Origin: an uncultured Actinomycetes bacterium
GTDB lineage: Bacteria; Actinomycetota; Actinomycetes; S36-B12; UBA5976
DNA length: 50,908 bases
Assembly: GCA_903892635.1 (NCBI GenBank)
Contig: CAITJH010000017.1
Location: 1-50,908 of the forward strand
Reading direction: 5' to 3'
Shown in pieces: positions 1-50,908 of this stretch (position 1 is the stretch's first letter; each line of letters begins with the position of its first letter). The position numbers and the translations under genes are program-made. The notes under the pieces were generated by a model. The model searched no databases, was not told the DNA's origin, and saw only the letters and a list, made by a program, of their open reading frames with translations.

Positions 1-51
1 AGAGAGGTTTGCAATGTGCGCCATGGGCATAGCCTCAATCGGTATCGTTCG

Positions 52-128
52 TGGTGGTCGATACAGGACTCGAACCTGTGACCTCTTCCATGTCAAGGAA
101 GCGCGCTAACCAACTGCGCCAATCGACC
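52..128 (-). tRNA. tRNA-Val (GAC), CCA encoded
   Basis: Reverse complement GGTCGATTGGCGCAGTTGGTTAGCGCGCTTCCTTGACATGGAAG...GGTTCGAGTCC...ATCGACC-A-CCA folds as a cloverleaf; anticodon loop TTGACAT gives GAC. Confidence 0.95.
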
Positions 129-143
129 ATTGTTCACTTATAG

Positions 144-214
144 AGGTGGAAACGGGATTTGAACCCGTGTACAGGGATTTGCAGTCCCTTGCCTCGCCTC
201 TCGGCCATTCCACC
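144..214 (-). tRNA. tRNA-Cys (GCA)
   Basis: Reverse complement GGTGGAATGGCCGAGAGGCGAGGCAAGGGACTGCAAATCCCTGTACACGGGTTCAAATCCCGTTTCCACC; anticodon GCA. Confidence 0.95.
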
Positions 215-239
215 GTGGTAGCCCGCGAGGGCATTCCGA

Positions 240-310
240 GCGGATGACGGGATTCGAACCCGCGACCCTCACCTTGGCAAGGTGATGCTCTACCACTGAG
301 CCACATCCGC
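240..310 (-). tRNA. tRNA-Gly (GCC)
   Basis: Reverse complement GCGGATGTGGCTCAGTGGTAGAGCATCACCTTGCCAAGGTGAGGGTCGCGGGTTCGAATCCCGTCATCCGC; anticodon GCC. Confidence 0.95.
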
Positions 311-427
311 GCGCGGGTCTCACAACCCGACTCGCGTAAGACTAGCCGAAAGTGACGATTCGTTCAAAGTCAGCCCCGCCATACCCGTGAAGGTGCCAAT
401 TGTCACACGGTTTCATAGGGTAGCAAT

Positions 428-1465
428 GTGGGTCTCAACGATGCGGTGGCAATCTTCGGCAATGTCATTGCAAGAAATTGCACACACATTTCGCACGACC
501 CGCGTGACCTTGATTCTCAGGGATGGTGGGCTGTCACACAAACCTTTGAAGGACATTTCACTGCGTTTCGCTTCGAGTCGATTGAGCCGTACGAACCAAC
601 GTCAATGCGTTCCTTCGAACCAGTACCGACAAGCGCGTGGACATCATCGATGGCTCAACTCCAGTACGAACAAGCAGTCGAGTCCATTCGTTCAGATATT
701 GCGCGTGGCTGGGTCTACCAGGCCAACTTATGTCGCGTGCTTACAGCAGAGCTTGCTGAGCCAATTGACGGTCTTGCCCTATGGGAACAATTGCGTCGCC
801 ACAATCCCGCGCCACACGCAGGTTATTTATACGTACCTGAATCGTTTAATGAGCCACGCGTTGAAGTTATGTGCGCATCGCCTGAATTGTTTATCAGTCG
901 ACAAGGCGACCAGATCATGTCGAGTCCGATAAAGGGAACCGCCGCTTCGGCAGAACAACTTCTCGACAAGGATTCGTCCGAGAACATCATGATTGTGGAC
1001 CTAGTACGTAATGACCTGTCTCATGTTGCTACCGCTGGTACTGTTTCGGTTGCTGAGTTATTGAGACTTGAAGAGCATCCCGGCTTGGTGCACCTTGTGA
1101 GTGATGTGATCGGAGAACTCACGCCACAAACAAGTTGGACAACAATCCTTGCAGGACTAACGCCACCTGGTTCGGTTTCCGGTGCCCCAAAGTCCAGCGC
1201 GCTTGAAGTCATCAGTCGGCTCGAGACCGCACCACGCAACATCTATTGCGGCGCATTTGGTTGGGTTAATTCGGATAATCAGAGCGCTTCGTTAGCCGTT
1301 GGCATCCGAACCTTTTGGCAAGATGTCACAACCAGTGGCGCTTCGCTCAATTTTGGAACTGGAGCCGGCATTACGTGGGGTAGTGATCCAACTGGTGAAT
1401 GGCTTGAGACAGAATTGAAGGCAAATCGTTTATTGAGCATTGCTGCTGGACACTACGCCGAATAA
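428..1465 (+). CDS. pabB: Aminodeoxychorismate synthase component I (chorismate-binding enzyme)
   Basis: Chorismate-binding motifs (SPELFI, PIKGTA, MIVDLVRNDL, PGSVSGAPK); followed by pabC-like gene; GTG start. Confidence 0.88.
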   Translation: MGLNDAVAIFGNVIARNCTHISHDPRDLDSQGWWAVTQTFEGHFTAFRFESIEPYEPTSMRSFEPVPTSAWTSSMAQLQYEQAVESIRSDIARGWVYQANLCRVLTAELAEPIDGLALWEQLRRHNPAPHAGYLYVPESFNEPRVEVMCASPELFISRQGDQIMSSPIKGTAASAEQLLDKDSSENIMIVDLVRNDLSHVATAGTVSVAELLRLEEHPGLVHLVSDVIGELTPQTSWTTILAGLTPPGSVSGAPKSSALEVISRLETAPRNIYCGAFGWVNSDNQSASLAVGIRTFWQDVTTSGASLNFGTGAGITWGSDPTGEWLETELKANRLLSIAAGHYAE

Positions 1466-1488
1466 GCACACACCGTAGACTTAAAAAC

Positions 1489-2355
1489 ATGAGCATGATC
1501 TGGGTCAATGACGGACTCGTCGAATCCAACACGGCCTCAGTTAGCGTCCTTGATCATGGGTTCACTGTCGCCGATGGCGTATTTGAAACCCTTAAAGTTG
1601 TCGAAAACGTTCCATTCGCGCTATCGCGCCATCTTGATCGACTTGAACAGTCAGCAAATGGATTAGGTCTTGCACTACTTGATCGCGATCGGATTTCACA
1701 GGCAGTTTTCACGACCATTGAAGCCAACTCTCCATTGCAACTGGGACGCTTACGCATCACCGTCACAAGTGGTTCAGGTCCGCTGGGATCAAATCGTGGC
1801 GATAATCCGATCACTCTGGTGATTGCTACTGCACCGGTCTCACTATGGCCCGCAACAACAACATTGGCTGTTGTTCCTTGGCGCCGTAACGATCGTTCTG
1901 CCGTGGTCGGATTAAAGACAACTTCGTATGCCGAAAATGTTGTAGCTCTCGAGGCTGCTCATCGCACTCAGTTCTCTGAAGCACTTTTTCTTGATACTCA
2001 GGAAAGACTTAGCGAAGGAACGGGCACAAACATTTTCTTCGTAAAGAATGGCATCGTTTTCACACCAAGTGAAAAATGTGGAATCTTGCGAGGCATCACT
2101 CGAGATCTTGTTATTGATCTTGCACACGAGATCGGGATTGAAGTTCGCCAAGGGGAGTTTAGCTTTGAAGATCTCATGGTTGCAGATGAAATTTTTATAA
2201 CCTCCTCAACGAGAGATGTACATCCAGTGACAACACTCGGTGTACTTAATGAGGAGCTTGACCTAGTGGCTTCGATGGAATTCGATTACGGACCCACAAC
2301 TGCCGCATTGCAATTGGGCTGGCAGACCGCTTACACCCAGCAGGTCAATCCCTAA
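1489..2355 (+). CDS. pabC: Aminotransferase class IV / aminodeoxychorismate lyase
   Basis: Class IV PLP fold features (DHGFTVADGVFETLKV, EGTGTNIFFV, TSSTRDVHPV); adjacent to pabB. Confidence 0.85.
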   Translation: MSMIWVNDGLVESNTASVSVLDHGFTVADGVFETLKVVENVPFALSRHLDRLEQSANGLGLALLDRDRISQAVFTTIEANSPLQLGRLRITVTSGSGPLGSNRGDNPITLVIATAPVSLWPATTTLAVVPWRRNDRSAVVGLKTTSYAENVVALEAAHRTQFSEALFLDTQERLSEGTGTNIFFVKNGIVFTPSEKCGILRGITRDLVIDLAHEIGIEVRQGEFSFEDLMVADEIFITSSTRDVHPVTTLGVLNEELDLVASMEFDYGPTTAALQLGWQTAYTQQVNP

Positions 2356-2768
2356 TGAACCGCGCAAAATTTTCCGAGCGCTATCGAAGCCGTCGTGAAG
2401 CAGCGCGAGCAACACGGGCTCTTGATTTGGCATGGAGAACTGTCATTTTTGTTATCGGCGGAACCCTTCTGGGACTCGGCCTATTTTTTCTCATCTTTCC
2501 AGGTCCAGGATGGGCGACCATCATTCTTGGCTTAGTGATTTTAGGAACGGAGTTTCAGTGGGCGATTCGTTTGTTGGAACCGCTTCAAAATGCAACGCGT
2601 AAGGCACGCTCGGCTACTACGAACCAGAGTTCTCAACGAGGCAGAATCGCATTCTTTGCTGTTTTGACTGTGGCACTTGCTATTGCCTTCGTTACCTATC
2701 CGACGAAGTTTGGGTTTACTGTGCAGCCCCTATTCAACTTGCGAAGCTGGTTTCACGAACATGTTTAG
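2355..2768 (+). CDS. PGPGW-motif transmembrane protein (TIGR02611-like)
   Basis: FLIFPGPGWATIILGLVILGTEF signature with hydrophobic helices. Confidence 0.8.
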   Translation: MNRAKFSERYRSRREAARATRALDLAWRTVIFVIGGTLLGLGLFFLIFPGPGWATIILGLVILGTEFQWAIRLLEPLQNATRKARSATTNQSSQRGRIAFFAVLTVALAIAFVTYPTKFGFTVQPLFNLRSWFHEHV

Positions 2769-2832
2769 GCAAAACTTTCTCGGTGTCCTCAGTTGCTAGT
2801 GTTGTCCTAGAGAATTCACCTACACATTAAGG

Positions 2833-4848
2833 ATGAAGAACGTGTCTGTTGTCTACGTTGGTCCCGATCGCACTCAGGTCGAAGTCGAGACTGGTACAAC
2901 TGCGTTCGATGTCGTAGGGGACAAGGCACGCAAAGTCGTGGTCGCTCGAGTCAACGGCTCAATTGTTGATTTGTCACACGTCCTAAGCGACGGTGATGAA
3001 GTTCACCCAATTCTTATCAGTGATCCAGAGGGTCTTTCCGTCCTTCGACACAGTGTTGCCCACATCGTGGCGCAAGCAACCCAATCACTTTTCTCAGATG
3101 TCAACCTTGGCATTGGTCCACCGATTAAAGATGGATTCTTTTATGACTTCGGTACGCAACGTACCTTTACACCAGAAGACCTACTCGCTATTGAAAAGCG
3201 TTGTGTTGAGATTGTTAATTCCGGACAACGCTTCGAACGTCGTGTAACTGATCGTGCATCTGCACGAATTGAATTAGCTCACGAACCTTTCAAAATTCGA
3301 CTTCTTGGAGATGACGATTCGGCGGAAGTATTGTCCGAAGACGTTATGGAAGTTGGCGGCGGCGAGCTAACTATTTACGACAACATCGATTTACGTTCTG
3401 GCGACCGCAAGTGGTGCGACTTGTGTCGTGGTCCACACGTTCCTGATACCCGCTACATTGATGCACGCGCAATCAAACTGACTCGTACATCAGCTGCGTA
3501 CTGGCTTGGCGATCAAAAGAACGAATCCATGCAACGTGTTTACGGAACTGCATGGCCCACTAAGGATGATCTCAAGTGCTACCTCACGATGCTTGAGGAA
3601 GCCGAAAAGCGTGACCATCGTCGCCTGGGTGTAGAACTCGATCTTTTTTCTTTCCCTGACGAAATTGGATCAGGCTTAGCCGTATTCCATCCCAAGGGCG
3701 GCGTCGTTCGCCGAGCAATGGAGGACTATTCGCGAATTCGCCACGAAGCAGCGGGCTATGAATTCGTTTACACGCCTCATATCACCAAGGGACATTTGTT
3801 CGAAACGTCCGGCCACTTGGATTGGTACAAAGAGGGAATGTTTCCCGCAATGCATCTCGATGAAGAGCTGCACGAAGACGGCACCGTCAAACGACAGGGT
3901 CAGGACTACTACCTCAAGCCGATGAACTGTCCCTTCCACAATTTGATTTTCAAATCACGTGGGCGTTCTTACCGCGAACTACCTTTGCGCTTATTCGAAT
4001 TTGGTTCGGTTTATCGATACGAACGATCAGGTGTCGTCCATGGTCTCACTCGTGTACGTGGCATGACGCAAGATGATGCACACATTTATTGCACGCGCGA
4101 TCAAATGCAAGGCGAACTCGTCAACCTGCTCACTTTCGTACTTGATCTTTTGCGTGATTACGGACTTGATGATTTCTACCTCGAGTTATCTACTCGAAAT
4201 CCAGAAAAATCCATTGGTTCTGACGACGAATGGGAAGATGCCACAAATGCATTGGCAAATGCGGCACGCGATGCAGGGCTAGACCTCGTCGAAGATCCAG
4301 GTGGCGCAGCGTTCTATGGTCCAAAGATCTCAGTTCAAGCGCGCGACGCCATCGGCAGAACGTGGCAAATGTCAACGATTCAGGTTGACTTCCAATTGCC
4401 ACAACGTTTCGAACTCGAATTCCAAGCTTCGGATGGCACTCGCCAGCGACCAATCATGATTCACCGAGCATTATTTGGATCAATTGAACGTTTCTTCGGC
4501 GTGCTGTTGGAACATTACGCCGGCGCATTTCCCGTGTGGCTCGCCCCAGTGCAAGTTGTAGGTATCCCTATCGCAAACGCGCACAGTGCATATTTGGATG
4601 ACATCGCTGCCCAATTGCGTAAGCACGCAATTCGTGTCGAAGTTGATCACAGCGACGAACGTATGCAGAAGAAAATTCGAACTGCACAGACACAAAAAGT
4701 GCCTTTCATGTTGATCGCTGGCGACGAGGACATTTCTGCTGGAGCAGTATCGTTCCGTTACCGCGATGGTTCCCAAGAAAATGGTGTGCCTGTAGCTGAC
4801 GCCGTTGCCAAGATCGTTGCAGCAGTTCGCGATCGAGTACAGGTTTAG
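2833..4848 (+). CDS. thrS: Threonyl-tRNA synthetase
   Basis: N-terminal TGS domain, HxxxH editing domain, class II motifs ([31 protein letters not shown]). Confidence 0.98.
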
Positions 4849-4850
4849 TT

Positions 4851-5360
4851 ATGTCTGGTGCAGATGAGTGGCAACGGTTATGGGCGCCCCATCGCAAAGA
4901 GTACCTAACCTCTGAGGCTGGAAATTTCACCGACGAAACCTGCCCTTTTTGTCGTTGCCAAGAAGTTCAGGACGATGAAGGACTCATTATTCGCCGAGGG
5001 GCACTCGCGTTTGCAGTAATGAATAAGTATCCATACGCCAGTGGTCACCTTATGATTTGCACCAACCGCCATGTCAGCATGTATGACGAATTGACGGTTG
5101 CAGAAACAGCAGAAATTGCAATTCTCACCCAGCAGGCCATGGCAACATTACGAACAATTTCTCATTGCCAAGGATTTAACATCGGAATGAATCAAGGCAC
5201 AGTTGCAGGGGCTGGAGTTGCTGACCACTTACATCAACACGTAGTACCTCGCTGGGCTAACGACAGTAATTTCATGCCAATCGTTGGTGGCACTCGAGTA
5301 ATGCCCGAGTTAATTGAGCACACCCGCGAGTTGCTCTCAGAAGCATGGCTCGCTCAATAA
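4851..5360 (+). CDS. HIT domain protein
   Basis: HLHQHVVPRW histidine triad; follows thrS. Confidence 0.92.
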   Translation: MSGADEWQRLWAPHRKEYLTSEAGNFTDETCPFCRCQEVQDDEGLIIRRGALAFAVMNKYPYASGHLMICTNRHVSMYDELTVAETAEIAILTQQAMATLRTISHCQGFNIGMNQGTVAGAGVADHLHQHVVPRWANDSNFMPIVGGTRVMPELIEHTRELLSEAWLAQ

Positions 5361-6359
5361 ATAGCTCGAGTGAACTGGGCGAATCGTGTCGTTCAATTCA
5401 ATCCCAGTCGCGAAGCACAAACCACCATCAACAGTGAAGTCATCTGTTGATACCGGCGTTCTGCGCGCATGTACTCGTTCAAGTAACACCGATCGATCAG
5501 TGTGCCAAATTCTCGCGATTCCTCGAGACACACCAATTCCTACAGTTTCAGACACTTCGTCAACTGCAATAGACGTATCGCCTTCATGAATAACAGGCGA
5601 CCATCGATTAATCAGCGTGGACATCCATGCTGCTACGACTTGCGCACCAACACCATTGTCAATCGGAGTTACCGAAACGATGTCTGGATTAATCCACGCT
5701 TGTTCGAGTGCGGGAATGGAAAGCGGCATTCCGCCTTCAAAAGCTGTCACAAGTGCATCGCTTGGATCGTAATGCGCAATATCTTCAATCAGCGCTTCAC
5801 GCTTATCGTTGGTCAATTGAACATGTTCGGGGTCTGACGACCGAACAGTGATCTTGCCATCGTCGAGTACATGCATCTCGCTTGTTAACACATCGAAGAT
5901 TCCAACAAGGTTTGTGCTGTCATCGTTGTCAATCGGGAGGTATCTCACGAGCATGGACTCTTCCATGACTCGGTCAGCGATAGCGACTACTTCATCGAAG
6001 TCTGCACGTCCGTTTGCACTTCCAATAACGGCTATGTGTCGCGAGACATTCCAATCCACTAATGATCGCCACATGTCGATGAGTGCAGGACTCACTCCAA
6101 CATTTCCATCGATGATTGCAACAACACCATCGCTTGCTAGGGCTAACGATTCAACGAGCTGCGAATAGGGCACAGCCAAAACAGTTACGTTGCTTAGTCG
6201 ACCCACCGCATTCCCATTACGTACCGAAACTCGCGAACAACCCAAGAGCCGTAAGGCTTTGGTGGGTTCGTGCGCATCTGGAATCAATGCGCAGACTACA
6301 AGCGGACTGGATGTTCTCGGTACGATCGTCATAACAGTTGAAAGCGTACGCCTCAACAC
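5337..6359 (-). CDS. Truncated, motif-less EF-G-like protein (degenerate G domain plus domain II)
   Basis: 340-aa intact ORF; segments such as ADFDEVV, YLPI, DPEHVQLTNDKREALIEDIA, VTPIDNGVGAQVV resemble the G domain of actinobacterial EF-G-like proteins; ends after a domain-II-like region. An internal ATG at 6332 may be the true start. Confidence 0.6.
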   Translation of the reverse strand: MLRRTLSTVMTIVPRTSSPLVVCALIPDAHEPTKALRLLGCSRVSVRNGNAVGRLSNVTVLAVPYSQLVESLALASDGVVAIIDGNVGVSPALIDMWRSLVDWNVSRHIAVIGSANGRADFDEVVAIADRVMEESMLVRYLPIDNDDSTNLVGIFDVLTSEMHVLDDGKITVRSSDPEHVQLTNDKREALIEDIAHYDPSDALVTAFEGGMPLSIPALEQAWINPDIVSVTPIDNGVGAQVVAAWMSTLINRWSPVIHEGDTSIAVDEVSETVGIGVSRGIARIWHTDRSVLLERVHARRTPVSTDDFTVDGGLCFATGIELNDTIRPVHSSYLLSEPCF

Positions 6360-6380
6360 GAGTCAGGAAGGTCGCGACCC

Positions 6381-6980
6381 ATGCTCGACAACGCAAAAGC
6401 ACGTGCTGGCATTGCCGGTGCGATAGAGCCTATTGCTCGTGGCTTATTACGCGTGGGTCTTTCTGCTGATGCTGTGACTTGGATTGGAGCAGCGGCCGTA
6501 GTTGCTGACTCAGTCTTTGTTATAGCTCGTGGCCATTTCTTGCTCGGCGCAACTATTTACGGCTTGCTCAGTCTCAGTGACCTTCTCGATGGAACGATGG
6601 CCAGAATCTCTGGCACGAGCGGTCCGTGGGGTGCATTTCTCGATTCGACGCTTGATCGCATCGTCGATGCTGCGGTGCTGATATCGATCACTATCTACTT
6701 CGTCAACGAACCGACTCACAGTTGGGTAGTTCCCGCGACTCTAGTTGCGCTTGCCATGGGGCAGATCACTTCATACATTCGCGCCCGCGCTGAAGCAGTT
6801 GGTGCCGACTGTCACGTAGGTATTGCAGAACGTGCAGAGCGCTCGCTGATCTTGTGGATTGCAATGACAGTCACTGGATTTGGTTACAACGTATTACCAG
6901 CAGCAATTGCGCTCTTGGCAATCGTGTCAACGATCACTGTTGCGCAACGAATCGTGCACGTCAGGAAACAGCTCGCGTGA
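6381..6980 (+). CDS. pgsA: CDP-alcohol phosphatidyltransferase (phosphatidylinositol phosphate synthase)
   Basis: DG..AR...G..G..LDS..DR motif variant (DLLDGTMARISGTSGPWGAFLDSTLDR); first gene of a PIM cluster. Confidence 0.9.
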   Translation: MLDNAKARAGIAGAIEPIARGLLRVGLSADAVTWIGAAAVVADSVFVIARGHFLLGATIYGLLSLSDLLDGTMARISGTSGPWGAFLDSTLDRIVDAAVLISITIYFVNEPTHSWVVPATLVALAMGQITSYIRARAEAVGADCHVGIAERAERSLILWIAMTVTGFGYNVLPAAIALLAIVSTITVAQRIVHVRKQLA

Positions 6981-7879
6981 AGATTTCTGAGCGGCTCGTC
7001 GACTGGGGCTACTGGCTTGGATGGAACGTTTTGTGGACGTTACCTGAATCTATATCACGTTTTCTTTTCGATGTACTTGCACGCACAACGTGGCGTTTAC
7101 ACGGACGAGGTGTGCGACAACTTGAGCTCAACCTCAGCCGCGTGACAGGGCAAGATCCGCACTCAGAAGAAATTAGGACTTTGAGTCGCCAGGCACTTCG
7201 CTCTTACATGCGCTACTACTGCGAAACATTCACCATGCCTAAGTGGACTACCGAAGAACTGAACAATCGAGTTCGTGTTGAAAATTGTGAGCCAGTAAGG
7301 CAAGCGCTAACTTCCGGCGGTGTAATTCTCACGTTGCCGCACTCAGGAAATTGGGATCATGCAGGTGCATGGTCAGCTCTACATTTTGGTTCGTTATGCA
7401 CAGTCGCCGAGCGGCTAAGACCCGAAGGTGTCTTTCAGAAGTTTCTCAAGATGCGAACCGATCGCGGTATCACTTTGATGCCACTCACCGGCGAAGGTGG
7501 AACCTACGAGTATTTGCGTGACAATCTCAACAAGGGCAAAGTCGTGGCGCTCCTGGGCGATCGAGATGTTGCCAAAAACGGAATGGGCAATCAATTTTTC
7601 GGTCATCGAGCTTCGCTACCTATCGGTGCGGCGCTGTTGGCAATCGATACCGGTCGACCTCTATTCACTTGTTCTAGTTGGTATGACGGCAGAACAATGG
7701 TCATTACCTTCGATCAACAAATTCCAGTTGCGCCCGAGCACGTCACAGGTCGCGATCGCCTTCGAAAGGCTCAAGAGATTTCCGCGCTTGTTGCTTCGAA
7801 CTTTGAAAGGCACTTGGCCGCTCATCCAGAGAACTGGCATCAACTGCAGCCAGTGTGGTCCGATCTGGTGGCTACCTAA
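6977..7879 (+). CDS. Phosphatidylinositol mannoside acyltransferase (HtrB/lipid A acyltransferase family)
   Basis: LTLPHSGNWDHAG motif; GTGA overlap with upstream stop gives start at 6977 rather than the listed 6854. Confidence 0.9.
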   Translation: MKISERLVDWGYWLGWNVLWTLPESISRFLFDVLARTTWRLHGRGVRQLELNLSRVTGQDPHSEEIRTLSRQALRSYMRYYCETFTMPKWTTEELNNRVRVENCEPVRQALTSGGVILTLPHSGNWDHAGAWSALHFGSLCTVAERLRPEGVFQKFLKMRTDRGITLMPLTGEGGTYEYLRDNLNKGKVVALLGDRDVAKNGMGNQFFGHRASLPIGAALLAIDTGRPLFTCSSWYDGRTMVITFDQQIPVAPEHVTGRDRLRKAQEISALVASNFERHLAAHPENWHQLQPVWSDLVAT

Positions 7880-9063
7880 TGAAAATAGGAATTGTTTGTC
7901 CTTATGCATGGGATGTGCCAGGCGGTGTGAGCGCACACGTTCATGATTTGGCCATCGCATTGATTCGCCGCGGACACACAGTCAGTGTCCTTGCCCCTGC
8001 TGAATCAGATGAAGGTCTACCTGATTTTGTTGTATCCACAGGCAAGCCAAAAGCAGTTCGCTACAACGGTTCGGTAGCACGGCTCAGTTTTGGTCCAGTG
8101 ACAGCACGAAAGGTCTCACGCTGGATTGCAGAAGGTGAGTTCGATGTCCTGCATGTTCATGAACCACTCGCACCCAGTCTGTCAGTCCTGGCAATTTGGG
8201 CTGCCAAGGGGCCAATAGTTGCCACGTGGCATTCCAGTATGGATCGTTCACGAATGTTGGTGTCGCTCAATCGACTGGCACTTACTGCGATGGAAAAGAT
8301 TACGGCTCGCATCGCAGTGAGCGAGGCCGCACGAACAACGCTTGTTGAGCATGTTGGTGGCGACGCCATCATTATTCCTAATGGCGTTGACACCACAGAA
8401 TTCACAAACGCCACTGCACTTCCTGGTTGGCCAGGACTCGGCAAGGCCATAGTTTTTCTCGGCAGAGTCGATGAACCTCGAAAAGGCTTGGCGGTTTTGG
8501 TGAACGCGGCGCCCAAAATCGTTGCTCAATTCCCTGACATTCGATTCCTAATTGCCGGCCCCGGTGATGCTACAGATTTACTCAATAATCTTGCAGATTC
8601 TGTTGCGCAACATTTCGTCACGTTAGGAATGATTTCTGCCGAAGACAAACCTTCTGTACTTGCTAGTGGCAACATCTACGTTGCCCCAAATACCGGTGGT
8701 GAATCGTTTGGCATTGTGCTTCTGGAGGCTATGGCAACAGGAACGCCTGTAGTTGCTAGTGACCTCACGGCTTTTGCTCGGGTTCTCGATAGCGGCAAAG
8801 CCGGAGCTCTGTTTCACAACGAGGAAAGTGACGACCTCGCCGAGGTCATTTGCAACCTACTCACGAATGAATCGGAGCTTCGTCGCCTAACAGTCGCCGG
8901 ACACGAACGCGCGAATGAATTTGATTGGGCTACCGTTGCCAAGCGCATTGAAACCGTCTACGAGTCTGTGCACATCGATGGGGTAGTAGTCGAACCAGAT
9001 TTCGCTGGTCAAATGTTGGGTCGTATTGGATCATCACGAAGTGTGCGAGGTTCAGTTCAATGA
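7879..9063 (+). CDS. pimA: Phosphatidylinositol alpha-mannosyltransferase
   Basis: GT4 fold, CPYAWDVPGGVSAHVHDLA N-terminus, ESFGIVLLEAMATGTPVVASD; start trimmed to ATG 7879. Confidence 0.93.
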   Translation: MKIGIVCPYAWDVPGGVSAHVHDLAIALIRRGHTVSVLAPAESDEGLPDFVVSTGKPKAVRYNGSVARLSFGPVTARKVSRWIAEGEFDVLHVHEPLAPSLSVLAIWAAKGPIVATWHSSMDRSRMLVSLNRLALTAMEKITARIAVSEAARTTLVEHVGGDAIIIPNGVDTTEFTNATALPGWPGLGKAIVFLGRVDEPRKGLAVLVNAAPKIVAQFPDIRFLIAGPGDATDLLNNLADSVAQHFVTLGMISAEDKPSVLASGNIYVAPNTGGESFGIVLLEAMATGTPVVASDLTAFARVLDSGKAGALFHNEESDDLAEVICNLLTNESELRRLTVAGHERANEFDWATVAKRIETVYESVHIDGVVVEPDFAGQMLGRIGSSRSVRGSVQ

Positions 9064-9593
9064 GAGTCGTGCACTATGTCGAAATATTTGCCGTGCTTGG
9101 ATTCCTCTGGCACCTTTCACATCAAGCGGGTCGCCTCGACCGTTTGCATCACAGAATCGATGTTGCTCGCGCGGCGCTTGATGGTCATCTTGCAAGGCGT
9201 GCGGCGATTGTGGCTGATCTTGCCAATGTCGCCGATCCCGCAAGCGGACTATTGCTACGGGAAGCTGCGATTGCCGCACGCTCATTTGATCCAACAGATG
9301 TCATGGCCAGAATTCAGGTTGAAAACACGTTGACCGCAGCCATCCGCGACACACTCGAGGATCCCGATGATGTAGCAGCCCTCAGCGAGGATCCAGTGAC
9401 GGCTGAATTGCTGCGCGAACTCAAGGACTCCTCGGCTCGCCTTGAACTGAGTCGTCGCTTCCACGCAGATGCCGTCCAGGCCTGCCGTCACTTGCGGCAA
9501 CAACGTCTCGTTCGACTCTTTCATCTCGCCGGACATGCCGACGCGCCAGAAACGATGGATTTTGATGATCAACTTCCGGCCAGCCTTCGGTAG
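9060..9593 (+). CDS. LemA-like/hypothetical membrane-anchored protein
   Basis: N-terminal hydrophobic segment then helical region (NTLTAAIRDTLED..., LELSRRFHADAV); overlaps pimA. Confidence 0.55.
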   Translation: MRVVHYVEIFAVLGFLWHLSHQAGRLDRLHHRIDVARAALDGHLARRAAIVADLANVADPASGLLLREAAIAARSFDPTDVMARIQVENTLTAAIRDTLEDPDDVAALSEDPVTAELLRELKDSSARLELSRRFHADAVQACRHLRQQRLVRLFHLAGHADAPETMDFDDQLPASLR

Positions 9594-9656
9594 AACACAT
9601 TTGCCACAAGGTCGCTAGACTAATCAGGAAATCTACAAACTTTACAAAGGATTGTC

Positions 9657-10562
9657 ATGGCATCGAACGTCAGTAACAACGCAGTTACAGGTACCGACCG
9701 AGTCAAGCGCGGCATGGCCGACATGCTCAAGGGCGGCGTCATCATGGACGTAGTTAACGCAGAGCAAGCAAAGATCGCAGAAGACGCTGGCGCAATTGCT
9801 GTCATGGCTCTTGAACGAGTTCCTGCCGACATTCGTGCCGAGGGTGGCGTATCGCGAATGAGCGACCCTGACATGATTCAAGGCATCATCGATGCTGTCT
9901 CAATTCCAGTCATGGCCAAGGCACGCATTGGACATTTCGTTGAGGCTCAGGTCATTCAAAGTCTCGGTGTTGACTACATCGACGAGTCCGAAGTTCTCAC
10001 GCCTGCGGACTACACACACCACATCGATAAGTGGGCATTCACTGTTCCTTTCGTTTGTGGAGCTACAAACTTGGGCGAGGCACTTCGCCGCATCAACGAA
10101 GGCGCTGCAATGATTCGCTCGAAGGGCGAAGCAGGAACTGGAGATGTTTCCAACGCAGTAATGCACATGCGCACGATTCGCGCTGAGATTAATCGTTTGA
10201 GTTCAATGGCTGAAGATGAACTTTACGTTGCTGCCAAAGAGATTCAGGCACCATACGATCTCGTCGTAGAAGTTGCTCGTAATGGCAAACTTCCAGTTGT
10301 TCTTTTCACCGCTGGTGGAATTGCTACACCAGCTGATGCAGCGATGATGATGCAAATGGGCGCAGACGGTGTATTCGTTGGCTCAGGCATCTTCAAGTCA
10401 GGAAATCCTGCACAGCGCGCGAACGCGATCGTTCAGGCGACAATGCACTACGAAGATGCAGATGTCATCGCAAATGTTTCGCGCGGCCTAGGTGAAGCTA
10501 TGGTCGGCATTAACGTTGCAGACATTCCTGTTCCACATCGTTTGGCAGAACGCGGCTGGTAA
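9657..10562 (+). CDS. pdxS: Pyridoxal 5'-phosphate synthase lyase subunit
   Basis: Highly conserved [46 protein letters not shown]. Confidence 0.98.
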
Positions 10563-11176
10563 TGAGCAAGACTCCGACTATCGGAGTTCTTGCCATCCAA
10601 GGTGATGTGCGAGAACACATCCGAGCGCTACATGACTCAGGTGTAAATGCTGTTCCCGTGAAAACGGCGAAATCATTTGACAACATCGACGGGCTAGTTG
10701 TTCCTGGTGGGGAATCAACAACCATGAGTATCTTGGCAATCAAGAACAATCTTTTTGAACCGCTACGAGCAATGCAACGAGCCGGAATGCCAATGTATGG
10801 ATCGTGTGCAGGTTTGATTATGTTGTCGAATACCGTCATGGACGGTCGCGCGGACCAAGAAACAATCGGCGGTCTTGATATCGTTGCGCAACGAAACGCA
10901 TTTGGACGCCAAGTAGATAGTTTTGAAATCGACTTAGACATTCCGGCTATCGGTGATGAGCCTTTCCATGCCTTATTCATTCGTGCTCCGTTAGTCGCAG
11001 AAATCGGACCTGATGTAGAGGTTCTCGCATCCATTCCTGCGGCTGTCATGAATGACGACAACGATCGCATTGTTGCGGTTCGCCAAGGCAACGTAATGGC
11101 CACGTCTTTCCATCCAGAAATCACAAACGACTTGCGAATCCATCAACTATTTATCGACATTGTGAGGGCATCATGA
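10562..11176 (+). CDS. pdxT: Pyridoxal 5'-phosphate synthase glutaminase subunit
   Basis: [37 protein letters not shown]; adjacent to pdxS. Confidence 0.97.
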
Positions 11177-11925
11177 GTGGCCATTCCAAATGGGCAACAA
11201 CCAAACACAAAAAGGCCGTAATCGATTCGCGTCGTGGCAAGTTGTTCGCCAAACTCATCAAGAACATTGAAGTTGCAGCCCGCGTGGGTGGTGGCGACCC
11301 TGTAGGAAACCCAACTCTTTACGATGCCATTCAAAAGGCCAAGAAGAGTTCAGTTCCCAATGACAACATCGATCGTGCGGTCAAGCGCGGTTCCGGCGCT
11401 GAAGCTGGCGGAGCGGATTACCAGACCATCATGTACGAAGGTTATGGTCCTAACGGTGTGGCCCTCCTCATCGAATGTTTGTCAGATAACCGAAATCGTG
11501 CAGCTTCGGAAGTTCGAGTCGCTGTTACGCGCAATGGCGGCACCATGGCAGACCCAGGTTCAGTGTCGTATTTGTTTAATCGAAAAGGCGTGGTCATGGT
11601 GTCCACAAGCGCTGCAACTGAGGATGCAATTCTTGATTCAGTGCTCGATGCCGGAGCCGAGGAAGTCAATAATCTCGGTGAATCTTTCGAAGTTATCTCC
11701 GAAGCTACTGATGTTGTGGCCGTGCGCACCGCATTGCAGCAAGCCGGCATTGACTACGAATCTGCGGAAGCAACCTTCGTACCTTCCATGACAATTGATG
11801 TTGACGCCGACACAGCCCGCAAGGTTTTCAACTTGATCGAAGCACTTGAAGATAGTGACGAAGTTCAAAATGTGTATGCAAACTTTGATGTTTCTGACGA
11901 AGTACTTGCCGAATTAGACGCCTAA
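11173..11925 (+). CDS. yebC: YebC/PmpR family protein
   Basis: [37 protein letters not shown]. Confidence 0.97.
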
Positions 11926-11991
11926 AAGTAGGTAAGAGACGCGCGAAAACTCTCCAATGGCGGAACTTGCGTTATAGATCCCGTAGGCTAT

Positions 11992-12007
11992 TCGAACAGA
12001 TGTTCGT
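11992..12007 (+). promoter_or_regulatory. LexA (SOS) box upstream of ruvCAB
   Basis: TCGAACAGATGTTCGT, 15/16 match to the actinobacterial/Gram-positive SOS box TCGAAC(N4)GTTYGA. Confidence 0.8.
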
Positions 12008-12028
12008 AGAGTCGAAAGGGGTCGCGAA

Positions 12029-12544
12029 ATGCGCATCATGGGTATTGACCCTGGCCTGACTCGGTGCGGAATCGGCATAATCGACCTCGACAATCACCGT
12101 CGTAGCCAATTTGTCTCTGTATATGTTGCTCGTACCGCCACGACCGATCAACTTGCTTCGCGACTACTTGATTTAGAGCAGCAAATCGAAATCCTGATGG
12201 ATTCCTGCAAACCGGATGTTGTAGCTGTCGAACGAGTTTTTAGTCAGATGAATGTCAGCACGGCCATGGGTACTGCTCAAGCCAGTGCAGTGGCCTTGCT
12301 ATGCGCAACTCGTCGCGGCATCGACACCGTAATGTACACGCCGACAGAAGTAAAAGCTTCGGTCACTGGTTCAGGACGTGCTGATAAAACACAAGTGACC
12401 ACAATGGTCACACGAATCTTAAATCTTTCAGTTGCACCAAAACCAGCGGATGCTGCTGATGCACTTGCGTTAGCACTGTGCCACGCAATGCGCGGTATGG
12501 GACAGCAACGACTCACTCGCGCGCTTGTGGAGCAGTCGCGATGA
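12029..12544 (+). CDS. ruvC: Holliday junction endodeoxyribonuclease RuvC
   Basis: MGIDPGLTRCGIG, VERVFSQMNVSTAMGTAQA, PADAADALALALCH. Confidence 0.97.
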   Translation: MRIMGIDPGLTRCGIGIIDLDNHRRSQFVSVYVARTATTDQLASRLLDLEQQIEILMDSCKPDVVAVERVFSQMNVSTAMGTAQASAVALLCATRRGIDTVMYTPTEVKASVTGSGRADKTQVTTMVTRILNLSVAPKPADAADALALALCHAMRGMGQQRLTRALVEQSR

Positions 12545-13134
12545 TTGCAAGTATTAGCGGGGAAGTCCTCGAAACTCGTATCGACTCACTTGTGATTGCA
12601 CTTGGTGGTGTTGGAATGCAGGTCATGTGCTCGCCACAAACAATTTCAACTGCCCGAGTGGGACAAAATATTTTTCTTGCGACGTCATTAGTAGTACGTG
12701 AAGATTCACTCACACTTTTTGGATTCGATAGCGCAAATAGCCGCGACCTATTTGAGACGATTCAAAGCGTCAGCGGCTTTGGTCCCAAACTTGCATTCAC
12801 CATTCTTGCTGCGATGGATCCCGATGATTTGCGCACTGCGATTGCTCACGAAGACATTGCACGTCTTACTAAAACTCCTGGCGTAGGAACTAAAGGTGCA
12901 CAACGGTTGGTGCTTGAACTTAAAGACCGTGTTGGTTATGTGGCTACTTCACATGACACCGCGATAACTACGATTGGCTGGACCGATCAAGTTTCCCAAG
13001 GACTTGTTGGCTTGGGTTGGTCGCCCAAAGATGCTGCCAAGGCAATCGCCGCTCTAGGTAAGCAGGACGATGTCGACCCGAGCGACATCGCTGGCCTGTT
13101 GCGCAAAGCTCTACAAATATTGGGCAACGCATGA
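12541..13134 (+). CDS. ruvA: Holliday junction helicase subunit RuvA
   Basis: [26 protein letters not shown], HhH motif [18 protein letters not shown]; start set at ATG 12541 overlapping ruvC stop. Confidence 0.95.
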
Positions 13135-14156
13135 GCGGCGAGTTCATCACTAGCGCTACAAGTTCGCCAGCAGAACGCGCGGCGGAGGCAGCACTACGTC
13201 CGCATTCACTCAATGAATTCGTTGGCCAAGCCCGAGTCAAACAGCAACTCGGTCTAGTTCTTGACGCAGCAGCACAACGTCAATCAAGTGCCGAACATAT
13301 TTTGCTAGCTGGCCCTCCGGGTTTGGGTAAAACCACTCTGGCAATGATCATCGCCCACGAAGTTGGCGCACCACTTCGCATTACCAGTGGGCCAACTATT
13401 CAACATGCCGGAGATTTGGCGAGCATCCTTTCCAGCCTGATACCTGGTGAAGTACTTTTCATCGACGAGATTCATCGTGTGTCGCGCTCTGCCGAAGAAA
13501 TGCTGTATTTGGCTATGGAAGATTTTCGCGTCGACGTGATGATCGGTAAAGGTGCTGGCGCTACATCAATCCCGCTTGAGTTGCCACCTTTTACTCTCGT
13601 TGGTGCAACTACACGCGCTGGTATGTTGCCCGCCCCGTTACGCGATCGGTTCGGATTTACAGCTCAGCTCGATTATTACGAAACTGAAGATTTGCAATCA
13701 ATAGTTTCCCGTTCAGCACTTCGCTTAGACATCGACATCGATGTGCGTAGTGCAAGTGAAATTGCAGGTCGCTCGCGCGGAACACCACGTATTGCCAATC
13801 GACTTTTGCGCCGAGCACGCGATTATGCGCAAGTGCACAATAAAGGCATATTGGACATTCATGGCACGCGTGCTGCATTAGAGCTTTACGAAGTCGATGA
13901 ACGTGGACTTGATCGCCTCGATAGGGCAGTGCTCGGCGCACTTATCGACAAATTCAATGGCGGCCCTGTGGGACTTTCCACATTGGCTCTGGCGGTTGCT
14001 GAAGAGCCAGAGACGGTCGACACAGTATGCGAGCCGTACTTGGTACGACAGGGCTACATGAGCCGGACTCAACGCGGGCGAATCGCTACACCGTTGGCAT
14101 GGACTGCACTAGGGCGAAGCGTGCCCACATGGTCTGGACAACTGCCTCTGGACTAG
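13131..14156 (+). CDS. ruvB: Holliday junction helicase RuvB
   Basis: [20 protein letters not shown] Walker [26 protein letters not shown]. Confidence 0.98.
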
Positions 14157-14256
14157 TGGCGTTGTAGGGGAGTTTCCCACTATCCACTAAGGTAAATCAA
14201 GGAGTTTGTCACTCGTGACAGGCTTAAATTATTGATCTCAAGAGAAAGCGTGACTT

Positions 14257-15870
14257 GTGGCCCAGCACTATCGACCCAGTCGCTCATTATTGTTCCTAGG
14301 CATTGCCATGCTTGGGCTAGCAGTCTGGGCCTTCATGCCAGGTAAGAGTCACGCGCCAAAACTTGGCCTTGATCTTCGCGGCGGCACCCAAGTCATTTTG
14401 TCTCCAACCATCACAGGTTCGACAACTATCTCACCAGAGCAAGTTGCTCAAACTGTTTCGATTATTCGCCAACGTGTAGACGGTTTTGGTGTGGCCGAAG
14501 CTGAAGTGACCACTCAAGGCACTGGTGCTGACACAAAAATCATTGTGACGATTCCAGGTGTAACTGCGCGAGGTGTTGTAGATCAACTTAAGACAACCGC
14601 GAAATTGAATTTCCGACCCGTTCTTGCAATCGATTACGGTTCGCCACAAGTTGCTGCTTCAGCAACAGCGTCTCCAACACCAAGCGCTTCAGGTTCAGCG
14701 CAACCAAGTGCATCAGCTAGTCCAAAAGCATCTGCATCTCCATCACCGACTCCTTCGGTATCCGTTGCTCCCGAGTTGTTAAAGCCACCAATCCAGACCA
14801 AGACAGCTGATGCCGATTTTGGCAAGCGATTCCAAGCTCTAGATTGCACAAAGAATGATGTGCTCAGTGGCGCTGTTGATGATGAGGCTCAGTACCTTGT
14901 CACATGTCAACGTGATGGATCTTTGAAGTACGCACTTGCACCTGCACTGCTCACAGGTACCGACATTCAAAGTGCAACGGCATCACTTCCACAGTCAGGT
15001 GCTGGAACATGGCAAGTAGATCTGACACTGACAACAGACGGCGCAAAGAAATTTGCCGATGCTACAAAGAACTTGTCAGCACAGAAGTCGCCTAACAATC
15101 AGTTCGGCATCATTCTTGACGGTCTTGTCGTGAGTGCTCCTGCAGTGAACGAAGCGATTCTTGGTGGACAAGCAACCATTACAGGTAATTTCTCGGCTGA
15201 AGAAGCCAAGTCGCTTGCTCAGGTATTGAAGTATGGTGCACTTCCAATTGGCTTGACCGTTGATCAAGTTCAACAAATTTCACCAACACTTGGTAACGAT
15301 CAACTTAAGGCTGGCGTACTAGCTGGGGCCTTCGGCTTACTTCTCGTCGTGCTCTATTTGTTGCTTTATTACCGTGCACTTGGCGTCATTGCCGTTGCCA
15401 GCCTTGGTCTTGCAGGCGTGACAACGTACCTCATGTTTATTGTCCTTGGACGTCAAATGGGCTTTACGCTCACACTCGCCGGTATTGCCGGTGCAATCGT
15501 CGCTATCGGCATCACCGCTGATTCGTTCATTGTTTACTTCGAACGAATTCGTGACGAACTACGTGATGGCAAACGCCTCAAGAGTGCAGTCGAAGCAGCA
15601 TGGGGACGCGCTCGCCGAACTATTTTGGCTGCCGACTTCGTGTCCTTCCTTGCTGCGGTCGTTCTGTACTACTTGTCCGTAGGCAGCGTTCGAGGTTTCG
15701 CTTTCACGCTGGGCCTCACAACTATCATCGACATTTTTGTTGCGTTCTTGTTTACACGACCGCTGGTTTCGTATGCAGCTCGCACTAAGTGGATGAATTC
15801 TGGATCAAAGTGGACCGGTGTTTCATCGCAAAGAAATGTCAGTGCTACGACAAGTGAGGTGTCCGAATAA
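14257..15870 (+). CDS. secD: Protein translocase subunit SecD
   Basis: LGLDLRGGTQVIL, LKYGALPIGL, RND-type TM helices; Ala/Ser/Pro-rich linker. Confidence 0.96.
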   Translation: MAQHYRPSRSLLFLGIAMLGLAVWAFMPGKSHAPKLGLDLRGGTQVILSPTITGSTTISPEQVAQTVSIIRQRVDGFGVAEAEVTTQGTGADTKIIVTIPGVTARGVVDQLKTTAKLNFRPVLAIDYGSPQVAASATASPTPSASGSAQPSASASPKASASPSPTPSVSVAPELLKPPIQTKTADADFGKRFQALDCTKNDVLSGAVDDEAQYLVTCQRDGSLKYALAPALLTGTDIQSATASLPQSGAGTWQVDLTLTTDGAKKFADATKNLSAQKSPNNQFGIILDGLVVSAPAVNEAILGGQATITGNFSAEEAKSLAQVLKYGALPIGLTVDQVQQISPTLGNDQLKAGVLAGAFGLLLVVLYLLLYYRALGVIAVASLGLAGVTTYLMFIVLGRQMGFTLTLAGIAGAIVAIGITADSFIVYFERIRDELRDGKRLKSAVEAAWGRARRTILAADFVSFLAAVVLYYLSVGSVRGFAFTLGLTTIIDIFVAFLFTRPLVSYAARTKWMNSGSKWTGVSSQRNVSATTSEVSE

Positions 15871-16955
15871 TGTCTCGCTTAGGCAATCTTGGCCATAATC
15901 TTTACACCGGTCGCGTGTCATACGACATCGTTGGTAGACGTAACCGCTGGTTCATCATTTCGGGCATTGTGCTTGTGATATCACTTGGCACACTGGCCAC
16001 TCGTGGATTGAACTTGGGTATCGAATTCAAGGGTGGTGCAGAGTATTCAGTACCAGTGAGCAACCCAACGACTGACGATGTGACCAAGGCTCGCACCACA
16101 GTTGAAACAGCTGGTACCACGCCATCGTCTGTCACCATTGTCGGGGGCGACACGATTCGAGTCCAGACACCTTCACTAACTACAACTGAATCAAATACCG
16201 TCAACTCCGCTCTTGCTAAAGAGTTCTCAGTTGCCGACACTGACATCAAAGTTGAAACAGTTGGACCAACATGGGGTGGGGAAGTCTCCAAGAATGCTGC
16301 ACGCGCATTGGCAGTGTTCTTAATTCTCGTTGCATTATTCTTGGCAATCTATTTCGAATGGCCAATGGCTATTGCCGGTCTTGTCGCGCTGCTACATGAC
16401 GTTCTCATCACGGTTGGTATTTATGCCCTCATCGGGTTTGAAGTTACGCCGGCCACTGTCATTGGTTTCCTCACGATTCTCGGCTATTCGCTCTATGACA
16501 CCGTTGTTGTATTCGACAAGGTGCGCGAAAATACAGCTGGCCTAACTGCTGGAAGTCGCATGACATTTAGCGAAGCAGCTAACTTGGCGCTGAATCAAAC
16601 CTTGGCGCGAAGTATTAACACTTCTGTTGTAGCGCTTCTTCCAGTGCTTTCAATTCTTGTCGTGGGCGTAGTCAAACTTGGAGCTGGTACGTTGAACGAT
16701 CTAGCTCTGGCGCTATTCATCGGCATGCTCGTAGGAACTTACTCGTCGATTTTCGTAGCCACACCAATTCTGGCTGTAATTAAGGAACGCCAGCCAGACA
16801 TGATGGCACTTCGCAAACGAGTAGAAAATCGTCGCAAGAATTCTGGCATCGAGGATGATGTCCTAGTGCCCGTTGGTACAGCCGCATACGTTGCTCCTGC
16901 AGGACCGCGCCAACAGCGGGTGAAGAAGACACGCTCAAAGCGCTCGGGTCGCTAA
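15870..16955 (+). CDS. secF: Protein translocase subunit SecF
   Basis: GIEFKGGAEY, SLYDTVVVFDKVREN, NQTLARSINTS. Confidence 0.96.
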   Translation: MSRLGNLGHNLYTGRVSYDIVGRRNRWFIISGIVLVISLGTLATRGLNLGIEFKGGAEYSVPVSNPTTDDVTKARTTVETAGTTPSSVTIVGGDTIRVQTPSLTTTESNTVNSALAKEFSVADTDIKVETVGPTWGGEVSKNAARALAVFLILVALFLAIYFEWPMAIAGLVALLHDVLITVGIYALIGFEVTPATVIGFLTILGYSLYDTVVVFDKVRENTAGLTAGSRMTFSEAANLALNQTLARSINTSVVALLPVLSILVVGVVKLGAGTLNDLALALFIGMLVGTYSSIFVATPILAVIKERQPDMMALRKRVENRRKNSGIEDDVLVPVGTAAYVAPAGPRQQRVKKTRSKRSGR

Positions 16956-16957
16956 CC

Positions 16958-17488
16958 ATGCCAAGAGAACACGCGGAATCGTTAATTGTTGAGATCCCCG
17001 ATTATCCAAATCCGGGTGTCATCTTCAAGGATCTCACTCCCGTGTTCTCGGATCCTGCCGCAATGGCTTTCGTGCTGGATGCGTGTGCAACTCATTTTGC
17101 CGACAAGCATCTCACCAAGATTGCTGGAATCGAAGCGCGTGGCTTCATGGTTGGCGCCGCTTTAGCTTCACACCTCAACATTGGATTTGTTCCGATTCGC
17201 AAAAAAGGGAAGTTACCGCGCGACACCTATCGCGTTGAATACACCTTGGAGTACGGAACCGACGCCATTGAAATCCACAAAGATGCCTTAACTTCGGCAG
17301 ACCATGTACTGCTTGTTGACGATGTTCTAGCAACTGGTGGAACTGCCTGCGCTGCTGGTGAACTCGTTAATCTCTGCGGAGCAACCCTCGAAGGTCTCGC
17401 AGTGTTATTGAACTTAGATTTCCTTGGGGGAGCAGAACGCTTTGCACAGACATTCCCCAACACGGACGTATTCACGGTCTTTGGTTAA
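16958..17488 (+). CDS. apt: Adenine phosphoribosyltransferase
   Basis: YPNPGVIFKDLTP, GIEARGFMVGAALA, VLLVDDVLATGGTA. Confidence 0.96.
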   Translation: MPREHAESLIVEIPDYPNPGVIFKDLTPVFSDPAAMAFVLDACATHFADKHLTKIAGIEARGFMVGAALASHLNIGFVPIRKKGKLPRDTYRVEYTLEYGTDAIEIHKDALTSADHVLLVDDVLATGGTACAAGELVNLCGATLEGLAVLLNLDFLGGAERFAQTFPNTDVFTVFG

Positions 17489-17537
17489 GTTCACACTCCT
17501 TTTTTAGTGATCTAGACTTACTCAACAAGGAGGACGC

Positions 17538-19769
17538 ATGACCGCCAGTGACACTGAAACATCCATTGCTCATGCTGTCGCCTTGCGCTTTCCCGAAGGG
17601 CTTGCGAGTCCTTTAACAGACGATATTCAGGGCGTCATTGATACGCTTCTCACTTTTCATCCAGCCAGCTCGCGCGACGAGATTATTCGTGCCTATCAAT
17701 TCGCCGAGTATCTCCATCGTAAACAGATGCGTCGATCCGGTGATGCGTACATCACGCACCCTGTTGCTGTGGCTGGACTGCTTGCGGATCTTGGCATGAC
17801 GACTCCGACGATCATTGCTGCTCTGCTTCACGACACGGTCGAAGACACGGAGTATTCGCTCGAACAATTGCGCATCGATTTCGGTGACGAGGTCGCAGGT
17901 CTTGTTGACGGCGTTACCAAGTTAGACAAAGTCCAATATGGTCAAGCATCGGCTGCTGAAACTGTTCGAAAAATGGTTGTTGCGATGGCGCGTGATATTC
18001 GCGTTCTCGTGATCAAACTCGTTGATCGCTTGCACAATATGCGAACGCTGTCCTACATGTCCGTCGAAAAGCAGGAACAGAAAGCTCGCGAGACGCTCGA
18101 AATCTACGCGCCTTTGGCGCATCGTCTCGGTATGAACACCATCAAGTGGGAACTTGAAGATCTAGCTTTCGCCACGTTGTATCCAAAGATGTTTGAGGAG
18201 ATTGCCCGACTCGTCAGTGAACGTGCTCCGGCTCGAGATCACTATCTTGACGAGATCGTTGCTGCAGTCCGTGCAGATCTTGGTGATTCACACATTGAAG
18301 GCGAAGTCGTCGGTCGTCCAAAACACTTTTACAGCATCTACCAAAAGATGATTGTTCGAGGACGCGACTTCCAAGACATTTACGACCTGATCGGTGTTCG
18401 CGTGCTTGTTGATAGCGTGCAAGATTGCTATGCCACATTGGGAATTATTCACAACCGTTGGAATCCAGTCCCAGGGCGCTTCAAGGACTACATCGCAATG
18501 CCGAAATTTACGATGTACCAGTCGCTACACACAACAGTTATTGGTCCCTCAGGAAAGCCCGTCGAATTCCAGATTCGCACCTACGACATGCACCGAGCAG
18601 CCGAATACGGTGTGGCATCACACTGGCGCTACAAGCAACCAAATGTCAGCGGAAAGTCTGGCCCCGATGACCTTGGCTGGGTTCGTCAGTTGTTGGATTG
18701 GCAACGCGAGACCGAAGATCCCGGCGACTTCCTTGATTCATTGCGCGATGATCTGGGTGCTGCTGAAGTTTACGTATTCACACCAAAAGGTGAAGTGCTG
18801 GCACTTCCTGCCGGTAGCACCCCGATCGACTTTGCTTACTCGGTTCATACCGAGGTGGGAAACCGCTGCGTAGGCGCTCGTGTCAACGGCAAACTCGCTC
18901 CACTAGACACAAAGTTGTCCAACGGTGACGCGATCGAAATCATCACCAATAAAGCCGACAATGCTGGTCCAAGTCGAGACTGGCTCAATGTTGCCGTCAG
19001 CGCCCGTGCCCGATCCAAGATCAAGGCCTGGTTCTCAAAAGAACGCCGTGAAGAAGCGATCGAGACTGGCAAAGATCAAATACTTAAGGCCATGAAAAAA
19101 CATGGTGTGCCTTTGCGTCTATTAACGAGCGGCATGCTCAACACATTGGCCGCCGATGCGAACTACGCCGATGTCACCGCGCTTTATGCAGCAGTAGGCG
19201 AGGGTCACCTCGGGGCTCAAACTGTTGTCACTCGCTTACTCACGGCCCACGGCGGCCTCGAAGAGTCAATTGAAGACTCATCCGAAATAGTCACAACTAA
19301 ATCAGCACCACGCAAACCTTCTAAGGGAGACTCGGGCGTCACGGTTATCGGTGCTGAGGACACGTGGGTGAAATTGGCACGATGCTGCACACCAGTTCCA
19401 GGAGATAACGTTTTTGGATTTGTCACACGAGGCTCGGGTGTCTCGGTGCATCGCCATGATTGCGTCAACTCGGGCGATCTATTGGCGCAACCGGAACGTC
19501 TTGTTGAAGTGTCATGGACGCCAGGGTCGGGAAGCCTGTTCCTGGTGAACATTCAAGTAGAAGCATTGGATCGTGCGCGACTTTTATCTGATGTCACACG
19601 GGCACTATCTGATCAACACGTCAACATTCTCAATGCATCCGTCACCACAACACGTGATCGAGTTGCCATGTCCAAATTCACATTCGAAATGGCAGATCCC
19701 TCGCACCTCAATCAAGTACTGCGTGCCGTACGTGGCATTGATGGTGTTTTTGACGTTTACCGCGTTTAA
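17538..19769 (+). CDS. relA: Bifunctional (p)ppGpp synthetase/hydrolase (RelA/SpoT family)
   Basis: HD domain ([10 protein letters not shown]), synthetase domain ([10 protein letters not shown]), TGS and ACT domains. Confidence 0.96.
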
Positions 19770-19774
19770 CAAAC

Positions 19775-19809
19775 GCAGGACCCGACCGATTAACGGTCAA
19801 GTCCTGAGT
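19775..19809. terminator. Putative bidirectional hairpin terminator between convergent rel and DUF349 genes
   Basis: Nested dyad CAGGAC-cc-GACCG-attaa-CGGTC-aa-GTCCTG between convergent genes; no strong U-tract on either strand. Confidence 0.45.
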
Positions 19810-19812
19810 AAG

Positions 19813-19836
19813 TATTTAACTATTTAACTATTTAAC
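19813..19836. repeat. Three tandem copies of an 8-bp unit (TATTTAAC)
   Basis: tatttaac tatttaac tatttaac directly readable, overlapping the stop codon of the DUF349 gene. Confidence 0.95.
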
Positions 19837-21061
19837 CAAGTTGAGCTGCGCCGGCTCGGGCAGCATCAAGCAGACTTTGCGACTGTGCGCGCGAGGCCTC
19901 AAGGCGTGCAACATCTGACGTTTTGCCAGCTTGCTTGGCGTCCTCGATTTGCTTATCTAACTTGGCAATCGATGATTCGAATTGCGCGACCATTCCGTTA
20001 GCTCGCTGTACTACTTCTGGCTTTGAGCGGTTCCACAATTCGTCAGTAACCTTACGGATTGCATCTTCGACAGCCTTGAGACGGCGTTCCACTTTTTCTT
20101 TGTCAGCGCGGGAGACATGACCAGCTTTTTCCCACTGTTCTTGAATGTCACGCATTGCAGCTTTGGCGCTGTCCACATCCTTGATAGGAAGTAAGGCTTC
20201 AGCTTTTTCAAGCAGTCCTAATTTGACGGTCAAGTTGCCACTGAGTTCTTCATCGCGAACAGATAATGCAGCATTACGAGCATCAAAGAACTTGTCCTGT
20301 GCCGCTTTAAATTCTTTCCACAGCGAATCTTCAACGGATTTAGCTGCTCGTGGAAGATTCTTCCAGTCGTTCATCAAACCCTTGAATGCACCAGTTGTGG
20401 CACCCCATTCCGTGCTGTCAGCTAGGGAAGTGGCTTTGGCGATAATGGCCTTCTTTGCACTCTGTGCATCTGCACGAGCTTCATCAAGTCCATGGAAATA
20501 AGTGCGTCGGGCCTTGTCAAAGGCCGAACGAGCGTGGCTGAAACGCTTCCAGAGCTCTTGCTCTTTTGCGCGGTCAGCGTTTGGAAGTGTCTTCCATTCA
20601 TCGAGCAATGACTTGTACTTCTCGCCTGTGGCTTTCCACTGAGTTGAATTCACTAGGGATTCTGCAAGAGTGACGATCTCTTCTCGGCGGGCAAGTGCTG
20701 CGGCCTTGAGTTCGGCCTTCTTAGCTGCAAGTTCTTCTTTGCGCACAGCAAACTGCTGCTCTAACGAGTCCTTAAGTGCGCTCAACTTAGAGAAGTCGCC
20801 AAGCATGTTCGGCGTGGTCAAAGTGGCCTCGATGCGTTCGATCAAAGACTTAACTGACTCCGGATTCGCCTTACCCTCTTTGAGACGCTCTAGTGCCAGT
20901 TCGATTTCAGAAACGATATCGTGGAATCGCTTGGTAAAGAATGCAAGCCCTTCTTGGGGTTCACCCGCTGCGTATTGACCAACTTTGACGTCACCTTCGG
21001 GCGATTTAAGGAATACATTGCCTTGTTCGTCAACGTGTCCGTATTCGTTTGAAGTCGTCAT
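19832..21061 (-). CDS. DUF349 domain-containing protein
   Basis: Repeated coiled helical modules (LWKRFSHARSAFDKARRTYF, LWKEFKAAQDKFFDARNA) typical of DUF349. Confidence 0.9.
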   Translation of the reverse strand: MTTSNEYGHVDEQGNVFLKSPEGDVKVGQYAAGEPQEGLAFFTKRFHDIVSEIELALERLKEGKANPESVKSLIERIEATLTTPNMLGDFSKLSALKDSLEQQFAVRKEELAAKKAELKAAALARREEIVTLAESLVNSTQWKATGEKYKSLLDEWKTLPNADRAKEQELWKRFSHARSAFDKARRTYFHGLDEARADAQSAKKAIIAKATSLADSTEWGATTGAFKGLMNDWKNLPRAAKSVEDSLWKEFKAAQDKFFDARNAALSVRDEELSGNLTVKLGLLEKAEALLPIKDVDSAKAAMRDIQEQWEKAGHVSRADKEKVERRLKAVEDAIRKVTDELWNRSKPEVVQRANGMVAQFESSIAKLDKQIEDAKQAGKTSDVARLEASRAQSQSLLDAARAGAAQLG

Positions 21062-21115
21062 GGTCGGCCATCCTTACGTAGGGTCCCAGTTTGGGCTCTT
21101 ATTCGTATCCCTTAA

Positions 21116-21904
21116 TTATTGCGCAGTTGCGGTAGTGATTGTGACGGGTTGCTTTGGCGCGCCATCGCCCGAACCATCGGCCGTTCCTGCGCCAGCAATG
21201 GCATCAATCACGTCAAGTCCTGCGGAAACAGTTCCCCAAACTGAGTAATTTGGCGGAAGTGGAGAATCCTTGTACACCAGAAAGAACTGACTGCCGTTTG
21301 TATTGGGACCACTGTTGGCCATCGCTACAGTTCCGCGTGGATATGTGTACGAGCCATTGGTACCCGCGGGCAAATTTTCATCAGCAAAACTAAATCCAGG
21401 ACTACCAGTGCCGTCACCGGCTGGATCGCCGCACTGCAACACAAAAATTCCCGAGGTCGTCAGACGATGACACTTTGTGGCGTCAAAAAATTTGTTCTGA
21501 GCCAAAAAGGACATGATTGACGAGGTCTTTGGTGCCTTGGCATCTAACGAGATCGTAATTTTTCCGCAATTTGTCGCAAGCACGATTGCCGTTGACTTGG
21601 CGGTATCTGTTGGAGGATTTTGATACTTGATGTTGTTCGACCTTGTGGCCTCAGGTGTCGTGCAATTTTTGACCACATTTGCTGCAGGTGATGCCGGCGC
21701 CGAAGCGCTCGCAGTCGCAGGTGCTGTTGCGGCCACATTTGTTGTTGAATTCTTATGTGCAACGCCTGCGCCGATCAGCACGACAACAAGCGCACCGCCC
21801 ATGATGCGATTGCGCAGTTTCGTACGAGCCGCTCGCTGAAGGCGCCGTTGATGTTGGCGTTCGTACTTGGCTCGGGCTAATTCTCGTTCACGTTTTGCAG
21901 ACAC
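21116..21904 (-). CDS. Membrane-anchored cyclophilin-type peptidyl-prolyl cis-trans isomerase
   Basis: NT basic region + TM, then CHRLTTSGIFVLQCGDPAGDGTGSPGF, AMANSGPNTNGSQFFLVY. Confidence 0.95.
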   Translation of the reverse strand: MSAKRERELARAKYERQHQRRLQRAARTKLRNRIMGGALVVVLIGAGVAHKNSTTNVAATAPATASASAPASPAANVVKNCTTPEATRSNNIKYQNPPTDTAKSTAIVLATNCGKITISLDAKAPKTSSIMSFLAQNKFFDATKCHRLTTSGIFVLQCGDPAGDGTGSPGFSFADENLPAGTNGSYTYPRGTVAMANSGPNTNGSQFFLVYKDSPLPPNYSVWGTVSAGLDVIDAIAGAGTADGSGDGAPKQPVTITTATAQ

Positions 21905-21987
21905 GTCATAATTCTAGAGTGTCCTGATAATAGGGGCACTAACGGTAGCCTTGAGGGAACAGCAACCCCATCTAGCAAGAGAATTAC

Positions 21988-22689
21988 ATGCAGATTTATA
22001 GCTTTAGCGCAGGTCCATGGCAGACCAACTGCTACATCGTTTCACCCAGCGATGGCAGTGAATGTCTGATTATTGATCCGGGAATGAAAGCCGCAGCACA
22101 GGTGCGCGAAGTTGTCGCTGAACATCACCTCAAGCCAGTGGCAGTGCTAGTTACACACGGTCACATCGATCACATGTGGTCTGTCTTTCCCGTTGCAAGC
22201 GGCTACGGGATTCCCGCTCTGGTTCACCCGAGCGATCGAGCACTGCTCAGCGATCCAGGCTTAGCAATTAGCCCTGAAACCCGCACAGCACTGCCCAGCA
22301 TGATGGACGTAGGCGAAGTCTTTGCAGAACCGGATGACGTCCGCGAAGTGACAGACAACATGACAATCGACATTGCTGGATTCGACATCACGATTCGCCA
22401 TGCACCTGGTCACACAGCAGGGTCAGTTCTCTACGACTTCGCTGCAAGCAGTGGAAGTGATCATCGCAATGTATTCACTGGCGATGTGTTATTTGCTGGT
22501 GCGATTGGACGTACAGATCTACCCAGTGGCTCGCCGTCAGAGATGGACGAATCGTTGCGCAATGTCGTGTTACAGCTCAACAACGACAGTCAAATACTTC
22601 CAGGTCACGGTCCATCAAGCTTTATGAACATCGAACGTGACACTAATCCATACCTACTTCGCATTGCACAAGGACTGTCAGCAACATGA
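21988..22689 (+). CDS. MBL-fold metallo-hydrolase (glyoxalase II-like)
   Basis: VTHGHIDHM, HAPGHTAGSVLY, FTGDVLFAGAIGRTDLP, LPGHGP. Confidence 0.93.
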   Translation: MQIYSFSAGPWQTNCYIVSPSDGSECLIIDPGMKAAAQVREVVAEHHLKPVAVLVTHGHIDHMWSVFPVASGYGIPALVHPSDRALLSDPGLAISPETRTALPSMMDVGEVFAEPDDVREVTDNMTIDIAGFDITIRHAPGHTAGSVLYDFAASSGSDHRNVFTGDVLFAGAIGRTDLPSGSPSEMDESLRNVVLQLNNDSQILPGHGPSSFMNIERDTNPYLLRIAQGLSAT

Positions 22690-23951
22690 CCGACATGTTT
22701 AAAGCCCCCAAAGGTACTTACGATGTCATCCCGCCGTTTTCACAAGTCTGGCGTGCTGTTCGGACGGCACTTTCTACACCACCGATTCTTTCTGGATATG
22801 GCTACATTGAAACGCCTTTGTTTGAAGACACAGCATTGTTTGTTCGCGGTGTCGGTGAATCAACCGATGTTGTATCAAAAGAGATGTACACCTTCGAGGA
22901 TCGTGGTGGTCGAACTCTGACACTTCGTCCTGAGGGAACTGCTGGTGTGCTGCGAGCAATGCTTGAGAACCGAATGGACAGAGGTGCCTTGCCCGCAAAG
23001 GTCTGGTACACCGGCCCGAATTTTCGTTATGAACAGCCCCAATCTGGTCGTTATCGGCAACACACGCAAGTTGGTGTCGAAGCAATTGGCTCGAGTGACC
23101 CCGTGCTTGATGCCGAAGTCATCTGGATGGCTGTCCACGCACAACGCAACTTACTTGGCCTAAAAAACCTTCGACTATTAATTAACTCTCTCGGTTGCCG
23201 AGAATGCCGACCTGCCTACCGTCAAACGCTGACGTCATTTCTAGACACCTTGGATTTAGACGAGCCAACTCGTCATCGCGCAACAATTAATCCACTACGA
23301 GTTCTGGATGACAAGCGTCCTGACGTTCAAGCAATGCTTGTCGACGCACCTCTGATGCCCGATCATCTTTGTGCTGAATGCGCTGAGCACCACACCAAGG
23401 TGCTGTCATACCTTGACGCGCTTGGCGTTGTTTATGAAAAGGCGCCAAGACTTGTTCGAGGACTCGACTACTACGTACGAACAACCTTCGAACTCGTCCA
23501 TGATGGTCTTGGCGCTCAATCCGCCATTGGTGGTGGCGGACGCTATGACGGACTCGTTGAAACTTTAGGTGGCCCAGCAATCGGGGGAATCGGTTTTGGC
23601 CTCGGCGTTGATCGAACCTGCCTTGCAGTTCAAGCCGAGGGGATTGACCTCACTAACACCGAACCACTGAACGTTTTTGTCATTGGACTAGGCGAAGAGT
23701 CGACGATTGCGGCGGTGCGCCTGCTCGGAACAGTTCGCAGCGCCGGCATCAGTGCTGATTACGCTTTTGATGGTCGCAGTATTAAGGCCGCTATGAAGGG
23801 TGCTGACAGAAGCGGGGCCAAAGTTGCCCTCATTCTTGGCCCCGACGAGCTGGCCAACAACTGCGTTATTGTCAAAGACTTGACCACAGGGGAGCAGTCC
23901 ACGACTGCTCTAGACTTGGTTACCGACGCGCTTGTTGCGCGATTCAACTAA
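22686..23951 (+). CDS. hisS: Histidyl-tRNA synthetase
   Basis: PKGTYDVIPP, LRPEGTAGVLRA, LVRGLDYYVRTTFE, GGGGRYDGLVE. Confidence 0.97.
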   Translation: MTDMFKAPKGTYDVIPPFSQVWRAVRTALSTPPILSGYGYIETPLFEDTALFVRGVGESTDVVSKEMYTFEDRGGRTLTLRPEGTAGVLRAMLENRMDRGALPAKVWYTGPNFRYEQPQSGRYRQHTQVGVEAIGSSDPVLDAEVIWMAVHAQRNLLGLKNLRLLINSLGCRECRPAYRQTLTSFLDTLDLDEPTRHRATINPLRVLDDKRPDVQAMLVDAPLMPDHLCAECAEHHTKVLSYLDALGVVYEKAPRLVRGLDYYVRTTFELVHDGLGAQSAIGGGGRYDGLVETLGGPAIGGIGFGLGVDRTCLAVQAEGIDLTNTEPLNVFVIGLGEESTIAAVRLLGTVRSAGISADYAFDGRSIKAAMKGADRSGAKVALILGPDELANNCVIVKDLTTGEQSTTALDLVTDALVARFN

Positions 23952-23966
23952 TACAAAGGGAAGTTC

Positions 23967-25706
23967 ATGCTTCGCACTCGAGAAAGTGGAAGCCTGCGCG
24001 CATCCGACGCAGGTTCGCAAGTCACACTGGCAGGCTGGGTAGCACGTCGCCGCGACCACGGAGGCATTGCCTTCTTGGATCTGCGTGATGCCTCAGGCGT
24101 CGTTCAAGTTGTTGTGAATGACGAGGAAGTTGCCCACGATCTTCGCAATGAATTTTGCTTGCAGATCACTGGTGATGTTCGAGTGCGTCCCGTAGGAAAT
24201 GAAAATTCGGAACTTCCAACTGGAGACATTGAAGTTGTAGCAACAGATGTTGTTGTTTTGAGCAAGAGTGCTCCATTGCCTTTCCCGATCGACGACACAA
24301 TTAATGTCGGCGAAGAGACACGCTTGAAGTATCGCTACTTGGATCTTCGTCGCACATCTGCTGGCAATGCACTTCGTATGCGCAGCGAAGTGAACCGCCT
24401 CGCTCGTGACGTTCTTTCGGCGCGCAACTTTGTTGAAATTGAAACTCCAACCTTGACGCGTTCTACACCTGAAGGCGCTCGTGACTTCCTCGTGCCAGTT
24501 CGTTTGCAACCCGGTCACTGGTACGCACTGCCACAGAGTCCACAGTTGTTCAAACAGTTACTCATGGTTGCTGGCATGGAACGTTACTACCAAATTGCCC
24601 GTTGCTATCGTGACGAAGATTTCCGTAAAGATCGACAGCCAGAATTCACACAGCTCGATATTGAGATGAGCTTCGTTGAGCAAGAAGACATCATCGAAGT
24701 TGGCGAAGCGATTGTGCGCGCTTTGTGGCAAGGAACCGTTGGTTACACAATTGGCGACATTCCGCGTATGACGTACTTCGAGGCAATGGATCGATACGGT
24801 TCAGACAAGCCTGATCTACGTTTTGATTTAGAGCTAACAGAGTGCACTGAATATTTTGCTAACACCGAATTCCGCGTATTCCAAGCCGAATACGTTGGCG
24901 CGGTTGTCATGCCAGGTGGCGCTGATCAACCACGACGAACTTTTGATGCGTGGCAAGACTGGGCCAAGCAGCGTGGAGCAAAGGGTCTTGCTTATGTCAC
25001 ATGGGATGAGAATGGTGAACTAGCTGGTCCAGTCGCCAAGAATCTTTCTGATGCTGAACGTGCCGGTCTTGCAGCGCATGTCGGTGCTAAACCAGGGGAC
25101 TGTGCGTTCTTCGCAGCAGGCAGCAAGAGTGCATCACAGCAACTCCTTGGATCAGTACGTCTAGAAGTTGGCGAACGGTGTGGCCTTATTAATGCCGACG
25201 AATGGTCGTTCTTATGGATCGTTGACGCACCAATGTTCGAAATGACTGACGATGGCTCATGGACTGCTGTTCACCATCCATTTACATCTCCCAATGCTGA
25301 CTGGGTGGATAACTTCGAATCATCACCAGGGGAAGCGCTTGCTTGGGCATACGACATTGTGTGCAATGGCAATGAAATTGGCGGTGGTTCGATCCGTATT
25401 CACCGTGGCGATGTACAGCAGCGCGTATTTACGCTCTTAGGTTTGTCGGAAGAAGAAGCGCAAGAGAAGTTCGGCTTCTTACTCGAGGCTTTTGCTTTCG
25501 GTCCACCACCTCATGGCGGTATTGCATTTGGTTGGGATCGTATCTGCATGTTGCTTTCAGGAGCTAACAGCTTGCGTGACGTTATCGCTTTCCCAAAGAC
25601 TGGCGCCGGTTTTGATCCACTCACAGCAGCGCCAACGCCAATCACTGACCAACAACGTCTTGAAGCAGGCATTGACGCTGACCCATTCGCAGCTGACGAC
25701 GAGTAG
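23967..25706 (+). CDS. aspS: Aspartyl-tRNA synthetase
   Basis: [61 protein letters not shown]. Confidence 0.97.
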
Positions 25707-25711
25707 TCCAC

Positions 25712-27037
25712 GTGACTGCCTCACTTTTCGATAGCGACACCGGTGGCGGTGCCGCGCCATTGGCAGTTCGAATGCGTCCGCGCACTATCGAAGAGTTTGT
25801 CGGTCAAAGTCACGCCTTGACTCAAGGCGGACCTCTTCGGCGCTTGCTAGATACCGAGGCTGATGCTTCGCGATCATCTGTGATTTTGTGGGGACCCCCG
25901 GGCACTGGCAAAACCACGCTTGCTCAATTAATGGCTCGTGCAGGCTCAGCAAAGTTTGTTGAACTCTCGGCAATTACTGCAGGCATCAAAGATGTTCGCG
26001 ATGTCATAACACAAGCTCAAAACGACAAATCGATGTTTGGTCGTGCGACCGTGCTCTTTGTCGACGAGGTTCATCGATTCAACAAGACGCAACAAGATGC
26101 ACTCCTACCAGGCGTTGAAAATGGCTGGGTCACCTTAGTTGCAGCAACAACCGAGAATCCATCCTTCTCCGTTATCTCGCCATTGCTTTCTCGTTCGTTA
26201 CTCATCACACTTCACAGCTTGAACAACGAGGACATTAGCCGCCTCATCGCTCGTGCACTCATCGATGAACGGGGTCTGCGAGGTTCAGTCACGCTGAGTA
26301 ACGAAGCGCGCGACATGATCGTGAGACTCGCAGGCGGCGATGCGCGTCGCGCACTCACAGTTCTTGAAGCAAGCGCAGCTGTTGCATCGCAAAACGACAT
26401 GACAGAAATCACTGATGACCATGTATCGCTGGCTAGCGATCACAACGTCGTTCGATATGACAAGGCTGGCGATCAGCATTACGACGTAGTGAGTGCCTTC
26501 ATTAAAAGTGTTCGAGGCTCTGATGCCGACGCAGCGCTGCATTATTTGGCTCGCATGCTCGAGGCAGGAGAAGATCCGCGATTTATTGCTCGGCGGTTAT
26601 TGATCTTGGCTAGCGAAGATATTGGCCTTGCCGATAACTCGATGTTGACTCTGGCGCAGTCGGCGGCGCAAACGGTGGCATTCATCGGCATGCCCGAGGC
26701 CCGAATAACACTTGGTCACGTCACGATTGCGATGGCGCTGGCACCGAAATCTAACGCCGCTTATCTAGCAATGGACGCCGCGATCGCCGATGTTCGTATC
26801 CGAGACATAGGTGCAGTACCTGCACATCTTCGAGATAGTCATTACGCACGAGCTGGCGATCTTGGACATGGAGTTGGCTACATCTACCCGCACGATCTTG
26901 CCGAAGGTATAGCCTCTCAGGAGTATTTGCCCGAATCACTGCGAACTGCGCGCTATTACCAGCCATCGGGACGAGGCGCCGAAGCAACTTCTCAGACGCT
27001 GTGGGACCGAATTCGTGGACTCCTTGGTCGCAGTTAA
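25712..27037 (+). CDS. rarA: Replication-associated recombination protein A (RarA/MgsA AAA ATPase)
   Basis: RPRTIEEFVGQSHAL, ILWGPPGTGKTTLAQL, FVDEVHRFNKTQQDALLPGVE. Confidence 0.95.
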   Translation: MTASLFDSDTGGGAAPLAVRMRPRTIEEFVGQSHALTQGGPLRRLLDTEADASRSSVILWGPPGTGKTTLAQLMARAGSAKFVELSAITAGIKDVRDVITQAQNDKSMFGRATVLFVDEVHRFNKTQQDALLPGVENGWVTLVAATTENPSFSVISPLLSRSLLITLHSLNNEDISRLIARALIDERGLRGSVTLSNEARDMIVRLAGGDARRALTVLEASAAVASQNDMTEITDDHVSLASDHNVVRYDKAGDQHYDVVSAFIKSVRGSDADAALHYLARMLEAGEDPRFIARRLLILASEDIGLADNSMLTLAQSAAQTVAFIGMPEARITLGHVTIAMALAPKSNAAYLAMDAAIADVRIRDIGAVPAHLRDSHYARAGDLGHGVGYIYPHDLAEGIASQEYLPESLRTARYYQPSGRGAEATSQTLWDRIRGLLGRS

Positions 27038-27090
27038 GCCAATGTTCGTTAGTCTTTAGCGATACACATTTGTCACGAGAGGGGCTAACC

Positions 27091-29751
27091 ATGGATTCCG
27101 CCGAAATTCGCCAAAAGTTTTTGGATTACTTCGCGGCCAATGGCCACACTGTCGTGCCAAGTGCCAGTTTGTTACTTGACGATCCCACTTTGCTCTTTGT
27201 CAACGCGGGCATGGTGCCTTTCAAACCTTATTTTCTCGGAGAAGCAGCGCCGCCACATGCGCGTGCAACGAGTGTTCAGAAAGTTGTCCGAACACTCGAT
27301 ATTGAAGAAGTTGGCAAGACCACTCGCCATGCTTCGTTCTTTCAAATGTGTGGCAATTTTTCTTTTGGCGATTACTTCAAGCATGAAGCCATCCCATTTG
27401 CTTGGGAATTGCTGACGAAGCCGCAATCGGACGGTGGCTATGGCTTTCCAGAAGACAAGCTGTGGGTCACGGTCTATCTGGATGACGATGAAGCAATCGA
27501 CATTTGGCACAAACAAGTCGGAGTGCCGCTAGATCGAATTCAGCGACGCGGCATGGCCGATAACTTTTGGTCAATGGGTGTGCCAGGACCATGCGGACCG
27601 TGTTCTGAAATTTACTACGATCGTGGGCCAGAACACGGACGTGATGGCGGACCTGTCGCCGACGAGGACCGCTACTTAGAAATCTGGAACCTCGTATTTA
27701 TGCAGTTCGAACGAGCAGGTGGCCCAGGTAAAGAAGGCTACGAAATTCTCGGCGAGCTTCCTGCAAAAAACATTGATACCGGCATGGGTCTTGAACGCAT
27801 GGCTGCACTCTTGCAAGGCGTCGACAACATCTACGAGATTGATACCACGCGCATCATTCTTGATCGTGCCAGCGAATTAACTGGTGCTCGTTATGGATCG
27901 AACACCAAAACTGACGTATCACTACGCGTTATTGCTGATCATGCTCGAACCTGTGCATTTCTGATTGGTGATGGCGTTTTGCCAGGCAACGAAGGTCGGG
28001 GATACGTACTGCGACGAATACTTCGTCGGGTGGTGCGCAACATGCGACTTCTTGGAGCTCACGAGCCGACCATGGCAGAACTCATTGATGCAAGCATCAC
28101 AGCGATGGCGCCACAGTATCCCGAACTGCTTACCGACAAGGGCCGTATTACTTCTATCGCTGTTGCCGAAGAAGAATCTTTCTTACAAACCCTTGAACGT
28201 GGTACGACCATGTTTGATTTGGCTGTTAAAGATCTCAAGGCAAGCAAGTCTCCAGTACTTACTGGTGATTCTGCATTTGCACTGCACGACACCTTTGGTT
28301 TTCCAATCGACTTGACGCTCGAAATGGCAGCGGAACAGGGCGTCAAAGTTGACGAGGAGGGTTTTCGCGCTCTTATGCAAGAACAGCGCAGTCGCGCAAA
28401 GGCAGATTCAGTAGCCCGCAAGAGTGGCGTCGCTGCGGTAACTACATATCGCGACATTATGGGTCGCTCAGGCGTCACCTCATTCCTTGGATATTCCGAA
28501 ACGCAATCAGAAGGAACTATCACAGGCATCATCGTCGACGGTAACGATGTCACACATGCTCGTGAAGGTGACGAAGTTGAAGTCTTGATTGATCGCACCC
28601 CGTTCTATGCCGAAAGCGGTGGCCAACTTGCCGATCATGGCATCATCACGCTTGATGACGGAACCTGCGTTGAAATTGTCGACGTTCAAAAACCTGTCCC
28701 GGGCTTATTCGTCCATCGAGGAAAAGTTACTAAGGGTTCGCTCGAGGTAGGCGCTCATGCTGTTGGCCAAGTTGACGTTCAGCGTCGACTTGCAATTTCG
28801 CGTGCTCATACCGCAACGCACATGGTGCACAAGGCATTTCGCGAGGCACTTGGTGAAACAGCAACTCAGATGGGTTCGGAAAATTCACCAGGCCGTCTCC
28901 GTTTCGATTTTCCCAGTGCCGGCGCTGTTCCTCAATCAGTGATGAATGATGTGGAGTCTCGGGTCAATGAACTGCTGATTCAGGATCTGCTCGTAACTGC
29001 CGAAATATTGACTCAAGAGCAAGCGCGTAAAACTGGCGCGATGGCGTTGTTTGGTGAAAAGTACGGCGACGAAGTTCGCGTTGTTTCAGTTGGAGACTGG
29101 GCTCGAGAACTCTGCGGGGGTACACACACTTCCAGCACTGGTCAACTTGGCGTGGTGTCGTTCCTCTCAGAGGGTTCGATCGGTGCAGGCGTGCGACGAG
29201 TCGAAGCTTTAGTCGGTGCGGATGCTTATCGCTACCTTGCTCGAGAGCGGGCAATCGTTGCACAACTCGCAGACATGGCGAAGGCGCGTCCTGAAGAATT
29301 ACCAGATCGAATTGGCAAGATGATGGAACGCCTGCGAAATGCCGAAAGAGAGATCAACAAAGTAAAAAGTGCGGCGTTGATGAATGATATCGCCGGCCTC
29401 TTAGGCACACCAACTGAAGCTGGAACAGTGAAGCTGTACCGATTTGTTGCTCCTTCTGGCACTGAGGCTGCTCAACTCCGCGATATCGTGACCTCGGCAA
29501 AGAGCAAAATCTCACATGACAATTACGTTCTTGTTGGTGCTGTCATCGACGATGACAATGTGAGTGTTGTTGCTGCTACAGATGCAGCTGCGCGGGACAA
29601 CGGCGCGAGCGCTAATGCAGTTTTGCAGTCATTGTTGCCATCCATTGATGGACGTGGCGGAGGCAATGCTGAAATGGCACAGGGTGGCGGAACCTCGATT
29701 TCAGGTCTTGATAACGGATTCGAAGCGGTACTTCACACCCTCAAGGCTTAA
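27091..29751 (+). CDS. alaS: Alanyl-tRNA synthetase
   Basis: FVNAGMVPFKPYFLG, NFSFGDYFK, ELCGGTHTSSTGQLG; start trimmed to ATG 27091. Confidence 0.98.
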   Translation: MDSAEIRQKFLDYFAANGHTVVPSASLLLDDPTLLFVNAGMVPFKPYFLGEAAPPHARATSVQKVVRTLDIEEVGKTTRHASFFQMCGNFSFGDYFKHEAIPFAWELLTKPQSDGGYGFPEDKLWVTVYLDDDEAIDIWHKQVGVPLDRIQRRGMADNFWSMGVPGPCGPCSEIYYDRGPEHGRDGGPVADEDRYLEIWNLVFMQFERAGGPGKEGYEILGELPAKNIDTGMGLERMAALLQGVDNIYEIDTTRIILDRASELTGARYGSNTKTDVSLRVIADHARTCAFLIGDGVLPGNEGRGYVLRRILRRVVRNMRLLGAHEPTMAELIDASITAMAPQYPELLTDKGRITSIAVAEEESFLQTLERGTTMFDLAVKDLKASKSPVLTGDSAFALHDTFGFPIDLTLEMAAEQGVKVDEEGFRALMQEQRSRAKADSVARKSGVAAVTTYRDIMGRSGVTSFLGYSETQSEGTITGIIVDGNDVTHAREGDEVEVLIDRTPFYAESGGQLADHGIITLDDGTCVEIVDVQKPVPGLFVHRGKVTKGSLEVGAHAVGQVDVQRRLAISRAHTATHMVHKAFREALGETATQMGSENSPGRLRFDFPSAGAVPQSVMNDVESRVNELLIQDLLVTAEILTQEQARKTGAMALFGEKYGDEVRVVSVGDWARELCGGTHTSSTGQLGVVSFLSEGSIGAGVRRVEALVGADAYRYLARERAIVAQLADMAKARPEELPDRIGKMMERLRNAEREINKVKSAALMNDIAGLLGTPTEAGTVKLYRFVAPSGTEAAQLRDIVTSAKSKISHDNYVLVGAVIDDDNVSVVAATDAAARDNGASANAVLQSLLPSIDGRGGGNAEMAQGGGTSISGLDNGFEAVLHTLKA

Positions 29752-29752
29752 A

Positions 29753-30202
29753 GTGCAGCGCGGAGTTCGGATCGGAATCGATGTTGGCAAGAGCCGCATC
29801 GGATTAGCACGAACAGACCCCGATGCGACGATGGCTTTGCCGGTCGCCACAGTAGCAATGACAGATACCGCTGTACAAGAAATTTCACGCACTATTGCGG
29901 AATATGAACCGATCGTTATTTATGTTGGGCTTCCGCTTTCACTGAACGCAGAGCACACACAATCGACTCAATTTGCCATAGATTTTGCCCAGCAACTGGC
30001 TCACATATCTGAAGCACCTGTTCGATTGGTTGATGAACGACTTTCCACAGTGTCTGCTGCATCTACCCTGCGAGCGACAGGTCATACGGCACAATCAAGT
30101 AAGGGCATCATTGATCAAGCCGCAGCCGTGGTCATCCTTGAGCACGCCCTCGATGTAGAGGCGAAACAAAACACCTTTGCTGGTCAACCTGTAGGAGAGT
30201 AG
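29753..30202 (+). CDS. ruvX: Holliday junction resolvase-like RuvX/YqgF
   Basis: RIGIDVGKSRIGLARTD, VYVGLPLSL, VDERLSTVSA; start trimmed to GTG 29753. Confidence 0.93.
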   Translation: MQRGVRIGIDVGKSRIGLARTDPDATMALPVATVAMTDTAVQEISRTIAEYEPIVIYVGLPLSLNAEHTQSTQFAIDFAQQLAHISEAPVRLVDERLSTVSAASTLRATGHTAQSSKGIIDQAAAVVILEHALDVEAKQNTFAGQPVGE

Positions 30203-30204
30203 CC

Positions 30205-31326
30205 GTGAGCAACTTGGACATCTTTTCAGAGTCGCCAAATCCGGACAAAGGTTCCCGCAAATCACCTCAGCCAACTCGCCGAGGGCGATCAGTTCTCGCC
30301 ATTGTTTTAGTTGTTGCACTTGTCGTTGGATCAATTGCAATTGCAGTACCAAAAGTCCTCAAGCATTTTTCGGGACCAGCAGACTTTTCAGGCAATGGCA
30401 CGTCAGCAGTTTCGATCCAGATCACATCTGGCGAGACCCTCGCACAAATTGGAAACATGCTCAAAGCTAAAGGCGTAGTCGCTTCGGTCGATGCGTTCAC
30501 TCAAGCAGCAGCAAACAACAGCGACAGCTCAAAAATCCAACCAGGTTTTTACAACGTCAAACTTGGAATGTCTGCAAGTTCAGCCATCACAACATTGCTC
30601 GATCCTACAAGCCGCAATGTCAATCGAGTGACAATTCCTGAGGGCAAAAGAGTATCTTGGATCATCGACACGCTCGCAGCCAAGACATCACTACCTAAGT
30701 CTGATTTTGTTGCGGCCCTGAAAGACTCGACCGCCTTGGGATTGCCAGATTATGCAAAAGGTAATCCTGAAGGATTCTTATTTCCAGCGACTTACGACAT
30801 CGCTCCAGATGCCACCGCTGCATCCATCCTGAAACAAATGGTTGACAAATACAACGAAGTTTCCACGTCACTCGATTTGTCGACAAAGGCTGCCGCTATG
30901 GGAATGACTCCACAACAAATCGTTACCATCGCATCGCTACTTCAAGTGGAAGGCCATCCACGAGACTTCACAAAGGTGGCACGCGTTGTCTACAACCGCT
31001 TAGCAAAACCGATGCGACTGGAGTTTGATTCAACCGTGAATTACGGCCTCAGTAAAACGGACATCATCTTGACTACTGCTCAATTGGCGCAAGATACGCC
31101 TTACAACACCTATCTTCACGATGGACTCACACCGTCGCCAATTGATAATCCTGGAGCGGATGCCATTAAGGCAGCGTTAAATCCTGCAACGGGGGACTGG
31201 CTCTACTTCACAACAGTGAATCTCGATACCCAGGAAACGAAATTCGCCACAACTTATTCCGACTTCTTGACGATCAAGAATGAATTTTTGTCTTGGTGTT
31301 CCAGCAATCCTGGTAAGTGTTCGTAA
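30205..31326 (+). CDS. mltG: Endolytic transglycosylase MltG
   Basis: Single TM, VTIPEGKRVSWIIDTL, IASLLQVEGHPRDFTKVARVVYNRL, YNTYLHDGLTPSPIDNPG. Confidence 0.95.
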   Translation: MSNLDIFSESPNPDKGSRKSPQPTRRGRSVLAIVLVVALVVGSIAIAVPKVLKHFSGPADFSGNGTSAVSIQITSGETLAQIGNMLKAKGVVASVDAFTQAAANNSDSSKIQPGFYNVKLGMSASSAITTLLDPTSRNVNRVTIPEGKRVSWIIDTLAAKTSLPKSDFVAALKDSTALGLPDYAKGNPEGFLFPATYDIAPDATAASILKQMVDKYNEVSTSLDLSTKAAAMGMTPQQIVTIASLLQVEGHPRDFTKVARVVYNRLAKPMRLEFDSTVNYGLSKTDIILTTAQLAQDTPYNTYLHDGLTPSPIDNPGADAIKAALNPATGDWLYFTTVNLDTQETKFATTYSDFLTIKNEFLSWCSSNPGKCS

Positions 31327-32126
31327 TGCATGCTGCTGTATTAGGAAGCCCGATTTCGCACTCGCTATCTCCAGTGCTTCATCGAGCTGCTTATTCCGAA
31401 TTAGGTCTGGCACACGATTACCAGGCAATCGAAGTAACAAAAGAAACCTTTGTGGATTTTGTTAAAGGTTGTGACGATACATGGCTCGGGTTGTCGCTCA
31501 CCATGCCGCTGAAGGAAGTCGCCTTCGATGTGGCTGAAGAAGTGTCTCCTGTTGCCCTGCTGTCGCGCTCAATTAACACCCTAATTTTTAACGAAAAGCT
31601 CGTAGCCGACAACACTGATGTCACGGGGATTGTTCATGCCGTGCGCGAAATGACATCTCATGATTTAACGCACATGGTAATTTTTGGATCTGGTGCGACT
31701 GCTCGCTCAAGCATTCTTGCTGCCAATCAACTCGGAATATCGACAATTCACACCGTTGCCCGTAACCATTCAGCGATCGCCGAGTGCCAAGCCATCGCAA
31801 CAAAACTTGGCATTACACTCATCGACGCATCCTTGCGCGACATAACTTTCACACCACAGACTTTGACGGTAAATACGACACCCGCGGGAGTAGGAGACAC
31901 CCTCGCTGATGCAGTGATTGATCCAACAGGACCAATGCTGGACGTTATTTATCACCCTTGGCCTACAGCGCTTGGTCAGCGGTGGCACGATGCTCAGAGC
32001 ATCGCTATACCGGGCTATCTCATGTTGCTTCATCAAGCCGCAAAACAAGTGGAGTTGATGACTGGCCAAGAAGCACCACTTCACGCCATGCGCACAGCGC
32101 TTATGGACGCCTTAGCGAGTCGTTAA
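31326..32126 (+). CDS. aroE: Shikimate dehydrogenase
   Basis: AVLGSPISHSLSPVLHRAAY, LTMPLKE, GSGATARS; start trimmed to ATG 31326 (TAATG overlap). Confidence 0.92.
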   Translation: MHAAVLGSPISHSLSPVLHRAAYSELGLAHDYQAIEVTKETFVDFVKGCDDTWLGLSLTMPLKEVAFDVAEEVSPVALLSRSINTLIFNEKLVADNTDVTGIVHAVREMTSHDLTHMVIFGSGATARSSILAANQLGISTIHTVARNHSAIAECQAIATKLGITLIDASLRDITFTPQTLTVNTTPAGVGDTLADAVIDPTGPMLDVIYHPWPTALGQRWHDAQSIAIPGYLMLLHQAAKQVELMTGQEAPLHAMRTALMDALASR

Positions 32127-32129
32127 TTC

Positions 32130-32624
32130 GTGGACTCCTTGCTCATTACTCTTTCGCTTTTAGCACTTGGCGCTCCAGCGATAACAGTTGCCAGCTACGG
32201 AACCTGGCTATCCGTTTACGACATTCGCCATCATCGACTTCCGAATAAACACGTCCTGGCAATGACGCTCATTGTGTTGGCCTTCGAAATATTTCTATGC
32301 CTTGCCGCATCGCAGTGGTCGCCATTTATTTCTGCGTTGCGAGTTGCTCTGACCTTGCTGGCAATCTACGGCACCTTGTTTCTCATCAGTCGTGGACAGC
32401 TAGGCATGGGAGACGTTAAATACTCAGTACCAACTGGTTTGGCACTTGGCTTTTATAGTCCGCACGGAGCAATTAATTGCGTCACGCTCACTTTTGTTTT
32501 GGCGGGAATCGTTTCCTTGATTGGAATGCTCACAAAAAGACTAACTCGCGAGTCTCGCATGGCATTTGGACCGTACATGACGATAGCCACCGTAGCGATA
32601 ATTGCAATAAGTGCTCCAAATTAG
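32130..32624 (+). CDS. Prepilin peptidase-like A24 family protein
   Basis: YDIRHHRLPNKHVL and GQLGMGDVKYSVPTGLALGFY aspartate motifs; hydrophobic. Confidence 0.82.
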   Translation: MDSLLITLSLLALGAPAITVASYGTWLSVYDIRHHRLPNKHVLAMTLIVLAFEIFLCLAASQWSPFISALRVALTLLAIYGTLFLISRGQLGMGDVKYSVPTGLALGFYSPHGAINCVTLTFVLAGIVSLIGMLTKRLTRESRMAFGPYMTIATVAIIAISAPN

Positions 32625-32657
32625 CCCTGATCCCTTCCTGCGTGAAAGAATAAGTAC

Positions 32658-33839
32658 ATGTTGAGATGGCTGACCGCAGGTGAATCGCATGGCCAGTCAC
32701 TGACTGGTGTTATTGATGGGTTGCCCGCAGGTGTGACTTGCACGACTGCTGACATCACCGAAGCACTTGCTCGACGCCGACTTGGCTTTGGTCGCGGTGC
32801 TCGCATGAAGTTTGAGCAAGACGTCGTCACAATTACTGGCGGAATTCGCCACGGAAAAACAATGGGTGGACCTATTGCAGTCTCCATTGCAAACTCCGAA
32901 TGGCCAAAATGGGATGTCGTGATGTCGGCTGATCCAGTAGCCGAGGAAGAACTCGAGAACATAGCTCGAAGCGCTCCGTTAACACGTCCTCGACCAGGTC
33001 ACGCAGACCTTGCCGGAATGCAAAAATTCGGCCTAGATGATATTCGACCAATTCTTGAGCGAGCCAGTGCCCGCGAAACCGCTGCACGTGTAGCGCTTGG
33101 TGAAATTGCTAAAAAGTTTCTTGAACAGGCTGCCGGCATTCACGTACTAAGCCACGTTGTTTCAATTGGCCCAATTGAAACTGATACTGACCAACTTCCT
33201 GAAATCTCTGACCTCGCCTCAATTGATGAAGACCCAGTTCGTTGTTTCTCCGCGAGTGCAAGCGAGAAAATGCAGGAAGAGATTCGAAATGCTCATTCCG
33301 ATGGCGACACAATCGGTGGGGTAGTAGAAGTTCTTGCCTACAACCTTCCGGTTGGTCTGGGATCGCACACGCACTGGGATCGACGCCTTGATAGCAAACT
33401 CGCTGCCGCCCTAATGGGCATTCAAGCGATCAAGGGCGTTGAAGTAGGAGATGGATTCGAAACTGCTCGTCGCCGTGGTACGCAGGCACACGATGAGATC
33501 TTCAACGATAACGGTGAGCTCAAACGACGTACTGGTCGTGCAGGTGGTACCGAGGGCGGCATGAGCACGGGTGACGTACTTCGGGTGCGAGCAGCCATGA
33601 AGCCAATTTCAACGGTGCCGAAAGCCCTCGAGACAGTAGACGTAGCTACTGGTGAGTCAGCCGTCGCTATCAATCAGAGATCGGACGCTTGTGCAGTTCC
33701 TGCTGCCGGAGTAGTTGCTGAGGCCATGGTGGCTCTCGTTCTAGCCGAAGCACTGCTCGATAAATTTGGTGGCGACAACGTTTCCGAAACTTCCCGCAAT
33801 GTGAATGCCTACCGAGAAAGCATTGGTCGGTCGCTATGA
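32658..33839 (+). CDS. aroC: Chorismate synthase
   Basis: [55 protein letters not shown]. Confidence 0.98.
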
Positions 33840-34351
33840 CCAGCATTGTTCTCATCGGCGTTCCTGGCGCTGGAAAAAGCACTATTGGCGAACTCATTTC
33901 AGCACACCTTGGTCGCCAATTCATCGACAGTGATCACGTAATCGAGCAACGCGCAGGCAAAGCAATTTCTGACATTTTCACAACTGACGGTGAGCCAGCA
34001 TTTCGTGAACTTGAAGCATCATGCATCGCAGATATTTTGAAGGGCCCTGATTCAGTTGTGTCACTCGGAGGTGGCGCACTTGGTAACGAGGGCACGCGAG
34101 ACTTGATCAAAGATCACACCGTACTGTGGCTTCAGACTGGATTATCAGCAGCAGTAGATCGTGTTGGACTCAATAGAAATCGGCCATTGCTGCTCGGAAA
34201 TGTTCGTGGCCAACTTGCAGGACTGATGGCAGCACGTGAGCCGATTTATCGCGAAGCTGCCGATCTTGTCGTTGACACATCAGAGCTCACAATTGACGAA
34301 GTCACCCATGAAGCGATTCGTGTTCTTGCGCAGGCAGGTATCACCGAGTGA
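33836..34351 (+). CDS. aroK: Shikimate kinase
   Basis: [28 protein letters not shown]; between aroC and aroB. Confidence 0.96.
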
Positions 34352-35424
34352 CCACGATTGAAGTAACTGCTGATTCAACCTACAACGTCATCGTTGACCA
34401 TGGGGCAATCTCACAACTCAATGATTTGCTCGCTGGAAGTGATCGCGTTGCCATCATTCATCCGCCTGCGCTTGCAGCCACGGGTGAAGCCCTGCGCGCC
34501 AGCCTGACGAAAGTTCGAGCAATTACGATTCAAGTTCCTGATGCTGAATCAGCCAAGACAGCGGACGTGTTGACATTCTGCTGGGATGCTCTTGGTTCCG
34601 AGGGTTTCACTCGCAACGACACCATCGTGTCTTTAGGTGGGGGAGCAACTACTGACCTTGCTGGTTTTGTCGCCGCATCGTGGCTTCGCGGAGTTCAACT
34701 CATCCACGTTCCAACAACTTTGCTTGCAATGGTCGATGCTGCAATTGGCGGCAAAACCGGAATCAATACGTCGGCCGGCAAAAACTTAGTTGGCGCTTTT
34801 TACTCACCTCGCGCAGTGTTATGCGATCTTGATTTCCTTTCAACACAAAGCACCGACGACTACGTTAGCGGGCTTGCTGAAATCATCAAGGCTGGATTCA
34901 TCCGCGATCCGAAAATTCTTGAGTTGATCGAAGCAGATCCAATCGGCGCTCGTTCTGCATACTGGCCACATACTCATGAGATCATCAGCCGTGCCATTCA
35001 GGTTAAGGCCGATGTCGTTAGCGTTGATCTTAAGGAGACTCTCGGTACAAATGTTGGCCGTGAGATTCTTAACTACGGACATACCTTTGCCCACGCAATT
35101 GAACGTGCAGAGAATTACTCATGGCGTCATGGAAATGCCGTTGCTGTTGGGTTGGTTTTTGTTGCCGAGTTGGCGCATCTTGATGGATGGATGAGTCGTG
35201 AACTTCTTGACCGCCATCGCCGAATCCTTAAATCAGTTGGCCTACCAACCTCGTATTCGAGTGGCGATTGGGAAAATCTTCTGGCTGCAATGAAGATTGA
35301 TAAAAAATCTCGTGGAGATCAATTAAGGTTCGTTATTCTTCGCGATATTGCAACTCCTGCAATTCTCGAAGGCCCTGATGCGGCGTTGCTGTTTGCTGCT
35401 TACCGCGAAATAGTGAATCCTTAG
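34348..35424 (+). CDS. aroB: 3-dehydroquinate synthase
   Basis: VSLGGGATTDLAGFVAASWLRGV, PTTLLAMVDAAIGGKTGIN, NYGHTFAHAIE. Confidence 0.97.
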   Translation: MTTIEVTADSTYNVIVDHGAISQLNDLLAGSDRVAIIHPPALAATGEALRASLTKVRAITIQVPDAESAKTADVLTFCWDALGSEGFTRNDTIVSLGGGATTDLAGFVAASWLRGVQLIHVPTTLLAMVDAAIGGKTGINTSAGKNLVGAFYSPRAVLCDLDFLSTQSTDDYVSGLAEIIKAGFIRDPKILELIEADPIGARSAYWPHTHEIISRAIQVKADVVSVDLKETLGTNVGREILNYGHTFAHAIERAENYSWRHGNAVAVGLVFVAELAHLDGWMSRELLDRHRRILKSVGLPTSYSSGDWENLLAAMKIDKKSRGDQLRFVILRDIATPAILEGPDAALLFAAYREIVNP

Positions 35425-35427
35425 TTC

Positions 35428-35856
35428 ATGCGCACTGTACTAGTTCTCAACGGTCCCAATCTCGACAAATTGGGTACTCGCGAACCTGATGTTTATGGCT
35501 CGCTGTCCCTTGCTGACATCAAATCCGCCTGTGAAGAGTTTGGCGCTGCTCACGATTTAGCAATTGATTTTCGTCAGTCAAACGACGAAGCAGTAATCAT
35601 CGGTTGGCTCCATGAAGCTGCCGACACCAAGACTCCGATCGTTTTCAATCCCGCCGCTTTCACCCATTATTCGGTTGCCATTCGTGATGCCGCAGCAATG
35701 TGCAGTGCGCCAATAATTGAGGTTCATTTGAGTAACCCAATCAAGCGCGAGGAATTTCGTCACACATCGCTCATTTCTGGCATAGCTCACGGGACTATTA
35801 GTGGGTTTGGCGCACAGTCGTATCTCCTTGCCCTTCAGGCAATGCTGAGTCTGTGA
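35428..35856 (+). CDS. aroQ: Type II 3-dehydroquinate dehydratase
   Basis: VLNGPNLDKLGTREPDVYG, FNPAAFTHYSVAIRDA, EVHLSNPIKREEFR. Confidence 0.97.
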   Translation: MRTVLVLNGPNLDKLGTREPDVYGSLSLADIKSACEEFGAAHDLAIDFRQSNDEAVIIGWLHEAADTKTPIVFNPAAFTHYSVAIRDAAAMCSAPIIEVHLSNPIKREEFRHTSLISGIAHGTISGFGAQSYLLALQAMLSL

Positions 35857-36902
35857 ATCGACTACAACGCGTTCAAGAAGAGCTCGCTAGTGATCAAACT
35901 CTTTTGGTGACAAACGCAACGAACATCAGATACCTGTGCGGATTCACAGGCTCTTTCGGATCGCTATTGATTTCGTCGAACAACGCATTCTTATTAACTG
36001 ACAGTAGATACGACATTCAAGCTCACAATGAAACTGATGACATTGATATTCATTGCGGTGGGCTTAGATATCCCTCCAAGGAAATGCTTGTAGGTGTCTC
36101 ACAACTAATGTTTGAAAAGACTCACTTCACTGTGGCTCAATTTGACTCTATTAGAGAACAACTTTCCGAGTTGGATTTTGTAGGCACAACGAATTTCGTT
36201 GAGAAATTGCGTCTCATCAAAGATCCACAAGAAATTGAGCTCATCAAAAGAGCAGGAGCAATCTCTACAGCATCACTAATGGAAGTTACACAGAGTATTC
36301 GGATTGGAATGACGGAACGACAAGTCCAACGTCTGTTGGAAAATACGATGCTTGATGGTGGAGCAACTGCAATCGCCTTCGAAACAATTGTTGCAAGTGG
36401 GCCGAATAGCGCAATTCCGCATCACCAACCAACTGACCGTCCATTAGCATCTGGTGATCTTTTAAAAATTGACTTTGGCGCGGAGTACCAAGGTTATAAA
36501 TCAGACTGCACCCGAACATTTGTCATTGGCGATGCTCTTGACTGGCAGCAAGACATCCATCATCAAGTACAAACAGCTCAAGCGGCGGGGCGTGACGCTT
36601 TGATCATCGGTGTACCGATGTCTTCGATCAATGCGCTCGTGCGCTCCTCAATCACGAATGAGGAATTTCGGGCCACATTTGGTCACGGACTTGGCCATGG
36701 CGTTGGACTAGACATCCACGAGGATCCGTTCTTCTCAAGCACGGAACAGACTAAGATTGAGCCAGGAATGGTTGTAACGATCGAACCAGGAATTTACTTG
36801 GCCGATCGTGGTGGGGTCCGCATCGAAGACACCCTCATTGTCACTCCAACAGGCTACGAGAATGTGACCGAGTTCTCGTACGACCTCATTAGCCTCGGTT
36901 AG
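35853..36902 (+). CDS. Xaa-Pro aminopeptidase family (M24)
   Basis: [60 protein letters not shown]. Confidence 0.94.
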
Positions 36903-36919
36903 CACAAAAGGAGCCTCTC

Positions 36920-37480
36920 GTGGCAAGCACGAATGACCTCAAGAATGGTCTAGTACTCAACATCGATGGAATACTGTGGACCGTCGTTGAATTTCAGCAC
37001 GTCAAGCCAGGCAAGGGTCCTGCGTTCGTGCGTACCAAGCTCAAAAATGTGCTCACTGGCAAGGTTGTTGACAAGACGTTCAATGCTGGGGTCTCAGTAG
37101 AAACTGCTGCCGTTGATAAGCGTGAAATGCAGTACCTCTACCGCGATGGCGATGACTGGATTTTCATGGACATGGGCAACTTTGACCAGTTCACACTCTC
37201 TGATGCAATTGTTGGCGACGCTCGCAATTACATGCTGGAAAATCAAGAGGCAACCGTTGCGATTTATCAAGACGCTCCGATTTACCTTGAACTTCCTGCA
37301 AGCGTGGAGCTCATGGTGACGTACACCGAGCCTGGACTTCAGGGCGATCGTTCAAGCGCAGGAACTAAGCCAGCAACTTTGGAAACAGGTGCCGAAATTA
37401 AGGTTCCACTGTTCTTGGAATCAAATACCAAAATCAAGGTCGATACGCGCGATGGCTCGTACTTGGGTCGCGTCAACTAG
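36920..37480 (+). CDS. efp: Elongation factor P
   Basis: [41 protein letters not shown]. Confidence 0.98.
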
Positions 37481-37878
37481 TGCGCACCAGAACCAAAGCA
37501 CGCCAACGCGCAGCCGAGGCGTTATACGAAGCTGACCTTCGAGGCGTTAACCCGCGTGAGGTGCTCGAGCGTAATCCCGATGTCAACGAATACACCGGCC
37601 ACATCATTGACGTGGTGTTAGAAAACTCGGATCGTATTGACGAAACGATTTCGACGTATTCGCAGGACTGGGCAATCGAACGGATGCCTGCTGTGGATCG
37701 GGCAATTCTGCGAGTTGCCGTTGCCGAACTCCTTTATGTACCACAGCTTGATTCAGCGGTGATTATCTCTGAAGCAGTCGAAGTGGCATCGAGCATAGGT
37801 TCAGAAGAAGTAGGGAAGTTTCTCAACGGAATTTTGGGCCAAATTGCCACTGTGCGAAGTGCCCGAACTGAACTGTAG
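37480..37878 (+). CDS. nusB: Transcription antitermination factor NusB
   Basis: TKARQRAAEALYEADLRG, PAVDRAILRVAVAELLY, VGKFLNGILGQIA. Confidence 0.95.
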   Translation: MRTRTKARQRAAEALYEADLRGVNPREVLERNPDVNEYTGHIIDVVLENSDRIDETISTYSQDWAIERMPAVDRAILRVAVAELLYVPQLDSAVIISEAVEVASSIGSEEVGKFLNGILGQIATVRSARTEL

Positions 37879-37889
37879 CGTTCTTTGTT

Positions 37890-37966
37890 TGGTGCCCTGA
37901 GTGGGATTCGAACCCACACTGAACGGTGTTTGAGACCGCGCTCTCTGCCGGTTGGAGTACCAGGGC
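37890..37966 (-). tRNA. tRNA-Leu (CAA), short variable arm, CCA encoded
   Basis: Reverse complement GCCCTGGTACTCCAACCGGCAGAGAGCGCGGTCTCAAACACCGTTCAGTGTGGGTTCGAATCCCACTCAGGGCA-CCA; anticodon loop CTCAAAC gives CAA. Confidence 0.88.
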
Positions 37967-38018
37967 GTCTCACTAGGCTATCGTGTCAGCGCTCAGGTTC
38001 AAACCGTAGGCTTGCCTT

Positions 38019-38588
38019 ATGAGTCCAGTACGTGTTGTCGTCGCTGATGACGAGTCAATCATTCGTATGGACCTCACCGAAGTGTTGACTTCGGCAGGCT
38101 ATGACGTCATTGGTCAGGCCGCGGATGGACAGGCAGCCTTAAATGCAATTAACGATCTCATACCTGACATAGCAATACTTGATGTCAAAATGCCTTTGCT
38201 AGACGGCATCGAAGTGGCTCGAAGTGTTCGAGAGCGTGTGCCTGTCGTGCTATTAACTGCATTTGGCCAACCCGAGATCGTGGCGCAAGCAACTCAAGCC
38301 GGCGTGATGGGATATCTTGTTAAACCGTTTTCAGAAGCCGAGGTCATAGCAGCAATTGAGGTTGCTCTTGGTCGTTTTCGTGATTTGCAAGAACTCATGG
38401 CTGATAGGAACGAGCTTGCCTTGTCACTAGAGACCCGCAAGATTGTCGATCGAGCCAAGGGACTGTTGCAGGCAAAGACGACTATGACAGAACCTGAAGC
38501 CTTCAAATGGATTCAAAAAGTTTCGATGGACAAACGCGTATCAGTACGCGAGGTTGCTGAAAACATCATCACGGAACTAAACGGCTAA
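38019..38588 (+). CDS. Response regulator with ANTAR RNA-binding domain (PdtaR-like)
   Basis: Receiver domain (VVADDESIIRMDL, DIAILDVKMP, VLLTAF, GYLVKPF) plus C-terminal ANTAR-like helices (RKIVDRAKGLLQAKTTMTEPEAFKWIQ). Confidence 0.94.
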   Translation: MSPVRVVVADDESIIRMDLTEVLTSAGYDVIGQAADGQAALNAINDLIPDIAILDVKMPLLDGIEVARSVRERVPVVLLTAFGQPEIVAQATQAGVMGYLVKPFSEAEVIAAIEVALGRFRDLQELMADRNELALSLETRKIVDRAKGLLQAKTTMTEPEAFKWIQKVSMDKRVSVREVAENIITELNG

Positions 38589-39154
38589 TGATTCCAGAAA
38601 ATACCTTTACAGTTCCCAATGCGTTGAGTTTTGCTCGGCTCCTTGGCGTTCCAATTTTCTTTTGGCTCATCGTAGGCCCGCACAATGACGTTGCGGCCAT
38701 GCTGCTTCTCATAGCGAGCTCATTTACTGATTGGCTTGACGGGTATCTGGCCCGCCGATTAAATCAACAAAGCCGCCTAGGCGAACTTCTCGATCCAGCT
38801 GCTGATCGCCTCTACGTTGTCGCGACACTTATCGCTCTTGTCATTCGTGATCTCGTTCCTTTGTGGGTCGCCATTGTCCTTATCGGCCGAGACGTCATCA
38901 TGGCGGTTGTGCTTATCGGTCTTAAACGCAATGGAATTACTGGAATTCCAGTTCACTTTGTGGGTAAAGCAGCCACAATGAATTTGCTATACGCACTTCC
39001 TCTGGTTTTGCTCGGCAGTTTTTCGGGAACGCTGGGTCGTGTGGCGCACATTTTCGGCTGGGCATTCTTACTGTGGGGAATAGCAATGTATTGGCATGCA
39101 GCCGTGTTGTACCTACGGCAGATTCGCCACATGAGGATACGGTTATTTCGATGA
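38588..39154 (+). CDS. CDP-alcohol phosphatidyltransferase
   Basis: DWLDGYLARRLNQQSRLGELLDPAADRLYV motif. Confidence 0.92.
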   Translation: MIPENTFTVPNALSFARLLGVPIFFWLIVGPHNDVAAMLLLIASSFTDWLDGYLARRLNQQSRLGELLDPAADRLYVVATLIALVIRDLVPLWVAIVLIGRDVIMAVVLIGLKRNGITGIPVHFVGKAATMNLLYALPLVLLGSFSGTLGRVAHIFGWAFLLWGIAMYWHAAVLYLRQIRHMRIRLFR

Positions 39155-39948
39155 GTGGCAACGCCTCGCTTGATGCACTGTTGGCAGACGCTTTGGTGTC
39201 TGACTATCAACGGTCAACTCCACAGGAAACTCGACCAAACCTGATGGTTGCCCTTGCTGCACTCAGTGGTGTCGCGCTTGCCTTTATTTTGGGTCTGGCA
39301 ATTCGCACAACAACACAAAATGCTTCACAAAACCAATTGACTCACCAAGAACTCGTGGCCCGAATTCAACAAGCCGACGCCCGGGTAGCCACATTAGAGA
39401 AGCTTCAACAAACCGCCCAACGCGATTACCAAGCAGCTTCACAAGCTCAACTCAACGGGACTTCACTGGGCCAACAAGCTCAAGACCGACTCGCGCGACT
39501 GTTATCCGCAGCCGGATTTTCTTCAGCAACGGGATCTGGCGTTACTTTAACTGTGAATGATGCCAAGGTCGATGCTTCAACGCCGGTGGGGACAAGCCAG
39601 CCCGGCAAAGTAATGGATCGAGATTTGCAACTTGTCGTTAATGGTCTCTGGGAATCTGGCGCTACAGCGATATCGATCAATGATCGGCGGCTCACCTCAA
39701 CTTCAGCTATCAGAGCCGCTGGCGAAGCCATCTTGGTGAACTATCGACCGCTTGTACCGCCTTACCGCATTCGCGCGATCGGCTCGGATGGCCAAGCACT
39801 TGCGGGGCGTTTCCGAGATAGCTCGGCAGGACTCTTACTTGAGCAACTTCACAGCCAGTACGGCGTATTCTGGGAACTACAGAATTCGGGACAAATCACA
39901 ATCCCTGCAGCACCAACAGATAGCAGCACCACAGGAGGCACCCCTTGA
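39151..39948 (+). CDS. DUF881 family protein
   Basis: Single TM then GSGVTLTVNDA, LVVNGLWESGATAISINDRRLTSTSAIR; start trimmed to ATG 39151. Confidence 0.9.
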   Translation: MSGNASLDALLADALVSDYQRSTPQETRPNLMVALAALSGVALAFILGLAIRTTTQNASQNQLTHQELVARIQQADARVATLEKLQQTAQRDYQAASQAQLNGTSLGQQAQDRLARLLSAAGFSSATGSGVTLTVNDAKVDASTPVGTSQPGKVMDRDLQLVVNGLWESGATAISINDRRLTSTSAIRAAGEAILVNYRPLVPPYRIRAIGSDGQALAGRFRDSSAGLLLEQLHSQYGVFWELQNSGQITIPAAPTDSSTTGGTP

Positions 39949-40277
39949 TTCCAGCCATAGGTCTGCTTGCTGGCGTTCTATTTGGACTTTTGTTTCACCC
40001 AACTGTTCCAGTTTGGTTGCAACCGTACTTACCAATCGCCGTTGTCGCGGCTCTCGACGCTGTCTTTGGTGCGTTCCGATCCGTACTTGATGGAATCTTT
40101 AACGACCGAATCTTCGTGATCTCGTTCCTGTCTAATGTTTTAGTTGCAGCGCTCATTGTTTTCTTAGGCGATCAACTCGGCGTTGGTTCGCAAATGTCCA
40201 CCGGCGTCGTTGTGGTTCTCACCATGCGTATCTTCGCTAACGTCGCTGCCATTCGACGCCACTTGTTGAAGGCATAA
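39945..40277 (+). CDS. Small basic protein (SBP/DUF1290)
   Basis: PAIGLLAGVLFGLLFHPTVPVWLQPYLPIAVVAALDAVFGAFRSVLDGIF. Confidence 0.93.
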   Translation: MIPAIGLLAGVLFGLLFHPTVPVWLQPYLPIAVVAALDAVFGAFRSVLDGIFNDRIFVISFLSNVLVAALIVFLGDQLGVGSQMSTGVVVVLTMRIFANVAAIRRHLLKA

Positions 40278-40279
40278 GT

Positions 40280-41008
40280 ATGGGAATGCATAGTGCGCCA
40301 CGTCCGGCGCGTACGGCCGCGGAAGCTCGCTTCCGTTTGCTGCGAAGTTTGAAACCTCAGACGAGCCGTACTCAAATCATGATTACCGTCCTATTTGTTT
40401 TACTTGGTTTTGCTACGACAGCAGCAATTCGAGGCAATTCCGCGGACTCGTTACTGGGTAATGCGCGCCAAAGTGATCTTGTGAGTTTGTTAGATGATTT
40501 GGCGCAACGTGAAGCGCGGCTGCAATCTGAGATCACACGCCTTGAAACCGCACGCGAGACATTGCTTGGCGGCGACCAGTACCAGGCTCTCAATGAAGCA
40601 AAGCGACGTGCATCTGCACTGGCGAAACTTGCGGGCACTGAACCTGTCAATGGGCCAGGCGTCACGATTGCGATTTCTGGAAATCTCACGGCCAGCACTT
40701 TGTTAGATGCCATTCAAGAGCTTCGAGATGCTGGTGCAACTGCTATACAAATTTCAGACAAGAATCTTGATGTACGCGTTGTAGCAAATACCTGGTTTGG
40801 TGATAGCGACAATGGTGTCACCGTAGGTGGGACTGCCTTGAAAGTTCCAATCACCATTACGGTCGTTGGAGATCAATCCGTACTAACTCCGGCAATGAAG
40901 ATTCCTGGGGGATTAGAGGACACAGTTGGTTCTGGCGGCGGAACAGTGACAATCACGCCCTCGGATGACGTTTCAGTCTCATCTGTCGTACCACTACCCA
41001 ATTCCTAG
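40280..41008 (+). CDS. DUF881 family protein
   Basis: GPGVTIAISGN, DAIQELRDAGATAIQISDKN; paralog two genes upstream. Confidence 0.9.
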   Translation: MGMHSAPRPARTAAEARFRLLRSLKPQTSRTQIMITVLFVLLGFATTAAIRGNSADSLLGNARQSDLVSLLDDLAQREARLQSEITRLETARETLLGGDQYQALNEAKRRASALAKLAGTEPVNGPGVTIAISGNLTASTLLDAIQELRDAGATAIQISDKNLDVRVVANTWFGDSDNGVTVGGTALKVPITITVVGDQSVLTPAMKIPGGLEDTVGSGGGTVTITPSDDVSVSSVVPLPNS

Positions 41009-41031
41009 CCCAAGTGTCGTAAGGTATTTCC

Positions 41032-41421
41032 ATGAGTAACGTACCTTCTGATCTGTGCTACACCGCTGAACACGAGTGGGTTCAGGTAGTCGACGACACA
41101 ACCTTGCGTTTCGGTATTACCGACTACGCCCAAGATGCGCTTGGCGACATCGTATTCGTAAGCCTTCCATCCGTTGGTGCAACCTTGACTGCAGGAACTA
41201 CCTGTGGCGAAGTTGAGTCAACCAAGAGCGTTAGCGATATCTATGCTCCTGTTTCTGGAACTGTGGTAGCTCGCAACGATGGCGCAGAAACTGCACCTGA
41301 AACGTTGAACACCGATCCTTACACAAAGGGTTGGTTGGTTGACGTAACAGTTACCGACGCCAATGCGGAATGTGCAGCGCTGCTTGATGCAGTTGCTTAC
41401 ACCGCTCTTATCTCTGCCTAA
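41032..41421 (+). CDS. gcvH: Glycine cleavage system H protein
   Basis: YTAEHEWVQVVDDTTLRFGITDYAQDALGDIVFVSLP, GEVESTKSVSDIYAPVSG lipoyl site. Confidence 0.97.
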   Translation: MSNVPSDLCYTAEHEWVQVVDDTTLRFGITDYAQDALGDIVFVSLPSVGATLTAGTTCGEVESTKSVSDIYAPVSGTVVARNDGAETAPETLNTDPYTKGWLVDVTVTDANAECAALLDAVAYTALISA

Positions 41422-41435
41422 GGGAACTTTTCACC

Positions 41436-41924
41436 ATGACGACAGTGTGTTTAGTGTGCGGACAAGTCAATGACGATGCCGCTCGCTTTTGCTCGTCATG
41501 TGGCGCCTCATTAGGCGCAACCGTGGACACGAGTGTTATCTCGCTGGTTCAAGATTCTGATACCAGCGAGATCTCACTGTCCGATCTCGAAGCACTCAGC
41601 GCACTTCCTGCTGGTTCTGCCTATCTGGTAGTCAAGCGTGGCGCTCTCGAAGGTGTCCGATTTCCACTCAATAGCCGCATTTCCGAGCCGATCACAATTG
41701 GTCGATCACCAGAAAGCGGCGTATTCCTCGATGACGTCACAGTTTCTCGCAAGCATGCATCGATCAAATGGGACAACGGCAAGTGGCTTATCTCAGACGC
41801 AGGAAGCCTGAACGGTACGTACGTCAATCGCAATCGCGTTGATTCAGTCGTACTTGTTGATAATGATGAAGTCCAGATTGGTAAATACCGATTTGTATTT
41901 CTCACTGCTGCAACAGGGGAGTAG
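41436..41924 (+). CDS. Zinc-ribbon plus FHA domain protein (GarA/OdhI-like)
   Basis: CLVCGQVNDDAARFCSSCGASLG and FHA GRSPESGVFLDDVTVSRKHASIKWDNGKWLISDAGSLNGTYVN. Confidence 0.92.
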   Translation: MTTVCLVCGQVNDDAARFCSSCGASLGATVDTSVISLVQDSDTSEISLSDLEALSALPAGSAYLVVKRGALEGVRFPLNSRISEPITIGRSPESGVFLDDVTVSRKHASIKWDNGKWLISDAGSLNGTYVNRNRVDSVVLVDNDEVQIGKYRFVFLTAATGE

Positions 41925-42656
41925 ATGACTACTTCCAACCTGCACCAAGCTTCACACGATGCTCTTTTTAGTATCGGCGAAGTTCTGTCACGGCTTCGTG
42001 AAGAATTTCCTGATGTATCGATTTCAAAAATTCGTTTTCTCGAAGCAAATAGTCTTGTTGCTCCAGAGCGCTCTCCGAGCGGCTATCGAAAATTTTCAGT
42101 CCATGACATCGAACGTCTGCGTTATGTCCTACGCATGCAACGCGACCATTTTCTTCCGCTCAAAGTTATCCGAGAAAACCTCGACGCAATGGATCGAGGA
42201 CTCGAAGCGCCTACTGTCGAAGTCACCAAACCAGTACCCCCGCGGGTTTTAGAAAGCACTGAGACACTTGATCGATTGGCCACGTCCACTTCAGTTCGCT
42301 TGACCGAAAGTGAACTTATCGAGCATGCAGGCGCATCTGAAACTCTTGTTTCACATCTCAAAGACTTTGGATTGATCAGCCACGATGGTGCCGGCTTTTT
42401 TGATGGCACTGATCTTGGAATCGTCCGAGCCGCTGTGAGTCTCGGCAATTTCGGACTAGAACCCCGCCATCTCAAAACTGTCTTGTCCAGCGCGTCTCGC
42501 GAAATCGACTTATTCACCCCACTTGTTACAGCCGCCCGTTCCGGAAAAAACGGGGCCTCTAAGGCACAAGCTGAAGAGCTCACACTTCAGATAGCCAACG
42601 CAATTTTGCAATTACACGAACTGCTTATCCGAAGCCTTATTGAACGCCAACTTTAG
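41925..42656 (+). CDS. MerR family transcriptional regulator (FtsR-like)
   Basis: FSIGEVLSRLREEFPDVSISKIRFLEANSLVAPERSPSGYRKFSVHDIERLRYVLRMQRDHFLPLKVI. Confidence 0.9.
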   Translation: MTTSNLHQASHDALFSIGEVLSRLREEFPDVSISKIRFLEANSLVAPERSPSGYRKFSVHDIERLRYVLRMQRDHFLPLKVIRENLDAMDRGLEAPTVEVTKPVPPRVLESTETLDRLATSTSVRLTESELIEHAGASETLVSHLKDFGLISHDGAGFFDGTDLGIVRAAVSLGNFGLEPRHLKTVLSSASREIDLFTPLVTAARSGKNGASKAQAEELTLQIANAILQLHELLIRSLIERQL

Positions 42657-42674
42657 GCGCGTACACTAAACATT

Positions 42675-43148
42675 GTGATTCCCGTAGATGTCGTAGGCAT
42701 TCGCCTCGAGCTTCCCAGTAACCAGCCGGTCTTAATTCTGCGCGATCAAGAACAACCTCGATATCTTGCATTGTGGATTGGCGACAATGAAGCCAAAGCC
42801 ATCACGCTCTTGCTCACCAACACACGCTCACAGCGCCCATTGACACACGAGTTAATGTCGAACGTCATCGCGGCACTAGGGGACAAGTTGGTGTCAGTCA
42901 CAGTGACCGAGTTGATTGAAGGAACGTACTACGCCACTCTCAACTTTGCCTCAAGCGATTCAGTCAGTGCCAGACCATCCGATGCTGTTGCCTTAGCCCT
43001 TCAAACTGGCGCACCAGTGTTCGTCAGCCGTGAAGTGATCGACGAAGCGGGTATCGATGTCATTGAAGACGACGAGGCAAACGACACCGACGAGCTCGAA
43101 GCGTTCCGCGCATTTCTTGACGAGATCAATCCAGAAGACTTTAGCTAG
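42675..43148 (+). CDS. Bifunctional nuclease family (DUF151)
   Basis: RDQEQPRYLALWIGDNEAKAITLLL, RPLTHELMSNVIAALG, ARPSDAVALALQTGAPVFVS. Confidence 0.93.
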   Translation: MIPVDVVGIRLELPSNQPVLILRDQEQPRYLALWIGDNEAKAITLLLTNTRSQRPLTHELMSNVIAALGDKLVSVTVTELIEGTYYATLNFASSDSVSARPSDAVALALQTGAPVFVSREVIDEAGIDVIEDDEANDTDELEAFRAFLDEINPEDFS

Positions 43149-43280
43149 CCCTTTTTCACACGAATCTGCGTTGGTACGAGTCCCAATCTCGAAAACCCAT
43201 GTTTTTAACATAAAAAGTCTCAACCGAACTCTCAAGTAGAGATTTAGGGTAAGACTTCGGCGTGTCGGAGTCGTTTATCT

Positions 43281-43309
43281 TTGACTCGATATATCAAGAG
43301 TCCTAGTGT
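43281..43309 (+). promoter_or_regulatory. Putative promoter with GACTC-N10-GAGTC dyad upstream of MerR gene
   Basis: TTGACT - 17 bp - TAGTGT; GACTC/GAGTC inverted repeat lies at/within the spacer. Confidence 0.5.
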
Positions 43310-43327
43310 GGGACTCACAGGTTCCCC

Positions 43328-43990
43328 GTGTCTGGTTCATTTCAGGCACCCTGGTCGCAAGGAGATGACGAGTTGTCAGATCTCACTACGCCGGATTCGG
43401 CAGCAGTTACACCTGAGGATGCCGCGCGGGCTCAGGCAGAAATCATTGCCAGCGAGCAGGGTCTCATCGACGTTGATTCAGCTTTTGCAGTCGTTGAAGT
43501 TGGATACCGCGGCCCGATTGCCGCAGGAGTAGTCGGCATCACTTACCGTCAGCTTGATTACTGGGCTCGTACTGGACTCGTAGCCCCAACCGTGCGCCCA
43601 GCAACCGGATCAGGCACAGCCCGACTTTACGGATTCCGCGACATTTTGGAACTCAAGATCGTTAAGCGACTTCTCGACACCGGCGTTTCACTGCAACAGA
43701 TTCGTACGGCTGTTGAACATCTTCGTATGCGAGGAACAACAGATCTCACTCAAGTGACACTGATGAGCGATGGAGCATCTGTCTACGAATGCACATCGGC
43801 GGACGAAGTTATCGACTTGCTCGCTGGCGGCCAAGGTGTATTCGGAATTGCCGTGGGTCGCGTATGGCAAGAAATTGAAGGAAGTCTGGCTCAGCTACCT
43901 GGCGAACGCTCAGATGGCTTGGCTAATGACGACATTACGGGCATGGACGAATTGTCTGCTCGACGCCGTGCTCGCGCAATTGGCGAATAG
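43328..43990 (+). CDS. MerR family transcriptional regulator (Rv1828-like)
   Basis: GITYRQLDYWARTGLVAPTVRPATGSGTARLYGFRDILELKIVKRLLDTGVSLQQIRTAVEHL. Confidence 0.9.
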   Translation: MSGSFQAPWSQGDDELSDLTTPDSAAVTPEDAARAQAEIIASEQGLIDVDSAFAVVEVGYRGPIAAGVVGITYRQLDYWARTGLVAPTVRPATGSGTARLYGFRDILELKIVKRLLDTGVSLQQIRTAVEHLRMRGTTDLTQVTLMSDGASVYECTSADEVIDLLAGGQGVFGIAVGRVWQEIEGSLAQLPGERSDGLANDDITGMDELSARRRARAIGE

Positions 43991-44038
43991 GTCTTACATT
44001 TTTCATTTTTTCGTACTATTGTGAATCTTGCTAGTGAA

Positions 44039-44118
44039 TCCACGTGGGAGAGTACGTTTTCCACGTCGCCGAAGGGGCAACTCTCCTCAGAACCTCTCAG
44101 GCAAAAGGACCACGTGGA
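44039..44118 (+). ncRNA. Glycine riboswitch aptamer (gcvT element)
   Basis: P1 TCCACGTGG/CCACGTGGA; conserved GGGAGAG...CGCCGAAGGGGCAA...CTCAGGCAAAAGGACC core; upstream of gcvP. Confidence 0.93.
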
Positions 44119-44192
44119 CTAGGCAATTCTGAAGCGCCCGCGACAGAAGGGGAGAGACCTCTACAGGTCTTTCGCTATTGCATTTGAGGTGC

Positions 44193-47081
44193 ATGATGTC
44201 GGTGCAAGCTTCCAACCAGGCGTACACAACGTTCGCTGATCGTCATATCGGTCCAAATTCTGCGGACCTCACCAAAATTCTTTCGTTTCTGGGTTACGCA
44301 AGCCTTGATGATTTATCAAACAAAGCAGTTCCAGTAAACATCCAAAATCCAACTGGCCTGAACATTCCGAATGGGGCATCAGAGGCCGAGACTTTGGCAA
44401 CATTGCGCACGCTTGCAGAAGCCAACGAAGTACTGACCTCGATGATCGGCCTGGGTTATTACGGAACTCACACACCGGGAGTCATCCTTCGTAACATCAC
44501 AGAAAACCCTGCGTGGTACACGGCCTACACGCCATACCAACCAGAAATTTCACAGGGTCGTTTGGAAGCACTTTTGAACTTCCAAACCATGGTCACTGAC
44601 CTCACTGGTCTGGACATCGCCAGCGCATCACTTCTTGATGAATCAACAGCATGCGCTGAAGCCATGACACTTATGCGTCGAAGCTCAAAAGTTGAAGCAG
44701 ATGTTCTTCTTGTCGATGCAGATACTCATCCACAAACTTTGGCTGTACTGGCAACACGCGCAGAACCACTTGGCATCACACTTCAGATAATCGATCCAGC
44801 CACTCAAACTGAAGTCAAGGATGCATTCGGCGTTCTGTTGAGTTACCCAGCAAGTTCAGGTTCACTTCGCGACATGAAGGCCATCGTCGACAGTGCTCAC
44901 GCCAATGGCGCACTTGCTGCAGTGACAACTGACTTGCTCGCGCTCACAGTGCTCGAAGCTCCAGGTGAGTGGGGCGTAGACATCGCCGTTGGTTCTTCTC
45001 AGCGCTTCGGTGTTCCTATGGGATTCGGTGGTCCACACGCTGGCTTCATGGCAGTGCGCAAGGGTGTGGAGCGTTCAATGCCAGGTCGTCTCGTTGGCGT
45101 CAGTGTTGATGCCGATGGCAAGAAGGCCTATCGCTTGGCGCTACAAACTCGTGAACAACACATTCGCCGCGACAAGGCAACCAGCAACATTTGTACTGCA
45201 CAGGTGTTGCTTGCGGTCATGGCATCGATGTACGCGGTCTACCACGGTCCTGTTGGACTTAAAAACATTGCACTTCAAGTTCACGGTCGTGCAACTGCAC
45301 TCGCAAGTGGCTTGATTCGTGCCGGCGTGACCGTCTCTGATTCGTTTTTCGACGCGCTTCGCATTTCAGTACCTGGGAAAGCAGAAGCAATTCACAAAGC
45401 TGCGCGTGATCGCGGAATTGCATTGTGGCTCGTCGATTCAGACACACTTTCGATCAGCGTGGATGAAACAACAACCGCACACGACGTTGAACTTGTGTGG
45501 GAAAGTTTCGCATCTGTTATCGCCGGCGATTACCCGAATGATTATTCGGGTGTCGATGAATCAAATGTGTTGCCTGAAGATCAGCAGCGCAAGACTGAAT
45601 ACCTCACACACCCAGTATTCAATTCACACCACAGCGAAACTGCAATGCTTCGTTACATCCGCAAGCTCAGTGATAAGGACATCGCACTTGATCGCTCGAT
45701 GATTCCTTTGGGCTCGTGCACCATGAAGTTGAATGCAACCTCTGAAATGGAAGCCGTCACATGGCCAGAGTTTGGTGGCCTTCATCCATTTGCACCGTTA
45801 GATACTGTTCAGGGATACCTCACCATGATTCGCGAACTCGAAGCATGGCTTGTAGAAGTAACTGGCTACGACGCAGTCTCGCTGCAACCAAATGCTGGAT
45901 CGCAAGGTGAGTTCGCAGGGCTACTCGCAATTCGCGCCTACCACCGTGCAAACGGTGATTTCGATCGCGACGTGTGCTTGATTCCAAGTTCAGCCCATGG
46001 AACTAATGCCGCATCTGCTGTCATGGCTGGCATGAAAGTCGCTGTTGTCGCTTGTGATGACTTCGGCAACGTTGATCTTGATGATCTCAAGCAAAAGATA
46101 TTGGCAAACGAAGGCAAGATCGCTGCGCTGATGATCACATACCCATCGACACACGGTGTCTACGAAATGGCCGTTCAAGACATCTGCGCCATGGTGCACG
46201 ATGCTGGCGGTCAGGTTTATGTCGACGGTGCAAACCTCAACGCGCTTGTTGGTTTGGCTAAGCCAGGCAAGTTCGGCGCAGACGTGTCGCACTTGAACTT
46301 GCACAAGACCTTCGCGATTCCTCATGGTGGTGGCGGGCCGGGTGTTGGCCCTGTCGGCGTTCGCGAACATCTCGCTCCGTACTTACCTTCACATCCACTT
46401 CGCCCTGAGGCTGGTCCTCTTGGTCGCGGTCATGCTGATGGTGGAGTTGGCGCGGTCAGTGCGGCACCGTGGGGTAGCGCTTCGATCCTGCCAATCCCAT
46501 GGGCATACATCCGCATGATGGGTGGCGATGGCTTGAAGAAGGCAACTCAGGTTGCCGTCGCAAACGCCAACTACATCGCACGTCAGCTCGAGTCGGATTA
46601 CCCAGTTCTGTACAAGGGAGCAAACGACCTTGTTGCACACGAATGCATCTTCGATCTACGCAAGATCACTGCAGATACTGGTGTCAGTGTCGATGATGTG
46701 GCCAAGCGATTGATCGACTTTGGATTCCACGCGCCAACCATGTCGTTCCCTGTAGCTGGCACGCTGATGGTCGAGCCAACCGAAAGTGAAGACTTAGGCG
46801 AAATGGATCGTTTCATTCACGCTATGAAGCAAATCCGCCGCGAAATCGATGTGGTTGCATCCGGTAAGTGGCCAGTTGAAGACAATCCTTTGGCAAACGC
46901 ACCGCACACCGCGGAGTACTTGCTAGGGGAGTGGAATCACCCATACTCGCGCGAAGAGGCTGCATACCCAGTCGAGACATTGCGTGACACCAAGTACTGG
47001 GCTCCAGTGCGTCGTATCGATGGTGCTTACGGAGATCGCAACTTGGTGTGCTCGTGCCCACCGGTAACTGATTTCGCATGA
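44193..47081 (+). CDS. gcvP: Glycine dehydrogenase (aminomethyl-transferring), P protein
   Basis: [32 protein letters not shown] site; start trimmed to ATG 44193/44196 behind AGGTG. Confidence 0.97.
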
Positions 47082-48355
47082 TCACGTTAACCGCGCACGA
47101 ACAAGACATGCTTGATGGCAAGCATGGGGAAGCGGTAGCGCTTTCTATGCGAATCATCACTGAACTCGGTCGAATTCGTGGCGCCAAGAAATTGATTGAC
47201 GTTGAGTCGGTTCACATTGATGGTTGCATCTTCTATGGTCAAGCGGGCCTTGATTTCGCAAACCGTTTAGTTGAACTCAATGCTCAAGTCACGATTCCAA
47301 CGACAGTGAATGTTGGCTCAATCGATCTGATTCACCCAGGGCTTGTGCTGGAAAATACCGAGCGCGAAAAGTGGGTTGCTGATGGCGCTCGAAAGATCAT
47401 GGCTGCTTACGCCGAACTAGGCGTCAAACAAACATGGACGTGTGCTCCGTATCAAGCCGATTCACGTCCTGAATTTGGTTCGAACATCGCATGGGCCGAG
47501 TCCAACGCCATCGTGTTCGCCAATTCAGTTCTGGGAGCACGTACAGATCGCTATGGCGACTTTCTTGACATCGCTGCGGCAATCACAGGCAAGGCACCAT
47601 ACGCTGGCTTGCATCTGGATGAAAACCGAGTTGGTCACGTCATCCTCGATTGTTCAGCACTGTCCGATCGCGTCCTCGATATAGACATCACGTATCCGAT
47701 TCTTGGCTACATTGGCGGACACATCGCAGGAACAAAAAATCCTGTCTATGTTGGACTGCCTAACGACCTTTCTGAAGATCGACTTAAGGCACTGGGAGCA
47801 GCTGCAGCATCGTCAGGGGGAGTGGCACTATTCCACGTTGTAGGACGTACTCCTGATGCGCCAACTCTCGAGGCCGTCGTCAGCGATGCTTCACAAGTGC
47901 CCGTGCATCACATCACACCAGAGACTTTGCGCGATGGACGCGAAGAGTTATGTACCGCGACGGAAACACAACTCGATGCAGTCAGCCTTGGCACACCGCA
48001 CGCATCAGTCGATGAAATTCGCGCACTCTACGACTTACTTGTCGGTGGGGAAGCGATAAGTCCTTCAGTGCAGTTTTATATCAACACCGGCCGAACAGTT
48101 CTTGGTCAAGCAGATGAATTGGGTCTCGTAAAACCGCTTGAAGCATTAGGCGTGAAGTTCATCGTTGACACGTGTGCGTACATCACCTCTGTATTCCGTG
48201 GACAAACTAAAACTGTCATGACCAACAGTGGGAAAGTGGCTCACTATGTTCCCGGCAACATGGGTGTTGATGCCGTTTTGGCGACTCTTGAAGAATGCGT
48301 TGCCTCGGCTCAATCTGGGGTAGTGACGTGGGATCGAGAGTTGTTCCATGACTAA
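47078..48355 (+). CDS. Aconitase X catalytic (large) subunit-like protein
   Basis: [63 protein letters not shown] overlap with gcvP. Confidence 0.88.
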
Positions 48356-48773
48356 CTCGACGATTATTCAGGCAACTGCCTTGACCTATGGCCACGGAAC
48401 CGGACAGGTGCTCAAACTAGACGATCCGGTGTCATTTTGGGGTGGAATTGACCACAACGGCATGATTAACGACGTTCATCACCCGCAACACGGCGTATAC
48501 GTCACAGAGCGGGTTTTAGCGATGACGTCAGGCAGAGGCTCAAGTTCGGGCGCATATTGCCTGATGGAGCTCCTACGGCTCGATTTGGCGCCCGCTGGAA
48601 TCGTTTTATGCGAACCTGATGGCATTATTTCTCTTGGCGCCTTGGCAGCCGCTGAAATCTACGACAAATGGCTACCAATCATCGAAATTAGTCTGTCTGA
48701 CTTTGAGATCTTGCAGGACGGTGTAACGGCCAAAGTGGATTCGGCAGTCACTGGCGCGAGTATCACTTACTGA
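48348..48773 (+). CDS. Aconitase X swivel-domain (small, DUF126) subunit-like protein
   Basis: LDDPVSFWGGIDHNGMINDVHHPQHG, MTSGRGSSSGAYCLMELLRL; overlaps large subunit. Confidence 0.88.
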   Translation: MTNSTIIQATALTYGHGTGQVLKLDDPVSFWGGIDHNGMINDVHHPQHGVYVTERVLAMTSGRGSSSGAYCLMELLRLDLAPAGIVLCEPDGIISLGALAAAEIYDKWLPIIEISLSDFEILQDGVTAKVDSAVTGASITY

Positions 48774-48806
48774 TCTTTTTTGCCCAGAGGTCGCCACTGG
48801 GCACAT

Positions 48807-48906
48807 GCGATATCGGATGCAAATGCCGCCGAACACGCTCCATGAGCAAATGAATTTTCGCTCATGTCGCTTTTAGAGGTTCGGCTTACATTTCATCCGA
48901 CATCGC
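48807..48906. other. Long imperfect hairpin with nested inner hairpin
   Basis: GCGATaTCGGATGcAAATGccGCCGAAC pairs with GTTCGGCttaCATTTCATCCGAcATCGC (about 24 bp); inner CATGAGC/GCTCATG 7-bp stem. Confidence 0.85.
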
Positions 48907-48929
48907 CTAGCCGGTGACCAGATGGCTAG
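48907..48929. other. Short hairpin CTAGCC-N11-GGCTAG
   Basis: Perfect 6-bp inverted repeat immediately following the long hairpin. Confidence 0.75.
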
Positions 48930-49074
48930 CTGAGAACCCAGCAAGGTTCATGACATTTGGTTGACTCACGTGAGCGAGCTGAGAACCCAGCAAGGTTCAT
49001 GACATTTGGTTGACTTACGTGAGCGAGCTGAGAACCCAGCAAGGTTCATGACATTTGGTTGACTCACGTAAGTG
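48928..49074. repeat. Three contiguous 49-bp tandem repeats with internal dyads
   Basis: Unit AGCTGAGAACCCAGCAAGGTTCATGACATTTGGTTGACTCACGTGAGCG at 48928, 48977, 49026; only a few substitutions, confined to the CTCACGTGAG dyad and unit end. Confidence 0.97.
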
Positions 49075-49102
49075 AGTTGACATAATGTATCTTATCGGAT
49101 AG
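49075..49102 (-). other. dif: Putative dif site (XerC/XerD recombination site)
   Basis: Minus strand CTATCCGATAA-GATACA-TTATGTCAACT: 11-6-11 architecture; XerD arm TTATGTCAACT is 9/11 to E. coli TTATGTTAAAT; fits my recollection of actinobacterial dif (..CCGATAA..ACATTATGTCAA.T). Confidence 0.85.
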
Positions 49103-49252
49103 TTATTAACCCAATAAAGCCCGCTAATCAGCCATTTTCCAGATGATCCAAGAGGCACGCTCACAACATTGCCTGATTCTTACAGTTTCGTGAGGTTTAC
49201 CTTGACAGGGATCTGGGTACGTTGAGTGTGCACATCACAAAGGAGAATTTCG

Positions 49253-49591
49253 ATGAGTGAATCAATGCGTGGAAATCGACTTGGCGCGACGTCTTATGAG
49301 GTCGACAAGGGCATATCAGCAGCACGTCAACTGACTACTTACGTGTGTCCGCAGGCCCATCACACGACGTTGCCGTTCGCTCTTGAGGCTGACGAAATTC
49401 CAGATACTTGGCGATGCGCCTGTGGGCTCATGGGAACCCGCTGGGGTCAAGCTATGCACGAACAGCCTGTGGCACGTCAAACGCGGTCGCATTGGGACAT
49501 GTTGCTTGAACGCCGGAGCATCGCCGAACTTGAAGCGCTTCTCAAAGAACGTTTAGATCTCATTCGCGGTAGCGAAAAGCGATCAGCTTAG
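49253..49591 (+). CDS. rbpA: RNA polymerase-binding protein RbpA
   Basis: MRGNRLGATSYEVDKG, EIPDTWRCACGLMGT, RSHWDMLLERRSIAELEALLKERLDLIRG; SD AAAGGAG. Confidence 0.95.
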   Translation: MSESMRGNRLGATSYEVDKGISAARQLTTYVCPQAHHTTLPFALEADEIPDTWRCACGLMGTRWGQAMHEQPVARQTRSHWDMLLERRSIAELEALLKERLDLIRGSEKRSA

Positions 49592-49610
49592 GTTGACATA
49601 ACTAGGGGAA

Positions 49611-50372
49611 TTACGACTTACGAGAGAACAACTTTCGTAAGTCGTTTTTTCTCTTAGCCAATCCCCACTGAGTGACACGTTTGAGTGCTTCCGAGACGAT
49701 GGCTTGATCCATTTTGCTTTCGCCACGTTCTCGCTCAATGAAAGTAATGGGAACTTCCTTCACCCGCTGCCCTGCCTGCACGGCCCGCCATGCCATGTCG
49801 ACTTGGAAGCAATATCCCTGACTTTCAACCAATTCGAGTCCGATGGCATCAAGCGCAGTGATCCTGAATGCCCTAAATCCTCCAGTTGCATCCGAGATCG
49901 GCATGCCAAGCCAGACTCTCGTGTAAAAGTTTCCTCCACGGGAAAGTATTTCGCGATGCAGCGGCCAGTTCACGACTTTGCCACCTTTGATCCAGCGTGA
50001 ACCGAGAACTACGTCAGCATCAACGAGTGCATTCAGCAACAAAGGTAAGTCAACAGCCCGATGCGAACCATCGGCGTCCATCTCAACAACTACGTCATAG
50101 CCTTGCTGTTTGGCCCATTGAAAACTTGCAATGTAAGCCGCGCCTAAACCTTCTTTTACGGTTCGATGCAAAACTTTTACGTGGTGATCAACGGCAGCGA
50201 TTTCGTTGGCTCGAACACCTGTTCCATCGGGTGAATTGTCATCAGCGACCAGTACATCAATGTCTGGCGTCGCTACCCTAACGGCCGCGACAGCTATATC
50301 GATATTGTCGATTTCGTTGTACGTAGGAATGATGACAAGAATTCGACCTAGATATTGGTAAGCGGCAGACAC
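49611..50372 (-). CDS. Polyprenol monophosphomannose synthase (GT2)
   Basis: VIIPTYNEIDNI, VADDNSPDGTG, VEMDADGSH, GSRWIKGG, DATGGFRAFR; adjacent lnt. Confidence 0.94.
   Translation of the reverse strand: MSAAYQYLGRILVIIPTYNEIDNIDIAVAAVRVATPDIDVLVADDNSPDGTGVRANEIAAVDHHVKVLHRTVKEGLGAAYIASFQWAKQQGYDVVVEMDADGSHRAVDLPLLLNALVDADVVLGSRWIKGGKVVNWPLHREILSRGGNFYTRVWLGMPISDATGGFRAFRITALDAIGLELVESQGYCFQVDMAWRAVQAGQRVKEVPITFIERERGESKMDQAIVSEALKRVTQWGLAKRKNDLRKLFSRKS
49613..49655 (+). terminator. Rho-independent terminator of rbpA
   Basis: ACGACTTACGA-N11-TCGTAAGTCGT followed by TTTTTCTCTT; perfect 11-bp stem. Confidence 0.92.
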
Positions 50373-50381
50373 AGTTTTACT

Positions 50382-50908
50382 TTACGTTATCGCCGTTGTG
50401 GAGGTGAATGAAGTCCCCCGCCAACCGCGTTGACGTATAAAACTGCTACCTACGATTAAGCCAAAAAGTGCCAACCAAGGAGCGCTTCCCCACCGATCTA
50501 TTGGTTGTCGATCATTGCGCTTACTCAGAGTTGCGATCAAATAGGTTGCTGACATTTCCTTGGATTGTGCGACAACATTCCCGTCAGCACGAACCATGGC
50601 TGAAAAACCTGTTGTAGTTGCTACCGCAAAATCACGCTGATGCTCGATTGCTCGGAATCGTGTGATTTGAAGTTGCTGCATCGGTTGATCTGTGTGCGCG
50701 TAAGTCGCATTGTTTGATTGAACCGTAATAAATGAAGCACCATGATCAATCAATTGACGTAGATGGTTGTCATAAGCAATTTCAAAACATATGACATCGC
50801 CAAAAACTGTTGATGTATTGAGAGTCATGATTCCCGTGCGTTTTCCGGCGATGTAATGATTCGGCGTAATTCCAAAACGATCAGCAAATCTCAGCAAGAT
50901 ATTCTGAT
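50382..50908 (-). CDS. lnt: Apolipoprotein N-acyltransferase, C-terminal part (runs off window)
   Basis: VICFEIAYDNHLRQLIDHGASFITVQSNNATYAHTDQPMQQLQITRFRAIE; reading frame open to the window edge. Confidence 0.9.
   Translation of the reverse strand, partial: QNILLRFADRFGITPNHYIAGKRTGIMTLNTSTVFGDVICFEIAYDNHLRQLIDHGASFITVQSNNATYAHTDQPMQQLQITRFRAIEHQRDFAVATTTGFSAMVRADGNVVAQSKEMSATYLIATLSKRNDRQPIDRWGSAPWLALFGLIVGSSFIRQRGWRGTSFTSTTAIT

Follow-up and report, generated by a model that had tools for sequence, protein, structure and literature searches.

Genomic context of the dif site

The window, i.e. the whole stretch of 50,908 nucleotides analysed here, belongs to the genome of a small freshwater-type actinobacterium (assembly G000; 1.68 Mb, 92 contigs). 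At the locus of interest, gcvP and two aconitase X genes on the + strand are followed by a tandem array, a dif site, rbpA and then a glycosyltransferase gene on the − strand. The features considered below are as follows (negative offsets are counted outwards from the XerD arm of dif).

48348–48770, + strand: gene for the aconitase X small subunit (swivel domain), the upstream neighbour
48815–48901, + strand: dispersed quasi-palindromic hairpin element, the neighbour of the array (similarity and covariation)
48928–48976, + strand: 49-bp unit 1, outermost (TRF and unit alignment)
48977–49025, + strand: 49-bp unit 2 (TRF and unit alignment)
49026–49074, + strand: 49-bp unit 3, abutting dif, different from units 1 and 2 at −9 and −6
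49049–49060, + strand: TGACATTTGGTT, at the −29 place occupied in the sister species by TGACATTATGTC (9/12 identical; three-way alignment)
49075–49102, + strand: dif, with XerD arm AGTTGACATAA, centre TGTATC and XerC arm TTATCGGATAG (genus alignment)
49110–49138, + strand: XerC-side block, an imperfect inverted repeat (AAAsCC...GGsTTT), conserved in the genus and weak in this genome
49253–49588, + strand: rbpA, the downstream neighbour

The dif site comprises 28 bp in the 11-6-11 layout of actinobacterial dif sites. Its core, CATAATGTATCTTATCGG, is invariant in all 20 aligned loci of the genus, and in these 20 genomes the site lies mostly between gcvP or acnX and rbpA. The genome-wide scans of G000, which were pattern or similarity searches, revealed one match to TGACATAATGTA, i.e. 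a single copy of dif. On a 1.09-Mb contig of the congener G015, GC skew falls at dif from +0.08 to −0.07 in the space of 20 kb, with a concomitant change of coding strand; both show the same trend in G013. This indicates that dif marks the terminus, and the site is a genuine chromosomal terminus dif. In G000 the gene strand also switches near dif, yet GC skew is close to 0 on its left side. Relative to G015 and G013, the skew of G000 is asymmetric (~0 over window positions 1–49075, about −0.06 over G000:C17 50000–130000), and left of dif nearly all genes point toward it despite the skew of ~0. Two tyrosine recombinase genes (PF00589), in which XerC and XerD were not told apart, are present in G000 and in most congeners.

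On the XerC side, a conserved block was found at +34 to +59, about 10–36 bp past the XerC arm, which is kept in register with dif in 14 flank-non-redundant genomes of the genus. Its 17-base mean reaches 0.47 bits, against a background mean of 0.18 and a maximum of 0.31 in the distal left flank. The block stays at a fixed offset from dif, although the distance to rbpA ranges between 136 and ~300 bp. It resembles an inverted repeat, AAAsCC-N10-GGsTTT, which ties for first place among the six-pair stems scanned (61% paired versus 37% in the background). It may act as a terminator of transcription or as a binding site.

Structure of the tandem array

TRF detected a single tandem array in the window, at 48928–49080, with a period of 49, 3.1 copies and 95% matches; it is far beyond chance. 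Together with the unit alignment, this confirmed the original observation of three contiguous 49-bp units ending at 49074, beside dif (AGTTGACATAA-TGTATC-TTATCGGATAG), which starts directly after unit 3. Of the 49 positions, 46 are the same in all three units; the only variable ones, 40, 45 and 48, lie among the last 10 and leave an identical core of 39 bp.

The sub-features of the unit (hairpin, palindrome and GTTGAC) are weaker than the array itself. The hairpin and the palindrome ascribed to each unit are present, but a 5-bp hairpin (loop of 3–8) is seen in 20% of shuffled 61-mers and a 10-bp palindrome in 5%, and the palindrome is intact in unit 1 alone (CTCACGTGAG), with one change each in units 2 and 3. 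The arm of dif was also said to stand in register where a fourth unit would begin; a correspondence exists, in effect AG[CT]TGA, but the unit start AGCTGAGAACC agrees with AGTTGACATAA at just 6 of 11 positions. The likening of the GGTTGAC block to the XerD arm was not supported: the best match of the unit to AGTTGACATAA is 7/11, which is not above chance (p 0.49), and GTTGAC on either strand is seen in 3% of shuffled 61-mers. The best match to the XerD palindrome GACATWATGTC is 8/11 (p 0.09). Because of these values and the frequency of the hairpin in shuffled sequences, the units are not convincing as XerD arms.

Distribution of the array

It had been proposed that an accessory role of the array could be checked by its conservation in the dif flanks of related genomes. 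The unit was found in one of 23 genomes of the genus, in three copies, all at this locus in G000. A search with 33 bases and up to 3 mismatches found it in 0/22 congeners, of which even the nearest are different species with RbpA 79% and 76% identical and mostly unalignable intergenic DNA; this result speaks against such a role. The unit does not align as a whole to the flanks of the sister species either. A dispersed repeat was ruled out, as the unit occurs at this locus only. No match to the unit was obtained in phage records and no exact match in viral contigs, and plasmid records yielded a single weak hit, to 24 bp of the dif core, in a Gordonia plasmid; a phage or plasmid origin of the unit was rejected on these grounds. 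The array has the appearance of a dif flank duplicated locally, and is private to the species of the window. The data do not support its conservation in an accessory role, because the unit is absent from the 22 congeners and its match to the XerD arm does not exceed chance.

The searches also revealed dif-like sequences in other settings. The Gordonia polyisoprenivorans plasmid matches 24 bp of the dif core exactly, at a place with no annotated feature (NC_016907.1, 165037–165060), possibly a plasmid dimer-resolution site. An AT-rich phage-like contig from IMG/VR (IMGVR_UViG_3300004481_000204), whose ORFs we take to be terminase, portal and capsid genes, carries the exact 21-bp dif core TGACATAATGTATCTTATCGG near one end (L068, 284–304), and may integrate through the host XerCD. 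In the actinobacterial genome G038, two direct dif-like sites 842 bp apart flank genes for a Phd/YefM antitoxin and a ParE-type toxin (L022, 659–1524; G038:C7:81469–82334), which resembles the pdif modules of Acinetobacter plasmids.

The neighbouring hairpin element

The quasi-palindromic element next to the array is one of a dispersed group (~85–95 bp) of 21 copies in 7 of the 23 genomes of the genus, 1–6 per genome (loci L055, L056, L057, L058, L059, L060, L061, L088–L091 and L095). Its stem shows strong covariation, with compensatory changes in 14 of 27 pairs, and an unpaired segment, CTTTTTAGAG, is nearly invariant. The copy beside dif has no match in Rfam, and the comparison of the locus with known RNA families gave only a sub-threshold chance microRNA hit; the element is apparently undescribed so far. 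It recurs at few intergenic places, which, going by our reading of the translations, are presumably those between ribH and hisE, before infC, between metK and priA, before dif and beside a methylmalonyl-CoA-mutase-like gene. Next to dif, G000 and G022 have copies that show few differences along 85 bp but point in opposite directions, the rest of the intergenic region being unalignable, and the copies before infC are likewise inverted between these genomes. Derivation of the 49-bp unit from this element was rejected, since the two show no similarity (p 0.29–0.55); the element is a neighbour and not a part of the array.

An additional XerD-like half-site in the sister species

In the two closest sister species of the window's species, G007 and G022, an intact palindrome resembling the XerD arm, GACATTATGTC, is found at a distance of exactly 29 bp from the XerD arm of dif, on its outer side. 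The motif TGACATWATGTM has 21 matches in the 23 genomes of the genus: 18 at dif, the two at −29 and one stray match elsewhere (G014:C33). The paired arrangement GACATWATGT-N8-38-TGACATAATGT was found in two of 166 genomes of the order, again only G007 and G022, and in none of the 397 genomes drawn from the phylum and 395 from the class, in a search requiring this exact dif arm. G007 contains further palindromes of graded quality, namely 11/11 at −29, 10/11 at −93 and 9/11 at −134; the spacings of 64 and 41 bp between them are not shared with the 49 bp of the window and are not helical multiples.

G007 and G022 share the 12-mer TGACATTATGTC without a difference, the flank outside it being unalignable between them. 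In the window, 9 of the 12 positions agree at this offset without any gap (chance 4e-4), and copies of the TGACATTTGGTT type are also present at 49000 (unit 2) and 48951 (unit 1), giving offsets of −29, −78 and −127. Because the match stands at a fixed place, the array unit most likely holds a decayed form of the half-site of the sisters. Judging by this placement, together with the intact palindromes in both sisters, this small clade is characterised by one more XerD-like half-site next to dif. In the sisters, the copy at −29 is probably a supplementary binding site for XerD. No extra tyrosine recombinase was seen in the clade as a candidate owner of the palindrome, with two such genes in G000 and two in G007. 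The RbpA tree did not resolve the branching of the three species, and any ancestral state at −29 rests on these three. For the idea of accessory XerD sites, the outcome is divided: the array is private and its units match the arm at 7/11, but an XerD-like half-site stands on the same side of dif in both closest sisters.

Origin of the array and alternative explanations

We give about an even chance to the explanation that in this species alone the sequence immediately beyond the XerD arm of a true terminus dif was duplicated in tandem, the resulting array containing a decayed extra half-site. The ancestral flank in the clade of three species would have carried the palindrome GACATTATGTC at −29, which would have stayed intact in the sisters and decayed to GACATTTGGTT in the species of the window. 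The flank would then have been copied twice; the simplest route is slippage during replication, or unequal exchange, involving the AGCTGA that opens the unit and the AGTTGA that opens dif, 49 bp apart. The dif-proximal copy, unit 3, would be the constrained original, while the outer copies would be free, and the copies may now have little or no function. The T at −6 of unit 3 is the state kept in 18 of 20 dif flanks of the genus, and units 1 and 2 differ there, as would follow from unit 3 being the original. The microhomology of AGCTGA and AGTTGA extends to 5 of 6 bases only, which counts against slippage. The near-identity of the units (46/49) could also reflect selection, as age and constraint are indistinguishable in one genome.

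It is possible, if somewhat doubtful, that the array consists of functional accessory sites that would be occupied by XerD, or by a different protein recognising the repeated GAACC-N6-GGTTC or CACGTG palindromes, and would aid synapsis, the order of strand exchange or SMC unloading at the terminus. The position of the array directly against the XerD arm, the palindromes in each unit, the XerD-like palindromes on the same side in the sisters (three graded ones in G007) and the three spaced decayed copies in the window are consistent with such a role. Its absence from all 22 congeners, the chance-level XerD-arm match, the broken palindrome of units 2 and 3, and the 49-bp spacing, neither common with the 64 and 41 bp of G007 nor a helical multiple, argue against it. 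It seems unlikely that the dif of this clade gained an outboard module of XerD half-sites (the palindrome at −29, more of them in G007, the three-unit array here) that would load extra XerD next to dif, either to bias strand exchange or to serve as a terminus platform for SMC unloading attached to dif itself.

Regulatory repeats, such as a promoter or operator of rbpA or of the AcnX operon, are improbable. A promoter-like TTGACT-16-CATAAT does span unit 3 and dif at 49059–49086, but shuffled sequences contain 0.6 such sites, the −10 is lacking in units 1 and 2, the candidate uses the dif arm itself, and rbpA starts ~150 bp further on, past dif and the XerC-side block. Elements using XerCD commonly target dif, and 26 bp beyond the array there is the hairpin element, whose counterpart next to dif in G022 is inverted; even so, we assign still less probability to the array having arisen from, or marking, an earlier insertion at dif of a mobile element, whether an XerCD-using one or the hairpin element, given the single dif-like site in G000, the dissimilarity of unit and hairpin element, and the dif core as the only plasmid hit besides the negative phage search. 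The fragmentation of this metagenome-derived assembly might suggest an artefact of contig construction, but single-base differences between the units, and the same order of dif and both flanking genes as in relatives, make this very improbable.

Comparison with known systems

The plasmid sites cer and psi are accompanied by accessory sequences acting with PepA, ArgR and ArcA (PMC5357621). The locus studied here resembles them in layout, with additional DNA beside a Xer core site, and differs in that the ~180 bp of cer bound by PepA and ArgR are not known as tandem units. Another counterpart is the chromosomal dif of Frankia alni, CACGCCGATAATGCACATTATGTCAAGT (PMC3025954), which likewise has a 28-bp 11-6-11 core in one copy at the skew switch and an XerD arm, ACATTATGTCAACT, on the other strand. 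It differs from the dif of the window, which is flanked by a private 49-bp array, and from the loci of the sister species with their extra XerD-like palindrome at −29.

Chromosomal dif sites are thought to need little beyond the 28-bp core and FtsK. At the terminus of Bacillus subtilis, XerD half-sites lacking an XerC partner unload SMC, and a role of XerD in SMC unloading has been proposed for Bacillus. The palindrome at −29 in the sister species would be a half-site of this type, whereas the unit of the window has no convincing half-site. The array matters less in this respect; it shows how fast the flanks of dif change while the core stays fixed. A lineage in which an extra XerD-like half-site is kept at a constant spacing from dif offers a natural test of whether XerD plays a part at the terminus beyond dif itself.
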